Assembly (NCBI RefSeq): GCF_014647475.1
Contig: NZ_BMPG01000002.1
Location: forward strand, 62,001-126,000
Length of the DNA: 64,000 nucleotides
Direction of reading: 5' to 3'
Source of the DNA: Halocalculus aciditolerans
Lineage (GTDB): Archaea; Halobacteriota; Halobacteria; Halobacteriales; Halobacteriaceae
Below, piece by piece: positions 1 through 64,000 of this stretch (within the stretch, counting starts at the first letter, position 1; each line of letters starts with the position of its first letter). A program made the translations under genes and the position numbers. The notes beneath the pieces are model-generated. The model saw nothing but the letters and a program-made list of their open reading frames with translations, did no database searches and had not been told where the DNA came from.

Positions 1-128
1 TCTACCTCGTCGGGTTCGTCGTCGCCGTCGCCGGAGAGTACCGCCGCCTCGGCGACCTCGCCGCCGGCACGCTCGTCGTCGACGCCCGCGACACCGGCGA
101 ACCGGGTGGCTCCGAGTCGGACGGCTGA
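1..128 (+). CDS. RDD family membrane protein, C-terminal fragment
   Basis: This reading frame enters from the left edge and ends at a TGA at 126-128, leaving 41 residues. The fragment has the end of a hydrophobic helix followed by RRLGDLAAGTLVV. An Arg-Leu-Gly-Asp segment followed by a short strand is the typical end of RDD-family integral membrane proteins, whose role is mostly unknown (some act as ion or compatible-solute exchangers). A short acidic, glycine-rich tail follows. The gene is transcribed toward the cobaltochelatase gene 94 bp downstream. Family assignment rests on the final motif only. Confidence 0.6.
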   Translation, partial: YLVGFVVAVAGEYRRLGDLAAGTLVVDARDTGEPGGSESDG

Positions 129-221
129 TCCAGGCGTCGAATCGTCGTCGCCTCCGATGGGGGCGAGTTCGCGCGGGTGACGAAGTTCCTAAGGCCCTCT
201 CTGACGAAGGACCACGTAACA

Positions 222-1145
222 ATGCAGGCGCTGGTCATCGCCGGACACGGCTCGCATCTGAACCCGGGGTCGTCCGACCCGGCGTTCGCACACGCGGACA
301 CGATTCGGGAGACGGGGGCCTTCGACGAGGTTCGGGAGACCTTCTGGAAGGAAGAGCCGTCCTTCCGGGAGGTCCTCCGGACGCTCGAATCCGAGGAGGT
401 GTTCGTCGTCCCGCTCTTCGTCAGCGAGGGGTATTTCACCGAGCAGGTCATCCCGCGCGAACTCCGCCTCGAGGGCTGGGACATCGCCGCCTGGGAGTCC
501 GACGGGACGAGCGCCACGTCCGCGACCTTCCACGCCTCGGACGTGGACAAGACCGTCCACTACTGCGGTCCGGTGGGAACGCACGACGCGATGAGCGACG
601 TCATCGTCCAGCGCGCGAAGTCCGTCACCGGCGACCCCGACGTGGGCGAGGGGTTCGGGCTCGCCGTCGTCGGCCACGGCACCGAGCGGAACGAGAACTC
701 CGCGAAAGCCATCGAGTACCACGCCGACCGCATCCGCGGGATGGACCGCTTCGACGAAGTGCAGGCGCTCTACATGGACGAAGAGCCCGAAGTCGACGAC
801 GTCACCGACTACTTCGAGAGCGAGGACGTCGTCGTCGTCCCGCTCTTCGTCGCCGACGGGTTTCATACGCAAGAGGACATCCCCGAGGACATGGGTATCA
901 CGGAGGACTACCGCCTTGGATACGACGTCCCCGCCCTCGTCGACGACACCCGCATCTGGTACGCGGGCGCGGTCGGCACCGAACCGCTCGTCGCGGACGT
1001 CATCCTCGAACGCGCCGGCGAAGCGGGCGCTGACGTCCTCGACGCCGTCGAACAGGTGCGCGCCGAAACCGGCGGAACGGACCCCGACGCCGTGTCGGAC
1101 GCTGACGCCGACGCCGACGGCGAGGTCGAGGAGGGCCGGGCGTGA
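222..1145 (+). CDS. cbiX: CbiX-type sirohydrochlorin cobaltochelatase (two-domain)
   Basis: Inserts Co2+ into sirohydrochlorin in the early, anaerobic branch of cobalamin synthesis, in the cytoplasm. The 307-residue protein is an internal duplication. The first half opens with GHGS (His9) and the second with GHGT (His152). Each half carries a PLFV segment followed by an aromatic or His residue; His215 in VADGFHT is present only in the second half, so the second half is probably the better metal site. The start is set at the ATG at 222 because the family begins directly with the strand before GHGS; an in-frame start 45 nt upstream would add an unrelated extension. A poly-Asp/Ala tail ends the protein. 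It overlaps the DR2241-like gene by 4 nt (GTGA), so the two are an operon and likely partners. Confidence 0.85.
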   Translation: MQALVIAGHGSHLNPGSSDPAFAHADTIRETGAFDEVRETFWKEEPSFREVLRTLESEEVFVVPLFVSEGYFTEQVIPRELRLEGWDIAAWESDGTSATSATFHASDVDKTVHYCGPVGTHDAMSDVIVQRAKSVTGDPDVGEGFGLAVVGHGTERNENSAKAIEYHADRIRGMDRFDEVQALYMDEEPEVDDVTDYFESEDVVVVPLFVADGFHTQEDIPEDMGITEDYRLGYDVPALVDDTRIWYAGAVGTEPLVADVILERAGEAGADVLDAVEQVRAETGGTDPDAVSDADADADGEVEEGRA

Positions 1146-2209
1146 GCGACCCGACGAACGCGCTCTTCGCCGCCGCCCCCGACGGCATCGACTTCGACGG
1201 CCTCCGGGTCGAGAGCTCCGCCTACGGCTACTCCTTCGAGACGCCGGAGACCTCGGAGCGCGGCCTCTCTACGCCCGAACTCCACGAGATCGCGGCCGGC
1301 GACCCCTACGTCGAGAACTGGTACTTCTGGACGCACCACGTGAGCGGCGGGCCGGACTCCGCACAGCGCGCGTTCCTCCGCTGGGTCGAACACACAGCGG
1401 AGCTCGACCCGGCGGAGCGCATCGCGGCGCTGGACGGCGACGGCCTCGAACGCGAGTGGGGTGAACTCCGGATTCACGCGCGCCGCGAGGGCGGCGTGCA
1501 CGTCTACGACGTCCGGCACGTCGACGACGCCCGCGCGGACGTCGCGGACCTCGACGCGTACGCGGACCCGCTCGACGCTCGGACGGTCGTGAAGCGCGAC
1601 GACGACGGCGACTACCGACCGCTGAAGACCGCACCCACGCTCCCGCACGGCTGGGTGTATCCGACGCTCGACGCGGACGAACTCGTCGAGACCGTCGAGT
1701 TCGTCTACCCGGCGTCGGTGGCGAACTGGCGGCGCGAACGCGACGGCGACCTCGACGTCACGCACTGGCAGGAGACCGCCGGCCGGCAGTCCGGCATCTA
1801 CGAGATCGTCCAGCAGCTCCCGCGCGAGGCGCTCGAGTGGGCGGCCGAAGCCTGCTGTACGGACGGCGCGTGCCTCAAGCGCCGCGAGTGGGACAACACC
1901 GACGACGACGAGCTCGCCGTCGAACGCGGCGACGGCGAGTTCCCCTGCCGCGAACCCTGCTCGCTCTTCGTCACCGCCGCGCGGAAGTTCACCACGCTCG
2001 AACGCGAAGACGACCACGAGTACACCTTCTCCCTCACGCCGACCGAGAAGGAGCAAGTCGAAGGCCTCCTCGACGCCGTCGCCGACGACACCGTCGACGA
2101 AATCCGGCCCGCCGACCTGAACGAGGACGCGAACCAGTACCGCGCGCGCTACCTCCGCGCGAAACGCACCACGGACCGCGGGCTCAGCGACGAACCGACC
2201 TACGAGTAA
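1142..2209 (+). CDS. DR2241-family protein with C-terminal iron-sulfur domain
   Basis: A 355-residue soluble protein starting with GTG inside the end of cbiX. In Deinococcus DR2241 the same regions are fused to a CbiX domain: a central stabilising domain and a C-terminal 4Fe-4S domain. Here they are a separate chain translated right after cbiX. The C-terminal third holds Cys in the order CC-x4-C (around AEACCTDGAC) and later PCREPC, enough for a 4Fe-4S cluster. Gene fusion elsewhere plus overlap here argue that this is the CbiX partner, perhaps adding a redox step or stabilising the chelatase. The exact biochemical role is not established. Confidence 0.75.
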   Translation: MSDPTNALFAAAPDGIDFDGLRVESSAYGYSFETPETSERGLSTPELHEIAAGDPYVENWYFWTHHVSGGPDSAQRAFLRWVEHTAELDPAERIAALDGDGLEREWGELRIHARREGGVHVYDVRHVDDARADVADLDAYADPLDARTVVKRDDDGDYRPLKTAPTLPHGWVYPTLDADELVETVEFVYPASVANWRRERDGDLDVTHWQETAGRQSGIYEIVQQLPREALEWAAEACCTDGACLKRREWDNTDDDELAVERGDGEFPCREPCSLFVTAARKFTTLEREDDHEYTFSLTPTEKEQVEGLLDAVADDTVDEIRPADLNEDANQYRARYLRAKRTTDRGLSDEPTYE

Positions 2210-2303
2210 CGGCACGCCGCTCTCGCTCTTTCTCTCTCGCACTCGTCGCCCCTGAGTCCGCTCGTGTCGTGTTCGCGCATTCGCGCTCGCGGTTCGCGCG
2301 TGC

Positions 2304-2882
2304 TCAGACCTGTCGGTAGAGGAAGACGGCGGCGGAGACGCTGCCGAGGAGGACGACGACGGCGACCATCGCGGCGACGGTTCTGTCGGCGACGAGAATA
2401 GCGAGGACGGTGACGAGGATGCCGACGGCGACGACGAGCGCCGGCGCGAGCCGACCGAGGCTGAATCGTCGCGAGGGCTCGGACGGCTGGAACTCACCGA
2501 GCGACTCGTCGATCTCCACGGGTTTCGCCTCCTCGGACGTGTAGTCCACGAAGACCGGAACGGAGACCTTCTCCCGGCCGTACTGCGTGACGACTTCGAG
2601 TTCGCCGCGGACGTCGTCTGCGGCCGCCGACACGATCACGGGGACGCGCAGCGTCTCGCCCTCGTCGAGGTACTCGTTCGCCGAGTCGAGGCGAGCGACG
2701 CCGGAGAGCGCGTCGTCGAGGCGGAGGTGGACGTGTGCCGGCGACCCGTGATTCACGAGTTCGAGCGTGAACGACCCCGTCACTTCGAAGCGGTCGCGGT
2801 CGACCGCGACGCTCTCGTTGCGACCGCGGTTGAAGTGGACGGTGAGCGTTCCTGGCACGCCAGCCGATACCGCCCGCGGCAC
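2304..2882 (-). CDS. conserved haloarchaeal protein with beta domain and two C-terminal TM helices
   Basis: About 190 residues. Residues 10-130 look like an extended beta sandwich (alternating Thr/Val/Glu strands, LTVHFNRGR and LVNHGSPAHVHLRL) and the end carries two hydrophobic helices separated by a short ADRT turn, closing with LYRQV. It resembles the DUF7524-type haloarchaeal membrane proteins, whose function is unknown. The longest frame begins with GTG at 2882; a second GTG at 2858 (reading VPGTLTVHF) is at least as likely, since the first eight residues look unstructured. It lies upstream of nothing on its own strand and is separately transcribed. A T-rich stretch just upstream could be its TATA box. 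Confidence 0.6.
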   Translation of the reverse strand: MPRAVSAGVPGTLTVHFNRGRNESVAVDRDRFEVTGSFTLELVNHGSPAHVHLRLDDALSGVARLDSANEYLDEGETLRVPVIVSAAADDVRGELEVVTQYGREKVSVPVFVDYTSEEAKPVEIDESLGEFQPSEPSRRFSLGRLAPALVVAVGILVTVLAILVADRTVAAMVAVVVLLGSVSAAVFLYRQV

Positions 2883-2910
2883 GAAAAAGGTTTAGGGATT
2901 TAGAGACCGG

Positions 2911-3090
2911 TCAGTCGCGCATATCCGGCGGGAGGAGGTTCGGAATCCCGTCCTCGATGGGGTAGGTCTCCCCGCAGTCCGTACACGTGAGCGTGCCTTC
3001 GAGGACCTCGTCTTCCTCGACGTCGACGTCGAGTTCCAGGTCGTGTTTGTCGAGCGGACAGCAGACGATGTCCATCAGGTCCCGCTTCAT
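2911..3090 (-). CDS. Trm112-like zinc-binding methyltransferase partner
   Basis: A 59-residue protein that fits the Trm112/YcaR family: N-terminal CC pair in MDIVCCPLDK, a CxxC (CTDC) in the middle, and the family-typical ending YPIEDGIPNLLPPDMR. Archaeal Trm112 binds and stabilises several SAM-dependent methyltransferases acting on tRNA, rRNA and release factor; whether this copy does so is inferred. The start is placed at the ATG at 3090 because family members begin with M-K-R/D-L-L; a longer frame would add nine residues (AATHAHG) not seen in the family. Confidence 0.8.
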   Translation of the reverse strand: MKRDLMDIVCCPLDKHDLELDVDVEEDEVLEGTLTCTDCGETYPIEDGIPNLLPPDMRD

Positions 3091-3205
3091 ACCGTGAGCG
3101 TGGGTGGCGGCCGGCAAAAACCTGCGGGTCTCACTCCGCCGACAGCCCGCGGACTCGACGCCCGCGGGAGCCGAGCTGGCGGGTGAGTCGGCCGAGGCGA
3201 CCGGT

Positions 3206-4573
3206 TCAGGCGTCGAAGGGGTTGTAGCGGACGACGGTCTCCTCGCGCGCCGGACCGACGCCGAGCGCGTAGACGGGCGCGTCGAGTTCGCCCTCGAGGT
3301 ACTCGACGTACTGGCGGGCTTCGAGGGGGAGGGCGTCGTAGCCCTCGACGGCGACGAGGCCGGAGTCGAACTCCTCCCAGCCGTCGAACGTCTTGAAGAC
3401 GGGTTCGCAGTCCGCCCAGCGTTCGGTCGTCGCCGGCACGGTGTGCGTGGTCTCGCCGTCGAGCTCGTAGGCGTGCCCGACTTTCACTTCGTCGAGGCCC
3501 GCGAGGACGTCGAGGTGGTTGAGCGCGAAGCCGGTGAAGCCGTTGACGCGCGCGGCGTGCCGGAGCATCGGGACGTCGAGCCAGCCGACGCGGCGCGGCC
3601 GGCCGGTGACGGTTCCGTACTCGCCGCCCTCCTCGCGGATGTAGGTCGCGAGCTCCTCGTTCGTTCCGCTCCCCTGTTCGCCGTAGCCGGGCGTGTCGCC
3701 TTCGACGCCGCCGAGTTCGGTGGGCATCGGCCCGCTCCCGACCCGGGAGAGGTAGGCTTTCACGATGCCGACGACTTCGCCGTCGCCGACGAGACCGGGG
3801 CTGAGACCGGTGCCGACCGCGCCGCCGCCGGCCGTCGGCGTCGACGACGTGACGTAGGGGTAGTTCCCGTGGTCGATGTCGAGGCTCGTCCCCTGCGCGC
3901 CTTCGAGCATCACGTTCGCGCCGGCCTCGGCGCGCTCGGTGAGGTAGTCGCCGGCGTCGACGGCCATGTCGTTCTCCACGATGCGCTCGCCGTACTCGCG
4001 GTACTCCTCGAAGACGGCGTCGACGTCGAACTCGTCGCCGGCGTCGCCGCCGTAGACGTCCTCGTAGAGCGCGCGCTTCTGCGGGATCGCGTATTCGAGG
4101 CGTTCGCGGAGGAGTTCGGGGTCGAGGAGGTCGGCGACGCGCACGCCGCGCCGGCCGGCCTTATCCTCGTACGTCGGGCCGATGCCTCGACCCGTCGTTC
4201 CGACCTCCTTGTCGTCCTCCGATTTCACGTCCTCCTCGATGCCGTCGAGCGCGCGGTGGTAGGGCATGATGACGTGCGCGCGTTTCGCGAGGCGGACGTC
4301 GGGTTCGAGGCCGCGCTCTTCGAGCGCGTCGATCTCGTCGAAGAGCGTGCCGGGGTTGATGACGCAGCCGTTCCCGAGCACGCCCGTCATGCCGCGGACC
4401 GCACCGGACGGGACGAGGGAGAGCTTGTACTCCTCGCCGCCCTCGACGACCGTGTGACCGGCGTTGTCGCCGCCCTGATAGCGCGCGACGACGTCGACGT
4501 CGCCGCCGAACAGGTCGACGACGCCGCCCTTGCCTTCGTCGCCCCACTGGGCACCGACGATGGTGGTAATCAT
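3206..4573 (-). CDS. purA: adenylosuccinate synthetase
   Basis: Joins IMP and aspartate using GTP, the first committed step from IMP to AMP. The 455-residue protein starts MITTIVGAQWGDEGKG, with the GTP-binding GDEGKG loop and the catalytic Asp/His pair of the family (GGDNAGHTVV). Other family signatures include the IMP-loop region with TGRGIGPTYEDK and the GTP site SVTGRPRR-like stretch (GTVTGRPRRVGWLD). The ATG at 4573 is chosen over a longer frame adding seven residues. It is alone on its strand, next to a divergent wHTH gene; the 240-bp gap between them holds both promoters. Confidence 0.95.
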   Translation of the reverse strand: MITTIVGAQWGDEGKGGVVDLFGGDVDVVARYQGGDNAGHTVVEGGEEYKLSLVPSGAVRGMTGVLGNGCVINPGTLFDEIDALEERGLEPDVRLAKRAHVIMPYHRALDGIEEDVKSEDDKEVGTTGRGIGPTYEDKAGRRGVRVADLLDPELLRERLEYAIPQKRALYEDVYGGDAGDEFDVDAVFEEYREYGERIVENDMAVDAGDYLTERAEAGANVMLEGAQGTSLDIDHGNYPYVTSSTPTAGGGAVGTGLSPGLVGDGEVVGIVKAYLSRVGSGPMPTELGGVEGDTPGYGEQGSGTNEELATYIREEGGEYGTVTGRPRRVGWLDVPMLRHAARVNGFTGFALNHLDVLAGLDEVKVGHAYELDGETTHTVPATTERWADCEPVFKTFDGWEEFDSGLVAVEGYDALPLEARQYVEYLEGELDAPVYALGVGPAREETVVRYNPFDA

Positions 4574-4782
4574 ACGCTGGGTCTTTCCCCGCACGGGGTA
4601 AACGCGTTACGGAATCCACGCCGAATACCACCGAAAACGTGCCGTAAACGCGCGGGAACAGGGGGTAGAGTACGCACACACGTGGGTATCACAGGCGGCG
4701 TGTTCACCTGACCCAAATGGTTATCACGGGGCGCGGCGTAGACCCGGAATACAGCCACTGTGCGGCGAGCGCGACAATAACC

Positions 4783-4788
4783 TTTAAA
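4783..4788 (+). promoter_or_regulatory. TATA box of wHTH gene
   Basis: TTTAAA 28 nt before the ATG at 4816, the spacing expected for a leaderless archaeal transcript. The sequence that follows, TTTAAACGCCGCGC then AGAC, recurs almost exactly at the promoter of the HTH gene at 22425. Confidence 0.6.
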
Positions 4789-4815
4789 CGCCGCGCAGAC
4801 GAGTTAACAAATGCC

Positions 4816-5121
4816 ATGATAGACCGACTAGAGAAGGAAGTCGACATGCTGGAACGACACCTCGAAGTCCTCCGCATGGTCATCGAGAACGAACCCATCG
4901 GTATCGTCAAGATGTCCAACGAGACCGGCTACCCCCACCACAAGGTCCGGTACTCCCTCCGCGTCCTCGAAGAGGAGAACCTCATCGAGCCGTCCAGCCA
5001 GGGCGCAATCACGACCGAGCGCACCGAAGAGTTCGTCGCCGAACTCGACGAGAAAGTCGACGAAATCGTCGGCAAACTCGAATCCATGAAGATTCACGCC
5101 AGCGAGAAGAACGAAGCCTAG
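4816..5121 (+). CDS. winged-helix DNA-binding protein (COG4738-like)
   Basis: A 101-residue basic-acidic mixed protein with an N-terminal helix (MIDRLEKEVDMLERHLEVL), a clear winged HTH (MSNETGYPHHKVRYSLRVLEEENLIEPSSQGAI) and a C-terminal helix that could dimerise. It belongs to a strongly conserved haloarchaeal family of predicted transcription regulators with unknown targets. The start was chosen at 4816 because the upstream in-frame region is promoter (TTTAAA 28 nt away). Its TAG stop shares the tetranucleotide CTAG with the stop of the convergent gene, so the two transcripts meet tail to tail. Confidence 0.75.
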   Translation: MIDRLEKEVDMLERHLEVLRMVIENEPIGIVKMSNETGYPHHKVRYSLRVLEEENLIEPSSQGAITTERTEEFVAELDEKVDEIVGKLESMKIHASEKNEA

Positions 5122-7880
5122 AGCTCCGGCACCGTCAAGTGGAACGTCCCGTTCCGGTCTTCGACCAGACAGAGGTGGAAGCCGTTCTTCCGCGAGACCT
5201 TCACGTAACTCTCCTTGTCGCTCCGACTGAGTAGCCCGCCGGCGTCCGTCGCCTCCGACGCCGCTTCGAGCGCGTCCGGTTCGAAGAACGACGACGTCAC
5301 GTAGAACGCGCCGCCGAGGTTCGCGTCCGTCGCCACCGTCCCCGCGTCGTCGACGAGCGCCTCCATCTCCCCGCCCCGCACGGGCTCGCGGCTCGTGTTC
5401 AGGTTCGCGACGAGCAGCGGGTTCCCCATCCGGTCGCGGATGACGACGTCGAACTCCGTGACGTGCTCTGCGCCCTCGTCGTTCTCCGTCTCCACGGTCC
5501 CGTGGAGCTCCGCGCGGTCGATGTCGGAGACGACGTCGAAGACGCCCGCCAGCCCCTTCCGGTGGCCGGTGTCGAGAATCTCGTAGGGGAGCTCGCGGAC
5601 CACCCACGACACGAACCGGTACTCGGGCGTCGACTCCAGGAACGCCGCGAACGGCTCCCCGTTCACCGTCGCGTCTGCTGCCTCGAACTGCGTGTGGTGT
5701 TCGAGCGTGAGGTTCGCGTTAATCTCGTCCGGGTCCGTTTCACCGACGGCGTCGAGCGTCGCGTCCGCCTTCGACCCGTACCGCACGAAGAGGTTCGTCC
5801 CGGACACCGCCGCCTCCGGGTCGAGCGCCTCGCCGCCCGCGACGCCGCCGACCTCCGCGAGCTGCTCTTCGAGGTCTTCGACGCGCTCGCGGAGCCGGTC
5901 GCGCTCCTCGCGCACCGACTCGAGGTCGTCGCGAACGTCCGAGAGCTCCTCCCGGGCTTCGCGGAGTTCGGCCCGCACGGCGTCGAGCTCCTCCCCGCCC
6001 GCGTCCGCCTCCGCTTCGGCCGCGCGCTCCTCGGCGGCCGCGAGCTGGCGCTCTAACTCCGCGATTCGCTCCGCGTCCCCGGCCGCCGACAGCTCCGCCT
6101 CCAGCGTCGCGATGCGCTCGTCGCGCTCCTCCACCGCGCGTTCGAGCGTCCCGATGCGCTCGCGCGCTCGCTCCAGAATGTCGCGCTGCGTCCGCCCGCC
6201 GGATTGCCCGTCGCGCTGCGCCTGCCCGTCGGACTGCCGCGACGACGACTCGCTCTCACCGCCCGAATCGGCGTCGCTCGCCGCCGAGCGCTGCGTGCGT
6301 TTCTGCTCTCGCCGCTGCTTCTCCGCCGCCGCCCGACTCCGCTTCGTCTCCGTCCCCGCTCCCGACTTCGACTGCTCCGGGTTGATGGCCGGCACGGACT
6401 TCGTCGAGCGCCACTGCGCTTCCTCCTGGAACCGCTCGTCGACGCCCTGGCTCGCCGTCTCACCGGGCTTCGCTCGCGAGCGACGCCCGCTCGGCTCCGC
6501 CGACGCTCCCGACTCGGGTTCTGTCCCTGCGGGCTCGCCGTCGGATTCGGCGTCGTCGATAGCGCGCGCCGTCGGCCCCTCCGACACCGGCTCTCGACCC
6601 GGTTCCGCCGGCCCCGGCCGCGGCTCAGCCTCCGCCTCATCCTCACCCTCATCGCGCGCGAGCGCGTCCACGGATTCGTCGAGCACCGACTCGGTCTCCA
6701 GCGACGCCGACGCCGCCGACTCCTCTCCGGCGGTGGCACCCGAATCGTCCGCCGCCGCGTCCGACTCTGCGTTCTCGATGGACACCCCGCCGCTCGCGGC
6801 TCCATCCCTGCTCACAGATTCTTCGTCCGCTGCCGAGGCCTTCGAGCCGCTCGTCTCGCCAGCGTCGGCCGCACTTCTCGAACGGTCCGACGCGGCTTCG
6901 GCGGACGCGACGCCGACCGACTCCTCTTCGGCATTCTCGTCGGCCCCGCGCTCGGCGTCGGTCGCGGGTTCGTCCGTCGGCTCGACGCCCCGTTCGACGT
7001 CGGTATCTGGCTCCGCCTCGACCTCGGTTTCCGGCTCCGCGTCCGTGGCCGGCTCTGCCGCCGCGTCCGCCGTCGACGCCGGCTCCGTCGCCTCGTCTTC
7101 GCCGGTGGCAGTCGGCTCCGCCGCGGTCGCTGGCTCGTCCGTCGGCTCGGCGCGCGGTTCGGTCGGCCCGCGCGCCCGCCCGGGCTCGGCGTCCGATTCG
7201 CCGTCCGCTTCGGTCGCGGATTCGGTCGCAGCTTCGGACGCAGCCTCGGATGCGGCTCCGCCGGCGGCGCTCGCGCCCGCCGCCGTGCCCGCGCTCTCGG
7301 CCGTCGACGCCGCCGCGTTCTCTGGTTCCGATTCCGTCTCGACCTCGGGGATGTCGACGATATCGACGTCGACTTTCACGACCTCGTAGAGGCCGACTTC
7401 GCCGTCGGCGCGCTCGAACGCCTCGTCGCCCGTCACGAGGTCGTCGGACGTGCCGACGAACGCCGCGCTCATCGACCGGCCGCCGTAGTAGACCGTGTAG
7501 TAGTCGCCGGAGAGGACGTTCTCGGAGAGCTCGACGTACCCCGTGAAGCTCGCGTCCGAGAGCATCGCGTCCGTCTCCGAGAGCGGCGTGTCGTTCGTGT
7601 AGTACGTCGCCTGCGTCTCTCCGTCCGCTTCGAGCATCGAGAAGAGCAGCGGGAGGGATTTGTGCGGCGCGCTGTAGACCGTGCCGGTCGCGTCCTCGAA
7701 CGCCTCGATCGTCCCCTCGTGGACGCCGACGACGCGCCCGTTCAGCATGAAGAGGTGCGTGTCGCCTACGACGACCGCGCCGGAGAAATTCTCGTCCGCG
7801 AGCGCGTGCAGTCCCTCGTAGCCGTCCGTGAACGGCCGGGAATCCCACTCCGACACGCGCTCTCGCGTGCGTTCATTCAT
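5118..7880 (-). CDS. large acidic coiled-coil protein, DUF7527-like
   Basis: 920 residues in four parts. An N-terminal globular domain (about 1-175) resembles small-molecule or GTPase-associated sensor modules, with an MLNGRVVGVHEG turn. Next is a roughly 330-residue Ala/Glu/Thr/Asp-rich low-complexity segment without predicted structure. A heptad-rich coiled coil follows (about 560-690; ERIGTLERAVEERDERIATLE and similar). A C-terminal globular domain (about 700-920) includes FVRYGSKADATLDAV and a final beta-rich stretch. There are no membrane helices or signal peptide. Similar haloarchaeal proteins are labelled DUF7527 or loosely 'transcriptional regulator'; function is unknown. A TATA-like GTATAATT lies 25 nt upstream of the ATG at 7880. 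Confidence 0.7.
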   Translation of the reverse strand: MNERTRERVSEWDSRPFTDGYEGLHALADENFSGAVVVGDTHLFMLNGRVVGVHEGTIEAFEDATGTVYSAPHKSLPLLFSMLEADGETQATYYTNDTPLSETDAMLSDASFTGYVELSENVLSGDYYTVYYGGRSMSAAFVGTSDDLVTGDEAFERADGEVGLYEVVKVDVDIVDIPEVETESEPENAAASTAESAGTAAGASAAGGAASEAASEAATESATEADGESDAEPGRARGPTEPRAEPTDEPATAAEPTATGEDEATEPASTADAAAEPATDAEPETEVEAEPDTDVERGVEPTDEPATDAERGADENAEEESVGVASAEAASDRSRSAADAGETSGSKASAADEESVSRDGAASGGVSIENAESDAAADDSGATAGEESAASASLETESVLDESVDALARDEGEDEAEAEPRPGPAEPGREPVSEGPTARAIDDAESDGEPAGTEPESGASAEPSGRRSRAKPGETASQGVDERFQEEAQWRSTKSVPAINPEQSKSGAGTETKRSRAAAEKQRREQKRTQRSAASDADSGGESESSSRQSDGQAQRDGQSGGRTQRDILERARERIGTLERAVEERDERIATLEAELSAAGDAERIAELERQLAAAEERAAEAEADAGGEELDAVRAELREAREELSDVRDDLESVREERDRLRERVEDLEEQLAEVGGVAGGEALDPEAAVSGTNLFVRYGSKADATLDAVGETDPDEINANLTLEHHTQFEAADATVNGEPFAAFLESTPEYRFVSWVVRELPYEILDTGHRKGLAGVFDVVSDIDRAELHGTVETENDEGAEHVTEFDVVIRDRMGNPLLVANLNTSREPVRGGEMEALVDDAGTVATDANLGGAFYVTSSFFEPDALEAASEATDAGGLLSRSDKESYVKVSRKNGFHLCLVEDRNGTFHLTVPEL

Positions 7881-7940
7881 ACCCGCACGGTGGCCTCTCC
7901 CACGTATAATTCTTTCCGGCGGGGTGTTAGCGAGCCGGAA

Positions 7941-8219
7941 CTAGAGCTTCGACTGCGCGTCGTCCGCCAGCTCCTCCATCCGCTTGGAGATGCGGCCCGC
8001 ACTGGAGAACTCGTCCTCGCTCATCGCCGTCGCGAGCGCGTTCCCGAGCACGAACACCGCGTGTTTGTGCTCGCTCTTCGACTTGTGGACGTGCGACGGG
8101 TCGACGTCGAGCTGTTCGTACGTGTCGAAGACGCTCTCGTCGACGCCTTCGTACGAGAGGAAGCTCTCCTTGATCTCCACCATCTCCTCGTGGAGCTCCA
8201 GCAGGTCGTCCTTGTGCAT
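7941..8219 (-). CDS. UPF0058 family protein
   Basis: A 92-residue, all-helical acidic protein. The opening MHKDDLLELHEEMVEIKESF and central YEQLDVDPSHVHKSKSEHKHAVFVLG match the euryarchaeal UPF0058 family, which is conserved but uncharacterised. It is preceded by an A/T-rich TATA-like stretch (minus strand CTTTTACT) about 25 nt before the ATG, so it has its own promoter although it lies behind two other minus-strand genes. Confidence 0.8.
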   Translation of the reverse strand: MHKDDLLELHEEMVEIKESFLSYEGVDESVFDTYEQLDVDPSHVHKSKSEHKHAVFVLGNALATAMSEDEFSSAGRISKRMEELADDAQSKL

Positions 8220-8276
8220 GGTCGTGATTAGCCGCTCGCGAGTAAAAGCCTTTCTCGCGAACCGGTCACACGCCCG

Positions 8277-8489
8277 TTAGAAGACGTACTCGTCTTCGTG
8301 GCCCATCATCCCGCTCTCGTCTTCGAGACTGGCGTCCTCGTCCATCGGGCCGGACGTCTTGTAGGCCTTGATGCCCGCGGACAGGAGTTGTTCGATGGCT
8401 TCTTCGCGGCTGAGGAACTCGCCCTGCTCGACGAGCTGGGCGATCTGCATCTCGATGTGGTCGGGGATATTGAGTTCGACCGATGGCAT
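8277..8489 (-). CDS. small ribbon-helix-helix (CopG-like) protein
   Basis: A 70-residue protein. MPSVELNIPDHIEMQIAQLVEQGEFLSREEAIEQLL reads as a beta strand followed by two helices, the ribbon-helix-helix DNA-binding fold, and is followed by an acidic tail (MDEDASLEDESGMMGHEDEYVF). It resembles the haloarchaeal DUF7120/CopG group. It may act as a dimeric repressor; targets are not apparent. A TATA-like TTTATAC (minus strand) sits about 32 nt upstream of the ATG. Confidence 0.7.
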   Translation of the reverse strand: MPSVELNIPDHIEMQIAQLVEQGEFLSREEAIEQLLSAGIKAYKTSGPMDEDASLEDESGMMGHEDEYVF

Positions 8490-8653
8490 TCTCTTACCCG
8501 ACGCTAACCCGTCCCCCTGTATAAACTTGGCGGGCTACTTATCGGGTGTCCGAACTCATGTTCCCGATTCCGTAAGTCGACTTTCGACTTCGCGGCGGTG
8601 ACTTCTCGTTTCGCATCGACACGCCTACTTTCCCCGCGCCCCACCAGTCGCGT

Positions 8654-9250
8654 ATGAGTGTCAGGGACGTCACGGACCTCTACGAGGAGTTCGGCGACGA
8701 CCGCCTCCCGCCGGGACAGCGCGAGACCTCGAAGTTCCCCGTCCTCTCGAAGAGCGGGACGCCCGCCTGGGACCCGGAGACCTGGGAGTTCCGCGCGTGG
8801 GGTGCCGTCGACGACGAACGCCGCTGGAGCTGGGACGAGTTCACCGACCTCCCGAGCGAGACCCAGCGACAGGACTTCCACTGCGTCACCGGCTGGAGTC
8901 GCTTCGACTGCGAGTTCACCGGCCTCACCTTCACCCGGCTCGCCGACCTCGTCGGCGTTACGGAGGACGCGACGCACGTGATGTTCCACGGCCTCGACGG
9001 CTACACCACGAACCTCCCGCTCGACGACTGCATGCGCGACGAAGTCCTCTTCGCGTGGGGCTTCGACGGCGACGACCTCCCCCGCGAACACGGCGGCCCG
9101 CTCCGCGTCGTCACCCCCCACAAGTACGCCTACAAGGGCGCGAAGTGGGTCGACGGCGTCGAATTCCTCGAAGAACCCGAGCGCGGCTACTGGGAGAAAC
9201 GCGGCTACTCGAACACGGCCGACCCCTGGAACGAAGAGCGGTACAGTTAG
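8654..9250 (+). CDS. sulfite oxidase-like molybdopterin oxidoreductase
   Basis: A 198-residue protein with the oxidoreductase molybdopterin-binding fold (SUOX family, PF00174). The molybdenum-ligating Cys is seen in DFHCVTGWS (Cys77), and the family segments THVMFHGLDGYTTNLPLDD and LPREHGGPLRVVTPHKYAYKGAKWV follow. No Tat signal or membrane anchor is visible, so it probably acts in the cytoplasm. It lacks the heme and dimerisation domains of true sulfite oxidase; substrate is unknown. Eight bases after its stop comes the palindrome at 9259. Confidence 0.8.
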   Translation: MSVRDVTDLYEEFGDDRLPPGQRETSKFPVLSKSGTPAWDPETWEFRAWGAVDDERRWSWDEFTDLPSETQRQDFHCVTGWSRFDCEFTGLTFTRLADLVGVTEDATHVMFHGLDGYTTNLPLDDCMRDEVLFAWGFDGDDLPREHGGPLRVVTPHKYAYKGAKWVDGVEFLEEPERGYWEKRGYSNTADPWNEERYS

Positions 9251-9258
9251 AACCCACT

Positions 9259-9295
9259 TTTTTATTGCGGGCCGGCTCCGCCGGCCCGATAAAAA
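9259..9295. repeat. palindrome copy A (TTTTTAT-stem-TCC-stem-ATAAAAA)
   Basis: Arms CGGGCCGGC and GCCGGCCCG enclose a TCC loop and are flanked by TTTTTAT on the left and ATAAAAA on the right; the left side has a two-base TG insertion relative to the copy at 15561. It starts 8 nt after a stop codon. A T5 tract on both strands makes it a plausible bidirectional terminator. Confidence 0.75.
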
Positions 9296-9568
9296 CCTGG
9301 ACTAAAAGCCTCCTCACTCCAGCCGCGGCGCTTTGCGCCGCGTTAGTCGCTCGTCGGCCAGCGCGCGAAGCGCGCTGTGAATCGGCGACCTTCCGGGCTC
9401 TTCGAGCCACTCGGTCGCCGAATTCTCTCGTGTGGTCCCGTAATCAGCAGTACGGCGTATGCGTCGCCTCTTCCGTGCTGTAGCGGTGTGATGGGCTGTG
9501 ACGGTATTTTCCGGTTATCCGGCTCGCAGTAGAAGGGCTAAAGGCGTGTTCGTTCGAAGAACGGGGTG
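9296..9568. repeat. hairpin array A, downstream of palindrome copy A; no gene
   Basis: No credible gene. It carries CGCGGCGC-TTT-GCGCCGCG (9324-9342), CAGCGCGC-GAA-GCGCGCTG (9359-9377), and a nested element at 9383-9420 with outer arms CGGCGACC/GGTCGCCG and inner GGCTC-TTC-GAGCC. Loops are exactly three bases and hairpin centres are about 34-35 bp apart. The remainder is the menF promoter region, with GGGCTAAAGG about 27 nt before the start and a small CGTTC-GAA-GAACG hairpin at 9551-9563. Confidence 0.65.
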
Positions 9569-10900
9569 ATGGAGCCGCGTCAGGACGCGTCGTGTGGGGT
9601 AGAGGACGCTCGTCTCGTCACGGAGACGGTTCGGTTGGCGGAGACGTCGCTGGTGGACGTTCTGCGCGCGGATTTTCGGGCGCACGCGGTGTGGTCTGCG
9701 CCGGGTGAGCCGTCGCTCGTGGGGTGCGGGGCGGCGGCGTCGGTGACGGCGTCGGGGCCGGGTGAGTTGGATGCGGTTCGGGAGCGCGTGGAGTCGGTGT
9801 TCGCGGACGCGCCGGCGTCGGATGCGCCGGCGGTCGCTCGCCCGCGGGTGCTCGGCGGGATGGCGTTCCACGACGGGCACCGGGAGTCGCCGCCGTGGTC
9901 GGGGTTTCCGGGGGTGGCGTTCGTGCTGCCGCACGTGCAGTTCGCCGTGGCCGAGGACGCGACGTACCTCACGGTGAACGAGTTCGGGCCGGAGGCGGAC
10001 GCGGGGAGCGCGCGCCGGACGATGGCGCGGGTTCGCGAGTCGGTCGAGGCCGTCGACGCGGCGTCGGTGAGCGTCGACCCGCCGGGCATTGTCGCGGAGC
10101 ATCCGACGACGACGCGGGCGGCGTGGCGGGAGGCGGTCGCGGACGCGACCGCGCGTATCGCGGCGGGCGACCTGGAGAAGGTCGTGCTCGCGCAGGCGCT
10201 CGACGCGGAGCTCGGGGATTCGTTCGACCTCGTGTCGGCGATGACGCGCATCGAGCGCGGACACCCCGAGTGTTTCCGGTTCGCGTTCCGGGCGAACGAC
10301 GGCGGCGCGTTCTTCGGGCCGAGCCCGGAGCGCCTCGTGTCGCGGCGCGGCGGGCGCGTGGAGACGGGCGCGCTCGCGGCGACGGTGTCTCGCGGGGACA
10401 CCGCGGCGGAAGACGCCGAGCTGGAGCGGGAGCTCCGGTCGAGCGAGAAGCTCGTGTACGAACACGAGGTCGTCGAGGATAGCATCCGCGAGCAGCTCGC
10501 GCCGGTCGCGCGGAACGTCCGGTCGGGCGACCGGCGGGTGAAGAAGCTCGCGTCGGTCCAACACCTCTTCACGCCCATCGCGGCCGACACGGACAGACAC
10601 GTGCTCGAGCTCGTCGACGCCCTGCATCCGACGCCGGCGGTCGGCGGGCGGCCGCCGGACGCGGCGCTGGAGACGATTCGTGAGGCGGAGGCGTTCGACC
10701 GCGGGTGGTACGCCGCGCCCGTCGGCTGGTTCGACGCCGACGGCGACGGCACGTTCGCGGTCGCCATCCGGTCGGCGCTCGCCCGCGACCGGGACGCCCA
10801 CCTCTACGCGGGCGCGGGCATCGTCGCGGACTCCGACGCGGACGCGGAGTGGGACGAGATTCAGTTGAAGTTCGACAGCGTTCGCGCCCACCTCTCCTGA
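9569..10900 (+). CDS. menF: isochorismate synthase
   Basis: Converts chorismate to isochorismate, the entry step of classical menaquinone synthesis. The 443-residue protein has an N-terminal family domain and a C-terminal chorismate-binding domain. Signatures are LEKVVLAQAL, FFGPSPERLVSRRGGRVETGALAATV, the ELxxSEKLVYEHEVVED Mg2+/substrate helix, LHPTPAVGG and YAGAGIVADSDADAEWDE. The ATG at 9569 is preferred to the GTG three bases earlier. It is the first gene of the men locus but is separated from menD by an unrelated transporter gene. Confidence 0.93.
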   Translation: MEPRQDASCGVEDARLVTETVRLAETSLVDVLRADFRAHAVWSAPGEPSLVGCGAAASVTASGPGELDAVRERVESVFADAPASDAPAVARPRVLGGMAFHDGHRESPPWSGFPGVAFVLPHVQFAVAEDATYLTVNEFGPEADAGSARRTMARVRESVEAVDAASVSVDPPGIVAEHPTTTRAAWREAVADATARIAAGDLEKVVLAQALDAELGDSFDLVSAMTRIERGHPECFRFAFRANDGGAFFGPSPERLVSRRGGRVETGALAATVSRGDTAAEDAELERELRSSEKLVYEHEVVEDSIREQLAPVARNVRSGDRRVKKLASVQHLFTPIAADTDRHVLELVDALHPTPAVGGRPPDAALETIREAEAFDRGWYAAPVGWFDADGDGTFAVAIRSALARDRDAHLYAGAGIVADSDADAEWDEIQLKFDSVRAHLS

Positions 10901-10989
10901 CCCGATACGGTAATCGGAGTGACTGGTACGCGGGTCGAATACCCAAATACCGGCCGATTTCGCCCGATCTGGTGCCTCAGCGAACACAA

Positions 10990-10996
10990 TTTTTAT
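10990..10996 (+). promoter_or_regulatory. TATA box of MFS gene
   Basis: TTTTTAT about 27-30 nt before the ATG at 11023, indicating that the transporter is transcribed separately from menF with almost no 5' leader. Confidence 0.55.
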
Positions 10997-11022
10997 GATA
11001 ATCACGTGGTTCCTATCCGAAG

Positions 11023-12297
11023 ATGCCAAAACGAGATTCGAGCAAGAACCGGTGGCTGATTGCGGTATCGGCCGTCGCGATCCACCTGTCAATCGGTGGT
11101 ATCTACGCGTACAGCATCTATCAGATTCCCCTACAGAACACGGTCGGGTGGGACACGTCGAGCGTCTCGCTGGCGTTCTCCATCGCCATCTTCGTCCTCG
11201 GTATCACCGCGGCGTTCCTCGGGAGCTACGTCGAGAGGTACGGCCCCAGGAAATCCGGATTCGCCGCCGCCGTCCTCTACGGTCTGGGGACGGTCGGCGC
11301 GGGTGTCTCCGTACAGCTCGAGAGCCTCCCGCTCTTCCTCGCCACGTTCGGCGTCATCGGCGGGATGGGTCTCGGCCTCGGCTACATCTCCCCGATCGGC
11401 ACGCTCGTCGACTGGTTCCCGGACCGCCGCGGGATGGCGACCGGCCTCGCCGTCATGGGCTTCGGTGCCGGCGCGCTCCTCACGGGCCCGTTCGGTAACT
11501 TCCTCATCCAGAACTACGGTGTCTCGACGGCGTTCTTCGTCCTCGGTGCCATCTACTTCGTCCTGATGTCGCTCGGTGCGAGCTACCTCGCGAAGCCCGA
11601 AGAGGGCTGGCTCCCCGAGGGCATGGAGGGCGTCGAGGGCGCTCAGGAGAAAGCGAAGGGCGCACTCCCCGGCCTCGACATCCTCAGCGCGAAAGAAGCG
11701 CGCACGACGCCGCGCTTCGCCCTCATCTGGCTCATCATCTTCATCAACGTCACCGCCGGTATCATGCTCCTCGCGTTCGCGTCCCCGATGCTGCAGTCCA
11801 TCGGCGGCGCTAGCGCGACGACGGCCGCGTTCATCGTCGGCTACATCGGCATCTTCAACGGCGGCGGCCGCATCTTCTGGGCGTCCCTCTCCGACTACAT
11901 CGGACGGACGACGACGTACGGCGCGTTCTTCGTCATCCAGATCGTTGCGTTCTTCCTGATGCCGAACGCGCTCGGCGTCTGGTTCCTCGCCGCACTTCTC
12001 TTCCTGGTCATCACGTGCTACGGCGGCGGGTTCGCGTGCCTCCCGGCCTACCTCAGCGACCTCTTCGGAACGAAGGAAGTGAGCGCGATTCACGGCTACG
12101 CCCTCACCGCGTGGGGCCTCGCCGGCGTCGTCGGCCCGACGATCGCGTCCACCGTTCTCGAAGCGACCGGGAGCTACACGCAGGCACTCTACATCATCAA
12201 CGTCCTCCTCGTCGCCGGTCTCGCGCTCGTCATCATCCTCCGCTGGCGCATCGGCAAACTCGAGAAGGCGAGCGCGAGCGCCGGCGCTGCCGCGTAA
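11023..12297 (+). CDS. OFA-type major facilitator transporter
   Basis: A 424-residue, 12-helix MFS carrier of the oxalate/formate antiporter group. The N-terminal helix contains IGGIYAYSIYQIPL and the loop between helices 2 and 3 reads YVERYGPRKSG, as in OFA proteins; the second half repeats the motif with LSDYIGRTTTYG. Substrate is unknown; OFA members carry small carboxylates such as oxalate, formate or lactate, or have no known substrate. It sits between menF and menD with its own TATA box and is not an obvious part of quinone synthesis. The cytoplasmic central loop (residues about 190-225) is acidic. Confidence 0.82.
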   Translation: MPKRDSSKNRWLIAVSAVAIHLSIGGIYAYSIYQIPLQNTVGWDTSSVSLAFSIAIFVLGITAAFLGSYVERYGPRKSGFAAAVLYGLGTVGAGVSVQLESLPLFLATFGVIGGMGLGLGYISPIGTLVDWFPDRRGMATGLAVMGFGAGALLTGPFGNFLIQNYGVSTAFFVLGAIYFVLMSLGASYLAKPEEGWLPEGMEGVEGAQEKAKGALPGLDILSAKEARTTPRFALIWLIIFINVTAGIMLLAFASPMLQSIGGASATTAAFIVGYIGIFNGGGRIFWASLSDYIGRTTTYGAFFVIQIVAFFLMPNALGVWFLAALLFLVITCYGGGFACLPAYLSDLFGTKEVSAIHGYALTAWGLAGVVGPTIASTVLEATGSYTQALYIINVLLVAGLALVIILRWRIGKLEKASASAGAAA

Positions 12298-12421
12298 CGG
12301 ACTAACGAACAACCACCGTGCCGCTCTCACGCGTTTCCTTTTTGCGCGCGCTCGCTCGGTGAGCGACGCCGCCGCGCGCCGGTTTCGGGACGCTTTACGG
12401 TGACGGGGGAGAACTGCGAGT

Positions 12422-14176
12422 ATGACTGCCCCGAACCGCGCGACGCTCTGGGGGCGCGCTATCGCGGACGAACTGGCGAAGGCGGGCGTGGACGCCGTGT
12501 GCGTCGCGCCCGGGAGTCGGTCGACGCCGCTGACGGTGGCGCTCGACGCGCACGACGAGCTCACGGTCTTCTCGCACCTCGACGAGCGCTCGGCGGCGTT
12601 CTTCGCGCTCGGCCGCGGGAAGGTGCTGGGTCGGCCGACGCCTGTCGTCTGTACCTCTGGCACTGCGGCCGCGAACTTCCACCCGGCGGTGATCGAGGCG
12701 GATACGGGCCGCGTCCCGCTCCTCGTCCTCACGGCCGACCGCCCGGCGGAGCTCCGCGATTCGGGCGCGAACCAGACCGTCGACCAGGAGAAGCTCTACG
12801 GGGACGCGGTGCGGTTCTACCGCGACCTCCCGGAGCCGGCGGCGGAACCCCGACGACTCCGCTCGCTCCGCACGACCGTCTGCCGCGCGGTCGCTGAGAC
12901 GGCAGGCGCGGAGCCGGGGCCCGTCCACCTGAACGTCCCGGTCGCGAAGCCGCTGGAACCGACGACGGTGCCCGCGGAATCCCCGGACGGCGTCCCCGAG
13001 GATCTCGCGGCCGACCACCCGCTCGCCGCGCGCGGCCGGGACGGCCCGTTCGTCGACGTCCACGCCGGCGTGACCGAGCCCAGCGAAGCGACGCTCGACC
13101 GGCTCGCCGCGGCCGTCGACGCCGCCGACCGCGGCCTGCTCGTCGCCGGGCCGACCGACGAGGCGTACGCGGACGCGCTCGTCGACCTCGCCCACGCGAC
13201 CGGCTTCCCGCTCCTCGCCGACCCGCTCTCCGGCGTCCGCTACGGCCCGCACGTCCCCGACGGTCCCGTCCTCGGCGGCTACGACGCCTACCTCCACCCC
13301 GACGTCACCGCGGACTGGCCCGACCCGGACGTCGTCCTTCGGTTCGGCGCGTCACCGACCTCGAAGCCGCTCAGGAAGTACCTCGCTCGAACCGGCGCGC
13401 GCCAGTTCGTCGCCGACGCGTCGGGCGGCTGGCGAGAAGCCGAGTTCCGAGCCAGCGACCTCGTCGTCGCCGACCCCGCGCCGCTCGCCCGCGCGCTCGC
13501 GGACCGCGTCGAGTCGCCCGCCGAGCCGTGGCCGGCCCTCGACGCCGCCGAAGCCGCACACTGGGCGCTCCTCGACGAACGCGACGACGCCTTCGAGGGC
13601 CGCATCGCGGCGGCCGTCGCCGCCGACGCCCCCGATCCCGCGACCGTGTTCGTCTCGAACTCGATGCCGATTCGGGACCTCGACCGGTTCGCCCGCCCGG
13701 ACGCGAAAGCGCTCCGCGTGCTCGGAAACCGCGGGGCGTCCGGCATCGACGGCGTCACCAGCACCGCGCTCGGCGCGGGCAGTGCGACCGACGACCCCCT
13801 CGTTCTTCTCACCGGCGACCTCGCCTACTACCACGACCTCAACGGCCTCCTGGCGCTCTCGCGCTGCGGCGTCGACGCCACCATCGCGCTCGTGAACAAC
13901 GACGGCGGCGGCATCTTCCACATGCTCCCCATCGAGCAGTTCGACCCGCCCTTCCAGGGGCAGTTCAAGACGCCGCACGGCCTCGACTTCGAACCCACCG
14001 CCGACCTCTACGGCTTCGACTACGCCCGCACGGACTCCCTCGATGCGTTCCGGGAGCGCTACCGCGCGAGCCTCGACAGCGCGGGCACACAGGTCGTCGA
14101 GTACGTCTCCGACGCCGAGGCGAGCCACCGAACGCGAGAGGAAGTCCGGGAGGCGCTCGTCGAGCGCCTCACCTGA
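12422..14176 (+). CDS. menD: SEPHCHC synthase (2-succinyl-5-enolpyruvyl-6-hydroxy-3-cyclohexene-1-carboxylate synthase)
   Basis: ThDP-dependent enzyme joining isochorismate and 2-oxoglutarate. The 584-residue chain starts with the pyrimidine-binding domain (VAPGSRSTPLTVAL, with the catalytic Glu in HLDERSAAFFALG), has the VCTSGTAAANFHPAV loop, and ends with the ThDP domain: GNRGASGIDG, then GDLAYYHDLNGL and NNDGGGIFHMLP (the GD-x-NN Mg2+/ThDP motif). Length and domain order match the family. It follows the MFS gene by 124 bp and precedes a small membrane protein gene in the same direction. Confidence 0.95.
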   Translation: MTAPNRATLWGRAIADELAKAGVDAVCVAPGSRSTPLTVALDAHDELTVFSHLDERSAAFFALGRGKVLGRPTPVVCTSGTAAANFHPAVIEADTGRVPLLVLTADRPAELRDSGANQTVDQEKLYGDAVRFYRDLPEPAAEPRRLRSLRTTVCRAVAETAGAEPGPVHLNVPVAKPLEPTTVPAESPDGVPEDLAADHPLAARGRDGPFVDVHAGVTEPSEATLDRLAAAVDAADRGLLVAGPTDEAYADALVDLAHATGFPLLADPLSGVRYGPHVPDGPVLGGYDAYLHPDVTADWPDPDVVLRFGASPTSKPLRKYLARTGARQFVADASGGWREAEFRASDLVVADPAPLARALADRVESPAEPWPALDAAEAAHWALLDERDDAFEGRIAAAVAADAPDPATVFVSNSMPIRDLDRFARPDAKALRVLGNRGASGIDGVTSTALGAGSATDDPLVLLTGDLAYYHDLNGLLALSRCGVDATIALVNNDGGGIFHMLPIEQFDPPFQGQFKTPHGLDFEPTADLYGFDYARTDSLDAFRERYRASLDSAGTQVVEYVSDAEASHRTREEVREALVERLT

Positions 14177-14209
14177 ATCATTAAGTCACTCCGTCGACCT
14201 CCCTCCCGT

Positions 14210-14626
14210 ATGTCCTCCACGGAGCGGCTCGTCGCCGCGGCGCTCGCCGTCCTCCTCGGCATCGCGACCGTCCTGTACAGCTTCCTCATCGTCCAGCAGC
14301 TGCTCGTCGGCGCGGGCGTCGCGTTCGCCTTCTTCGTCGCCGCCGCGTTCCTCTACCAGGGGAGCGCCGACCGCCAGACCGTCGTCCGCGCGACCGTCGT
14401 TCTCACCGTCGCCTACGGCGTCTTCACCTTCCAGCTCCCCGCCGCCCTCGTCGCCGCCTGCGTCGTCTACCTCACCGCGTGGGCCACCGGCCCCGAGAGC
14501 CCGTTCGACGCCCCCGATACCCGCATTTTCCCCGCTACCCGGTGGAACGACAGACGAAACAGCGGCGACGGAGACGGTAGCGGCGACGCCGACGGAGCCG
14601 GTGGGCGGGGCGAGGCCGCCGAGTAA
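14210..14626 (+). CDS. four-helix membrane protein of unknown function
   Basis: 138 residues with about four transmembrane helices in residues 5-105 and a hydrophilic Asp/Gly-rich tail. The sequence ATAG-like ATTAAG about 25 nt upstream may be a TATA box. It lies between menD (33 bp away) and menB (35 bp away), so it is probably co-transcribed with them, but no domain is recognised and a role in quinone synthesis is only suggested by position. Confidence 0.65.
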   Translation: MSSTERLVAAALAVLLGIATVLYSFLIVQQLLVGAGVAFAFFVAAAFLYQGSADRQTVVRATVVLTVAYGVFTFQLPAALVAACVVYLTAWATGPESPFDAPDTRIFPATRWNDRRNSGDGDGSGDADGAGGRGEAAE

Positions 14627-14661
14627 TCAACCTCTTTGTACTCCCGCGCGCCCGTTCGAGT

Positions 14662-15555
14662 ATGGTCTCCGAGATATTCGACGAGGACGCCTGGGAGGAA
14701 GTCGAGGGCTTCGACTTCCGGGACATCACGTACCACCGCGCGAGCGAGGTGGGCGCGCTCCGCATCGCCTTCGACCGCCCGGAGAAGCGCAACGCCTTCC
14801 GCCCCGGCACGGTCGACGAGCTCTCGCGCGCGCTCGACCACGCCAAACGCCAGGCGGACGTCGGCTGCGTCCTCCTCACTGGTAATGGCCCCAGCGAGAA
14901 GGACGGCGGCTGGGCCTTCTGCTCCGGCGGCGACCAGTCAGTCCGCGGGAGCGAGGGGTACGAATACCGGGGCGAGGACGAGTCACCGGATAAAGCCGAG
15001 GCCGGCCGCCTCCACATCTTAGAGGTCCAGCGGCAGATCCGCTTCATGCCGAAACCCGTCGTCGCCGTCGTCCCCGGCTGGGCCGTCGGCGGCGGCCACA
15101 GCCTCCACGTCGTCTGCGACCTCACCCTCGCGAGCGAGGAGCACGCGAAATTCCTCCAGACCGACCCCGACGTCGGGTCCTACGACGCCGGCTTCGGCTC
15201 CGCCTACCTCGCCCGCCAGATCGGCCAGAAGAAGGCGCGCGAAGTCTTCTTCCTCGGCAAGACCTACGACGCCGCGGAAGCCGCCGACATGGGCATGGTG
15301 AACGAAGCCGTCCCCCACGACGAACTGGAGGAGACCGCGCTGGAGTGGGCGGCCCGCATCGAGGGCAAGAGCCCGAACGCCATCCGGATGCTCAAGTACG
15401 GCTTCAACCTCCCCGACGACGGCATGGTCGGCCAACAGGTCTTCGCCGGCGAAGCAACCCGGCTCGGCTACATGACCGACGAAGCCCAGGAAGGCCGCGA
15501 CGCCTTCCTCGAAAAACGCGACCCCGACTACTCTGAGTACCCCTGGTACTACTAG
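14662..15555 (+). CDS. menB: 1,4-dihydroxy-2-naphthoyl-CoA synthase
   Basis: Crotonase-fold enzyme that closes the second ring from o-succinylbenzoyl-CoA. The 297-residue protein shows FDRPEKRNAFRPGTVDEL, the oxyanion-hole segments AFCSGGDQSVRG and GWAVGGGHSLHVVCDLTLAS, and the MenB-specific FLQTDPDVGSYDAGFGSAYLAR and SPNAIRMLKYGFN. MenB needs bicarbonate or an Asp side chain as base; here the GSYDAG Asp is present. Five bases after its stop comes the palindrome at 15561. Confidence 0.95.
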   Translation: MVSEIFDEDAWEEVEGFDFRDITYHRASEVGALRIAFDRPEKRNAFRPGTVDELSRALDHAKRQADVGCVLLTGNGPSEKDGGWAFCSGGDQSVRGSEGYEYRGEDESPDKAEAGRLHILEVQRQIRFMPKPVVAVVPGWAVGGGHSLHVVCDLTLASEEHAKFLQTDPDVGSYDAGFGSAYLARQIGQKKAREVFFLGKTYDAAEAADMGMVNEAVPHDELEETALEWAARIEGKSPNAIRMLKYGFNLPDDGMVGQQVFAGEATRLGYMTDEAQEGRDAFLEKRDPDYSEYPWYY

Positions 15556-15560
15556 AGACC

Positions 15561-15595
15561 TTTTTATCGGGCCGGCTCCGCCGGCCCGATAAAAA
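15561..15595. repeat. palindrome copy B, 16-bp perfect arms, TCC loop
   Basis: Arms TTTTTATCGGGCCGGC and its exact complement around TCC. It matches copy A at 9259 apart from the TG insertion in that copy, and like it begins a few bases after a stop codon (menB). The T5 tract on each strand suggests a bidirectional transcription terminator. Confidence 0.8.
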
Positions 15596-15996
15596 TCTCC
15601 ACCATTACCGGAACGCGAAGCGTTCCGGTTAGCAGTCGGATTCCGTCGGAATCCGACGACACTGCGGGAAATCTTCGATTTCCCGCCGTTCAGCCAGAAA
15701 CCGGAGGTTTCTGGCGACAAAGGCCCGTCACCCTCCCGTCGCGGCCCTCCGGGCCGCGGTGGTCAGGCTCGGGCCTCGCCGCTTCGCGGCGAGTGAATCG
15801 CGCTCACTGCGTTCGGGGGCGGCCGCGCCGTGACCCTCGTTTCGGGGATCCGGTTCGACGTAGCGGTTCACGACGCGGCGGAATTTCGAATACTCACGCG
15901 AGGAATGCGTTCCCTTGCTGAGTGTGGCGAGGCCGACTGTTTCGCCGTCCACGGTTCGGCGCGCACGTCTCATCGGGGCGGCTGCCTCGACCGCAC
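15596..15996. repeat. hairpin array B with triplet loops; no gene
   Basis: Six perfect inverted repeats, all with 3-nt loops: ACCGGAACGC-GAA (15607-15629), GTCGGATTCC-GTC (15635-15657), GCGGGAAATC-TTC (15664-15686), GCCAGAAACC-GGA (15693-15715), CGCGGCCC-TCC (15740-15758), CTCGCCGC-TTC (15775-15793). The first four have 10-bp arms and centres 28, 29 and 29 bp apart. Arm sequences differ from each other, so this is a structural and not a sequence repeat. From 15794 to 15996 nothing further is recognised. Confidence 0.75.
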
Positions 15997-16371
15997 TCAC
16001 CGATTCTCGGCGTGGAGGATGAGTTCGCACTTGTGGATGAACGCCGCGAGGTCGCGTGCGGCATCCCGTTCGAGCGAGAACAACACGCCCTCGGACGGGT
16101 TCTCGTGGATGATGGCGAAGACGCCGTCCTCGTAGAGTTCTATCGAGGCGTTGAACTCGCCGAACGGGCTGTCGGGTCGTCGGAGCGCGGTCTTCCCGCG
16201 AGCACCCTCGACGATCTCGCCGGTACGCTCTTCGGCGTGCTCTCGCGGTAAATCCGCGCGCCGGTAGATGATCTCCCAATCGTCTTCGGTGAACGAGACG
16301 GCGGTCCGAAAGTAATCCCCGGCTTGTCGCTTGACGAACGCGACGAGGCGCTTGTACGGTTGGACCGACAT
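15997..16371 (-). CDS. conserved haloarchaeal protein of unknown function
   Basis: A 124-residue soluble protein. Its start is set at the ATG at 16371 (MSVQPYKRLVAFVKRQ) because the longer frame upstream has non-acidic, low-quality composition. The sequence has an N-terminal helix, WEIIYRRADLPREHAEER, then a beta hairpin SIELYEDGVFAIIHENPSEGVLFSLERDAARDLAAFIHKC. This helix-strand arrangement is common in small haloarchaeal regulators related to HTH-10 partners (DUF7522-like), but no catalytic motif is seen. Function is not assigned. It lies next to hairpin array B. Confidence 0.6.
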   Translation of the reverse strand: MSVQPYKRLVAFVKRQAGDYFRTAVSFTEDDWEIIYRRADLPREHAEERTGEIVEGARGKTALRRPDSPFGEFNASIELYEDGVFAIIHENPSEGVLFSLERDAARDLAAFIHKCELILHAENR

Positions 16372-16659
16372 AGCCGATACCTCTTCGACCGCCCGGATAA
16401 CTCCCGCGTTCTCCTCCTCAGAGGAGGCGTCGAGATGGGCACGACTGCGTTCGCGCGAAGGACGTTCGCCCTCCCGGAACGTGACGAGGTCGACGGTCTC
16501 GTCGTCGGGTTCTCTCAGGCGGGCGTCGGTGGCTTCGACGACCGCGATATAGTTGGCGGCGTCGTTCCGCGTCGGTTTTCCGCGGGACTGATTCCCCGGT
16601 GGAGTGCCGGGGTTTCCGCCGTCAGAACGTTCTTGCGGAGGCGGCTCGAAGCAGGAGGT

Positions 16660-16857
16660 ATGAACACGCTGTTCGCCGCGTTCGGTGGGTTCGGGTTCGA
16701 GTCGTTGAACGCGACGCTCGCCAGCCACCCGCTCTTTCTCGCGGGGCTCTTCGTCGCGCTCGTCGTCGCCGTCTGGCTCGGGCGGCGCGGCGACGACGAC
16801 CCGGACGTCCCCTCGCGCGAGGAACTCCTCGACCTCGCCGAGCGCTACGAGGACTGA
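16660..16857 (+). CDS. small single-TM protein
   Basis: 65 residues: a hydrophobic stretch LFLAGLFVALVVAVWLG (about 30-46) followed by a charged cytoplasmic tail (RRGDDDPDVPSREELLDLAERYED). AGGAGGT directly abuts the ATG, too close for a normal Shine-Dalgarno contact, so leaderless translation is likely. Its TGA is immediately followed by the stop codon of the convergent MFS gene. The codon composition and acidic tail look genuine; function unknown. Confidence 0.55.
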   Translation: MNTLFAAFGGFGFESLNATLASHPLFLAGLFVALVVAVWLGRRGDDDPDVPSREELLDLAERYED

Positions 16858-18168
16858 CTACGCTCCGGGTTCGACGCGGTCGAGGGCGAGGACGACGCCG
16901 GCTCCGGCGACGACGAGGCCGCCCGCGAGGGCGAACGTCGTGAAGTACGCGTAGGTGGCGGCGAGCCAGCCGCCGAGGAGGCCGCCGACGCCGCCGGCGA
17001 CCGAGGAGAGCGCGGTGTAGAGGCCGAGCGCCGCGCCCCGGTTCTCGCGGTTCGCGTACCGGGCGACGAGTGAGTTCGCGGTGACGGCGATGACGGCCCA
17101 GGAGACGCCGACGAGCGCGAAGGTGACGCCGACGACGAGGAGGCCGGTCGGCGACGCGCGGAGGCCGTAGCCGGCGGCGGCGACGACGGGGAAGACGAGG
17201 CCGCGGAGGCCGAGCGCGCTCGACTGGAGGACGCGGAGGTCGTAGCGGTCGGCGAGTTCGCCGGCGGCGACGTAACAGACCGCGGAGGCGAGGCTGGAGA
17301 CGACGTAGAGCGCGAAGACGGCGTCGTCGCCGAAGCCGGCGGTCGTGAGGAAGTCGGGGAGCGGCGCGCTGAAGACGGAGAACCCGACGAAGAAGACGGT
17401 GACGGCGGCGAAGTACGCGGCGAGCGGGCGGCTGACGCCCGTGAGGAGCGCGCGCGGGTCGCTGGAGCGGACGATGGAGACGACGCGACCGGGGAGGAGC
17501 GGGGAGAAGACCGCGCGGACGGCGCGCCGGGAGGGCCGCCGGCGGAGGCGGCTGTCGTCCGCCCCTTCGGCGCGCGGGAGCGTTCGCGCCGCGACGAGCG
17601 TGCTGACGGCGACGACGACGGTGGCGACGCCGAGGAGCGAGCGCTGGACGGCGAGCGAGGAGAGGCGGCCGGCGAGCGCGCTCGTCCAGACCGCGCCGAG
17701 CACGAGGCCGCCCGCCCACCCGTAGCCCTGGTACTTGTTCAGGCGGGCGAGGCGGGCGTTCCACCGGCGTTCGGGGACGTCGGCGAGCGCGAGCGTCGTG
17801 AGGACGGGCGTGACGCCGGCGACGGCGAACCAGAGCGCGGCGTCGACGAGGACGACGGCCGGAACAGTGTGTAAGAAGGGGAGGGCGGCGAGCGCGGCGG
17901 CGACGCCGAGGAAGCCGGCGAGAACGAGGCGGCGGTGGTTGCCGAGGCGGTCGACGACGGGGCCGACGACGACGGCGCTCGGGGCCATCGCGATGGACGT
18001 GGCGAACCAGAGGACGCCGAGCGCGAACGCGTCGCCGCCGAGCTGGACGACGTAGAGGGGGACGAGGAGGGAGGCGACGCCGATGGCGACGTTCGCGCCG
18101 GCCCACGCGTAGAGCCACGCGTCGGCGGGCGCGTCCGTGGCGGTCGCTCCGGGGGGTGAGTCGCTCAC
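16858..18168 (-). CDS. major facilitator superfamily transporter
   Basis: 436 residues, about 12 transmembrane helices, with an MFS motif A-like loop after helix 2 (PVVDRLGNHRRLVLAG) and a long central cytoplasmic loop. The start is the GTG at 18168 (VSDSPPGATATDAPADAW); a longer frame would add 26 residues of poor composition overlapping the divergent menA promoter. Substrate is unknown. It breaks the men locus: it runs on the opposite strand between menB and menA. Confidence 0.78.
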   Translation of the reverse strand: MSDSPPGATATDAPADAWLYAWAGANVAIGVASLLVPLYVVQLGGDAFALGVLWFATSIAMAPSAVVVGPVVDRLGNHRRLVLAGFLGVAAALAALPFLHTVPAVVLVDAALWFAVAGVTPVLTTLALADVPERRWNARLARLNKYQGYGWAGGLVLGAVWTSALAGRLSSLAVQRSLLGVATVVVAVSTLVAARTLPRAEGADDSRLRRRPSRRAVRAVFSPLLPGRVVSIVRSSDPRALLTGVSRPLAAYFAAVTVFFVGFSVFSAPLPDFLTTAGFGDDAVFALYVVSSLASAVCYVAAGELADRYDLRVLQSSALGLRGLVFPVVAAAGYGLRASPTGLLVVGVTFALVGVSWAVIAVTANSLVARYANRENRGAALGLYTALSSVAGGVGGLLGGWLAATYAYFTTFALAGGLVVAGAGVVLALDRVEPGA

Positions 18169-18260
18169 GGCACAGTGGTCCGCCCGGCGGCCTGAAAAGC
18201 CCACCGGGTGGCGTTCCCGGAACCACAGGCGCTTTCCTCTCGCCACGCGAACTCCCGGTC

Positions 18261-19202
18261 ATGTCTGATTCGGCGGAAATCTCCCGGACGCAGGCGTGGG
18301 TGATGGCGGCGCGCCCGCACACGCTCCCCGCGGCGTCGTCGCCGGTGCTCGTCGGCGTCGGGCTGGCGCTCGGCCTCGGCGTCTTCGAGCCCCTGCCGGC
18401 GGTCGCGGCGCTCGTCGGCGCGCTCCTCATCCAGGTCGGCACGAACTTCGCGAACGACTACTACGACGCGGAGAAGGGCGCGGACACCGAGGAGCGCGAG
18501 GGGTTCACGCGCGTCACGCAGGCCGGACTCATCCCCGCGCAGACCGTGAAACGCGCGATGTACGCGACCTTCCTCGCGTCGGTCGTCGTCGGCCTCTACC
18601 TCGTCGCCGTCGGCGGCGTTCCCATCCTCGTCATCGGCGTGCTGAGCATTCTCTCCGGTATCGCGTACACGGGCGGGCCGTACCCGCTCGGCTACCACGG
18701 CCTCGGCGACGTCTTCGTCTTCGTCTTCTTCGGGGTCGTCGCCGTCGTCGGGACCGTCTACGTGCAGGCTGCGGCCGCGGCGGCCGGCGTCTTCCCCGTC
18801 GCGCCGCCCGCGGGGACGCTCCCGACCGCGGCGTTCGCCGCGAGCGTCGCTGTCGGCACGCTCAACACCGCCATTCTCGTCGTGAACAACCTCCGCGACG
18901 TCGACACGGACCGGAAAGCGGGGAAGAACACGCTCGCCGTGCGGTTCGGCCGCACCGGCGCGCGCGCCGAGTACGTCCTCCTGCTCGTCGTCGCTTACCT
19001 CGTGCCCGTCTACTTCTTCGTCTCCCGCGCGGGGTGGGACGCCGCCGTCCTCCTCCCGCTCTTGACGCTCCCGCTCGCCGCGACGGTGACGCGGACCGTC
19101 CTCCGGTACGACGACGGCGAGCACCTCGACCCCGCGCTCTCGACGACGGGGAAACTCCTCTTCGCGTTCGCGGCGCTCTTCGCGGTCGGACTCGCGCTAT
19201 GA
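18261..19202 (+). CDS. menA: 1,4-dihydroxy-2-naphthoate polyprenyltransferase
   Basis: Attaches the isoprenoid side chain to DHNA in the membrane. 313 residues, eight to nine transmembrane helices, with the UbiA-family Asp motifs NDYYDAEKGAD (NDxxDxxxD type) and the second motif NNLRDVDTDRKAGKNTLAVRFG. The start MSDSAEISRTQAW at 18261 fits the family; the longer frame upstream is promoter. It overlaps menC by 4 nt (ATGA), so the two are co-translated. Confidence 0.92.
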   Translation: MSDSAEISRTQAWVMAARPHTLPAASSPVLVGVGLALGLGVFEPLPAVAALVGALLIQVGTNFANDYYDAEKGADTEEREGFTRVTQAGLIPAQTVKRAMYATFLASVVVGLYLVAVGGVPILVIGVLSILSGIAYTGGPYPLGYHGLGDVFVFVFFGVVAVVGTVYVQAAAAAAGVFPVAPPAGTLPTAAFAASVAVGTLNTAILVVNNLRDVDTDRKAGKNTLAVRFGRTGARAEYVLLLVVAYLVPVYFFVSRAGWDAAVLLPLLTLPLAATVTRTVLRYDDGEHLDPALSTTGKLLFAFAALFAVGLAL

Positions 19203-20194
19203 GCGTCGAGGCGTTCGCGCTCCCGCTCGCTACCCCGCTCGAAACCGCCGCCGGCCGCATCGAGGAGCGCGAGGGATTTCTCTTCGCGGCGCGCGGCGGG
19301 ACGGGCGAGGCGACGCCGCTCCCCGGCTGGACGGAGTCACTGGCCGCCTGCGAGCGCGCGCTCCGCGACGCCGACGAGAAAGAACGCTGGTCGGCGGCGC
19401 TCGCCGCCTGCGAGGGTGCGCCGGCGGCCCGGCACGCCGTCAGTCAGGCGTGCCTCGACGCGCGAGCGCGGGCCGCCGACCGGCCGCTCTACCGGGAGCT
19501 CGGCGGCGAGCGCGAGTGCGAGCGCGTCCCGGTGAACGCGACCGTCGGCGACGCGGACGTCGAAGGGACGCTGAGCGCCGTCGAGACAGCGGTCCACGCC
19601 GGCTTCGAGACAGTGAAAGTGAAAGTCGGCGCGCGGGCCGTGGCGGCGGACGCCGACCGGCTGGACGCAGTCCGGAGCGCGTATCCGCGCCTCGAACTGC
19701 GCGCGGACGCGAACGCCGCGTGGGACGAAGCGGAAGCGCGCGCGTTCCTCGACGCGACGAGCGGACTGGACCTCGCGTACGTCGAACAGCCCGTTCCGGG
19801 CGTCGACGCGCTCGCCCGACTCACGAGTGTGGGGCCCGTGGCGGCGGACGAATCCGTCGTCGACGCCGGCGTCGACGCCTGCCTCGACGCGGGCGTGGCG
19901 GCGGTCGTGCTGAAGCCGATGGCGCTCGGCGGGCTCGACCGCGCGCGGGACGCCGCGTTCGCCGCGCTCGACGCGGGCGTGACGCCCGTCGTGTCGAACA
20001 CCGTCGACGCCGCGTACGCGCGTTCCGGCGCGGTGCATCTCGCAGCGAGCCTCCCGGACCCCGCGCCCGCCGGCCTCGCGACGGGCGGCCGGTTCGCGCG
20101 CGACCTCGTCCCCGACGCGACACCTGTCAGGAACGGATACATAGCCGTCCCGAGGGGAAACGGACATGCCATCGGGGGTTCTGCGGGCGAGTGA
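19199..20194 (+). CDS. menC: o-succinylbenzoate synthase
   Basis: Enolase-superfamily dehydratase converting SHCHC to o-succinylbenzoate. 331 residues. The catalytic set is present: K-x-K in ETVKVKVGA, metal ligands Asp in LRADANAAW, Glu in AYVEQPV and Asp in AADESV, and the second Lys in VVLKPMALGG. It begins inside menA (ATGA overlap) and its TGA overlaps the ATG of menE, so menA-menC-menE are one tightly coupled operon. The N-terminal capping domain is short. Confidence 0.9.
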   Translation: MSVEAFALPLATPLETAAGRIEEREGFLFAARGGTGEATPLPGWTESLAACERALRDADEKERWSAALAACEGAPAARHAVSQACLDARARAADRPLYRELGGERECERVPVNATVGDADVEGTLSAVETAVHAGFETVKVKVGARAVAADADRLDAVRSAYPRLELRADANAAWDEAEARAFLDATSGLDLAYVEQPVPGVDALARLTSVGPVAADESVVDAGVDACLDAGVAAVVLKPMALGGLDRARDAAFAALDAGVTPVVSNTVDAAYARSGAVHLAASLPDPAPAGLATGGRFARDLVPDATPVRNGYIAVPRGNGHAIGGSAGE

Positions 20195-21681
20195 TGCGAG
20201 ACTGGCTCTCCCACCGCGTCCGGTCCTCCCCCGGAGCGCTCGCGCTCGTCGCCGCCCCGACCGGCCGGGAGTGGACGTACGCCGAACTCGACGCCGCCGT
20301 CGACCGCACCGCCGGGCAGCTCGCCGCGCTCGGCGTCACCGCCGACGACCACGTCGGCGTCCTGATGGAGACGCGGCCGGCGTTCGTCCGCCTCGTCTTC
20401 GCCTGCCAGCGCCTCGGCGCGACGCTCGTCCCGCTGAACGCGCGGCTCGCGCCGTCGGAGCTGATGGCGCAGCGCGCGACCGCAGACCTCATCGCGCTCG
20501 TCTGCGAGGCGGAGACTGAGCCGGACGCCCTCACGACCGCCGAAACCGTGCCCGTCGTCTCCGTCGACAAACCCCAGTCCCCGCAGGTCGCGTGGCTCCC
20601 CGACGAACCCGTCGAGGACGTCACGCTCGCCGAGTGGGACACCGACGACACGATGGCGCTCATGTTCACGTCCGGGACGACCGGAACCCCGAAGGCCGTT
20701 CGCCTGACGCCCGGGAACTTCTACGCCGCCGCCACCGCCTCCGCGTTCCGCCTCGGCCTCGACGAGGCCGACGCCTGGCTCGACCCGCTCTCGATGTACC
20801 ACATGGGCGGGCTCTCCGTCCCGCTCCGCGCGACGCTCTACGGGACGACGACCGTCCTGACGAACGGCTTCGAGGCCGAACGCGTGTTCGAGGCGCTCCA
20901 CGAGTACGAGCCGACGGGCGTGAGCCTCGTCCCGACGATGCTCCGCCGCCTCCTCCAGCAGGGCGACCTCCCCGACTCCCTCCGCTTTGCGCTCGTCGGC
21001 GGCGCGCCGACCCCGCGCGGCCTCGCCGCCGACGCCGTCGACCGCGGCGTCCCCATCCACGTCAGCTACGGGATGACGGAGGCGACGAGTCAGATAACGA
21101 CCGCGACGCCCCCCGAAGTCGACGAGGACAACGGGACCGTCGGCCGCCCGCTCTTCGGCGTCGACGTCACCATCGTGGACGACGACGGCGACCCCGTCGC
21201 GGACGGCGAATCCGGACGCATCGTCGTCGACGGCCCGACCGTCACCCCGGGATACTACGAGAACCCGGAGGCGAACGCGGACGCCTTCACCGACTACGGC
21301 TTCGTCACCGGCGACGTCGGCTACTTCGAGGACGGCCGGCTCTCCGTGCTCAACCGGCGCTCCGACCGCATCGTCTCCGGCGGCGAGAACGTCGAACCCG
21401 GCGAGGTCGTCTCGGTCCTCCGCCGCCACGACGGCGTCGCCGACGCCGCCGTCGTCGGTATCGCCGACCCCGAGTGGGGCGAACGCGTCGCCGCGCTCGT
21501 CGTCCCCGCCGAAGGCCGCGAGCCGACGCGCGAGGAACTGCGCGCGCACTGCGACGCGAACCTCGCCGGCTTCAAACGCCCGCGCACCATCGCGTTCGCG
21601 GACAGCGTTCCTCGCACTGCGTCCGGAACCGTCGACCGCACCGCCGTCCGGGAATCGCTCGCGCGCGCCGCCGACCTATAA
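20194..21681 (+). CDS. menE: o-succinylbenzoate-CoA ligase
   Basis: Acyl-CoA synthetase of the ANL superfamily that activates o-succinylbenzoate with ATP and CoA. 495 residues, with the P-loop-like LMFTSGTTGTPKAVRLT (A3 motif), YGMTEATSQ (A5), VTGDVGYFEDGRLSVLNRRSDRIVSGGENVEPGEV (A7-A8 hinge) and the near-C-terminal SGTVDRTA where the catalytic Lys normally sits as GK(V/I). Here that position reads Ser-Gly-Thr-Val, so the usual A10 Lys is not evident, which is odd. Starts within the menC stop codon. Confidence 0.88.
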   Translation: MRDWLSHRVRSSPGALALVAAPTGREWTYAELDAAVDRTAGQLAALGVTADDHVGVLMETRPAFVRLVFACQRLGATLVPLNARLAPSELMAQRATADLIALVCEAETEPDALTTAETVPVVSVDKPQSPQVAWLPDEPVEDVTLAEWDTDDTMALMFTSGTTGTPKAVRLTPGNFYAAATASAFRLGLDEADAWLDPLSMYHMGGLSVPLRATLYGTTTVLTNGFEAERVFEALHEYEPTGVSLVPTMLRRLLQQGDLPDSLRFALVGGAPTPRGLAADAVDRGVPIHVSYGMTEATSQITTATPPEVDEDNGTVGRPLFGVDVTIVDDDGDPVADGESGRIVVDGPTVTPGYYENPEANADAFTDYGFVTGDVGYFEDGRLSVLNRRSDRIVSGGENVEPGEVVSVLRRHDGVADAAVVGIADPEWGERVAALVVPAEGREPTREELRAHCDANLAGFKRPRTIAFADSVPRTASGTVDRTAVRESLARAADL

Positions 21682-21706
21682 GTCACCGCCGACGGTACGA
21701 GCGGTC

Positions 21707-22399
21707 GTGTGCACGCTCGCCGTCGCCTGGAACGTCTTCGCTGAAACACCCGTGGCCGTCGCCGCGAACCGCGACGAAGCCCTCGGCCGCCCCTCGACGC
21801 CGCCCCGGCTCCGCGAGTGGGGCGACCGCCGCGTGCTCGCCCCCCGCGACGAGGAAGCCGGCGGCACGTGGATGGGCGTCAACGACGCCGGCGTCTTCGT
21901 CGGCATCACGAACCGCTGGGTCGACCTCGACGGGGAGCGCTCCCGCGGCCTCCTCGTCCGCGACTGCCTCGAAGCCGCGAGCGCCGCCGACGCCCGCGAC
22001 CGCGTCGAAACCGCCCTCGAAACCCACTCGTACGCCGGCTTCAACCTCGTGCTCGCCGACGCCGCCGACGCCTACCTCGTCGAGTGGGACGGCAACCTCG
22101 CCGTCACGACGCTCGACCCCGGCGTCCACGTCGTCGTGAACGACCCCGTCGACCAGGCGGAGAAGGCCGACTTCGTCGAGGCCGAACTCGCCGGCGCGGC
22201 GGACGCAGACGACTTCTTCGACCGCGCGCGCCGCGTGCTCACCGACCACGACCACGACGTCTGCGTCCACGGCGACGACTACGGCACGCGCTCCTCCGCC
22301 CTCGTCGCCGTCCACGACGCCGGCGGCGGCGCGGACTGGTGGTTCGCCGACGGCCCCCCGGGCGAGACGCCCTACGAGCGCATAGACAATCAGGTTTAA
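21707..22399 (+). CDS. NRDE family (TANGO2-like) protein
   Basis: 230 residues starting GTG, giving Met-Cys-Thr at the N-terminus; Cys2 is the conserved residue expected at the head of this Ntn-hydrolase-like family. The family name motif appears as AANRDEALGRPS, followed by WMGVNDAGVFVGITNR. TANGO2/NRDE proteins have been linked to heme or lipid handling in eukaryotes; in archaea the role is unknown. Its final codons (GGTTTAAAC) double as the TATA box of the next gene. Confidence 0.8.
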   Translation: MCTLAVAWNVFAETPVAVAANRDEALGRPSTPPRLREWGDRRVLAPRDEEAGGTWMGVNDAGVFVGITNRWVDLDGERSRGLLVRDCLEAASAADARDRVETALETHSYAGFNLVLADAADAYLVEWDGNLAVTTLDPGVHVVVNDPVDQAEKADFVEAELAGAADADDFFDRARRVLTDHDHDVCVHGDDYGTRSSALVAVHDAGGGADWWFADGPPGETPYERIDNQV

Positions 22400-22400
22400 A
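22395..22400 (+). promoter_or_regulatory. TATA box of HTH gene
   Basis: TTTAAA, placed across the stop codon of the NRDE gene and 25-30 nt before the ATG at 22425. The next bases, CGCCGCGCGGAC, match the promoter at 4783 with one mismatch over 18 positions. Confidence 0.55.
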
Positions 22401-22424
22401 CGCCGCGCGGACCCAGTCAGGAAC

Positions 22425-22775
22425 ATGAGCACGGCAGACGAAGACCTCACAGAGGTCGAAGAGCGCGCTATCGCGCTCATCCGCGAGGAGGGCGGCATCT
22501 ACCAGAGCGAGTTCTGGAAAGCCCTCGACGTCGACTCACGGAAGGGGAGTCGCGTCGCGAAGAAACTCGAAGACAAAGGCCTCGTGGCCCGCGAAGACGC
22601 CGTCTACGAAGGCAACACCACGTACTTCATCGAGCCCATCATCGACCCCGCCGACGTCGACTTCTCCCTCCTCGTCGCCGACGAGATGCTCTCCCCGTTC
22701 GTCGGCGAGGAGGAAGTCGACCCGCAGGGCGACGCCTTCAGCCAGTGGATTCTCAACCTCGCGTACGAGGAGTAG
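22425..22775 (+). CDS. HTH transcriptional regulator, MarR/Lrp-like
   Basis: A 116-residue acidic protein. LTEVEERAIALIREEGGIYQSEFWKALDVDSRKGSRVAKKLEDKGLVAREDAVYEGNTTYFI is a winged HTH with a beta hairpin wing. The C-terminal part (SPFVGEEEVDPQGDAFSQWILNLAYEE) is a helix that may dimerise. It is a conserved haloarchaeal single-domain regulator; its targets are unknown. It has its own TATA box and is followed at once by a strong hairpin beginning on its stop codon. Confidence 0.75.
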   Translation: MSTADEDLTEVEERAIALIREEGGIYQSEFWKALDVDSRKGSRVAKKLEDKGLVAREDAVYEGNTTYFIEPIIDPADVDFSLLVADEMLSPFVGEEEVDPQGDAFSQWILNLAYEE

Positions 22776-22812
22776 GTGGTTCGGAGCGCGCCGATGGCGC
22801 GCGAGAACCACC
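22775..22812. terminator. hairpin with GAT loop after HTH gene
   Basis: Outer arms GGTGGTTC/GAACCACC (8 bp), a small internal loop, then inner arms GCGCGCC/GGCGCGC (7 bp) around a GAT loop. It starts on the last base of the TAG stop. There is no T-tract after it, so it may stabilise or process the 3' end and not cause termination by itself. A further CGACCCGC/GCGGGTCG hairpin lies about 30 nt downstream. Confidence 0.55.
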
Positions 22813-22930
22813 AGATACGAGCGCGAGTGTAACGACCCGCGAGTGGGCGGGTCGGACGAGCTGGCCGGTGTAGCCCGTTATTCTGCGGTGTGCTGGGAAG
22901 ACGTTTAGTCGGCGGTGGCGTACGGGAGGC

Positions 22931-24043
22931 ATGGCTCTGGTGGATTCGCTCGGGGTGTGGCTGGCGGGGATGCCGGCGTGGATGGCGGTGGGGACGCTGG
23001 TCGGCGGGTCGTTTCTCGCGGCAGTAGTGGTGAACGAGGTCGGGTTACAGGCGGTCCGGTTCTTGACGCGGCGGACGCGGACGGACCTCGACGACCGCTT
23101 GCTCCGCGAGCTCCGCGTTCCCGTTCCGGTTACGGTCGCCGTCGCGGGCGCGTACGTCGCGCCGTCCGTCGTCGCGCTCGACGCCGGGGTGGGGTTGTCG
23201 CTGCAGGCGGCGGCGTTCACGGTCGCCGTGCTCGTCTGGGCGCGCACCGTCGCGCGCGCCGGGGGCGCGCTCCTCGTGCTGTACGACGAGCGCACGGAGT
23301 CGAACGCGGATTTCGCGCCCATCTTCGCGAACCTCTGGCAGTTCGCGGTCATCCTCGCGGCGATACTCCTCGTCCTCTGGGCGTGGCAGGTCGAAATCAC
23401 GCCGTTCCTCGCGTCCGCCGGCATCGCCGGTATCGCCATCGGCTTTGCGGCGAAGGACACCGTCGCGAACTTCTTCGGCTCCATCGCGCTCTACGTCGAC
23501 AACACCTACAAGGTCGGCGACTACGTCGTTCTCGACACCGGCGTCGCCGGCACGGTTCTTGATATCTCCATTCGCTCCACGCGCTTGCTCACGCGGGATA
23601 ACGTCGTCGTCACCGTTCCGAACTCGGTGTTGAACTCCGCGCAGATCATCAACAACTCCGCGCCCGTGACGAAGACGCGCATCAAGGTGCCCGTCGGCGT
23701 CGCCTACGGGAGCGACCTCGACGTCGTCGAAGCCTGTCTGCTCGACGCCGCCGCGGCCGAAGACCACGTCGCGCGCTCGCCGGAGCCCCGCGTCCGGCTC
23801 CGGGGGTTCGGCGACTCCGGTCTCGACTACGAACTCCTCGCGTGGGTCCGCCACCCGCTCCACGACGCGAAAGCCACGCACGCGCTCAACCGCGCGATCC
23901 ACGACCGCTTCGTCGACGCCGCCGTCGAGATTCCCTTCCCCCAGCGCGACCTCCACGTGCGGACCAGCGACCTCGCGGGCGGTATCGACGCCGCGGACGT
24001 GAGCGCGGACGCCGCCGAGGGCCGCGACTCCCGGATGGCCTGA
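22931..24043 (+). CDS. MscS-type mechanosensitive ion channel
   Basis: 370 residues. Three N-terminal transmembrane helices, the third with the pore-lining Gly/Ala pattern FLASAGIAGIAIGFAAKDTVANFFGSIALYVDNTYKVGDYV, the hallmark of MscS. A cytoplasmic beta domain (TRDNVVVTVPNSVLNSAQIINNSA) and alpha/beta domain follow. It would open on osmotic downshift to release solutes, relevant to a halophile. The C-terminal tail is acidic. It stands alone between the hairpin region and the convergent gatA. Confidence 0.9.
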   Translation: MALVDSLGVWLAGMPAWMAVGTLVGGSFLAAVVVNEVGLQAVRFLTRRTRTDLDDRLLRELRVPVPVTVAVAGAYVAPSVVALDAGVGLSLQAAAFTVAVLVWARTVARAGGALLVLYDERTESNADFAPIFANLWQFAVILAAILLVLWAWQVEITPFLASAGIAGIAIGFAAKDTVANFFGSIALYVDNTYKVGDYVVLDTGVAGTVLDISIRSTRLLTRDNVVVTVPNSVLNSAQIINNSAPVTKTRIKVPVGVAYGSDLDVVEACLLDAAAAEDHVARSPEPRVRLRGFGDSGLDYELLAWVRHPLHDAKATHALNRAIHDRFVDAAVEIPFPQRDLHVRTSDLAGGIDAADVSADAAEGRDSRMA

Positions 24044-24120
24044 ACGCGCGACCCGAAGCGGTCGAGAACCAGAACATCGGGAACAGACCGCCGATACCGC
24101 CGGAGAATACGTCCAGCCGC

Positions 24121-25392
24121 TCAGGCGAGGAGGCTGCCGGCGCGGATGGCGGTCTCCTCGTCGAGGCTGGGGGCGACGAGCTGGAGGCCGACGGGGAGGC
24201 CGTCGGCGTCGCCGGCGGGGACGCTGATGGCGGGGAGGTTCGCGAGGTTCGCGGGGACGGTGTTCGCGTCCGCGAGATACATCGTGAGGGGGTCGTCGAG
24301 GCTCTCGCCGAGCTTCGGCGGGAGAATCGGCATCGTGGGGGAGGCGACGAGGTCAACGTCTTCGAAGGTCTCGTCGAAGTCCTGTTGGACCCACGCGCGG
24401 GCTTCCTGGGCCTGCTTGTAGTATTTGTCGTGGTAGCCGGCGGAGAGCGCGTACGTCCCGAGGAGGATGCGGCGTTTGACCTCGGGGCCGAAGTTCTCCT
24501 CGCGAGTTTCGGCGAAGGACTCGTTCCAGTTACCCTCGTAGCCGCCGGATTCGCCGTATCGCACGCCGTCGAAGCGCGCGAGGTTCGAGGACGCCTCCGA
24601 CATCGCGATGACGTAGTAGGCGGCGACGCCGTACTCAACCGAGGGGAGGCTGACTTCCTTGACCTCCGCGCCGGCGTCCCGGTATTCGTCGAGCGCGTCC
24701 TCGAACACCGATTTCACTTCCTCCTCGGCGTCCTCGACGAGCTCGGTGGGGACGCCGATGGTGAGGCCGTCGACGTCGCCGTCCGCCGCCGCGGCGTAGT
24801 CCGATTCAGCGCCGGCGTCGAGGGTCGTGCCGTCGTTCTCGTCCGGGCCCGCGATGACGTCGAGGAGGCCGGCAGCGTCCTCGACCGTGTTCGCTAGGGG
24901 TCCGATCTGTTCGAGGCTGTTCGCGTACGCGACGAGGCCGTAGCGGGAGACGAGTCCGTAGGTCGGCTTGATGCCGACGACGCCGCAGAAGGCGGCGGGC
25001 GCGCGAATAGACCCCCCAGTATCGCTGCCGAGCGCGAGGTCGGCGTCGCCGGCCGCGACCGCCGCCGCGCTCCCACCAGAGGAGCCGCCGGGAACGCGCT
25101 CCGGGTCGACGGGGTTCTCCGTCGCGCCGAACGCGGAGGTCTCCGTGGTCGTTCCCATCCCGAACTCGTCCATGTTCGCCTTCCCGACGATGTCCGCGCC
25201 CGCGTCACGCAGGCGCTCGACCACGGTGGCGTCGTAGGGCGGGACGTACGCTTCGAGCATCGCGGACCCGCAGGTCGTCGGGACGCCCTCGGTGCTGATG
25301 TTGTCCTTCACGGCGACCGTCTTTCCGGCGAGCGGGCCGTCGTCGTCGCCCTCGATGGTCGCCTCGGTGATGAACGCGTTGTGCTCCGACAT
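24121..25392 (-). CDS. gatA: aspartyl/glutamyl-tRNA amidotransferase subunit A
   Basis: Amidase of the GatCAB complex that converts misacylated Asp-tRNA(Asn) (or Glu-tRNA(Gln)) to the amide; haloarchaea use GatDE for glutamine, so the Asn route is more likely. 423 residues. The Ser-cisSer-Lys catalytic triad is present: Lys29 in KTVAVKDN, Ser104 in PGGSSGGSAA and Ser128 in GSDTGGSIRAPAAFCG. The protein is somewhat shorter than bacterial GatA at the N-terminus. Its ATG follows the gatC stop without a gap, so gatCA are one operon. gatB is not in this window. Confidence 0.93.
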   Translation of the reverse strand: MSEHNAFITEATIEGDDDGPLAGKTVAVKDNISTEGVPTTCGSAMLEAYVPPYDATVVERLRDAGADIVGKANMDEFGMGTTTETSAFGATENPVDPERVPGGSSGGSAAAVAAGDADLALGSDTGGSIRAPAAFCGVVGIKPTYGLVSRYGLVAYANSLEQIGPLANTVEDAAGLLDVIAGPDENDGTTLDAGAESDYAAAADGDVDGLTIGVPTELVEDAEEEVKSVFEDALDEYRDAGAEVKEVSLPSVEYGVAAYYVIAMSEASSNLARFDGVRYGESGGYEGNWNESFAETREENFGPEVKRRILLGTYALSAGYHDKYYKQAQEARAWVQQDFDETFEDVDLVASPTMPILPPKLGESLDDPLTMYLADANTVPANLANLPAISVPAGDADGLPVGLQLVAPSLDEETAIRAGSLLA

Positions 25393-25671
25393 CTACGACA
25401 CCTTCGGCCCCTTGAAGAAGCCGTCTTCGGTCTCGGGGGCGTTCTCCAGCGCTTCCTCGCGGTCGAGGGACTCCTCGACCTCGTCCGGGCGCATGACGTT
25501 CACGAGGTCGGGTTCCGCCTCCACCTCGGGGACGTCGTCCAGCGCGTCGAAGTACGCGAGCACGTCACCGAACTGCTCGGTGAACTCGTCCACCTCCTCG
25601 TCGTCCAGTCCGACACGCGCCAACTCGGCGACGTGACGGACGTCTCCTGCGTCGACGTCGGATTCGCTCAT
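25393..25671 (-). CDS. gatC: aspartyl/glutamyl-tRNA amidotransferase subunit C
   Basis: A 92-residue acidic helical protein that wraps around GatA. VRHVAELARVGLDDEEVDEFTEQFGDVLAYFDALDDV is the typical GatC N-terminal helix pair, and the tail ends NAPETEDGFFKGPKVS, matching the family's ...APxxxxGxFxVPxV ending. The start at 25671 (MSESDVDAGDVRHVAELA) fits; a longer frame extends into the divergent promoter. TAG is directly followed by gatA's ATG. Confidence 0.92.
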   Translation of the reverse strand: MSESDVDAGDVRHVAELARVGLDDEEVDEFTEQFGDVLAYFDALDDVPEVEAEPDLVNVMRPDEVEESLDREEALENAPETEDGFFKGPKVS

Positions 25672-25848
25672 ACGCGAAGTGAACGGGGATTCGTCGGTAA
25701 GCGTTTCGATACCCGGGAAGTCCGCCGAACGCCGCCTCGACCGTGGCAACCGCTCACACCATCGGTCATAAGCCTTTTCATACTCCGGTCCGACTATTAC
25801 GTGTATTGGTCGCCGGGACAACCACAGAATCGGTCCCACCCTTTCACT

Positions 25849-26829
25849 ATGAGTGACTCACGCATCCGGAGCCAGGACGAGCGGACGCGAGACGAGTCGG
25901 AAGACGAACGAGAATCAGCCGGTGAGGACCTCGTCTGCCCCGAGTGCGGCGGGAACCTCGCCGTCGACGAAGAGCGGGGAGAAACCGTCTGCACCGAGTG
26001 CGGCCTCGTCGTCGAAGAGAACGAAATCGACCGCGGCCCCGAGTGGCGCGCCTTCGACTCCGCCGAGAAAGACAAGAAGAGCAGAGTGGGAGCGCCGACG
26101 ACGAACATGATGCACGACAAGGGCCTCTCCACCAACATCGGCTGGCAGGACAAGGACGCCTACGGGAACTCCCTCTCCAGCCGCCAGCGCCAGAAGATGC
26201 AGCGCCTCCGCACGTGGAACGAGCGCTTCCGCACCCGCGACAGCAAGGAGCGCAACCTCAAGCAGGCGCTCGGCGAAATCGAGCGGATGGCGTCCGCGCT
26301 CGGCCTCCCGAAGAACGTTCGAGAGACCGCGTCCGTCATCTACCGCCGCGCGCTCGACGAGGATCTCCTCCCCGGCCGCAGCATCGAGGGCGTTGCCACG
26401 TCGGCGCTCTACGCCGCCGCGCGGCAGGCGAACACGCCGCGCTCGCTCGACGAAGTCGCGAACGTCTCCCGCGTCGAGAAAGACGAAATCGCCCGCACCT
26501 ACCGCTACGTCGTCCGCGAACTCGGCCTCGAAGTCGCGCCCGCCGACCCCGCGAGCTACGTCCCGCGCTTCTGCAGCGAACTCGAACTCACCGAGGAAGT
26601 ACAGCGACAGGCGCGCAGCCTCCTCGAATCCGCGAAACAGGCCGGCGTCACGAGCGGGAAGAGCCCTGTCGGCCTCGCCGCCGCCGCCGTCTACGCCGCC
26701 AGCCTCCTCACCAATCAGAAAGTCACGCAGCGCGAAGTCTCCGACGTCGCCAACATCAGCGAAGTCACCATCCGCAACCGCTACCACGAGCTCTTAGAGG
26801 CCGAGGGCTCCATCCCGATGGAAGCGTAA
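25849..26829 (+). CDS. tfb: transcription initiation factor TFB
   Basis: The archaeal TFIIB homologue that bridges TBP-bound promoters and RNA polymerase. 326 residues. The N-terminal zinc ribbon has Cys30, Cys33, Cys48 and Cys51 (CPEC...CTEC), then the B-finger/linker (GPEWRAFDSAEKDKKSRVGAP, typical of TFB) and two cyclin repeats (TASVIYRRALDEDLLPGRSIEGVATSALYAAARQ; SLLESAKQAGVTSGKSPVGLAAAAVYAASLL). Haloarchaea have many TFB paralogues that select different promoters; which one this is cannot be told. The N-terminal extension is short and charged. Confidence 0.95.
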   Translation: MSDSRIRSQDERTRDESEDERESAGEDLVCPECGGNLAVDEERGETVCTECGLVVEENEIDRGPEWRAFDSAEKDKKSRVGAPTTNMMHDKGLSTNIGWQDKDAYGNSLSSRQRQKMQRLRTWNERFRTRDSKERNLKQALGEIERMASALGLPKNVRETASVIYRRALDEDLLPGRSIEGVATSALYAAARQANTPRSLDEVANVSRVEKDEIARTYRYVVRELGLEVAPADPASYVPRFCSELELTEEVQRQARSLLESAKQAGVTSGKSPVGLAAAAVYAASLLTNQKVTQREVSDVANISEVTIRNRYHELLEAEGSIPMEA

Positions 26830-26856
26830 ATACGGCTCCTGGCCCTCCGGTCCGGT

Positions 26857-27321
26857 ATGGAGACGACGCGGCATTTTACGGCGACAGTCTACATCGTCAA
26901 CGATAGCGCCACCGCCCTCCACCACCACGAGAAGCTCGGGATTCGCGTGCCGCCCGGAGGGCACGTCGACCGCGACGAACTCCCCCACGAAGCGGGCCTG
27001 CGCGAGGTGCGCGAAGAAACCGGCCTCGATCCGACGCTCGTCGACGACACCGACCCCGTCGGCGCGCCGAACGGCGAGACGCTCCCGCGGCCGCGCCACC
27101 AGCTCCTCTACGACATCGACGTCGTCGACGGCCGCCCCGCCCACCAGCACATCGACCACGTCTACTACGCGCGCGTCGACTCCCGCGACGTCTCACCGGC
27201 TGCTGGCGAAGCGAGCGCTGACGCCTGGGACTGGTACACTCCAGAAGACCTCCGCGAGAGCGACCTCGACGCCGACACCCGCGCTATCGCCCTCGACGCC
27301 ATCGAGGCCTGCGAAAACTGA
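26857..27321 (+). CDS. Nudix hydrolase
   Basis: 154 residues. A full Nudix box GGHVDRDELPHEAGLREVREETGL is visible (residues about 34-57), which binds Mg2+ and hydrolyses a nucleoside diphosphate-linked substrate. A WYTPEDL segment near the end matches the family. Substrate is not inferable. It follows TFB by 27 bp in the same direction and may be co-transcribed. Confidence 0.88.
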   Translation: METTRHFTATVYIVNDSATALHHHEKLGIRVPPGGHVDRDELPHEAGLREVREETGLDPTLVDDTDPVGAPNGETLPRPRHQLLYDIDVVDGRPAHQHIDHVYYARVDSRDVSPAAGEASADAWDWYTPEDLRESDLDADTRAIALDAIEACEN

Positions 27322-28410
27322 TTAGCCGATTCGACTCTCGACGTACTTCGTGACGTGGTCGTCCATTCGTCGCTTGAAGCCGGCCTGCCGGGCGAGGCGG
27401 TCGAGTTCGCGGGCGACGAGGCTGCCGTACTGGACGGCGACCTTGTCGCGGTCGGCGACCCGGTCGGGGAGCCACCGTCGGGCGGCCCGTCGGAGGGCGA
27501 CTTTGCGTTCGTCGCCGTCGACGAGGAGTGAATCGGGCAGTTCGAGCGCGGCTCGGACGACTTCGTCGTGAAGGAGCGGAATCTCGGGGGTGACGCCGGC
27601 GGCGCGGAGCGCGCGGATATCGCGGTCGAGCTGGTCGGGGAGCGTGTGGAGGACTTCGCGCCGCGCGCCGCGGACGGTGTCGGCGTCGACGCGCGGGTCG
27701 TCCGGGGCTTTCGCGACTTTGGCGTAACCGCCGAAGAGCTCGTCCGCGCCCTGGCCGAGCGCGAGGCGGTCGAAGCCCTCTCTCTGAATGCGTTCGGCGA
27801 CGAGGTAGATGGGGAGGGCGATCTGAACGCTCATCGCGTCCGTCCGCCCGATGGCGCGCGCGACGACGGGGACCGCTCGCTCGACGTCCTCGACGGCGAG
27901 TTCGTGCACGGTGAGGTCGTCCGCTCGCCCCATCGCGGCGGCCGACTCGCGCGCGGCGTCGACGTCCCGACCGCCCTCGAAGCCGACGACGTGCAGCGGC
28001 GCGTCGCAGAACCGCGCGACGACCGCCGAATCCACGCCGCCGGAGAACGCCACGGCGAGGTCGTCGGCAGTCGAACCGACCGCGCCACAGGCGGATTCGA
28101 CGGCGTCGGCGACGGCGTCGACGGCCGCGGCGTCGTCCACGATGGGCTCAGGTTCGGGAAGCGTCCACGCGCGCTCGTGGTCGGTCGGCGTGCCGACGTG
28201 GCCGGCGGGGAACGGTTCGGGGTCGGCGAGCGCGTCGGCGTCGAACGCCCAGTCGTCGCCGTCGACGTAGAGCGGGACGCGACCGAGAACGTCGCGGACG
28301 AGACGCCCATCGGAAACTCTGCCGGCGTAGCCAGTGGTCCCCGGAAGCGCGTCGTGCTCGCGGAGGGCGCGCTCGACCGCCTCGCCGGACGCGCCGCGGA
28401 GGTCGGTCAT
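27322..28410 (-). CDS. asparagine synthase-like protein, synthetase domain only
   Basis: 362 residues. The ATP-pyrophosphatase loop SGGVDSAV (123-130) and the downstream GQGADELFGGY match the C-terminal half of AsnB. There is no N-terminal Cys2 glutaminase domain, only about 110 residues that resemble a degenerate glutaminase remnant (GRVPLYVDGDDWAFDADAL). It would therefore need free ammonia or another activator, or act on a different substrate such as a peptide or cofactor. The start at 28410 overlaps the stop of the PHP gene (TGATGA), so the pair are translated together. Confidence 0.8.
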   Translation of the reverse strand: MTDLRGASGEAVERALREHDALPGTTGYAGRVSDGRLVRDVLGRVPLYVDGDDWAFDADALADPEPFPAGHVGTPTDHERAWTLPEPEPIVDDAAAVDAVADAVESACGAVGSTADDLAVAFSGGVDSAVVARFCDAPLHVVGFEGGRDVDAARESAAAMGRADDLTVHELAVEDVERAVPVVARAIGRTDAMSVQIALPIYLVAERIQREGFDRLALGQGADELFGGYAKVAKAPDDPRVDADTVRGARREVLHTLPDQLDRDIRALRAAGVTPEIPLLHDEVVRAALELPDSLLVDGDERKVALRRAARRWLPDRVADRDKVAVQYGSLVARELDRLARQAGFKRRMDDHVTKYVESRIG

Positions 28411-29093
28411 CAGAAGAGGTCGTCGAGTCGGCCTCTGACGCGGCGTTTCGCGCCGCCCGCGGCCTGCCGGAAGCTGATGCGCCACGGCGTTCGCTTCCCG
28501 ACGACGCTCGTTCGGCCGTCGCGGATGGCGTCGAGGATACCCTGGACGCTCCGGTCGTCGGTGTCGACTTCGGTGACGGCTTGGCCGACCATCTCGGCGA
28601 TGTGGGCGTCGGAGCCGGCGGTGACGGGGAGGCCGCGGTCGCGGGCGAAGCGCTCGGCCTGCCGGTTCGCGCGGCCGGTGAGGAGTCGGGAGTTGTAGAT
28701 CTCGATGGCGTCGGCGGACGCGAGCTGGTCGCGGCCGACGTTCCGGGCGACGCCGCTCCGGGACTCCTGGAAGGGATGGGGGACGACGGCGATGCCGCCG
28801 GCGTCGCGGACGTGGTCGAGCGTCTCCGTGAACGGCCGGCCGGAGGGGACGGCCTTTTCGACGCCGATGGCGAGGACGTGCCCGGCGGCGCAGGTCACCT
28901 CCATCCCCGGAATGCCGACGAGGCCGTAGTCGTCGGCCATCGCGGCGGCCTCCTCGCTCGCGTCGAACTCGTCGTGGTCGGTGACACAGAGCGCGTCCAG
29001 ACCGACGGCTGCGGCCTGCTCCAGCAGCATCTCCACCGGGTCGCGGCCGTCGTGAGAGAGCGCGGAGTGCGCGTGTAACTCGACCGATAGCAC
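28410..29093 (-). CDS. PHP-domain phosphoesterase
   Basis: 227 residues, starting GTG. The PHP metal motifs are present: ELHAHSALSHDG (His-x-His), VTDHDEFDA, PGMEVTCAAGHVLAIG, PHPFQ and SDAH. Such stand-alone proteins act as phosphatases or nucleotide/ribonucleotide phosphoesterases. It is paralogous to the protein at 49079, sharing the GLDA..VTDHD.FD/ID, DYGL.GIPG.EV and HPFQ..R.GV segments. It is translationally coupled to the asparagine-synthase-like gene. Confidence 0.85.
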   Translation of the reverse strand: MLSVELHAHSALSHDGRDPVEMLLEQAAAVGLDALCVTDHDEFDASEEAAAMADDYGLVGIPGMEVTCAAGHVLAIGVEKAVPSGRPFTETLDHVRDAGGIAVVPHPFQESRSGVARNVGRDQLASADAIEIYNSRLLTGRANRQAERFARDRGLPVTAGSDAHIAEMVGQAVTEVDTDDRSVQGILDAIRDGRTSVVGKRTPWRISFRQAAGGAKRRVRGRLDDLF

Positions 29094-29183
29094 GCGTCAG
29101 CGTAGTCGACCGGACGGCAAAAATCGTCCGGTTCCCCGGCCTGAACGCCTACTTCTAAGGAACCGCCGGCGAAAGAGTCGGCT

Positions 29184-29951
29184 ATGTCCGATTTCGCGGA
29201 CCGACTGCGCGTGCTCGAACCCGTCGCGGGCGGCTGGGTATCCGTCGGCCACCCGGTCGTCGCGGAACTCCTCGCCGAACAGGAGTTCGACTTCCTCGTG
29301 CTCGACGGCGAGCACAGCGAGAACAGCATCGAGTCGCTCGCCGCGATGGTGCGCGCCGTCGACGCCGCCGACGGCGACACGGAGGCGCTCGTCCGCGTCC
29401 CCGCCGCCGACCCCATCGCCGTGAAGCGCGTGCTCGACCTCGGCCCCGCCGGCGTCATCGTCCCCGCCGTCGACACCCCCGAGGAGGCCGCGGCGATGGT
29501 GGACGCCGCCGCCTACCCGCCCGAGGGCGTGCGCGGCGTCGCCGGCACTCGTCCCTCCGGCTACGGCGCGTCCCTGGACGAATACTACACTCGGGCGAAC
29601 GCCGACACGCTCGTCATCGTCCAGATAGAGACGGCGTCCGCCGTCGAGTGCGTCCACGACATCGCCGCCGTCGAAGGACTGGACGGCCTCTTCATCGGCC
29701 CCGCCGACCTCTCCGCGCAGCTCGGCGTCTTCGGCGAGTTCGACTCCGAGACCTTCCGCGACGCCACCGACCGCATCGCCGACGCGGCGAACGACGCCGA
29801 CAAACCCCTCGGGACGCTCGCGACGAGCCGGGAGACCGTCGAGTCCCGCTGGGAGTGGGGCGTCGACTTCCTCGCCGTCGGCACGGATACGAACTACCTC
29901 GCGGACGCCGCAGCCGACTACCTCGACGCCTACGAGGACGCCCGCACCTGA
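29184..29951 (+). CDS. HpcH/HpaI-type class II aldolase
   Basis: 255 residues with a TIM-barrel: FDFLVLDGEHSENSIESL, LVRVPAADPIAVKRVLDLGPAGVIVPAVDTPEEA, VQIETASAVE, and LFIGPADLSAQLGVFGEF. These contain the divalent metal-binding Glu/Asp residues of the family (IETASAVE and GPADLS). Members cleave 2-keto-3-deoxy acids to pyruvate plus an aldehyde; the substrate here is unknown. Confidence 0.88.
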   Translation: MSDFADRLRVLEPVAGGWVSVGHPVVAELLAEQEFDFLVLDGEHSENSIESLAAMVRAVDAADGDTEALVRVPAADPIAVKRVLDLGPAGVIVPAVDTPEEAAAMVDAAAYPPEGVRGVAGTRPSGYGASLDEYYTRANADTLVIVQIETASAVECVHDIAAVEGLDGLFIGPADLSAQLGVFGEFDSETFRDATDRIADAANDADKPLGTLATSRETVESRWEWGVDFLAVGTDTNYLADAAADYLDAYEDART

Positions 29952-29997
29952 CTCGTCGGCGGAAAGACCAATACCGCGGCCGCCACAACCCGCGTGT

Positions 29998-30036
29998 ATG
30001 ATGTGGAGTCACGACGCCGAACGGAGGGAGGCGTAG
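29998..30036 (+). other. candidate 12-codon leader ORF
   Basis: Starts ATGATG and reads MMWSHDAERREA followed by TAG. A TATA-like AATACC lies about 26 nt before its ATG, so a leaderless transcript would begin on this ORF. The stop codon shares its last base with the GTG at 30036 of the membrane protein gene. Expression is not proven; it may be a chance ORF. Confidence 0.3.
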
Positions 30037-30332
30037 TGGCGGCGCTCTCGCTCGTGTTGCTCTCGCTCCTTCAGGCGCTCTTGCTCGCGGGAGCGACCGT
30101 GCTGATGACGGTGGCCGCGTGGGGGTACGCCGGCACGCCGTGGGGCCGCGTGCTCGAACCGCTCCCGGTCGCCATCGCCTTCTTCGCGGTGACGACCGGC
30201 CTCACCGCAATCAGGTTCGACACCTACGTCTCGCTCCCGTGGGTGCCGGTCCTCTGGGCGGTCCCGGTCGTCTGCGCCGCGCTCGCCGCGTACCGGTTCG
30301 TCCACGCGACGATGCGGGGTGAAGTGCTGTGA
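30036..30332 (+). CDS. membrane protein, first of a three-gene operon
   Basis: About 98 residues with three to four hydrophobic segments (LSLVLLSLLQALLLAGATVL, PLPVAIAFFAVTTGL, VPVLWAVPVVCAALAAY). The GTG at 30036 is chosen because it overlaps the 12-codon ORF; a longer frame from a GTG at 29994 is possible. It overlaps the next membrane-protein gene by 4 nt. No family is recognised. Together with the following DUF7504-like gene it may form a membrane-linked signalling unit. Confidence 0.55.
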   Translation: MAALSLVLLSLLQALLLAGATVLMTVAAWGYAGTPWGRVLEPLPVAIAFFAVTTGLTAIRFDTYVSLPWVPVLWAVPVVCAALAAYRFVHATMRGEVL

Positions 30333-30697
30333 ACGCGGTCGAACTGGCGTTCGCCGCGCTGTTCGCCCTCGAAACGCTCGTGCTCGTCGTAGCGACGGCG
30401 GCTATCGCGGGCGTGCTCGTCCGTGAGGGATGGGCGGTCGTGTACGCGCGCGGCGTTCGACTCCTCCTCGCGACGCTCGTCTTCCTCGCCGCCGGCGCGG
30501 TGCTGGACGCGGCGGTGCGAGCGGGCGTGCTCGGTCTCGCGGCGAAGTACGCGGCCTACGTCTCGTTCACGGTGGCGAGCGCGACGGTGTTCGGCGCGTC
30601 GTGGTGTTTCGCCCGCGACTTCATCGTCTTCGGGGAGCGCGAACCGCCGGTCGTGGACGTCGACGAAGAGGACATCGGGGGGTTCGAGGATGCCTGA
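30329..30697 (+). CDS. membrane protein, second of the operon
   Basis: 122 residues, GTG start, with about four transmembrane helices and a C-terminal acidic tail (PPVVDVDEEDIGGFEDA). It overlaps its neighbours on both sides (4 nt and 8 nt). The pattern resembles small haloarchaeal membrane proteins that accompany DUF7504-type signalling proteins; exact function unknown. Confidence 0.6.
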   Translation: MNAVELAFAALFALETLVLVVATAAIAGVLVREGWAVVYARGVRLLLATLVFLAAGAVLDAAVRAGVLGLAAKYAAYVSFTVASATVFGASWCFARDFIVFGEREPPVVDVDEEDIGGFEDA

Positions 30698-31235
30698 GCG
30701 ACCCGCGCGCGTGGACGGCGGCCGGTCGGTCGACGCCCTCGACGCGGGGACGCAGGCGCTCTTCTACCGGAGCGGTGCGCAGGTGTCGTTCGACTTCCTC
30801 CCGGACGCGGCGTTCGAGAACCTCCTCGTCGTCTCGACGACCGCGCTCCCGAGTCGCATCGAGCGCGCCGTCGACGAGTGCGGCGCGGACCCCGCTCGGG
30901 TCGGCGTCGTCCCCGTCACGGGGTCGACGGTCGCCTACGACGGTCCGCTCTGGGTGGCGAAGCGCACCGCGCCGAGCGACCTGACGGGCGTCAGCATCCG
31001 GCTCTCGGAGGCGCTCCGGCACGTCCGCCCGGGCCGCGGCTGGGTGGTGTTCGACAACGTGACGACGCTCTTCATGTACGCGCAGACGGACCGCGTCATC
31101 CGCTTCCTCGAGACCGTGGTCGAGGCGGTGCGCGAACGCGGCGGTCGCGGCGTCTACGTCGCCCTCCCCGGTGCGCTCGCCCCGGAGAGCCGCGAGCGCC
31201 TGGAGGACATCGTCGACGTCGCCCTCACCGAGTAG
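30690..31235 (+). CDS. RecA/KaiC-like signalling protein (DUF7504-like)
   Basis: 181 residues, overlapping the upstream gene by 8 nt. Sequence features of the RecA-like KaiC C-terminal fold are visible: ENLLVVSTTALPSRIERAV, VSIRLSEALRHVRPGRGWVVFDNVTTLFMYAQTDRVIRFLETVVEAV, where VVFDNVTTL occupies the Walker B position. No Walker A loop is found, so ATP binding is doubtful. DUF7504 proteins are widespread in haloarchaea and often near signal transduction genes. Here it is coupled to two membrane proteins. Confidence 0.65.
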   Translation: MPERPARVDGGRSVDALDAGTQALFYRSGAQVSFDFLPDAAFENLLVVSTTALPSRIERAVDECGADPARVGVVPVTGSTVAYDGPLWVAKRTAPSDLTGVSIRLSEALRHVRPGRGWVVFDNVTTLFMYAQTDRVIRFLETVVEAVRERGGRGVYVALPGALAPESRERLEDIVDVALTE

Positions 31236-31289
31236 TCACAAAGGTGCACATGGAAACGCATTAATCCGGGGGAAGGCACATACTCGTGT

Positions 31290-33401
31290 ATGCCGCTCGC
31301 CGACGCCGACCGCGACCTCGTCGAAGCCGAACTCGGCCGCGCGCCCTCCCGCGCCGAGGACGCCCTGTTCGAGAACCTCTGGAGCGAACACTGCGCCTAT
31401 CGCTCCTCGCGCCCCCTCCTCTCCGCGTTCGACAGCGAGGGCGAACAGGTCGTCGTCGGCCCCGGCGACGACGCCGCCGTCCTCGCGCTCGACGACGAGT
31501 GGTGTGTCACCTTCGGCGTCGAGTCCCACAACCACCCGTCCTACGTCGACCCCTACGACGGCGCGGCCACCGGCGTCGGCGGCATCGTCCGCGACACCCT
31601 CTCGATGGGCGCGTACCCCATCGCGCTCGCCGACTCGCTCTACTTCGGCGACTTCGACGCCGAGCACTCTCGCTACCTCCTCGACGGCGTCGTGGAGGGA
31701 ATCGGCGACTACGGGAACGCCATCGGGGTTCCGACTGTCACGGGCTCGACGCAGTTCCACGAACAGTACGAGGGGAACCCGCTCGTGAACGTTGCCTGCG
31801 TCGGCCTCCTCCCCCGGGAGCGCGTCGTCACCGCGGAAGCCCAGGAGCCGGGAAACAGACTCGTGCTCGTCGGGAACAGCACTGGGCGAGACGGCCTCGG
31901 CGGCGCGTCCTTCGCGAGCGAAGACCTCGCCGAGGACGCCGAGACCGAAGACCGCCCCGCGGTGCAGGTCGGCGACCCGTACACTGAGAAGCTGCTCGTC
32001 GAGGCGAACGAGGAGCTCGTCGACGGCGGCCTCGTGGAGTCGGCGCGCGACCTCGGCGCGGCCGGCCTCGGCGGCGCGTCCTGCGAACTCGTCGCGAAAG
32101 GCGGCCTCGGCTGCGAGATTGCACTCGAGGACGTCCACCAGCGCGAACCCGGCATGAACGCGATGGAGATCCTCCTCGCCGAATCCCAAGAGCGCATGGT
32201 CTACGAGGTCGCGCCCGGGAACCTCGACGCCGTCGAGGCAATCGCCGAGAAGTACGACCTCGGCTGCTCCGTCATCGGCGACCTCACCGGCTCCGGCCGG
32301 TACGTCGCGACCTTCGACGGCGAGACCGTCGTCGACGTCCCCGCCGAGTTCGCGGCGGACGGCGCGCCGATGAACGACCTCGACGCCGTCGAACCGCCCG
32401 CGCCCGAGACCGACCTCCCGGACGTTGCGCTCGCGGACGCCGCCGACGCCGTTCTCGCCGACCCGAACACGGCCGATAAGTCGTGGGTGTTCCGCCAGTA
32501 CGACCACGAAGTCGGCGTCCGCACGAGCGAGGGTCCCGGCGAGGACTCGGCGCTCCTCGCGATTCGCGAGACCGGCCAGGGACTCGCGCTCTCGGCGGGC
32601 ACGAACCCCTACTGGACGGCCGTCGACCCCTACGGCGGCGCGTACGCCACCGCCGTCGAGAACGCCACGAACCTCGCCGCCGTCGGTGCGGAACCCCTCG
32701 CCGCCGTCGACTGCCTCAACGGCGGCAACCCCGAGAATCCCGACGTCTACGGGGGCTTCAAGGCTATCGTCGACGGCCTCGCCACCGGCTGCCGCGACCT
32801 CGATACCCCCGTCGTCGGCGGGAACGTCAGCCTCTACAACGACTCCGTGACGGGTGCGATTCCGCCGACGCCGACGCTCGCGATGCTCGGCGTCCGAGAC
32901 GGCTACGACGCCCCCGGGACCGGCCTCGACGCCGAAGACGCCGCGCTCGTCCTCGTCGGCGGCCACGACGACGAACTCGGCGGCTCCGCCTACCTCGCGA
33001 ACCACGACGGCTCGGACGTCCTCCCCGTCGTCACCGACGCGGCCGCGCGCGTCGACGCCGTCCGCGACGCCGCGCGGGACGACGCGACGCTCGCCGTCCA
33101 CGATGTCAGCGACGGCGGCCTCCTCGTCGCGCTCGCCGAGATGGTCGTCGACGGCGACGCCGACGCCGGCGTCGACGCGTCTCTCCCCTCGCGGGCCGCG
33201 CTCTTCAGCGAAGCCCCCGGCCGCGCCGTCGTCCAGACCACCGACCCCGACGCCCTCGCCGACCTCGGCGTCGACGTCGAGGTCATCGGCGAAACCACCG
33301 CGGACGGCACGCTCACCGTCGACGTCGCCGGCGACACCCTCGACTACACGCGCGACCTCCTCCGCGAGAAACGCGACGTCCTCGAACCTGCGCTCGACTA
33401 A
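31290..33401 (+). CDS. purL: phosphoribosylformylglycinamidine synthase subunit PurL
   Basis: Large catalytic subunit of FGAM synthase in purine synthesis; works with PurQ and PurS, not present here. 703 residues, with the archaeal small-PurL layout. Motifs include ENLWSEHCAYRSSRPLL, FGVESHNHPSYVDPYDGAATGVGGIVRD, DAMGA-like TLSMGAYPIAL, DLGAAGLGGASCELV and VHDVSDGGLLVALAEM. A TATA-like ATTAAT lies about 28 nt upstream. Its TAA overlaps the end of the convergent small membrane protein gene. Confidence 0.95.
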   Translation: MPLADADRDLVEAELGRAPSRAEDALFENLWSEHCAYRSSRPLLSAFDSEGEQVVVGPGDDAAVLALDDEWCVTFGVESHNHPSYVDPYDGAATGVGGIVRDTLSMGAYPIALADSLYFGDFDAEHSRYLLDGVVEGIGDYGNAIGVPTVTGSTQFHEQYEGNPLVNVACVGLLPRERVVTAEAQEPGNRLVLVGNSTGRDGLGGASFASEDLAEDAETEDRPAVQVGDPYTEKLLVEANEELVDGGLVESARDLGAAGLGGASCELVAKGGLGCEIALEDVHQREPGMNAMEILLAESQERMVYEVAPGNLDAVEAIAEKYDLGCSVIGDLTGSGRYVATFDGETVVDVPAEFAADGAPMNDLDAVEPPAPETDLPDVALADAADAVLADPNTADKSWVFRQYDHEVGVRTSEGPGEDSALLAIRETGQGLALSAGTNPYWTAVDPYGGAYATAVENATNLAAVGAEPLAAVDCLNGGNPENPDVYGGFKAIVDGLATGCRDLDTPVVGGNVSLYNDSVTGAIPPTPTLAMLGVRDGYDAPGTGLDAEDAALVLVGGHDDELGGSAYLANHDGSDVLPVVTDAAARVDAVRDAARDDATLAVHDVSDGGLLVALAEMVVDGDADAGVDASLPSRAALFSEAPGRAVVQTTDPDALADLGVDVEVIGETTADGTLTVDVAGDTLDYTRDLLREKRDVLEPALD

Positions 33402-33586
33402 AGCAAGAAGGGCAGGCCGTACGCCACCGCGACGCCGACGACGAGGACGAGCAGGCCGAGACCGACCTGCCGCGACGTGTACGCCTGCTGCGGCGCGGTC
33501 GTCCGCCCCACGTGCTTCGGCTCGGTTTCTTCTACGTTGTCCGCCTCCGCTCCGTTTTCGTCGGCGTCGTCCGGTGTGTCGCCCAT
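33398..33586 (-). CDS. small single-TM protein (DUF7550-like)
   Basis: 62 residues: an acidic, disordered N-terminal half (MGDTPDDADENGAEADN), an amphipathic linker containing YTSRQVGLG, then one transmembrane helix (LLVLVVGVAVAYGLPFLL) at the very end. Small tail-anchored proteins of this layout are common in haloarchaea; function unknown. Stop codon overlaps purL's TAA. Confidence 0.6.
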   Translation of the reverse strand: MGDTPDDADENGAEADNVEETEPKHVGRTTAPQQAYTSRQVGLGLLVLVVGVAVAYGLPFLL

Positions 33587-33672
33587 ACTCGCCTCCTCGT
33601 TCGGCGGCGACTTCTGTGTTCTCCTCTCCGCCGACGAAACGCTGAAACGGCGACCCCGCGAACGCTCACGTA

Positions 33673-34485
33673 GTGACTCTCACGAAGCGCATCATCCCGT
33701 GTATCGACGTCGACCTCGACGAGGACGGGAACGCCGCGGTCTACACGGGCGTGAACTTCGAGGACCTCGAATACACCGGGGACCCCGTGGAGATGGCGAA
33801 GCGGTACAACGAGTCGGGCGCGGACGAGTTCGTCTTCCTCGACATCACGGCGAGCGCCGACGGCCGCGACACCATGCTCGACACCGTCTCCGCCGTCGCC
33901 GACGAGATCTTCATCCCGCTCACCGTCGGCGGCGGCATCCGCACGCGCGAGGACGTGAAGGAGACGCTGCGCGCCGGCGCGGACAAAGTCTCGATGAACA
34001 CGGCCGCGCTGGAGAACCCCGAACTCATCACCGCGGGCGCGCAGTCCTTCGGGAACCAGTGCATGGTCGTTTCCGTCGACGCCCGCCGCCGCTTCGACGA
34101 GGACGGCGAATACTACCGGGCGGTCGACGGCGAATCCTGCTGGTTCGAATGCACCGTCAAGGGCGGCCGGGAAGGGACCGGCGTCGACGTCGTCGAGTGG
34201 GTGCAGGAGGCAGAGGAGCGCGGCGCGGGCGAACTCTTCATCAACTCGATCGACAAGGACGGCACCCGCGACGGCTACGACATCCCGCTCATCGACGCCG
34301 TCTGCGACCACACCACGACGCCCGTCATCGCCTCCTCCGGCTGCGGCGAACCCCAGCACATGCTCGACGCCTTCGAAGCCGGCGCGACCGCAGCGCTCGC
34401 CGCCTCCATCTTCCACGAAGGGAACTACACTATCCGCGAAGTCAAAGAGTACCTCGACGACCACGGCGTCGACGTCCGCCTCTAG
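33673..34485 (+). CDS. hisF: imidazole glycerol phosphate synthase subunit HisF
   Basis: Cyclase half of IGP synthase in histidine synthesis. 270 residues, GTG start, TIM barrel with the two catalytic Asp in [12 protein letters not shown] and [10 protein letters not shown], the phosphate-binding loops [11 protein letters not shown] and [13 protein letters not shown]. Slight acidic insertion near residue 140. The partner hisH and the rest of the his genes are not in the window. Confidence 0.95.
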
Positions 34486-34527
34486 AAACGAACCCGCTGT
34501 CTCCGGCGTCGACGCATCGAGACGTGT

Positions 34528-34812
34528 CTACGCGGCGTCTTGGAAGGCGGTGCGGAAGGTGTCGAGCTGTTCGTTGACGCGTTCCGCGCCGAGGCGGAGG
34601 GCGTCGAGGGGGTCGGTGCCGTCGACGGTCTTGATGGAGAGAATCGGTTCGGTCTGACCGCCGGACTGCTCGGGGTTCATGTCGTAGGTCGCGGCGTCGA
34701 CCTCGTCGAGTTCGAGCAGCGCGCCCTTCAGGACGTTCATGAAGGTGTGGTCCTCGCCGCCGATCTCGATTTCGAGTTCCTCCTCGGTTCGTTCGATGAC
34801 CCGCAGGTCCAT
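34528..34812 (-). CDS. rpoL: DNA-directed RNA polymerase subunit L
   Basis: 94 residues, homologous to the C-terminal part of eukaryotic RPB11/AC19. [49 protein letters not shown] is the conserved N-terminal beta-helix; the end [25 protein letters not shown] follows the family. It pairs with subunit D in the assembly platform of archaeal RNAP. Start at 34812 is fixed by family alignment, not by the longer frame that runs antisense to the next gene. Confidence 0.93.
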
Positions 34813-34919
34813 ACCGGGATAGTGGGCGCTGAACGGTTTCAACCTTGCCTTTCCCGGAGGTTGCGGGCGGCGACGGCCGAACCCACACGTATTTTTCGGT
34901 CGGCCTAAAATACTGGGGT

Positions 34920-34985
34920 ATGGTGACGAACACTCCCCTCGTGGACAGTGCACTGACGAGTACCGCCGGGTGTCGCGATGACTGA
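34920..34985 (+). other. candidate 21-codon leaderless ORF overlapping the oxidoreductase start
   Basis: ATG at 34920 opens 21 codons ([17 protein letters not shown], then CRDD) ending TGA at 34983-34985. It overlaps the ATG of the oxidoreductase gene (34978) by 8 nt. A TATA-like TATTTTT lies about 26 nt upstream of this ATG, so it would be the first start codon of a leaderless mRNA. It may be a small protein or a coupling/leader ORF. Confidence 0.4.
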
Positions 34986-35817
34986 CGACGCCCCCGAACG
35001 TGCCGACGTCGTCGTCGTGGGCGGCGGGCCGGCGGGCTGCGCCGCGGCCGTCTTCGCGGCGCGCTACGACCTCGACACGGTCGTCTTCGACCGCGGCCGG
35101 TCCTCTATCGCGCGCTGCGGGTTCCTCCACAACTACCTCGGGTTCCCCGCGGGCATCGACATCGAGACGTTCACCGACCTCGCGCACGACCACGTCCGCG
35201 AGGTCGGCGGGCGCGTCGTCGACGACCTCGTCGAACACGTCGAAAAAGACGGGGACGGGTTCGTCGTCGAGACGCAAGACGGTCGCAGCGTCGAGGCGTC
35301 CCGCGTGGTCGCCGCGACGAAGTTCGGCGCGGACTACCTCGACGGCTTCGCCGAGTGCTTCCACACCGTCGAATACGGCGGCGAGACGCAGGCGGAACTC
35401 GACCCCGACGTCGTGGACGCCGAGGGCCGGACGCCGATTACGGGGCTGTACGTCGCGGGGCCGCTCGGCGGCTGTACGGACCAGGCGCTCGTCGCGGCGG
35501 GCGACGGCGCGGCGGCCGGCGTCGCGCTCGTCGAGGACGTCCGCCGCGAGCGCGGCTACTGGGACGCCGTCGCCGGCTACTACGACTGGGTGCGCCGCGA
35601 GGCGGAACTCTCCGGGGAGTGGGCGGAGCGCGACCACTGGGAGTCGTACGTCGAAGAACACATGACCCCGGAGGAACGCCCCGCGGACTTCGAGCGCGTC
35701 CGCGACGCCTACATCGACGAGCGGTTCGCGCAGTACGTGAGCGAGGCGGAGCGCGACCGCCGCCGCGAGCGCGCACACGAAACGCTCGCCGCTCACCTCG
35801 ACGAGCCGTCCGAGTAA
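34978..35817 (+). CDS. thioredoxin-reductase-like FAD/NAD(P)-binding oxidoreductase
   Basis: 279 residues. The FAD-binding dinucleotide motif [21 protein letters not shown] opens the protein, followed by [15 protein letters not shown], and near residue 160 the second FAD signature [26 protein letters not shown]. It lacks the redox CxxC of thioredoxin reductase and most of the NAD(P)-binding insert, so it is a shortened member whose electron partner is unknown. The C-terminal 70 residues are a charged helical extension ([15 protein letters not shown]). The 21-codon ORF overlaps its start. Confidence 0.75.
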
Positions 35818-35967
35818 CGCGGCCCGCGACGCCCCCCACACCGTGCGAACGAAGTCGCACGGACCGACGCCCCGCGTCGTGTAAGTCGACGCACTCGTGC
35901 GGTCTCCCGCTTCTCGACGCGACCGAGCATCGGCGGCCGGGAACCCAACCTTTACCCGCGTCCCTGA

Positions 35968-35983
35968 CTTACTGGTCAGTAAG
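35968..35983. promoter_or_regulatory. palindromic operator in MFS promoter
   Basis: CTTACTG-GT-CAGTAAG, perfect 7-bp arms with two central bases, 71 to 56 nt before the MFS start. This is the size and symmetry expected of a TetR-family dimer site. It lies just downstream of a TATA-like TTTACC at about 35951, so binding would cover the transcription start and repress. Confidence 0.5.
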
Positions 35984-35988
35984 GTAGT

Positions 35989-36042
35989 ATGCACGTTCAC
36001 GTTCGAAACGACACGGTCACGATACGGGGTCGACGCGAATGA
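35989..36042 (+). other. candidate 17-codon ORF ending in MFS start codon
   Basis: ATG at 35989 reads [17 protein letters not shown] and ends at a TGA (36040-36042) that overlaps the MFS ATG at 36039 (ATGA). It begins just after the palindromic operator. The 4-nt overlap is the classic arrangement for translational coupling. Expression is not proven. Confidence 0.35.
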
Positions 36043-37349
36043 GCATCCTCGACACCGACCGCCGCATTCTCACGCTCGCGTTCGCCCGGATGATGGACTC
36101 CATCGGGAACTCCTTCCTCATCGTCGTCCTCCCGCTCTACATCGCGAGCGGCGTCATCCAGGGTGATACGTTCGGCCTCGGAACCGCGGTCGTCACCGGC
36201 ATCATCCTCTCCGCGTTCGGCTTCTTCAACAGCTTCCTCCAGCCCTTCACGGGGAACCTCTCGGACCGCACCGGCCGCCGCCGCATCTTCGTCATCCTCG
36301 GCCTCGTCATCCTCGGCATCGCGAACTTCGCGTACACGCTCGCCGGGAGCTACGACCTCGTCCTCCTCGTCCGGATGACTCAGGGCATCGGCGTCGCCTT
36401 GACCGTCCCCGCCACCATCGCGCTCGTCAACGACCTCTCGACAGACGCGGGCCGCGGCGGCTCCATGGGCGTCTTCAACACCTTCCGAATGCTCGGCTTC
36501 GGCCTCGGCCCCGTCCTCGCCGGCGGCGTCATCCACGGCGGCCCCTACCACGTCCTCGGCGTGACGTTCTCCGGCTTCGAAGCCGCGTTCTACATCGCCA
36601 CGCTCGGCGCGTTCGTCGGCGCGAGCCTCGTCCTCCTCTTAGTCTCCGACCCCGAACCCGACCCCGACGAGGACGCCGCCGACGCCGCCAACGACTTCGG
36701 CATCGCCGTCTTCGAGCGCGACGGCCCCGGCGTCCTCGACTCCGTCTTCACCCTCGGCCTCGCCTCCCTCTTCATGGCCGTCGGCATCGCCCTCCTCTCC
36801 ACCATCGAACCACAGATCAACGAACACCTCGACCAGACGTCCTTCCTCTTCGGCGTCGAGTTCTCCGCCTTCGTCCTCGCCCAGGTCCTCCTCCAGGCCC
36901 CCATCGGCGCGTGGAGCGACACCTACGGCCGCAAACCCTTCATCCTCGCCGGCCTCGCGCTCCTCGTCCCCGCGACGCTCGCCCAGGGCTTCGTCTCCAC
37001 GCCCGCCGGCATGATTGTCGCCCGATTCCTCCAGGGCGCGGCCGGCGCGGCCGTCTTCGCGCCCGCCATGGCGCTCGCCGGCGACATCGCCCGCGGCTCG
37101 AACTCCGGCACCACCCTCTCCGTCCTCACGATGAGCTTCGGCCTCGGCACCGCCATCGGCCCGCTCTCCTCCGGCTACCTCTCCGGCTTCAGCCTCCCCG
37201 TCGGCGCGAGCTACGCCACTCCCTTCGTCTTCGGCGCGCTCCTCGCCGCCCTCGGCTTCGTCCTCGTCTACACGCAGGTCGAGGAGACGATCGAGGGCGA
37301 GAGCTTCCGCCGCCGCCTCGTGGGTCGGCAGTCCGAGTCCGCGGACTGA
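36039..37349 (+). CDS. MFS exporter, drug-resistance type
   Basis: 436 residues, 12 transmembrane helices. The MFS motif A occurs twice in [15 protein letters not shown] and [16 protein letters not shown]; the first helix carries [15 protein letters not shown] hydrophilic, acidic loop lies between helices 6 and 7. Overall it resembles the drug:H+ antiporter branch, but substrate is unknown. A palindrome with TetR-like geometry in the promoter suggests regulation by an inducer; no regulator gene is adjacent. Confidence 0.8.
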
Positions 37350-37428
37350 CCTCTCCGCACCTCGACCGATCACCGGGCGGCCGATCCGGACCCGACCGCT
37401 TTTCACCCCGCGTGAACCACCTGGTTGT

Positions 37429-38826
37429 ATGACTGGCTACGACCGAGCGGTGGCCACGCGCGACGCCGCCGCCCACGCGGCCGCACTCGACGACCTCGCC
37501 GGGACGCTCACCGGCCGCCTCGTCCGCCCCGACGACGAAGGATACGACGACGCGCGCACGGTCTGGAACGGCACGGTCGACCGCCATCCGGTCGCCGTCG
37601 CCCACGCGACCGACGCCGCCGACGTTCGCGCCGTCCTCACCACCGCCCGCGAGACCGACCTGGGCGTCGCCGTCCGCGCCGGCGGCCACTCCGGCCCCGG
37701 CCTCTCCGTCTGCGACGGCGGCCTCGTCCTCGACGTCTCCGCGATGGACGCCGTCCGAATCGACCCCGACGCCGGGACCGCGCGCGTCGGCGCGGGCGCG
37801 GAGTGGGGCGACCTCGACGCCGCCGCCCAGAAACACGGCCTCGCCACCCCCGGCGGCGTCGTCTCCGACACCGGCGTCGCCGGCCTCACCCTCGGCGGCG
37901 GCACCGGCTGGCTCACCCGCGCCCACGGCCTCGCCTGCGACCGCCTCACCGCCGTCGACCTCGTCACCCCCGCCGGCGAGCGCGTCACCGCCAGCGCCGA
38001 CGACCACCCCGACCTCTTCCGCGCGCTCCGCGGCGGCGGCGGGAATTTCGGCGTCGCCCTCGCCTTCGAGTTCGACCTCGTCCCCCTCCCCCACGACGTC
38101 GCCTACTGCGAGGTCTGGTACCCCCTCGATGGTCTCGACCGACTGCTCGCCGACTACCGCCGCCGCACCGCACGCGGGAGCCGAGAGGCGAACGTCTCCC
38201 CGTTCGTCGCGCCGCGCCCCGACTCCCCCGAACTCGGCGTCTGCTTCATGGGCGCACACGCCGGCCCGCCCGTCGAAGGCGAGCGGGAGCTGGCCGCCTA
38301 CGCCGACCTCGGCGACCCCGTCGAATCAACCGTCGGCCGCCTCCCCTACACGGAGCTCCAGTCGATGCTCGACGGCGACTCGCCCGCGGGCGACCGCTAC
38401 TACTGGAAGTCCATCGCCGTCGACGACCTCACGCCCGACGTCGTCGACGTCTTCGCCGAGCGCGCCCGCGCGCTCCCCGGTCCCCGCGACACCGCGCTCG
38501 TCTGGCCGATGGGCGGCGCGGTGAGCGACGTCGCCCCCGACGCGACCGCGTTCCCGCGCCGCGACGCCGGCTACGTCCTCAACTTCGAGTGCGCGTGGAC
38601 CGACCCCGACGCGGACGACGCGCACGTCGAGTGGGCGCGCGAGAGCGTCGCCGCCGTCCGCGAGCACGGCGGCGACGGCCTCCTCCCCAACTTCCCCGGC
38701 TCCGGAACCGGCGACGACGCCGCCCGGGCTATCTACCGCGACAACTACGACTGGCTCCGCGACGTCAAGACCCGCTACGATCCCGAGAACGTCCTCGACC
38801 CGAGCGGCCGCCTCGACCCCCGGTAG
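37429..38826 (+). CDS. BBE-type FAD-linked oxidase
   Basis: 465 residues, PCMH/FAD_binding_4 fold followed by a BBE domain. RAGGHSGPGLSVCDGGLVLDVSAMDAV shows His87, the residue that carries FAD through an 8-alpha-N linkage in this family. The Cys that gives bicovalent attachment in the berberine-bridge group is absent (GVVSDTGVAGLTLGGGTGWLTR), so flavinylation is probably single. The C-terminal YNFD-like signature reads NYDWLRDVKTRYDPENVL. Substrates of the family range from sugars to alkaloids and lignin phenols; the substrate here cannot be told. It follows the MFS gene by 79 bp on the same strand. Confidence 0.82.
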   Translation: MTGYDRAVATRDAAAHAAALDDLAGTLTGRLVRPDDEGYDDARTVWNGTVDRHPVAVAHATDAADVRAVLTTARETDLGVAVRAGGHSGPGLSVCDGGLVLDVSAMDAVRIDPDAGTARVGAGAEWGDLDAAAQKHGLATPGGVVSDTGVAGLTLGGGTGWLTRAHGLACDRLTAVDLVTPAGERVTASADDHPDLFRALRGGGGNFGVALAFEFDLVPLPHDVAYCEVWYPLDGLDRLLADYRRRTARGSREANVSPFVAPRPDSPELGVCFMGAHAGPPVEGERELAAYADLGDPVESTVGRLPYTELQSMLDGDSPAGDRYYWKSIAVDDLTPDVVDVFAERARALPGPRDTALVWPMGGAVSDVAPDATAFPRRDAGYVLNFECAWTDPDADDAHVEWARESVAAVREHGGDGLLPNFPGSGTGDDAARAIYRDNYDWLRDVKTRYDPENVLDPSGRLDPR

Positions 38827-38910
38827 GGCGACGCGGGCGGGAGTGGGGACGACGCAGACGCCGCTGCCGGCGCCCGCGGTATTTTTACCGTCGCCCGCTA
38901 GCCCTCGGGT

Positions 38911-40734
38911 ATGCTCGCGGTCTCCGCAGTCCCCACGGCTCTCGCCGCGCTCGCCGGGCCCGCCGTCACGCTTGCCCTCGGCGCGCTCCTCGCGGTCGCC
39001 GTCGCTCGGGGCGTCTTCGGTCGGTGGGACGCGCTCGTCGTCGGCGGCCCGCTCTGTGTCGCCGGGGGCGTCGCCGTCGCGGCCGGATTCGGCGCGCTCG
39101 CGCCCGACACGGCGTACGCGCTCCTCGTCGTCCTCGCCTTCGTCGCGTCCCTCGGCGTGCTCCGCGCGCTCGACCGACCGCGGGGCGCGTGGACGCGCGC
39201 GCTCCGCCGGCGCTTCCTCTTCGGCGTCCCCTGGGGCACGCTCGTCGTCCTCTGCCTCGTCACCGCCGTCTACCTCTTCCTCCAGAACGGCGTCCGCGGC
39301 CTCTACACGCCCGTCACGATTCCCTTTACCTCTTGGTCGTACTTCTACCCGCTCGGCGTGCTCACCGCGCCGTTCAGCCACGGCGGATTCGGCCACCTCA
39401 CCGGGAACCTCGTCGGCACGCTCGTCTTCGCCCCCATCGCCGAGTACGCCGTCGGCCACTACCCCCGCGAACGCGGCCGCGCGACCTTCCAGTCGCTCCG
39501 CACCAACCCCTACGCCCGCGCCTTCCTGCTCTTCCCGCTCGCCGTCGTCGGCGTCGCCGAACTCACCAGCGTCCTCGCGTGGGGCCCCATCATCGGCTTC
39601 TCCGGCGTCGTCTTCGCCTTCCTCGGCTTCGCCATCACGCGCTACCCGCTCGCCGCCATCGTCGGTATCGTCGCACAGACCGTCGCGAGCGACGTCTTCA
39701 CCGCGCTCCGCGACCCCGTCGCCGTCGCCAGCGCCGGCCCCTCCTACGGCGGTCCGTGGTGGGCGGGCATCGCCATCCAAGGCCACCTCACCGGCCTCCT
39801 CATCGGCTTCCTCCTCGGCGCGCTCCTCGCCGCCCACCGCGACCGCCGCCCGAGCGCCCTCTCCCTCTGGGGCGCGGTCGTCGGCGCGGGGTTCGCCCTC
39901 CCGCTCTGGACCGTCTGGTGGTACCGCGGCCCCGAGACCTACGTCCTCTACCGCTGGCTCGGCGTCCTCCTCGTCCTCGCGCTCGCCGCGCTCGCCGCCA
40001 CCGCCGTCCGCGCCACCGACCGCGCGCTCCTCCCGGCGGTCGACCTCGACCTCGGCCTCAACCGCCGGCAGGCCGCCGTGCTCGCCGTCGTCCTCCCCCT
40101 TTGCGTCGTCGCCGGCGTCGCCGTCCCCGTCAACCTCACCAGCGTCGCCGGCGACGACCCCGGCGGCGGCGTGCAGGTCAACGACTACCGCGTCACCTAC
40201 GCCGAGGACGTCCCGAACCAGCGCGTGAACGTCGTCCCCGTCTCCGCCTTCGGCGAGACCACGCAGGTGAACGCCAGCGGCGTCATCGTCTCCAACCCCG
40301 ACCGCGAAGTCTGGACGCAAGCGGTCTCCCGGGGGAACCTCGCCTACTGGGGCGAACGAACCGTTCGCGTCGGCGGCGTCGGCTGGACTGAAACCATCGA
40401 CGTCCGCCGCCGCGGCTGGGTCCCCGCCGGCGGCGACCCCGTCTACGCCGTCAGCCTCCGCGCGCCCGACGGCGACTGGACGACCGCCTACCGCTCCGCC
40501 TCCTCGACCGCCGAGCCGGTCATCCGAGACACGACGGTCGGCGTCGCCGCCGAAGCGTCCGGGTTCGCCCTGAAAACCGTCCGGAACGACACCGTCACCG
40601 GGTCCGCCGCGATGCCCGCCGCCAACGGAACCGTCACCGTCGACGGCCTCGACTTCGTCCGTAACGGCACCCGAATCGTCGCCGTCGACAACGGGACCCG
40701 CGTCACGGTCGTCGAGAAAGAGACCTACCAGTAG
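38911..40734 (+). CDS. rhomboid-family intramembrane serine protease
   Basis: 607 residues. The rhomboid core in residues about 110-310 shows FSHGGFGHLTGNLVG (His162, Asn166), GFSGVVFAFLGF with nucleophile Ser231, and IQGHLTGLLIGFLLG with catalytic His292. Additional helices lie before and after. After the last helix (about residue 385-410) follows a 190-residue extracytoplasmic beta-rich domain with several N-x-T/S sites (NLTS, NASG, NGTV, NDTV, NGTR), consistent with N-glycosylation. Its substrate is unknown. The size and added domain exceed a minimal rhomboid. Confidence 0.88.
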   Translation: MLAVSAVPTALAALAGPAVTLALGALLAVAVARGVFGRWDALVVGGPLCVAGGVAVAAGFGALAPDTAYALLVVLAFVASLGVLRALDRPRGAWTRALRRRFLFGVPWGTLVVLCLVTAVYLFLQNGVRGLYTPVTIPFTSWSYFYPLGVLTAPFSHGGFGHLTGNLVGTLVFAPIAEYAVGHYPRERGRATFQSLRTNPYARAFLLFPLAVVGVAELTSVLAWGPIIGFSGVVFAFLGFAITRYPLAAIVGIVAQTVASDVFTALRDPVAVASAGPSYGGPWWAGIAIQGHLTGLLIGFLLGALLAAHRDRRPSALSLWGAVVGAGFALPLWTVWWYRGPETYVLYRWLGVLLVLALAALAATAVRATDRALLPAVDLDLGLNRRQAAVLAVVLPLCVVAGVAVPVNLTSVAGDDPGGGVQVNDYRVTYAEDVPNQRVNVVPVSAFGETTQVNASGVIVSNPDREVWTQAVSRGNLAYWGERTVRVGGVGWTETIDVRRRGWVPAGGDPVYAVSLRAPDGDWTTAYRSASSTAEPVIRDTTVGVAAEASGFALKTVRNDTVTGSAAMPAANGTVTVDGLDFVRNGTRIVAVDNGTRVTVVEKETYQ

Positions 40735-40744
40735 TTCGGCTCGC

Positions 40745-41371
40745 TCACTCGCCGTCGCGCGCCGCCGGCCAGCGAATCCGGAAGAGCTCCGCGTCCACTT
40801 GCGCCGCCTCGGCGTCGTGGAAGTCGAACTGGTTCGGGAGCGGGAACGCGAGGCGGTAGGCGTGCGTGACCTCGCCGCCGCGCTCGCCCGCGAAGAACTC
40901 CACGAAGTCCTCGCTCCCCGCGTTGTGAATCGTGTAGGAGACCGCGGCGTGCTCCGCCGCCGCCGCGAGGAACGGCCGGTCCGCGCCCCGCTGTTGCGCG
41001 CCGAACGGCGGGTTCGACACCACCGTCACCGCCTCAGGGGGCGCGACCGGGAGCGACGCGACGTCTCCTCGCACCCACTCGACGCCGCGTCCGGGCGCGA
41101 CCCGTCGTTCGTTCTCCCGCGCCGTCCGAAGCGGGCCGGCGTCCCGGTCGACGCCGACGACGCGCGGCGCGTCGTAGAGCGCCGCCGCGAGCGCGAGCAT
41201 TCCCGTCCCCGTCCCGAGGTCGAGCACCGGCCGCGAGAGGTCGCCCTGCATCCCGGCGAGATGGAGGAGCTGGGCCGCGATGTCCGCGGGCGTCGCGTAC
41301 TGTTCGAGCGCCGCCCTCGGGTTCTCGAACGCCGCGACGTCCGCGAGCCGCCGCTCGACCGCCTGCTTCAT
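40745..41371 (-). CDS. METTL5-like RNA N6-adenine methyltransferase
   Basis: 208 residues with SAM motif I DLGTGTGMLALAAALYDA (51-57) and the catalytic NPPF (120-123), the signature of N6-adenine methyltransferases. The N-terminal FENPRAALEQYATPADIAAQLL matches METTL5 proteins, which methylate one adenine of small-subunit rRNA in archaea and eukaryotes. It is convergent with the rhomboid gene, 10 nt apart. Confidence 0.85.
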   Translation of the reverse strand: MKQAVERRLADVAAFENPRAALEQYATPADIAAQLLHLAGMQGDLSRPVLDLGTGTGMLALAAALYDAPRVVGVDRDAGPLRTARENERRVAPGRGVEWVRGDVASLPVAPPEAVTVVSNPPFGAQQRGADRPFLAAAAEHAAVSYTIHNAGSEDFVEFFAGERGGEVTHAYRLAFPLPNQFDFHDAEAAQVDAELFRIRWPAARDGE

Positions 41372-41444
41372 ACAGCTACTCTGGCCGGGAGCGAGAAAAA
41401 CCGCCCGCTCCCGAGAAGAGAAACCGCCGTCCGCAGCGGAGTCG

Positions 41445-41828
41445 CTAGTCGGCGAGTTCGAGCGTGACGCCTTCGCGCTCTGCGCGCTCGGCGCAGGCGT
41501 CGAGCGCGGGAGTGACGATGTCGGGGTCGGCGACGGCGTCGTAGGAGAGCGTGACGGTGGAGACGCCGAGGAAGGCGGCGGCGAAGACGAGGTCGCGGAC
41601 GCGGTCGATCTCGTCCTGCGTCGCGAGCGAGCAGTCCTCGTCGAAACACGCGTCGACGTGGAGTTCGGCCGGCACGAGACCGTTCGCGGCGAGCTCGGAT
41701 TTCACGGTTCGGAGGTGTGGTTTCGCGGTCGATTCGAGGGAGTCGGCGTCGATTGTCACGGGGGTCGCATCGGTCGGTCGACAACACTCGATGGTCTGCT
41801 CCACGGCGTGGGACGGCGTCGCACTCAT
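41445..41828 (-). CDS. conserved haloarchaeal protein, unknown function
   Basis: 127 residues. N-terminal TIECCRPTDATPVTIDADSL, then a mixed alpha/beta segment with CFDEDCSLATQDEIDRVRDLVFAAAFLGVSTVTLSYDAVADPDIVTPALDACAERAEREGVTLEL. Cys residues (ECC, ACFDEDC) could bind metal, but no motif is recognised. A TATA-like TTTAGTATAT 25 nt upstream of the ATG gives it its own leaderless promoter. Confidence 0.6.
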   Translation of the reverse strand: MSATPSHAVEQTIECCRPTDATPVTIDADSLESTAKPHLRTVKSELAANGLVPAELHVDACFDEDCSLATQDEIDRVRDLVFAAAFLGVSTVTLSYDAVADPDIVTPALDACAERAEREGVTLELAD

Positions 41829-41943
41829 ACAACCACATACATAGCGGATATACTAAAAGCTTTGCAGATGCGCAGTAGTAATCGCTGCGGGCGAGCGGTC
41901 GGCGTCGACGGCGAGAAACGGGAGGGGAGAAGTGGGAGTTCCG

Positions 41944-42450
41944 TCAGTCGCTCCGCCAGTTCACGAGTATCGCGCCGAAGCCGACCGCGCCCGCGACGAA
42001 CGTCAGGACCGGGCCGAGAATCGGAATCGCCCCCAGCACCGCCGCCAGCACCGCCGCGACGACGAGCGCCACGAGGTCGTTATCGACGTCCGCGTACTCG
42101 AGCGCCCGCCGACCCAGGTGGATGAACACCGAAATCTGGCCGACGTAGACGATGATGGCGAGCACGAGGAGCAGCGGAATCGCCACCAGCGCCCCGATAA
42201 TCGTGATGATGAGGAGCACCGACACGATGAATATCGCGATCTCCACGCCGAACCCCCAGAGGAACGACCGCACCGTCTCCTCGCGCGCCCGTCGAATCGT
42301 CCGCTCCAGGAAGTCCGGCGCGCCGTAGAGCAGTATCGCGCCGACCACGATGGAGATGAGGAGCGACCCGCCGATCCGAACCCCCGTGCCGAGTCCCTGC
42401 ACTGTCTGTGGGTCGAAACCGCCTGCCAGTTGAAGTACGCCGAGCGGCAT
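41944..42450 (-). CDS. multi-TM membrane protein, paralogue 1
   Basis: 168 residues with four to five hydrophobic helices. Cytoplasmic loop ERTIRRAREETVRSFLWGFG then a long hydrophobic region VLLIITIIGALVAIPLLLVLAIIVYVGQISVFIHLGRRAL. The protein is clearly similar to the next gene upstream and to the membrane domain (DUF8173-like) of haloarchaeal polymer-forming bactofilin proteins. Own promoter (TTTTTC about 27 nt upstream of ATG). Confidence 0.65.
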   Translation of the reverse strand: MPLGVLQLAGGFDPQTVQGLGTGVRIGGSLLISIVVGAILLYGAPDFLERTIRRAREETVRSFLWGFGVEIAIFIVSVLLIITIIGALVAIPLLLVLAIIVYVGQISVFIHLGRRALEYADVDNDLVALVVAAVLAAVLGAIPILGPVLTFVAGAVGFGAILVNWRSD

Positions 42451-42515
42451 ACGTGGACCGTCGGACAGTACGGTGAAAAACGTTCGCTCCTGTTCCGATA
42501 CCGACTATTCGAACC

Positions 42516-43040
42516 CTACGCCGGAACGTCGCTCTCGCCGACCCGCACCCCCGACTGGTCCTTCACGATCGCGCCCAGCCCGAGCGCCCCGACGACGAAC
42601 GACGCCAACACTCCAATCGCCGGGATGAGCGACACGACGACGGCGAGCGCCACCGCCGCCACCACCGTCGCCGACTCGCTATCCACGCCCTGCCGGTCGA
42701 GCGCCAGCCGCGCCACGTGGATGTAGACGACTATCTGCCCGACGTACGCCACCACGAGCAAGAGCAGCCCGGCGAACGCCGCCAGCGGCTTCCCCACCAC
42801 CGGCGCGAGCGCCACCACCCGCACGAGGAAGAGCAAGGCGATGAACACCCCAAGCCCCCAGAGAAACGACCGCAGCGTCTCCCGCTTCACCCTCCGAATC
42901 GTCCCCTCCAGAAACTCCGGCACTCCCCACATCAATCCGCCCGCCACGAACAACGACACCACCACCGCGATACCCAGCCGGGACGACATGCTCACGCCCT
43001 GCAGCGCGCCCGACCCCACCTGCGCGAGTAGAAACGACAT
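42516..43040 (-). CDS. multi-TM membrane protein, paralogue 2
   Basis: 174 residues from the ATG at 43040 (a GTG 12 nt upstream is less likely because it would precede the expected transcription start). GTIRRVKRETLRSFLWGLG and LLLVVAYVGQIVVYIHVARLAL align with paralogue 1, so the pair arose by tandem duplication. The two genes are 65 nt apart. Role unknown; DUF8173-like membrane domains suggest association with a bactofilin-type cytoskeleton, which is inference. Confidence 0.65.
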   Translation of the reverse strand: MSFLLAQVGSGALQGVSMSSRLGIAVVVSLFVAGGLMWGVPEFLEGTIRRVKRETLRSFLWGLGVFIALLFLVRVVALAPVVGKPLAAFAGLLLLVVAYVGQIVVYIHVARLALDRQGVDSESATVVAAVALAVVVSLIPAIGVLASFVVGALGLGAIVKDQSGVRVGESDVPA

Positions 43041-43060
43041 ACTTCCGAACACACACCCAA

Positions 43061-43077
43061 CCGATAAAAATTATCGG
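43061..43077. promoter_or_regulatory. palindromic TATA region of paralogue 2
   Basis: CCGATAA-AAA-TTATCGG, 7-bp arms. It contains the presumed TATA box (28 nt before the ATG at 43040 on the minus strand), so a dimeric regulator bound here would block TBP. Confidence 0.4.
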
Positions 43078-43236
43078 TCCCGCCACCCCGATTCTTCACC
43101 GTCGACGCCTCGAAAATCGAAACCGGCCCGCTCGCTTCACCGCGATTCGGAGCGAGCGGTAGCGAGCGCGACTAGAGAGGACCGCCGTTCCGACCGCGTT
43201 CGCGCGTCGCTCCTTCCAGTCGCTCCCGCTCGCATC

Positions 43237-43273
43237 AACGTGGTTTCGGGCGCGATGCGCCCGAAACCACGTT
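43237..43273. terminator. 17-bp perfect hairpin with GAT loop after dph2
   Basis: AACGTGGTTTCGGGCGC, loop GAT, then the exact complement ending at the first base of the dph2 stop codon (43273). It is the longest perfect inverted repeat seen in the window. There is no T-tract, so it may protect the dph2 mRNA end or mark a terminator of unusual type. Confidence 0.55.
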
Positions 43274-44391
43274 CACCACGTCCCGTGGAACGTATCGAAC
43301 TGGAGTTCGTCGAGCGGCTTCTCGCCGATGGCGATCTCGTACTCGCCGGGCGTGAGCATCGGCTTGTGGAAGCGCGGGCCGTCGTCGGTCGTGATGCGCG
43401 GACAGCCCGTGTTCACGAAGGCGTCCATGTCGAAGTTCCTCAACCTATCCGGGGTGACCTCGTCCATCGTGATGAGGTAGGCGTTCTCGTTGTTCTCCAC
43501 GATTTCCTCGGCCTGGTCCCAGCGGCCCTGGCCGATCTTCGTGCAGAAGATGACGCCCCACTTTTCCACGTCCTGCTGCATCGCCTTGTGGACGGAGGCG
43601 TAGCGCTGCTTGATGAACTGCTCCGTGTCGGCGATGGTGACGACGTTGTTGACGGGGTCGGCGATGACGACTTTCTTGTCGGGGTGTTCCATCGCGAGGC
43701 CGAGCGGGTGGAACTTCCCGCCGCCGACGTAGAGAATCTGGTCCGCGTCGACGTCCGCGCTCGCGTAGTTACACCCGAGCACCTGGCCCTCGTGGGTCAG
43801 GCGGTCGTCGCCCTTCCGGGTCTCGACGTCGAAGCCGCGGCCTTCCAGCCACTCCTTCATCTCGCCGAACTTGTTCATGTGCTGGGCGGTCGTGACGAGG
43901 CCGACCTTACCCGTTTCGAGCTCGTCGAGCGACTGCTCCATGATGGGCTCGACGTCGACGTTCGAGAAGAGCGGGACGTAGAGAATCTTGTCCGACTCCT
44001 TCATCGGCGAGTGCCCGAAGTGGACGAAGACGTCCGTGCGCCGCATCATGAACGTGTCGAGGTCGCACGCGCCGTAACACGGCTGCCCCGAGATCATCAC
44101 GCGAACGCCCTCGGGGAGGATTTCGCGGAGGTCGTCGGCGACGGCGGGCGCGCGCCGCTTCAGGCCCTCGGGGAACTGGAGACCGACCTTCTCGGCGTCG
44201 CGTTCCTCCACCTTCTCGACGATTCGTTCGAGCTCGTAGTCCCACTCGCGGTCGTGTTTGAGGCTCAGCCCCGTGTTCCGGAGGTCCCCTTCGGACTGCG
44301 CGTCGTCCACCGCGTCCTGACCGGGGTGTCGCTGCCGGTCAGCCGTCTCCTGACCCGTCTGTCGATCCGGGTCAGCGGTCTCCTGACTCAT
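43273..44391 (-). CDS. dph2: diphthamide biosynthesis enzyme Dph2
   Basis: Radical-SAM-like 4Fe-4S enzyme adding the 3-amino-3-carboxypropyl group to the EF-2 histidine. 372 residues. The three cluster Cys are Cys105 (GQPCYGACD), Cys207 (LGCNYA) and Cys330 (NTGCPRI). GGGKFHPLGLAM and the FCTKIGQGRWDQAEEI segments match the family. The N-terminal about 45 residues are a hydrophilic, low-complexity extension with an imperfect QETAD repeat. Hairpin with GAT loop follows the stop. Confidence 0.93.
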   Translation of the reverse strand: MSQETADPDRQTGQETADRQRHPGQDAVDDAQSEGDLRNTGLSLKHDREWDYELERIVEKVEERDAEKVGLQFPEGLKRRAPAVADDLREILPEGVRVMISGQPCYGACDLDTFMMRRTDVFVHFGHSPMKESDKILYVPLFSNVDVEPIMEQSLDELETGKVGLVTTAQHMNKFGEMKEWLEGRGFDVETRKGDDRLTHEGQVLGCNYASADVDADQILYVGGGKFHPLGLAMEHPDKKVVIADPVNNVVTIADTEQFIKQRYASVHKAMQQDVEKWGVIFCTKIGQGRWDQAEEIVENNENAYLITMDEVTPDRLRNFDMDAFVNTGCPRITTDDGPRFHKPMLTPGEYEIAIGEKPLDELQFDTFHGTW

Positions 44392-44505
44392 AGGCAGTCT
44401 TACCGACTACGGCCGTTTAACCCCCGCGGTCGGGGTAGTACGGTCGTGCGACGGCACCGCACGCCATCCGAAAACCCCTACTCCCTCCCGGCCGACGCCC
44501 CGCGT

Positions 44506-45339
44506 ATGGCAATCCACTCCGACTGGGGCGACTGGCTCCCCCGCGCCGTCGAGGACGCCGACCCCGACACCGTCGCCGTCTGGTACCTCGGCTGTAACGG
44601 CTTCGTCCTGAAGGGCAGCGAGGGCACGACGCTATTCATCGACCCCTACCTCGGGACGGGCGACCCGCCGCGAACAGTCAGAATGATCCCCGTCCCCTTT
44701 GACCCCGCGGACGTCGAGGAAGCAGACGCCGTCCTCGCGACGCACGAACACACCGACCACGTCCACGCCGACTCCCAGGGCCCCATCCTCGCGAACACGG
44801 ACGCGACGTTCTACGGGTCTGACGCGAGCGTCGGCGTCACCCAGGACGAAGGCTGGATCGAGGAGTACGACCTCACGACAGACCAGTTCGAGACCGTGAT
44901 GCCGGGAACCTCGTTCGACGTCGGCGAGTTCACCGTGCACGTCGAAGTCGCGCACGACCCGGACGCCGCCGGCCCCGTCTCCTTCGTCATCGAACACGAC
45001 GCGGGCACCTTCTTCCACGGCGGCGATACGAAGCCGACCGAGGACTTCGAAGCCATCGGCGAGACCTACGACATCGACCTCGGTGTCCTCGCGTTCGGCA
45101 CTGTCGGAAACATCCCCGATAAGGAAACCCGAGAGCCGAAGGTCACGAAGTGGTACAACGACGAGAACCAAGTCGTCGAGGCCGCCTCGGCGCTCCGGTT
45201 CGACCGCCTCCTCCCGACGCACTTCGACATGTGGAAGGGCCTCACCGCCGACCCGAAAGCCCTCCACCACCACGCCGCCTCCTTCGACTACCCCCGCCGA
45301 CTCGACGTCGTCGAAATCGGCGACCGCGTCGACCTCTAA
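44506..45339 (+). CDS. metallo-beta-lactamase-fold hydrolase (UlaG-like)
   Basis: 277 residues. LFIDPYLGTGDPP, the metal motif THEHTDHVHAD (HxHxDH), HDAGTFFHGGDTKP and LPTHFDMWKG contain the ligand residues of the fold. The arrangement resembles UlaG-type (L-ascorbate-6-phosphate lactonase) proteins, but the substrate cannot be told. It starts with ATG at 44506. Confidence 0.8.
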   Translation: MAIHSDWGDWLPRAVEDADPDTVAVWYLGCNGFVLKGSEGTTLFIDPYLGTGDPPRTVRMIPVPFDPADVEEADAVLATHEHTDHVHADSQGPILANTDATFYGSDASVGVTQDEGWIEEYDLTTDQFETVMPGTSFDVGEFTVHVEVAHDPDAAGPVSFVIEHDAGTFFHGGDTKPTEDFEAIGETYDIDLGVLAFGTVGNIPDKETREPKVTKWYNDENQVVEAASALRFDRLLPTHFDMWKGLTADPKALHHHAASFDYPRRLDVVEIGDRVDL

Positions 45340-45423
45340 CCCGACCAGTTCCTCCTTCTCACGGCCACTCAGGTCCGAGACGGCACCCCGTCCGCGTCCG
45401 AGACGCTGGCCGCGTCCGTGCCG

Positions 45424-45573
45424 CGCCCGGTAGTTTTCACCGGGCGACCTACTCGGAGGGAATCCCTTATCCGAGTGGGAGGCCTTCCAGACGATAGCGA
45501 CACGGTTCCGGTACGACCCGGTTCGGCAGACGGGTCGATTCCGATGCGACCCGGCCGGCTTGGTGGGCCGGCC
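45424..45573. promoter_or_regulatory. structured leader before kaiC-like gene
   Basis: Several inverted repeats in the 250-bp gap: CGCCCGGT-agttttc-ACCGGGCG (45424-45446), ACTCGGA/TCCGAGT (45451-45476), GGGTCG/CGACCC (around 45534-45552) and GGCCGGC-ttggtgg-GCCGGCC (45553-45573), the last only 13 nt before the ATG. A TATA-like CCTTATCC near 45464 would give a 5' leader of about 95 nt, unusual among the leaderless genes here. Confidence 0.5.
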
Positions 45574-45586
45574 GTTCCCCCCAACT

Positions 45587-47068
45587 ATGACGACTGACGA
45601 CAATCGCGGCGTGTTCGAGACGCGTGTACAGACTGGCGTTCCCGGGCTCGACCGAGTGGTCGGCGGCGGCTACATCCCCGGACGGAGCTACATGATTCGC
45701 GGGAAGCCCGGCGCGGGGAAGACGCTCGCCGGCGTCCACTTCCTGCTCTCCGGCGACCCCGCGGACGCGCTCTTCGTGAACCTCGGCGAACCCGAACACG
45801 ACGTGAAGCGGGACGCCGAGAACTTCGGCCTCGACCTCGACGGCGTCGCCTTCCTCGACCTCAGCCCCTCCGCCGACTCCTTCACCGAATCGCAGTCCTA
45901 CGACATCTTCCCCGCCGACGAAGTCGAGACCGGCGGCATCACCGAACGCATCGTCGACGCCGTCCGCGAACACGAGCCCGAGCGGGTGTTCGTCGACCCG
46001 ATGACGCAGTTCCGCTACCTCGCCCCCGACGACTACCAGTTCAGAGAGCAAGTGCTCTCCTTCCTCCAGTTCCTCAAAGAGGAGGACTGCACGACGCTCT
46101 TCACGAGTCAGAACACGGCGGCGACGCCGGACGACGACCTCCAGTTCATGAGCGACGGCATCGTCCACCTCGACCACGACTCGGAACGCCGGAACCTCCG
46201 CGTGACGAAGTTCCGCGGCTCCGAGTTCGAAGGCGGCGACCACGCCGTCCGCATCAGCGACGACGGCATGCGGGTCTACCCGCGCCTCCGCCCGGACGAG
46301 TACCAGAGCGAGTTCGACCCGGCGAGCGTCCCCTCCGGCATCCCGGAGATGGACGCGCTCCTACACGGCGGCCTCGAACGCGGCACGGTCTCCATCATCT
46401 CCGGCCCCTCCGGCGTCGGGAAGACGACGACCGGCGCGCAGTTCATGAAGGAGGCCGCGGGCCGCGGCGAGCGCTCCGTCATCTACATGTTCGAGGAGTC
46501 GGAGCAGACGTTCCTCCAGCGGTGCAGCGCCATCAACATCCCCGTCGAGGCGATGATTGAACGCGGCACGCTCGAACTGAAGGAGATCGAGGCGCTCGAA
46601 CGGTCCGCGCCCGAGTTCGCGAACGACGTCCGCTACGAGGTCGAAGAGAACGGCGCGGACATCGTGATGATCGACGGCATCCAGGGCTACCGGCTCGCCG
46701 TCCACGGCGAGGAAGAGGAACTCACGAACGAGATTCACGCCCTCGGCCGCTACCTCAAGAACATGGGGGTGACGACGATTCTCGTCTCCGAAATCGCCGA
46801 CATCACCGGGCAGTTCCAGGCGACGGAGGTGAACGTCTCCTACATCGCGGACAACATCGTCTTCCTCCGCTACCTCGAGTTCGACGGCGAACTCAGGAAG
46901 GCCATCGGCGTGCTGAAGAAGCGCGCGAGCGACTTCGAACGGAACCTCCGGGAGTACGAGATCACCCAGCACGGGATTCGCGTCGGCGACCAGCTGACCA
47001 ACCTCCAGGGTATCCTCTCGGGCACGCCGGAGTGGACCGACGATGATGAGTTCGACGAACGCGACTGA
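45587..47068 (+). CDS. KaiC-like two-domain ATPase
   Basis: 493 residues, two RecA-like domains. First Walker A GKPGAGKT (39-46), LFVNLGEPEHDVKRDAENFG, VDPMTQFRYL; second Walker A GPSGVGKT (273-280), YMFEESEQTFL, DIVMIDGIQ. The doubled RecA architecture is that of circadian KaiC and of haloarchaeal KaiC-like signalling ATPases; phosphorylation and clock function are not shown here. There is no KaiA or KaiB gene nearby. The reading frame of the histidine kinase starts 26 nt before its end, so the two are translated from one mRNA. Confidence 0.88.
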   Translation: MTTDDNRGVFETRVQTGVPGLDRVVGGGYIPGRSYMIRGKPGAGKTLAGVHFLLSGDPADALFVNLGEPEHDVKRDAENFGLDLDGVAFLDLSPSADSFTESQSYDIFPADEVETGGITERIVDAVREHEPERVFVDPMTQFRYLAPDDYQFREQVLSFLQFLKEEDCTTLFTSQNTAATPDDDLQFMSDGIVHLDHDSERRNLRVTKFRGSEFEGGDHAVRISDDGMRVYPRLRPDEYQSEFDPASVPSGIPEMDALLHGGLERGTVSIISGPSGVGKTTTGAQFMKEAAGRGERSVIYMFEESEQTFLQRCSAINIPVEAMIERGTLELKEIEALERSAPEFANDVRYEVEENGADIVMIDGIQGYRLAVHGEEEELTNEIHALGRYLKNMGVTTILVSEIADITGQFQATEVNVSYIADNIVFLRYLEFDGELRKAIGVLKKRASDFERNLREYEITQHGIRVGDQLTNLQGILSGTPEWTDDDEFDERD

Positions 47069-48509
47069 GTCGACCCCGCTCGGGGGGTCGCCGCGCGTCC
47101 GCCTCGCCGTCCGCCACGACCGCAACCGCCGGATGCTCGCCGACCGCCTGAGCGACCGCTACGACGTCGCGACCGGCGGCGACCTCTCCGCCGGCTCCCT
47201 CGACCTCCTCGTCGTCGACGCGCACACGCTCGAACGCCGATTCGACGACCTCGCGTCGCTCAAAGAGGCGGGCGACGCGACCTTCCTCCCCGTCCTCCTC
47301 CTGCTCGGCCGACGCGGCCCGGACCGCGTCCCCGAGAAAGCCTGGGAGGTCGCGGACGACGTCGTCCACGCGCCCGTCCGGCAGGGCGAACTCGGCACGC
47401 GCATCGAGAACCTCCTCGAACGCCGCGGGCTCAGCCTCCAGTTGAAACGCGAACGCGACCGGAGCGAACGGCGGTTCCGCGCGCTCTTCGAATCCGCGCC
47501 CGACCCCGTCGTCGTCACCGACCGCGACGGCACGATCACGGAGACGAACGCGGCGTTCGCGGAGACGTTCGACGTCCCGGTCGGCGCGGCCGAGGGCGAG
47601 ACCTTCCGCTCGCTCGACGTCGACTGCGCCGACGAAGACGTGCTCGTCCCCGAGAACGGCGAACTCGACCCGCTCACCGAACCCGTCCGCTGGCGCGTCG
47701 CCGGCGACGAACTCGTCACCGAACTCAACGCCGCGCTCGTCGAAGGCGACGACGACACCGCGACCGAATGGATCGGCGTCTTCCGCGACGTGACGGACCT
47801 CGTCGAACGCGAAGCCGAACTCGAACGGCAGAACGACCGCCTCGAAACCTTCGCGTCCACCGTCGCCCACGACCTGAAAAACCCGCTCGGCCTCGTCTCC
47901 GGCTTCCTCGAACTCGCCGAGGAGACCGGGAGCGACGAACACCTCCGCGACGCCGCCGACGAACTCGACCGGATGGCCGCCCTCATCGACGACGTCCTCG
48001 CGCTCGCCCGACAGGGCGCGACCGTCGAAGACCCCCAGCCCGTCGACCTCCGAACCGCCGTCGAAGACGCCTGGCGGCGCATCGACACCCCGCACGCCCG
48101 CCTCGACGTCAACTCCACCCACGCGCTCCTCGCCGACTCCCGCCGCTTCGACGAACTCCTCCAGAACCTCCTCGCCAACGCCGTCGAACACGGCGGCGAC
48201 GACGTCACCGTCACCGTCGGCGCGCTACGAGGGGGTCCCGAGGCGGCTGACGCGACGGCTCGCACGGATACCTCCCCGGCTGGCGCGTCGACTCGGACGG
48301 GCTTCTACGTCGCGGACGACGGCCCCGGCGTTCCGGAGAGCCTCCGCGGCGAAATCTTCGACGCGGGCGTGTCCACGGGCGAGGACGGAACCGGATTCGG
48401 GCTCGCCATCGTCGGCGAAATCGCCGACGGCCACGGCTGGGACGTCCACCTGGAGGAGTCCGCGTCCGGCGGCGCGCGCTTCGAAATCACCGGCGTCGAC
48501 GAACCCTGA
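47043..48509 (+). CDS. PAS-domain histidine kinase with receiver-like N-terminus
   Basis: 488 residues. Residues 18-125 resemble a receiver domain (LDLLVVDAHTLERRF with Asp59; no clear Lys). PAS domain follows (139-255, RALFESAPDPVVVTDRDGTITETNAAFAETF), then HisKA with phosphorylated His276 in TFASTVAHDLKNPLG, and HATPase_c (LLQNLLANAVEHGGDDV, YVADDGPGVPESLRGEIFDAGVSTGEDGTGFGLAIVGEIADGHG). It is cytoplasmic. It overlaps the KaiC-like gene, hinting that the two proteins work together; no response regulator gene is adjacent. Confidence 0.9.
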   Translation: MMSSTNATESTPLGGSPRVRLAVRHDRNRRMLADRLSDRYDVATGGDLSAGSLDLLVVDAHTLERRFDDLASLKEAGDATFLPVLLLLGRRGPDRVPEKAWEVADDVVHAPVRQGELGTRIENLLERRGLSLQLKRERDRSERRFRALFESAPDPVVVTDRDGTITETNAAFAETFDVPVGAAEGETFRSLDVDCADEDVLVPENGELDPLTEPVRWRVAGDELVTELNAALVEGDDDTATEWIGVFRDVTDLVEREAELERQNDRLETFASTVAHDLKNPLGLVSGFLELAEETGSDEHLRDAADELDRMAALIDDVLALARQGATVEDPQPVDLRTAVEDAWRRIDTPHARLDVNSTHALLADSRRFDELLQNLLANAVEHGGDDVTVTVGALRGGPEAADATARTDTSPAGASTRTGFYVADDGPGVPESLRGEIFDAGVSTGEDGTGFGLAIVGEIADGHGWDVHLEESASGGARFEITGVDEP

Positions 48510-48627
48510 CGCGAGGGGGTTCTCGGAAACGTCGACCTCGACATCTCGTCTGAGTGAGTCTGCTTATCTGAATACTCCTCGCCGTCGAAGCGTAATACCT
48601 GAATCCGTCCCGGTGGTAGGCGTCGTC

Positions 48628-49032
48628 GTGACTTCCGAACCGTTCGCCTACGAGTGTGAATTGGACGTCCGGTACAGCGACCTCGACACGGTCGGTATCG
48701 TGAACAACGCGGTCTACGTGACCTTCCTCGAAGAAGCCCGGACGCGATTCCTGCGGGACGAACTCGGCGTCGTCGTCGAGTCCACGGACCAGGTGCTCGC
48801 GCACCTCGATATGGACTTCGAACGGCCGATTCACGGGCAGGACGGCGTGTCTGCGGGCGTGCGCGTCGAGAGCGTCGGGTCGTCGAGCTACACGCTCTCC
48901 TACGAGCTCCGCTGGCAGGGCGACGTCGTCGCGACCGCGGAGACCGTACAGGTAGTCGTGGACGACGACGGCCGGCCGCGCGACGTTCCCGAGCCGTGGC
49001 GTGACGCGCTCGACGAACACGTCGTTCAGTAA
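48628..49032 (+). CDS. 4HBT-type acyl-CoA thioesterase
   Basis: 134 residues, start GTG at 48628 (a longer frame begins at 48613). RYSDLDTVGIVNNAVYVTFLEEARTRFL carries the hotdog-fold signature (Asp-x-x-Gly-x-Val-Asn-Asn). 4HBT thioesterases hydrolyse aromatic or short-chain acyl-CoA. A role as DHNA-CoA thioesterase (the missing step in the men pathway of this window) is possible but only an inference. TATA-like AATACC about 30 nt upstream. Confidence 0.8.
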   Translation: MTSEPFAYECELDVRYSDLDTVGIVNNAVYVTFLEEARTRFLRDELGVVVESTDQVLAHLDMDFERPIHGQDGVSAGVRVESVGSSSYTLSYELRWQGDVVATAETVQVVVDDDGRPRDVPEPWRDALDEHVVQ

Positions 49033-49078
49033 ACGCGAAGCGGTAGAACATTTACGCGCGCGGCGAGAACAACGGGAT

Positions 49079-49819
49079 ATGGCCGACTCCACGACGACGG
49101 TTCGCGTGGACCCCCACGTCCACTCGGACGGCTCGTACGACGGCCACGAGCCCGTCGAACTTCTCTTAGAACACGCGGCAGACGTCGGTCTCGACGCCGT
49201 CGTCGTCACCGACCACGACGACATCGACGAATCCCTCCGCGCCGCCGATCTCGCCAGCGACTACGGACTGCTCGGCATCCCCGGCGTCGAGGTCTCCACG
49301 GCGCACGGCCACCTGCTCGCCGTCGGCGTCGAAGAGTGCCCGCCGAAGGGCGAACCGCTCGCCGCGACCGTCGACCACGTCCACGGGCAGGGCGGTGCCG
49401 CCATCGTCGCCCACCCCTTCCAGCGGACGCGCCACGGCGTCCGACGCCGGAACCTCGTCGGTTGCCCCGCCGACGCCCTCGAAGTCTTCAACTCGATGCT
49501 CTTCACGGGCTACCGGAACCGGAAGGCCGCCGCGTTCGCCACGAAACACGACTACGGCTCCGTCGCCGGGAGCGACGCGCACTTCCTCGGGAACGTCGGC
49601 CGCGCCTACACCGAGGTCGACGCCCCCGCCAGCGACGTCTCCGCGGACGCCGTCGTCGACGCCATCGCGGACGGCGACACCCGCATCCGCGGGAGACGCA
49701 CGCCAATCCATCGCTCCGCCGTCCAGTACGCCGCGGGCGCGGTCAAGAAGTCCGCCTACACCTTCACGCGGCGCGCCCCCTACGTCCCCGCGTGGCCCGC
49801 GAGCTACCGCACCGACTAG
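49079..49819 (+). CDS. PHP-domain phosphoesterase (second copy)
   Basis: 246 residues, paralogous to the protein at 28410. DPHVHSDGSYDGHEP, VVVTDHDDIDE, GIPGVEVSTAHGHLLAVG, AHPFQRTRHGV and SDAHFLG carry the PHP metal-binding His/Asp residues. The C-terminal region adds about 30 basic-aromatic residues (KKSAYTFTRRAPYVPAWPASY) absent from the first copy. TATA-like TTTACG 28 nt upstream. Confidence 0.83.
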   Translation: MADSTTTVRVDPHVHSDGSYDGHEPVELLLEHAADVGLDAVVVTDHDDIDESLRAADLASDYGLLGIPGVEVSTAHGHLLAVGVEECPPKGEPLAATVDHVHGQGGAAIVAHPFQRTRHGVRRRNLVGCPADALEVFNSMLFTGYRNRKAAAFATKHDYGSVAGSDAHFLGNVGRAYTEVDAPASDVSADAVVDAIADGDTRIRGRRTPIHRSAVQYAAGAVKKSAYTFTRRAPYVPAWPASYRTD

Positions 49820-49862
49820 GGCCGTCCGAGCCTTTACCTACGAGAGCGACCCACTCGTCTCC

Positions 49863-50399
49863 GTGCAGTCTGTCGCCGTCACCGCGCCCGCTGACCTCGC
49901 CGACTGGGCGGCCGCCATCTCCCCAGAACTCGTCGCGAGCGACGGGCTCACCGTCGACCTCGACGCCGTGGCGTTCGAAACGTCGACGCGCGCGAAACGC
50001 CGCGCCGGCGCGTGCACCTACCAGCGCCCGAGCGACGCCGCCGTCGGCACGCCAATCGACGACCCGCCGTCGGTCGAGATTCGACTCACGTGGGCCGCGT
50101 GGGAGGAACTCGGCGTCGACGCGATGCGCGACGTCCTCCGCCACGAACTCCTCCACGCCGAACAAGTACAGGCCTACGGGACGACGACCCACGGCCCCGC
50201 GTTCGAAGCGCGCGCCGACGAGCTCGGCGTCCCGCTCACCTGCGAGCGGTTCGCCGCCCCGAACTACCGCCTCACCTGCACGGCGTGCGACGCCGTCGTC
50301 GCCGAACGCTACCGGCGGAGCAAACTCGTCTCGCAGTCCGAAAAGTATCGGTCGTCGTGCTGTCAGGCCGGCATCGACGTCGAAACCTGTCAGCGGTAG
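49863..50399 (+). CDS. SprT-like zinc metalloprotease
   Basis: 178 residues, GTG start. HExxH occurs in LRHELLHAEQ (His94, Glu95, His98) with a third ligand His110 in THGPAFEARA. A C-terminal zinc ribbon (CTAC ... SCC) is present. SprT/Spartan-like proteases cleave DNA-protein crosslinks in eukaryotes; the archaeal function is presumed similar but not proven. It is convergent and overlaps the DUF7521-like gene by 10 nt. Confidence 0.82.
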   Translation: MQSVAVTAPADLADWAAAISPELVASDGLTVDLDAVAFETSTRAKRRAGACTYQRPSDAAVGTPIDDPPSVEIRLTWAAWEELGVDAMRDVLRHELLHAEQVQAYGTTTHGPAFEARADELGVPLTCERFAAPNYRLTCTACDAVVAERYRRSKLVSQSEKYRSSCCQAGIDVETCQR

Positions 50400-50671
50400 A
50401 GGGAGGCGTAGAGCATGCTGAAGCCGACGAGGAACGGAATCGTCTTCGCGATTTCGAAGTATATCGTGTACTCGCCGAGCGTCGCGCCCATGTTCGTCAT
50501 CGCCGCTCCCATGCTGATGAACGCGAACCCGACGAACGCGTACTCCAAGCGCTTCGACTGATGCGTGCGGTACGCGCGGTAGCTCACGACCGTCAGGCCG
50601 AGCGCCGTTCCGAACACCGCGACGCGGAGCACGCCCAACACGACGTCCGCCGCCGTCACACCCCCCATCAT
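50390..50671 (-). CDS. DUF7521-like membrane protein
   Basis: 93 residues with three hydrophobic segments. LTVVSYRAYRTHQSKRLEYAFVGFAFISMGAAM is the family-like loop between helices 1 and 2. Its ATG overlaps the stop of the upstream HTH gene (ATGA), a pairing common in haloarchaea where the HTH protein and DUF7521 protein occur together. Function is unknown. Confidence 0.65.
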   Translation of the reverse strand: MMGGVTAADVVLGVLRVAVFGTALGLTVVSYRAYRTHQSKRLEYAFVGFAFISMGAAMTNMGATLGEYTIYFEIAKTIPFLVGFSMLYASLYR

Positions 50672-51015
50672 CTGTCAGAGAGCTCCCGCCAGAGACCGGC
50701 GAACCGCTCCGCGGCTGACTCCCGTCGATACACGTCGACTTCGAACGCTCCATCCGCGAGCTTGATAACGGTGCTGTCGAAGTTGCATTCGTAGACCTTG
50801 TAGTGGTTCCCGTCGCTCGCTGGCTCCGTCCGGGAGACGACGAGGTCGAGCTCCTCCAGCGTGTCGAGTCGTCGGTAGACGGTCGGGAGCGAGAGGTCCA
50901 TGGTGTCGGCGAGGTCCTTCGCCGACCGCGGCGTCTCGTCGAGTCGCGCCAGGACCTCGCGGACACTCTCGTCCGCCAGGGCTTGCAGGACGTCGGCCTG
51001 GTCGCTCCCGGTCAC
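50668..51015 (-). CDS. ArsR-like winged-helix regulator
   Basis: 115 residues from the GTG at 51015; a TATA-like GTATAAAG lies 26 nt upstream, so leaderless. VLQALADESVREVLARLDETPRSAKDLADTMDLSLPTVYRRLDTLEELDLVV is a clean wHTH, followed by a beta wing and SDGNHYKVYECNFDSTVIKL. Overlap with the DUF7521-like gene suggests it controls or senses something through that membrane partner. Confidence 0.8.
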   Translation of the reverse strand: MTGSDQADVLQALADESVREVLARLDETPRSAKDLADTMDLSLPTVYRRLDTLEELDLVVSRTEPASDGNHYKVYECNFDSTVIKLADGAFEVDVYRRESAAERFAGLWRELSDR

Positions 51016-51276
51016 GTCCACAGCGTGGCCCACGAGCCGTATAAAGATTCGCAGGTGCCGCTGGGACACACCACAAATAGATAGCGAACAAATATATCTC
51101 GACGGCGGAACCGAGCGGGTCGACGGGGCCGAATCATCGCCGTCGACAGACCGGCGCTCCGGGCCGCCACGGGCCGCGACGACCGCGGATCGCCACGACA
51201 GGAGTCGCCTCGTCGTGTTCTCACGCGGTGAAAACGCGCCTGTCGGTTCAAGTAACTGTACGATAGCCGTAGAGGT

Positions 51277-51807
51277 ATGGCAGGCCTCTGGGGGGCACCC
51301 GACCAGGCTGAACCGCAACGGAGCACCATCCCGATCGAGAAACTCATCGACGAGGCGTACGCGCCAGAGTTCGCGGAGACCGCCGAGCCGATGCAGCCGT
51401 CCACGCCCGGCGGCCACAGCGCCGACAACGCCGTCGCCGACGCCATCGCCGCCACCCTCGGTGACCGAAACGGCGACCTCGAGTTCGACGACGACCTCCT
51501 CAAAGAGAGCCTCGACGAACTCCTCCTCACGCTCGTCCTCCTCGAAGGCGACGGCATCCACGGGAAGGGCATGATCGAGAGCGTCGAACGCCTCTTCGAC
51601 GTCGGACTCAGTCCCGGCACCGTCTACCCGCAACTCCACGACCTCGAAGCCGACGGCGTCCTCGACGTCCACGAGATGGTTCGAACCAAGGAGTACGTCC
51701 CCGCTGACGACGACGAAGCGAAAGAACGCATCACCGCCGCGATGCACCAGCACCTCGCGCTCGGCGCGTTCTTCCGTGCCGCACTCGACCGTTACGAAGC
51801 CCAATAA
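51277..51807 (+). CDS. PadR-family transcriptional regulator
   Basis: 176 residues. The PadR wHTH begins about residue 85: LDELLLTLVLLEGDGIHGKGMIESVERLFDVGLSPGTVYPQLHDLEADGVLDVHEMVRTKEYVPAD. The first about 80 residues are an extra, acidic N-terminal region (PIEKLIDEAYAPEFAETAEP). PadR proteins are ligand-responsive repressors. It is divergent from the ArsR-like gene (intervening 260 bp), then followed by a long gene-poor stretch. Confidence 0.8.
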   Translation: MAGLWGAPDQAEPQRSTIPIEKLIDEAYAPEFAETAEPMQPSTPGGHSADNAVADAIAATLGDRNGDLEFDDDLLKESLDELLLTLVLLEGDGIHGKGMIESVERLFDVGLSPGTVYPQLHDLEADGVLDVHEMVRTKEYVPADDDEAKERITAAMHQHLALGAFFRAALDRYEAQ

Positions 51808-53522
51808 GCTCCTTCCTGCTCTCCTCGACAGCCGCCCAGCGGCCGCGCCACTTCCGCCCCACGTTCTCATGCCGCCTCACTCAGTAGCCACGACCCACCC
51901 GCCACCCCCGACAATCGGTATAGCGAGATACGGTTTGCGAGTTCACGTGGCGACAGTCAGAAAAGACAGCTAGACGACGAGTTTGCGGGGAATCAGGCTG
52001 TATCGGGGTAAGCTCAGACACTGCTCCGACGCTTCGATACCGAGCCCCCGGTTCGAGAAGCGGCAGCGCAGTCCCGTCGTCGACGTGCGCCGGAACGACG
52101 TCACTCGGCGGTTGGAGCCTTCACTGACCACAGACCTGAGTGCGACGTGAAACGCCGACCGGAGACCGAACCAACGACGCAGCGCGACTCGACCCCCCGC
52201 ACGAGCCCGTCGAGTGAAAGGCGGCGAAGACGAGTGGAGCACGGCGCGCTGGCTCTCGACGTGCGCGTTCGTCGACGACCGACGCGCCGGCTCAGAACAC
52301 CCGTAGGCCGCCGCAGTCTCCGAGAGCTCGTTCGACGCCCCGTCGCCGTCGGCCGCCCGGGAGTGCCACCCATCGCGGATTCCACTCGACACCGCACCGC
52401 TGCCTACCGAAGCAGAACGCTTCGCTGAGCACCCACAGAGCGAGACTGACTAAAACACTACCGACCGCCCACGAGCACGCCGCTCAACGAGGAACCACGC
52501 CGCGCGAGACGACGTCTCACGATGGTTCAAACCGTGCGTGCTCTCGACGTCAGCTCGCGAGTTCGAGTGCCTCTCGCGTACCAAGTAGTGTGAAACGGAC
52601 TCGCCGGCCAGCGACTCCGCGAACGCGACACACTCAGTCGGACGGCAGGACGACCGGAGTCGATCGAGCGACGGAGATTCGATATGAGAGGGGCCCTGCA
52701 TCGCGACCTCCGGCCGATGAGACCAGAAGCCACTACGGCGACCTCGCCCCCAGAATTTCTCACGGAGGCGAGAGCGAGCGCGCTCGCGACCTGCGACGGC
52801 GGCGAATCGCTCTAGGGCTCTCGTCGCTGTTTATCGATACAGCGCGGGCCACCAGCGGAACGTGAGCAGTTCCCACGTAGGAGCGACTGCGAGGCTTTTG
52901 TGACTCCGTCTCGAAGCGGTATCCGACGCCGCTCTGTGGCTTCAACTCGGGGGTGTGACGTCGACGCCGTATCGAGCGTTCCACGATGGCGGCCGGAAAC
53001 CAACTGGAGCGCCGAAAGCTCCGTCGAGGACAAACGACACACGCCAGGCACACACCGGTGCGACCGAACCGTCACGACCGAATCGTCGCGAAGCCCGAAC
53101 CCCAGCCACCGGTGACCAGCCCTGCGACGCAACGCCGTCGGTTCGAGGACTCTCTCGAGTAACCGAATCAGAAACACTCCCTCTCTCAGAGCTTGGTCCC
53201 CGCCGTCCCGAAGAAACGCGTGAAAACGGCTCCAGACGATATCGAACAAACATATCCGGCATGAGTAATGTGTCGAGTTATGGAGTGCGATAGGTCGAGG
53301 TACAGCTCACCAACCTAACTGTTCGACTCCTTCCCAGGGTTCTTACCGAAGTGAATTCTACTAGTTCAGAATCCGGAGAGATGAGGTGGTCGGCCGCAAT
53401 ACGGACGTAAAGACTAGAACTCTGAGGGTATATTCCTGCTAATTACACATTCAGAGTTCGTTCTTAGTGCCCTAAGACGGGAGTGTGCAAACATTGATTG
53501 TGGCGTGGGTTGTGGGTCGGGT
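51808..53522. other. gene-poor region, lower GC
   Basis: 1.7 kb. Reading frames longer than 90 codons occur on both strands but have neither acidic composition nor recognisable motifs. Base composition is below that of the coding regions: I count about 63% GC in 52501-52560, 48% in 53341-53400 and 42% in 53401-53460. No tRNA, rRNA, RNase P RNA or SRP RNA motif was seen. The right edge is the palindrome-rich approach to the DUF5805/recombinase operon. Confidence 0.55.
53417..53477. promoter_or_regulatory. inverted repeats before DUF5805/recombinase operon
   Basis: GAACTCTGA (53417-53425) and its exact complement TCAGAGTTC (53451-53459) are 25 bp apart; then TCTTAG-TGCC-CTAAGA (53462-53477). 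A related TTCAGAA occurs at about 53375. They lie 46-106 nt before the first start codon in the most A/T-rich part of the window, suitable for operator or recombination sites. Confidence 0.5.
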
Positions 53523-53936
53523 ATGAGCGATTCAGCGGAGCGGACGGCGGTGTACACGTACGTCCCCGAGTATCAGAAGTCGGAGTGGTCTGCGGAGGCG
53601 GAGGCGTTGGGGATGTCGCAGAGCGAGTTCGTTCGGACGATGGTGCAGGCGGGCCGGCGGGGGTTCGTCGAGGAGTCGTCGACGGCCGAGAACCCGGATA
53701 TATCCGGCTCAGAGGAAGGTGGTTCTGGAGGCGCAACCCCTGGGGGTAGCGGCCTCGAAGACACCGTCCTCGAAGCACTCGATCGCGGGGGGGCGCTCGG
53801 GTGGGACGCATTGGTCGACGCGGTTGTAGGCGACGTCGAGGACGAAATCGAGGACGTGTTGGACGAGTTGCAGGCGTCGAATCGGGTTCGGTACAGCGGG
53901 CGGGACGGCGGGTACGTGTTGGTGCGCGATGAGTAG
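53523..53936 (+). CDS. CopG-like/DUF5805 DNA-binding protein
   Basis: 137 residues. N-terminal VYTYVPEYQKSEWSAEAEALGMSQSEFVRTMVQAGRRGF reads as a ribbon-helix-helix domain. A Gly/Ser linker (EGGSGGATPGGSG) follows, then a C-terminal wHTH-like part (VLEALDRGGALGWDALVDAVVGDVEDEIEDVLDELQASNRVRY). Such DUF5805 proteins are commonly encoded next to a tyrosine recombinase in haloarchaea. The start is at 53523 (MSDSAERT). It overlaps the recombinase start by 8 nt. Confidence 0.75.
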   Translation: MSDSAERTAVYTYVPEYQKSEWSAEAEALGMSQSEFVRTMVQAGRRGFVEESSTAENPDISGSEEGGSGGATPGGSGLEDTVLEALDRGGALGWDALVDAVVGDVEDEIEDVLDELQASNRVRYSGRDGGYVLVRDE

Positions 53937-54951
53937 CGAGAGCGATGACCCGGTCGGGTACTTCCTGGAGGACATGGAGTTCCACGGGCGGACGGCGCGG
54001 ACGCGCGAGGAGTACGAGCGCGTGCTGCGGTCGTTCGAGGCGTCTGTCGAGGGCGAGAGCGTGCATCCGGCGTCCGTCTCCTATCGGGAGTGCGTGGCGT
54101 GGGTGCACGGCCTGCGGCAGTCCTACGCGCCGGGGACGGTGGCGACCTACGCGGGCTACCTCCACCGGTTCTACGGCTACATGGTACAAGTAGGAGAGTT
54201 CGAGGAGAATCCGATGGCGCTCGTGATGGAGGAGATCGACGAGCGCATCGATTCGAACCCGGAGCGCCGCGATATCGACGTCGCCGGAATGCGCGAGTTC
54301 GTCGGTCGCGTTCGCCACCCGCTCCACCGTGCGATGGTGGTGACGCTGCTGAAAACGGGGATGCGTGTGGGCGAGCTCTGTAACCTCGACCTTCGCGACG
54401 TCCGTCTCGACGGGGACGTCGGCGAGTACGAGGCGCTCGGTCTGGGTGCGCGTCCACAGCTGGAGGGGCGGCCGCCGTCCCTCTACGTCGCGTCCGAGCC
54501 GGCGGCCGAGGAAGAGTACAACGGGGAGGTGCGGTCGTCGTCGAACAAGCGGAAGCGCTCGACAGTCGTGCCGGTGGATTCGGAGTTGAACGAGGTGTTG
54601 CGGGCGTGGCTCGCGGTGCGGCCGGACGCGCGGTCGCCGGCGGAGCCGCTGTTCGCGCGGACGTCGGAGGCCTGGGGAACGCGGCTCGACCCGAGCGCCG
54701 TGCAGCGAATCGTCCGCGGCTACGCGGAAGACCACGGGTGGTATCGCGCCGGGGCGGACGCGACGGAGAACGTGACGCCGCACTACTTCCGGCACTTCTT
54801 CACGACGCACCTCCGCGACCGAACGGGCGACCGCGGCGTCGTGAAGTACCTCCGCGGGGACGTCGGCGACGACATCATCGACACCTACACGCATAACTGG
54901 GGCGACCGGGTGCGAGAGGTCTATCTCGACAACGTCTACGCTGTGCTCTAG
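53929..54951 (+). CDS. tyrosine recombinase (XerC/D-like integrase)
   Basis: 340 residues. SAM-like N-terminal domain (RTREEYERVLRSFEAS, YAPGTVATYAGYLHRFYGYM) and catalytic domain. The catalytic set is visible: Arg146 (TGMRVGEL), Lys in the beta hairpin KRKRSTVVP (about 207-209), His285-x-x-Arg288 (TPHYFRHFFTTHL), His322 and nucleophile Tyr332 (REVYLDN). An insertion, residues about 160-205, includes an acidic loop (AAEEEYNGEV). It appears intact. Translation is coupled to the DUF5805 gene. It may be a chromosome-maintenance Xer or a domesticated integrase. Confidence 0.88.
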   Translation: MSSESDDPVGYFLEDMEFHGRTARTREEYERVLRSFEASVEGESVHPASVSYRECVAWVHGLRQSYAPGTVATYAGYLHRFYGYMVQVGEFEENPMALVMEEIDERIDSNPERRDIDVAGMREFVGRVRHPLHRAMVVTLLKTGMRVGELCNLDLRDVRLDGDVGEYEALGLGARPQLEGRPPSLYVASEPAAEEEYNGEVRSSSNKRKRSTVVPVDSELNEVLRAWLAVRPDARSPAEPLFARTSEAWGTRLDPSAVQRIVRGYAEDHGWYRAGADATENVTPHYFRHFFTTHLRDRTGDRGVVKYLRGDVGDDIIDTYTHNWGDRVREVYLDNVYAVL

Positions 54952-55088
54952 CAGTCCTCGCGTTCGAAGGCGAACGGATAAATCATATATCGCTATACGT
55001 AATCGGTTGGGGTCGATGGGGGTGAGCGCGGCGGCGCGACTCACCGTGAACAGTGGTTTTAGCGAACGCGCGCCGTCTCGGCCGTGAA

Positions 55089-56531
55089 TTAGTCGCCGGC
55101 GGCCTGTTCGGGGCGGTAGCCGCGGCTGATTGCTTTCCACGCGCCGGAGCGGAAGCGGTAGGTGTTGATGATCGCGGGGGTGACGGTTTCGGCGAAGAAG
55201 GTGAAGTAGATGGCGAGGACGCCGAGAGTCGTGGTCGCGCCGAGGTAGGCGGCGGGGACGGCGAGGCAGAACATCCCGAGGACGCGGCCGTAGAATGGCC
55301 AGCGGGTGTCGCCGGTGGCGTCGAGCGCGCCGGCGATGCCGCTCGTGACGCCCTGCGGGATGATGGCGACGGCGGCGACGTAGACGAGGGGGACGGCGTA
55401 CTGGATGGCGGGGGAAGCGGGGTCGCCGAGGAAGAGGACGACGATGGGGCGCGCGAAGAGGATGACGGGGACGGCGAAGACGGCGTAGGTGGCGACGGCG
55501 AAGACGGCGACTTCCCAGCCGTATCTCGCGGCGGTGTCCTCGTCCCCGGTGCCGAGCGCTTGCCCGACGAGGCTGCTGGCGGCGAGGCCGAACCCCCAGC
55601 CGGGCGTGTTGAGGAGCCCCCAGATGCGGCGGGTGACGATGTAGGCGGCGGCGACGTTCGGGCCGATGACGTAGAGGAAGGCGAGGAGGGGGAAGCGCGC
55701 GACGGTCCAGACGGAGTTCCGGCCGATGACGGGGAGGCCGATGGTGAAGACGTCCCGGAGGTCGCCCGGGTGGAGGTAGGAGCCGAACGGGGAGACGGCG
55801 ACGGGGAAGTCGCCGACGCCGGGGAGGCGGCCGCGGGCGAGACCGACGGCGAAGAACGCGGTGACGAAGACGTTCGCGATAACGGTTCCGAGGCCCGCGC
55901 CGACGACGCCCCAGCCGAGGCCGAAGATGAAGACGGCGTTCAGAGCGATGTTGACGACTGCGCCCCCGGCGCGTGCGACCATCGCGGTCCACGCGTCGTC
56001 GACGCCGATGAGCGCGCGGCTTCCGACGAGGTTCAACGCGGCGAACGGCACGCCGAACCCGAGCACGCGGAGGTAGTCCGCGCCGTACGTGATCGTCTCG
56101 GGGCCGTTCGTGATGAGGGAGATGAGGAAGCGCGGGAAGAGAACGAAAAGCACGCCAACGGAGAGAGACGCGGCGACGGCGAGGAGCGCGCTCGCGCGGA
56201 TGGCCTGGCCGAGTTCGTCGTGCGCGCCGGCGCTGAAGCGCTGGGAGACGAGCGCGATAGTGCCGGCGGCGAGGCCGCCGCCGAGGCTGAACGCGAGCCC
56301 CCAGTAGGGGCCGGCGAACCCGACGCCCGTGATGGCGGCGGGGCCGAGGACGACGCCGACCATGGCGACGTCGGCGGCGCTCTTCGACATGCGCGCGAGG
56401 CCGGTGACGACGCGCGGCCACGCGAGGTCGACGACGCGGCGCGCGCGTGATTCGTCGATGAGACCGACGCGGGAGAGCGCGACGCCGACCCAGAGGAGGA
56501 GGAGCCGAACGGGGTTCAGGGAGACGGACAC
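55089..56531 (-). CDS. MATE family efflux transporter
   Basis: 480 residues, 12 transmembrane helices, with MATE-like repeats (KSAADVAMVGVVLGPAAITGVGFAGPYWG; ALNLVGSRALIGVDDAWTAMVARAGGAVVNIALNAVFIFG). The start is set at the GTG at 56531 (VSVSLNPVRLL) since a TATA-like CTATAGT lies about 28 nt upstream on the minus strand; a longer frame adds 33 residues. Likely Na+ or H+ coupled exporter of organic cations or drugs; substrate unknown. Confidence 0.85.
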   Translation of the reverse strand: MSVSLNPVRLLLLWVGVALSRVGLIDESRARRVVDLAWPRVVTGLARMSKSAADVAMVGVVLGPAAITGVGFAGPYWGLAFSLGGGLAAGTIALVSQRFSAGAHDELGQAIRASALLAVAASLSVGVLFVLFPRFLISLITNGPETITYGADYLRVLGFGVPFAALNLVGSRALIGVDDAWTAMVARAGGAVVNIALNAVFIFGLGWGVVGAGLGTVIANVFVTAFFAVGLARGRLPGVGDFPVAVSPFGSYLHPGDLRDVFTIGLPVIGRNSVWTVARFPLLAFLYVIGPNVAAAYIVTRRIWGLLNTPGWGFGLAASSLVGQALGTGDEDTAARYGWEVAVFAVATYAVFAVPVILFARPIVVLFLGDPASPAIQYAVPLVYVAAVAIIPQGVTSGIAGALDATGDTRWPFYGRVLGMFCLAVPAAYLGATTTLGVLAIYFTFFAETVTPAIINTYRFRSGAWKAISRGYRPEQAAGD

Positions 56532-56712
56532 GAGATACTGGGTGTTCGCCGTATCGGTACTATAGGCGTTCGCTCCCCCGGTCGGGTTTCCGGTTTCCCG
56601 CGTGGCTCTCACGGGGCGTGTCACCGGCACGCGAACGCGTCCGCGTCGGCGGCCGTCGACGCAGACGCTCGCGTTCCCGAACGCCTAAGTCGGTTACTCT
56701 CGGCGTCTCCGT

Positions 56713-57864
56713 ATGGACCGCGTGGCAATCATCGGCGCGTCGATGACGCAGTTCGGGCAGCGCGACGGCTGGCTCCGCGACCTCCTCGCGGAAGCCGCGA
56801 CCGACTGCCTCGACGACACCGGCGTCGCGGCGAGCGACCTCGACCACCTCTACGTCTCGAACATGGCGAGCGGCGAGTTCGAGGGACAGACGGGGGCTCC
56901 GAACATGCTCGCCCACGACATCGGCGCGCTCGGCGCGTACACGCAGCGAATCGATCAGACGAGTTCGAGCGGCGGCGCGGGCCTCTACGCCGCCTGGCAG
57001 TCCGTCGCCTCCGGCGCGAGCGACCTCACGCTCCTCGTCGGCGGCGAGAAGATGACGCACGAGAGCACGGCCGAAGCGACGGACGTCATCGCGAGCCTCA
57101 CGCACCCCGTCGAGTACAAGCACGGCCTCACGCTCCCGAGCTTCGCCGGCCTCACCGCCCGCCACTACCTCGAGAAGTTCGACGCCCCCCGCGAGAGCCT
57201 GGGGAAGGTCGCGGTGAAGAACCACAAGAACGGCGTCGACAACCCGCACGCCCAGTTCAGAAAGGAAGTCGACCTGGAGACCGTACTGGAGTCGCCGATC
57301 GTCGCCGACCCCCTCCGGCTCTACGACTTCTGCCCGATCACGGACGGGAGCGCGGCGCTCCTCCTCTGCCCCGAATCCGTCGCGGCGGAGTACACGGACG
57401 ACTACGCCGTCATCTCGGGCGTCGCGGGCGCGACCGACACCCACGTCGTCCACGAACGCGACGACCCGACGGTGATGAACGGTGTCGTCGAATCCTCCGA
57501 GCGCGCCTACGAGATGGCCGGCCGTGGCCCCGACGACGTCGACGTCGCCGAACTCCACGACATGTTCACCATCCTCGAGTTCCTCCAGAGCGAGGACCTC
57601 GGGTTCTTCGAGAAAGGCGAGGGCTGGAAAGCCGTCGAGGAGGGCGTCACGGACCGCGACGGCGACCTCCCCGTCAACACTTCGGGCGGACTCAAGTCCA
57701 AGGGCCACCCGCTCGGCGCGTCCGGCGTCGCACAGATTTACGAACTCTACGCCCAGCTCACCGACTCGGCCGGGGAGCGGCAGGTCGACGCCGACGTCGG
57801 CCTCGCCTGTAACGTCGGCGGGTTCGGGAACTGCGTCACCACTACTATCCTCGAACGCCCATAG
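56713..57864 (+). CDS. thiolase-family protein, Ser in place of nucleophilic Cys
   Basis: 383 residues. The fold is clear: GHPLGASGVAQIYELY and CNVGGFGNCVTTTIL match the C-terminal catalytic His and Cys loops. At the usual CxSG nucleophile site the sequence reads QTSSSGGAGLYAAWQSVASG (Ser84-Ser85-Ser86-Gly), so no Cys. Such haloarchaeal proteins are commonly annotated acetyl-CoA acetyltransferase, yet with Ser the condensing mechanism is uncertain. The next gene is the OB-fold partner typical of archaeal thiolase complexes (ATG right after TAG). Confidence 0.8.
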   Translation: MDRVAIIGASMTQFGQRDGWLRDLLAEAATDCLDDTGVAASDLDHLYVSNMASGEFEGQTGAPNMLAHDIGALGAYTQRIDQTSSSGGAGLYAAWQSVASGASDLTLLVGGEKMTHESTAEATDVIASLTHPVEYKHGLTLPSFAGLTARHYLEKFDAPRESLGKVAVKNHKNGVDNPHAQFRKEVDLETVLESPIVADPLRLYDFCPITDGSAALLLCPESVAAEYTDDYAVISGVAGATDTHVVHERDDPTVMNGVVESSERAYEMAGRGPDDVDVAELHDMFTILEFLQSEDLGFFEKGEGWKAVEEGVTDRDGDLPVNTSGGLKSKGHPLGASGVAQIYELYAQLTDSAGERQVDADVGLACNVGGFGNCVTTTILERP

Positions 57865-58278
57865 ATGACTCAGAACGAGAACGCGTCCTTCGACGCGCAC
57901 GTCTGCGAGAACGGCCACGTCACCTACCCCGGACACCCGCGGTGTCCGACCTGCGGCCGCGAACAGGTCGCGACCATCGACCTCCGCGAGCGCGACGCCA
58001 CCGTCGTCACCTGGACGACGTCCACCGCGACACCGCCCGGCGTCCGCTCACCGAACACTATCGTCATCGTCGAATTCGACCTCGACGACTGGCGTGACGC
58101 CGAGTCCTTCGACCTCGACGATTCGTCCGTTCGCGCCATCGGCCAGTGTACGACCGACGACGTCGAGACCGGCGACACCGTCACGCCCGTCTACGTCGAC
58201 GAACTCCGCGACCCCGACCAGGGCATCCGCATCGCCGAGAGCCAGGAGTGGGACGGCTACCGCTTCGAACCCCGCTAA
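57865..58278 (+). CDS. Zn-ribbon OB-fold (DUF35-type) acyl-CoA partner
   Basis: 137 residues. A rubredoxin-like zinc ribbon (CENGHVTYPGHPRCPTCG) followed by an OB-fold (TWTTSTATPPGVRSPNTIVIVEFDLDD). DUF35/ChsH2-type proteins bind thiolases and hold the CoA chain; in archaea they join acetoacetyl-CoA thiolase with HMG-CoA synthase. It is directly downstream of the thiolase gene. The Cys spacing (C-x-x-x-x-x-H...; C-x-x-C) fits a zinc site. Confidence 0.85.
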   Translation: MTQNENASFDAHVCENGHVTYPGHPRCPTCGREQVATIDLRERDATVVTWTTSTATPPGVRSPNTIVIVEFDLDDWRDAESFDLDDSSVRAIGQCTTDDVETGDTVTPVYVDELRDPDQGIRIAESQEWDGYRFEPR

Positions 58279-59630
58279 GCGTCGGGTTCGTCCGCCTCGT
58301 CGTCGTCATCGGGGTCCGGCGGGTCGTTCCCGTTCTCACCGCCCGCACGCGACGACTGACTCACGACGCCCTTCACGCTCTCCCCGACGAACACGTCACC
58401 CCACCCCGAACTCGTCTGCGCCTTCACCGACCGCTTCGAACTGCTCTCGCTCGACTCGTTCCCGGACTCATCGCCACCGCCGTCCGACGCGAGCCCGTCA
58501 CCCGCGGGATCCGTCGACGCGGCCTCGTCTTCCGCTTCCTCGCCCTCTGTTTCGTCGCCCTCCGTTTCCTCGCGCTTCTCTCCCTCGAACCCCTCGCTGG
58601 CACTCCCCTCGCCGTCTGACTCGCCTCCCGATTCGCTCGTCGAGTCCGCGGACTCGCCCGATTCCGCTGGTGACGGGCTCTCGACCTCGGCTGCGTCCGG
58701 GTCGCCGTGCCGGGCTTCCCCGGTCTCATCGCTGCTGGAGTCGCCGGGAGAACCGTCTTCACCGGTGTCTGTGTCCTCGTCGGTGTCATCGTCCCCGCCT
58801 GCCTCTCCGGCGTCGCGGAGGTCGGACTGCCAGCCGGCACCGGGGTGGTCGTCGGCGTCGTCCGGCGTCGCGTCCCAGTCGGCGTCCGCTTCGTCACCCC
58901 AGCCCGCGTCGTCGTGGTCGTCCTCGTCGTCGGGTTCACCGTCCCAATCGACGTCTCCCTCATGGTTCTCCTTCCAGCCGGCGTCGGGGTGTTCGTCCTC
59001 GTCGTCGGGCTCGTCGTCCCAGCCCGCGTCCCGCCGCTCGTCTTCGTCGACGTCCTCGTCCTCGTCGGCGTCCTCGCCGAACAGGAACGACCGAACGCGG
59101 CCGGATTTCGACTCGCCCTCGGAGCGAGTGGTTTCATCCTCCGCGCCGCCGTCAGCGTCGGCGTCCCCGCTCTCGCCCTCAGACTCGCCGTCGGTGTGTT
59201 CGTTCACGCCGCGAGCGCCGCTCTCCGTGGTCTCGCCCGTGGCCGACTCTCCGTCGGACGCCGAATCGACATCCTCGTCCCCATCGCCGTCGGAATCGAC
59301 ATCCTCGTCCGAATCGCTGTCTGAATCCTCGTCGCCGTCGGAGTCATCGTCTGCGTCGTCCGAGCTGTCACCCGAATCCGTGTCGCTGTCCGCATCGTCG
59401 TCGGAATCCTCGTCGGAGTCCGCATCGTCGTCGGAATATTCGTCGTCAGTGTCTTCGTCTGTGTCGCTGTCCTCGTCGCTGTCTTCGGATTCGGCCGTCG
59501 TTTCGCCGTCGGGAGCGTCGTCCTCGTCGTCGTCATCGTCGTCGGGGTCGTCCCGGTCGTCGCGCTCCTCGGGGTGTTCGAGGATGCGTTTGACGCGGTC
59601 GACGATGGTCTCCTCGTCGTCGTCACTCAT
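58275..59630 (-). CDS. extremely acidic low-complexity protein with Trp-pair repeats
   Basis: 451 residues, largely Asp/Glu/Ser. Residues 30-130 are almost only acidic and Ser. Residues 201-268 contain three tandem units of about 25 residues of the form W-D-x-x-P-D-D-x-D-x-H-x-x-A-G-W: Trp204/219, Trp229/244, Trp252/267, each pair 15 apart. The C-terminus has SSGWGDVFVGESVKGVVSQSSRAGG then an acidic tail. There is no signal peptide or membrane helix. It would be unfolded at low salt. Its job is unknown; it follows the 85-residue gene at 59670 in the same direction (39 nt). Confidence 0.65.
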   Translation of the reverse strand: MSDDDEETIVDRVKRILEHPEERDDRDDPDDDDDDEDDAPDGETTAESEDSDEDSDTDEDTDDEYSDDDADSDEDSDDDADSDTDSGDSSDDADDDSDGDEDSDSDSDEDVDSDGDGDEDVDSASDGESATGETTESGARGVNEHTDGESEGESGDADADGGAEDETTRSEGESKSGRVRSFLFGEDADEDEDVDEDERRDAGWDDEPDDEDEHPDAGWKENHEGDVDWDGEPDDEDDHDDAGWGDEADADWDATPDDADDHPGAGWQSDLRDAGEAGGDDDTDEDTDTGEDGSPGDSSSDETGEARHGDPDAAEVESPSPAESGESADSTSESGGESDGEGSASEGFEGEKREETEGDETEGEEAEDEAASTDPAGDGLASDGGGDESGNESSESSSKRSVKAQTSSGWGDVFVGESVKGVVSQSSRAGGENGNDPPDPDDDDEADEPDA

Positions 59631-59669
59631 GCTCTGTTCTTCTCTGTTGTTGGTGAAAAGAACCGGGGC

Positions 59670-59927
59670 TCACTCGGACGCTTCGTCGGCGTCCTCGACG
59701 TCGTCGTCAGCGTCAGCTTCGGCTTCGACAGCGGCCGTGACGTCGTCGTCGGTCCACTGCTCGCGGGCGTCGCCGACGCGCTCTTCGAGTCGGTCGAGGA
59801 AGTCGTCGAGCATCTTCGAGTTCGAGACGACCGGCGTGGGGTCGTCGTCCACGTAGTCGTTGAGGTCTTCGATGCGGACTTCGAGTTCGCGGAGGAGTGT
59901 CTCGAGTTCTTCCTCGGTCTCGACCAT
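59670..59927 (-). CDS. small acidic coiled-coil protein
   Basis: 85 residues: MVETEEELETLLRELEVRIEDLNDYV is a helix with heptad pattern, followed by a short loop with a Pro pair, a second helix (SKMLDDFLDRLEERVGDAREQW) and an Asp/Glu tail. TATA-like TATAATT 25 nt upstream of the ATG gives a leaderless start. It is probably co-transcribed with the following acidic protein gene, whose start is 39 nt beyond its stop. Confidence 0.6.
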   Translation of the reverse strand: MVETEEELETLLRELEVRIEDLNDYVDDDPTPVVSNSKMLDDFLDRLEERVGDAREQWTDDDVTAAVEAEADADDDVEDADEASE

Positions 59928-60057
59928 ACGGAGAGGACGCGATGCCGCCGTATAATTCCCACACTTCACCAATTGCATTAAACGAGCCGGTTCGGCGTGT
60001 TCGGTCGAGCGGTGTCGGCGGTTGGATTTATCTTTCAGGAGCCCGTCGCGCTAACTA

Positions 60058-60963
60058 ATGTGGGATATCGCGTCCGGAGACTCGTCCGGCCGCTGGGAGT
60101 CGGTCGAGTCGCCGGTGAAAGTCACCATCAACGACATCTGTAACTCGGTGAACGGCCCCTGCGCCGTCGCGAACAGGGGATACGTCATCGGGCGCGCGAA
60201 GGACGGCTCCTGGGGCGTCATCGTCGAGAACGGCCCCGGTGCGAAACGACGCGCGCTCCACAGCATCGACGTGACCGACGACGGGAAGCGCGTCTGGTTC
60301 GGCGGTGCCGGCGGCGCGCTCGGCTACTACGACGTCCCGACCGGCGAACGCGAGGACTTCTCGCAGCCGAAAGGCTACGGGACCGCGTGGCACGCCCTCA
60401 CCGTCTCCGGGCCGCGAAACCGCGAGAAGATCCTGCTCGCCGACGGCAGCGGCCACACCCTCCCCGGCGACGTCGGGACGGACGGCATCCCCGACTGGGG
60501 GTTCCAGTCCAAGCCGAACAACGGGAACGCGCTCTACGACCTCACCGCCGACGACGACGGCATCGGCTACGGCGTCGACGGCAGCGGGAACGTCTGGAAG
60601 ACCACCGCCGACGGCTGGGAGCGCATCGGCATCGACCGCGCGCAGAACAGCTTCTACGCCGTCGAAGCCGTCGGCGACCTCGTCTTCGTCGGCGCGGGGA
60701 ACGGCCGCTACTGGGAGTGGGACGGCCGGACCTGGACGCCCTTCCGACTCGGCGGCGGCACCATCCACGCCATCCACAAGAACCAGGACGTCACGCTCGC
60801 CGGCGGCAGCAGCGGCACGCTCCGGGTCCGCCGCGGCGACGGCGACTGGCACCCCGTCGAGTGGAACGGGAACGCCACCGTCAACGGCGTTCTCGTCCAC
60901 GACCCCCCAATCGCCGTCGGGCAGAACGGGACCATCGCCGAAGGCGTCGAATCGAAGGACTAG
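60058..60963 (+). CDS. beta-propeller protein (WD40/YVTN-like)
   Basis: 301 residues built of repeating beta-sheet blades with Gly-Asp-Gly/Trp turns: KRVWFGGAGGALGYYDVPTG, GYGVDGSGNVWKTTADGWERIG, LVFVGAGNGRYWEWDGRTWTPF. This resembles WD40/YVTN or BNR-type propellers. It has no signal peptide. Function could be protein binding. TATA-like GATTTATC 28 nt upstream. Its TAG shares CTAG with the stop of the convergent gene. Confidence 0.72.
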   Translation: MWDIASGDSSGRWESVESPVKVTINDICNSVNGPCAVANRGYVIGRAKDGSWGVIVENGPGAKRRALHSIDVTDDGKRVWFGGAGGALGYYDVPTGEREDFSQPKGYGTAWHALTVSGPRNREKILLADGSGHTLPGDVGTDGIPDWGFQSKPNNGNALYDLTADDDGIGYGVDGSGNVWKTTADGWERIGIDRAQNSFYAVEAVGDLVFVGAGNGRYWEWDGRTWTPFRLGGGTIHAIHKNQDVTLAGGSSGTLRVRRGDGDWHPVEWNGNATVNGVLVHDPPIAVGQNGTIAEGVESKD

Positions 60964-61211
60964 CTCGGTCGGTCGAACCCACGCACACACCGGTCGGCTA
61001 CCGTCTCCCTGAACACGCCCGCGACCTCGCTCTGCTCGCCGACCTCGACGACGCGCTCCACCGTACACTCCGCCTCGTTCCGGTCCGCCGCGCCCGGCGT
61101 ATACTCTCCGGTGATGATCTTCGCGACCAGCTGGCCGCCCTTCTTCACCACGAACACGCCTTCCGCCTTCTCGCCGAGCGTCCACCGCCCGGCACGTTGT
61201 ACCACCGACAT
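60960..61211 (-). CDS. small protein of unknown function
   Basis: 83 residues from the ATG at 61211 (MSVVQRAGRWTLGEKAEGVFVV); the frame extends six residues upstream (MMMEEA), an alternative start. The body is beta-rich (LGEKAEGVFVVKKGGQLVAKIITGEYTPGAADRNEAECTVERVV). No family is recognised. The stop overlaps the end of the convergent propeller gene. TATA-like TCTATTT 20-25 nt upstream of the longer frame. Confidence 0.5.
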   Translation of the reverse strand: MSVVQRAGRWTLGEKAEGVFVVKKGGQLVAKIITGEYTPGAADRNEAECTVERVVEVGEQSEVAGVFRETVADRCVRGFDRPS

Positions 61212-61279
61212 TGCTTCCTCCATCATCATTCCTCACACCCCGCCCACAAATAGATTGCCACTAGTTACCACGCACCATA

Positions 61280-61378
61280 ATGTCGGCCGCCGACCGACCC
61301 GTCGCCCGCGAAACGACACGCCAACCGTCGACGTCGACGCCCACCCGCGAAAACTCCGACCCCGAAAAAGGGATTTAG
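61280..61378 (+). CDS. possible small ORF (32 aa)
   Basis: ATG at 61280 to TAG at 61376-61378. The beginning reads MSAADRPVARETTRQ and the end PEKGI. An A/T-rich CAAATAGATT lies about 27 nt upstream, which is also the divergent promoter of the small minus-strand gene. Composition is Thr/Pro-rich and not strongly acidic. It may be spurious. Confidence 0.25.
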   Translation: MSAADRPVARETTRQPSTSTPTRENSDPEKGI

Positions 61379-61474
61379 TGCTGCTCGCCACGAGGAAACG
61401 AGCCGCAACGTGGACGCTGACCGGGATTCCCTGACGCCGTATCGCTACGCGACGCTCGCATGTTTAGCGAATCG

Positions 61475-61503
61475 GAGAAGCGGGCCGGGCGCGATTTGAA
61501 CAC
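61475..61503. repeat. direct repeat of the tRNA-Lys 3' end (att-like)
   Basis: 29 bp identical to 61613-61641. The second copy includes the acceptor 3' strand, discriminator and T-arm up to the T-loop of tRNA-Lys plus six flanking bases outside the gene (GAGAAG on the plus strand). The copies are 138 bp apart. A 3'-end duplication at a tRNA gene is the usual mark left by integrase action. Confidence 0.6.
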
Positions 61504-61618
61504 TGGCCGGGACTCGCTCCGCCCGCCCCGTCTGGCGTTCAAATCCCTCGGGTCCGCACACTCGCTCACGCTGGCCTCGCAGACTCGCGTCTGCTCGGCG
61601 TGTGGTTCGCGAGAGAAG

Positions 61619-61692
61619 CGGGCCGGGCGCGATTTGAACACGCGACCGTCTGATTAAGAGTCAGACGCTCTGCCGGACTGAGCTACCGGCCC
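61619..61692 (-). tRNA. tRNA-Lys (CUU)
   Basis: Read on the minus strand, a 74-base cloverleaf: acceptor GGGCCGG / CCGGCCC, D arm with GCTC...GAGC, anticodon stem TCTGA / TCAGA with loop CTCTTAA and anticodon CTT, variable loop CGGTC, T arm GCGTG-TTCAAAT-CGCGC, discriminator G. No intron is seen. The 3' part of this gene is duplicated at 61475. Confidence 0.93.
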
Positions 61693-61794
61693 ACGCACTT
61701 CATCGTAGCCGTGGGGTAGTAAAAGAAGTTTCGTATCGGGGACGGCGGAGTGGTCGGGAGGATTAAGTACGGACGGGCGCAACTCGCGTACCAT

Positions 61795-63255
61795 ATGAGT
61801 AGCCGGGCGACGATATCCTCGATGTCGACGTACGCGATACTCGGCTGTGGCTCCGTCGGGCACGCCGTGGCCGAGGAACTCGTCGAGCGAGGGAAGGACG
61901 TCCTCATCGTCGATAAGGACGAGTCCCGGGTCGAGGCGTTGCGCGACCAGGATTTGAACGCACAGCAGGCCGATATCCGCGACGAAGCGGTGGCGGAGTT
62001 GGTCGCGGAGCGCGACGTCGTCCTCATCATGTCCTCGGACATTGACGCGAACGAGGCGGCGGTGCGGAACATCCGCTCGCAGAACGAAGAGCAGTTCGTC
62101 GTCGTGCGCGCGAGCGACCCCGTGACGAGCGACGAACTCACCGAACTCGGCGCGGACGTCGTCATCAACCCCTCCAGCGTCATCGCCGACGCCTCCCTCC
62201 GCGCCCTGGAGTCCGGCGAACTGGAGTATAAGGCCCGTCAGCTCTCCGACGTCATCGACGCGACGTCGGACCGGATGGCCATCGTCACACACGACAACCC
62301 CGACCCGGACTCCATCTCCTCTGCGGTCGCGTTGCGCGCCATCGCGGAACACCTCGGCGTCGACGCGGACATCCTCTACTTCGGCGACATCGGCCACCAG
62401 GAGAACCGCGCGTTCGTCAACCTCCTCGACATCGAGTTGACGCCGTACGAGGACGTCGACATCGACGACTACGACACGGTCGCGCTCATCGACCCGGCGA
62501 AAGCCGGCGAACTCCAAGTGGACGCACAGGTCGACATCTTCATCGACCACTACGAGTCCGGCGGCGAGGTGGACGCGGAGTTCGTCGACGTCCGCCCGAA
62601 CGTCTCCTCCACGTCGACGATTCTGACGAAGTACATCCAGGAGTTCGACCTCTCTGTGTCCGAGGAGGTGGCGACCGCCTTACTCTACGGGATTCGCGCG
62701 GAGACGCTCGACTTCCGCCGAGATACGACGCCGGCCGACCTGACGGCGGCCGCCTATCTCTACCCGTTCGCGAACCACGACGTCCTCGAACAGGTCGAGT
62801 CGCCGAACATGAGCCCGGAGACCCTCGACGTGCTCGCGGAAGCCATCACGAACCGCGAGGTACAGGGCTCACACCTCGTGTCGAACGCGGGATTCATCCG
62901 GGACCGAGAGGCGCTCGGGCAGGCCGCCCAGCAGCTCCTCAACCTCGAAGGCATTACGACGACCGTCTGTTTCGGCATCGTCGAAGACACCATCTTCCTC
63001 TCCGCGCGCTCGAAGGACATCCGGATGAACATCGGGAAAGTCCTCCAGGACGCCTTCTCCGAGATCGGCGAGGCCGCCGGGCACTCGACGCAGGCGTCCG
63101 CGGAGATTCCGCTCGGCATCTTCACCGGTATCGAGATTTCCGACGAGAACCGAGACACGCTCCTCTCGCTCACCGAGGAAGCCGTGCGGCGGAAACTGTT
63201 CGACGCGATGGGCGTCGACGTCGAAGCGGAGCCGGCCGCGTCGAACGGGAACTAG
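61795..63255 (+). CDS. TrkA-N/DHH-family phosphoesterase
   Basis: 486 residues. Residues about 11-140 are a Rossmann-fold RCK/TrkA-N domain with GCGSVG (17-22) for nucleotide binding; this is followed by a DHH phosphoesterase domain (THDNPDPDS, 165-173; DTVALIDPAK; FIDHYESGG, where the usual DHH reads DHY) and a DHHA1 domain near the end. It could be a cyclic or oligonucleotide phosphodiesterase regulated by NAD or another ligand; the substrate is not shown. Start at 61795 is preferred since TATA-like ATTAAG lies about 30 nt upstream. Confidence 0.83.
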   Translation: MSSRATISSMSTYAILGCGSVGHAVAEELVERGKDVLIVDKDESRVEALRDQDLNAQQADIRDEAVAELVAERDVVLIMSSDIDANEAAVRNIRSQNEEQFVVVRASDPVTSDELTELGADVVINPSSVIADASLRALESGELEYKARQLSDVIDATSDRMAIVTHDNPDPDSISSAVALRAIAEHLGVDADILYFGDIGHQENRAFVNLLDIELTPYEDVDIDDYDTVALIDPAKAGELQVDAQVDIFIDHYESGGEVDAEFVDVRPNVSSTSTILTKYIQEFDLSVSEEVATALLYGIRAETLDFRRDTTPADLTAAAYLYPFANHDVLEQVESPNMSPETLDVLAEAITNREVQGSHLVSNAGFIRDREALGQAAQQLLNLEGITTTVCFGIVEDTIFLSARSKDIRMNIGKVLQDAFSEIGEAAGHSTQASAEIPLGIFTGIEISDENRDTLLSLTEEAVRRKLFDAMGVDVEAEPAASNGN

Positions 63256-63259
63256 CAGA

Positions 63260-63553
63260 TCACGCTACGAGGCCGCTTTCGGAGGACTCTGCGCCTTTGA
63301 GTCGCTCGACGACGTCGTTGATGAGGATGATGTCGCCGACGGCCCGCACCCAGCGATAGGGGATGATGATGCCTTTACGGCCGGTGGAGACCTCCTCGAA
63401 GAGCTCGCCGTTGAGCTGGCCGAGGGCGAGGCCGTTGACGACTTCCTGGTCGAGGTTGAGGCGGATGTCTTCGACTTCGCCGACGAAGACGCCGTTGTTC
63501 GAGTAGACCTCGCGGCCGACCAGGCTCGTGATTTCCTGCGGGGTGTCGTCCAT
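63260..63553 (-). CDS. PRC-barrel domain protein
   Basis: 97 residues. ITSLVGREVYSNNGVFVGEVEDIRLNLDQEVVNGLALGQLNGELFEEVSTGRKGIIIPYRWVRAVGDIILI is a PRC-barrel, as in RimM and photosynthetic reaction centre H. Small haloarchaeal PRC-barrel proteins are common, some being linked to CdpB/cell division. The start is placed at the ATG at 63553; a longer frame adds 30 residues that do not fit. The gene ends 4 bp after the convergent DHH gene. Confidence 0.78.
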   Translation of the reverse strand: MDDTPQEITSLVGREVYSNNGVFVGEVEDIRLNLDQEVVNGLALGQLNGELFEEVSTGRKGIIIPYRWVRAVGDIILINDVVERLKGAESSESGLVA

Positions 63554-63694
63554 GTGCTCGAAGAATGGGCCTGGCCCCTTAACTGTTAGAGCTATCGCAG
63601 CGCCCGCTCCGGGCGACTCATTCCCGCGACAGCGCGCCTGCATTACGGGTGAGACGCCCGCGACACGCCGTCGCTCTCTCCGGGTGACGGCCGG

Positions 63695-64000
63695 TTACGA
63701 TTCGTCGAGCGAGTCGAGGACGTCGCCGAGTTCGCGGAGCGCGGACGCCATCTGGTTCGGCGCGAGACCGAGGCTGACGCGGATGCGGTCGCTCTCACCG
63801 AAGAAGCGGCCGGGGACGACGAGGAGGCCGCGCTCCCAGGCCTTCGCGGTGACTTCGTCGCCGTCCGCGTGCACGGGGTTGAGGAAGGCGAACGTGCTGT
63901 CGGGCGCGACGAACCCCTCGACGTCGTCGCGGGTGGCGACGAACTCGGCGAGGAGGTCGCTGTTCGCGTCGAGGAGGTCGCGGGAGCGCCCGGTGAGGTG
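63695..64000 (-). CDS. aminotransferase class I/II, C-terminal part
   Basis: The frame runs off the right edge (5' end missing); 101 codons and a stop are visible. The end of the fold shows FLNPVHADGDEVTAKAWERGLLVVPGRFFGESDRIRVSLGLAPNQMASALRELGDVLDSLDES. RFFGESDRIRVSLG carries the conserved Arg that binds the substrate carboxylate in PLP fold type I aminotransferases. The PLP Lys lies outside the window. Confidence 0.75.
   Translation of the reverse strand, partial: HLTGRSRDLLDANSDLLAEFVATRDDVEGFVAPDSTFAFLNPVHADGDEVTAKAWERGLLVVPGRFFGESDRIRVSLGLAPNQMASALRELGDVLDSLDES

Follow-up and report, generated by a model that had tools for sequence, protein, structure and literature searches.

A tandem pair of probable mobile di-hairpin modules behind a menB-like gene of the haloarchaeon Halocalculus aciditolerans

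Results

A composite row of hairpins downstream of menB

The DNA analysed, referred to here as the window, is a 64,000-nt stretch of the Halocalculus aciditolerans genome (contig NZ_BMPG01000002.1, positions 62,001 to 126,000). An open reading frame on its forward strand, at 14662–15555, encodes a menB-like protein of the enoyl-CoA hydratase/isomerase family (Pfam PF00378), whose orthologues in relatives are 71–85% identical. The gene is followed by a terminator-like palindrome at 15561–15595, with perfect 16-bp arms, a 3-nt loop, a T-run on the left and an A-run on the right (TTTTT...AAAAA); similar palindromes occur behind many genes of the same genome and behind the menB orthologues. Immediately 3' of this palindrome, and between menB and a convergent gene, we confirmed an intergenic row of six hairpins, all with 3-nt loops. 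The first four have perfect 10-bp arms (15607–15629, 15635–15657, 15664–15686 and 15693–15715), the second being also readable as 11-bp arms around a 1-nt loop, and the last two have 8-bp arms (15740–15758 and 15775–15793). From centre to centre the distances along the row are 28, 29, 29, 45 and 35 bp, and every hairpin reported in the initial annotation, including the first four at 28, 29 and 29 bp, was thus located.

A chance origin of the row was rejected by shuffling, a check that the annotation had itself proposed: dinucleotide shuffling of the window, repeated 400 times, never produced three or more such hairpins in a row (arms of at least 8, spacing 25–40), where the real sequence has five, and the window holds six arms of 10 bp or more where such shuffles predict 0.44. 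Folded as RNA, the row is far more stable than shuffled sequence (z = −8.2 and −8.0, one value per strand). The spacing of 28–29 bp results from a hairpin of 10 + 3 + 10 nt and a linker of 5 or 6 nt; it corresponds to 2.7 helical turns at 10.5 bp per turn, so the proposal of a three-turn spacing that would place all hairpins on the same face of the helix does not hold. Elsewhere in the window, at 43237–43273, lies a lone perfect hairpin with 17-bp arms and the 3-nt loop GAT (AACGTGGTTTCGGGCGC).

As judged from sequence comparison, the row is a composite of the terminator-like palindrome, two tandem di-hairpin modules and part of another dispersed repeat. Module 1 (15604–15660, forward strand, 57 bp) consists of ATT, the hairpin 15607–15629 (loop GAA), the linker TAGCA (15630–15634), the hairpin 15635–15657 (loop GTC) and GAC, and has copies in the same genome. 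Module 2 (15661–15718, forward strand, 58 bp) is built in the same way from ACT, the hairpin 15664–15686 (loop TTC), the linker CGTTCA (15687–15692), the hairpin 15693–15715 (loop GGA) and GAC; its matches in this genome and in relatives were found with R1, a covariance model built from five own-genome copies and their relatives. The pair is flanked on the left by TCTCCACC (15596–15603, forward strand) and on the right by AAAGGCC (15719–15725, forward strand). The stretch from 15725 to 15830 belongs to another dispersed intergenic repeat, unrelated to the modules and with own-genome copies at L007, L008 and L040–L046, and it is this repeat that contains the two 8-bp hairpins. The six hairpins that had been taken for a single array are real, but they come from two different dispersed repeats, the four with 10-bp arms from one and the two with 8-bp arms from the other, and the longer palindrome upstream, the seventh, had been missed. 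The second repeat starts with AAAAGCC directly after the terminator context, and its hairpins, with 8-bp arms and 3-nt loops, have the core GGGCCTCGC..GCGAGTGAATCGCG.

The module pair interrupts a site that is continuous elsewhere

The filled site in the window reads GATAAAAATCTCCACC-(115 bp)-AAAGGCC, with the junction CTCCACC^AAAGGCC. In the same genome, paralogous terminators carry the uninterrupted sites GATAAAAATCTGGACC^AAAAGCC and GTAAAAGCTCGACC^AAAAGCC, the left flank being matched by AAAAATCTGGACC^AAAAG (L054) and AAAAGCTCGACC^AAAAG (L042). Uninterrupted sites were also found downstream of menB in two species from a different genus in the same family (G003 and G015), where the right flank of the orthologous site is likewise continuous; these read GGCAAAAAGCGTCACC^AAAAAGGCC, with CGTCACC at the junction (L012), and CGCAAAAACCTTCACT^AAAAAGGCC, with CTTCACT at the junction (L011). 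The comparison of filled and uninterrupted sites therefore delimits the array to 15604–15718 and limits any target duplication to about 2 bp (CA). A 2-bp CA duplication is conceivable, but it was not adopted, as the flank bases do not agree reliably. Judging by these alignments, the pair appears to have entered a C^A junction that separates the menB terminator palindrome from the repeat after it. The homologous loci, a check likewise suggested beforehand, show an insertion and not a decayed coding frame, and an origin of the hairpins as coding remnants was rejected accordingly.

A module-free copy of the same terminator context is present in the window at 9256–9298 (GGGCCGGC-TCC-GCCGGCCC stem, AAAAACCTGGACTAAAAG). 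At another own-genome locus (C1:551209; L120, about 4210–4266) a module is flanked by a duplicated gene end of about 20 bp (TTAGGCGAGRTCGTGGATGT), which differs from the duplication-free insertions at other module sites.

Arms covary while linkers and edges are conserved

Across the family the unit is AYY-hp1-linker-hp2-GAC, where the linker is TAGCA, TGGCA, TTGCA or CGTTCA-like and hp1 and hp2 are the two hairpins; single modules measure 57–62 bp and the tandem pair in the window 115 bp. Arm pairing reached 98.5% in 84 copies from many genera, against 70–73% after the 3' arms had been swapped between copies. For 39 distinct copies aligned without gaps, paired cells made up 99.0%, against 77.5% after shuffling, both sides had changed in 16 of the 20 pairs, and the covariation score of 0.622 was reached by no shuffle (0.193 shuffled). 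The earlier suggestion that selection acts on structure and spacing and not on sequence is borne out as far as the covarying arms are concerned; module sequence, however, is not free, with arms drawn from a small set (CAGAAATC, CAGAACGC, GGGAAATC and others) and with conserved linkers (TAGCA, CGTTCA) and flanks (CAYY, GACA). Nearly invariant are the inner GAA/TTC of hp1, the loop-closing C-G pair and the linkers, and the module ends have a weak inverted similarity (RTCRYCAGAA-like).

Most of the variation lies in the loops. Near-identical copies within one genome differed at 45% of loop sites, 2.3% of arm sites and 1.4% of linker sites, a loop variability about 20 times that of the arms; the arm rate is biased low because the pairs were picked by arm similarity, a selection that does not bear on the linker rate. 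The 115-bp array of the window differs from its nearest own-genome copy at only two positions, both within loops. Loops are mostly GNA or TNC (96 of 168) and favour neither strand, and C-GNA-G triloops in DNA are unusually stable. An orthologous pair (L115/L094, GAT versus ATC) and 17 of 73 differing loops that are reverse complements hinted at loop inversion; over all equal-arm pairs, however, 32 were observed against 30 expected, and loop inversion as a trace of hairpin processing was dropped, since loop composition gives as much. A third recurrent hairpin pair in the same genome (L047, L048, L050, L052 and L053), GGCGAGAAC..GTTCTCGCTCGNAACCGGAACGC..GCGTTCCGGTGACGG with a spacing of 26, again shows identical arms and changing loops.

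Modules are dispersed through haloarchaeal genomes

In the H. aciditolerans genome (G000), blastn returned 28 matches, the best of 97% over 133 bp; among the copies are one of 97% at C1:491989, another of 84% at C1:655918 and, at C1:881861, an array of six hairpins. With R1, counting both strands, 40 matches at E ≤ 1 were obtained in this genome, at no fewer than 16 loci. Arrays of one, two and three modules are present here, and longer chains of six or more hairpins occur in G140 and G034. R1 matched 225 of the 392 Halobacteriales genomes searched, in 73 of their 95 genera, with E-values that are rough owing to a short calibration and weak matches that include other module types. Outside the order, four genomes score in a phylum-wide sample of 295, and two of these four, which belong to one genus, share the module architecture with arms of 8 bp; one of these cases again lies next to an IS palindrome. 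When the exact pattern of one common hairpin was scanned through 84,980 species, 78 of the 80 loci listed were haloarchaeal.

Modules lie within transposon-end palindromes and within each other

Terminators are not the only sites that modules occupy. In Halobacterium sp. DL1 (G004), the right-end palindrome of an IS605/TnpB element is split, as GGAAGCCCC-(ATC...GAC)-ACCCTCAAGG, while the corresponding palindrome of the H. aciditolerans genome is intact, GGAAGCCCCACCCTCAAGC. Insertions into near-terminal palindromes of IS605 or PATE elements were found at L098, L117, L154, L215, L217 and L232, and also at L243. A further case is L204, in which a related pair divides a palindrome present undivided elsewhere in that genome. 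At L097, L133, L219 and L238, modules are nested in the linker of another module type.

Discussion

A probable tandem pair of small mobile repeats

Because near-identical copies are dispersed, filled and uninterrupted sites can be paired and modules lie within one another, as seen among species representatives, we infer that the modules are mobile. From the sequence, the designation mobile di-hairpin module very probably applies. That 15604–15718 is a tandem pair of small transposase-free mobile repeats is, we think, probable, and the best explanation overall.

Such repeats have precedents in Haloquadratum walsbyi, where the SMR-A (HqIRS42, HqIRS43 and HqIRS55) are about 110 bp long with prominent terminal inverted repeats; they lack a transposase, are multicopy, make no target duplication and occupy near-terminal palindromes of IS605 and PATE elements, and their families share features and not sequence (Dyall-Smith et al. 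2011, PMC3119063). The modules likewise are transposase-free, multicopy and dispersed, have no long target duplication and insert within near-terminal IS605/PATE palindromes, and the window copy adjoins a terminator palindrome. They differ in their unit of 57–62 bp with two hairpins and ends of weak inverted similarity, and, unlike SMR-A as described, they also enter gene terminators and other modules. For SMR-A, no mention of hairpins or covarying arms came to light in the open-access text searched. From this comparison by description, the modules are best explained as small non-autonomous mobile repeats like SMR-A, and we do not file them as members. The initial annotation, which knew no element of this type, thus dealt with a haloarchaea-wide family that resembles the small mobile repeats of Haloquadratum (PMC3119063); we found no description of haloarchaeal di-hairpin modules in the open-access literature.

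H. walsbyi J07HQW1 (L373–L392) carries an abundant, diverged repeat of about 125 bp with the ends CAGTYGTTGG...CCAACGACTG. It was rejected as a di-hairpin module, since it lacks 3-nt-loop hairpins and is another kind of element; it may belong to the small mobile repeats already published.

Alternative readings

The array might instead work as RNA: transcripts running through the menB terminator, or antisense ones from the convergent gene, would contain a comb of hairpins that could stabilise 3' ends, block read-through or be processed. The very stable folds on both strands and the strong covariation of the arms speak for such a role, as does the fact that modules in the examined terminator contexts all point the same way with respect to the upstream gene, and bacterial hairpin clusters, which also place several adjacent hairpins behind a stop codon, are described as terminators (PMC8355165). 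The modules, however, differ from those clusters in being dispersed as a family and in having insertion boundaries that lie past a terminator palindrome of its own; outside the ends of host genes they also split other modules and IS605 palindromes, and the array has no Rfam match at E ≤ 1. The array lies outside the terminator palindrome and its T-tract, so that the RNA comb proposed in the initial annotation is not the obvious reading. Selection at the RNA level is less likely as the reason for its presence here because modules insert into transposon ends and homologous menB genes end without it, and we regard this reading as improbable.

Still less credit is due to a repeat of the REP/BIME type, whose copies would bind a protein (a nucleoid protein, or one like gyrase) and be spread by a RAYT-like Y1 transposase. 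The modules share with REP, BIME and REPIN systems (PMC3733652, PMC3116915) the short extragenic palindromes, in pairs and arrays, and the conserved unpaired edges; on the reverse strand the edges CGTC/TGTC, part of the two-hairpin unit, resemble the CGTC tag reported for some REPs (PMC3733652), in which a GTAG/CGTC tag would stand at one foot of the stem. Yet the arms differ between copies and covary around constant linkers, where a REP family has one consensus, the centres lie 2.7 turns apart, and REP identity was rejected as the genome has no RAYT or other Y1 gene. The least probable reading, and a very doubtful one, is that the modules are ends of IS200/IS605 elements, that is, terminal-only remnants (PATEs). 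Many copies do lie at the ends of TnpA/TnpB elements, 52-bp terminal-only PATEs are on record, and PATEs too are small, non-coding, palindromic and haloarchaeal (PMC3119063). PATE palindromes, however, are related to IS605 ends, whereas module hairpins are unrelated and insert into such palindromes; modules found at such ends split or adjoin the palindrome and do not stand in its place. PATE identity was rejected by comparison with the palindromes near module-free TnpA elements (L160–L166), which mostly have 4–6 nt loops and other sequences.

How the modules may move

For the preferred reading, that of mobile repeats, we envisage that the hairpins would form in single-stranded DNA or as cruciforms and would be recognised by the mobilising machinery, and that arrays may grow by insertion of a module beside a module or by tandem duplication. 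The step could be performed by a Y1/HUH transposase acting in trans, or by host hairpin-processing and replication enzymes at replication forks. Perfect arms, stable triloops, the preference for palindromic targets and the lack of a long target duplication fit a DNA-hairpin route, which we put forward tentatively, at somewhat less than even chances. A Y1 transposase acting in trans is unlikely: the H. aciditolerans genome, with eight TnpB genes, has no match to Y1_Tnp (PF01797) although it holds near-identical module copies, several module-rich genomes are without Y1_Tnp, and modules and Y1_Tnp are only weakly associated across the 392 genomes (odds ratio 1.6, p 0.03, kinship uncorrected). For these reasons the enzyme was set aside as the driver.

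At its site beyond the terminator, the module most likely behaves as a selfish element of nearly neutral effect. The insertion at the menB locus itself is ordinary; the family as a whole is interesting, widespread and under-described. More speculatively, and with the balance against it, the modules might make up a class of mobile DNA of their own, found across most genera of haloarchaea. What such DNA passes on would be a secondary structure, a conserved linker between two minimal hairpins, with arms replaceable provided that they pair, and it would spread into palindromes (IS605 ends, terminators and its own copies) by an undescribed route that needs no Y1 transposase in the same genome. In 2011 the mobilisation of the haloarchaeal small mobile repeats, studied in one species, was called enigmatic for want of a mechanism (PMC3119063); a module of 57–62 bp whose edges are precisely defined, together with a covariance model and pairs of filled and uninterrupted sites, makes the question directly testable. 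Modules also account for many of the hairpins that follow haloarchaeal genes or lie within IS605/TnpB ends; in the latter position they could influence transposition and omega-RNA.

At L112 (1500–1610), a hairpin chain begins right at the 3' end of an apparent tRNA gene. A 60-nt type-2 module lies near the 3' end of tnpB at L147 (2210–2269) and L151 (2045–2104); it seems to continue the reading frame of the gene and to lengthen the C-terminus by about 20 codons.
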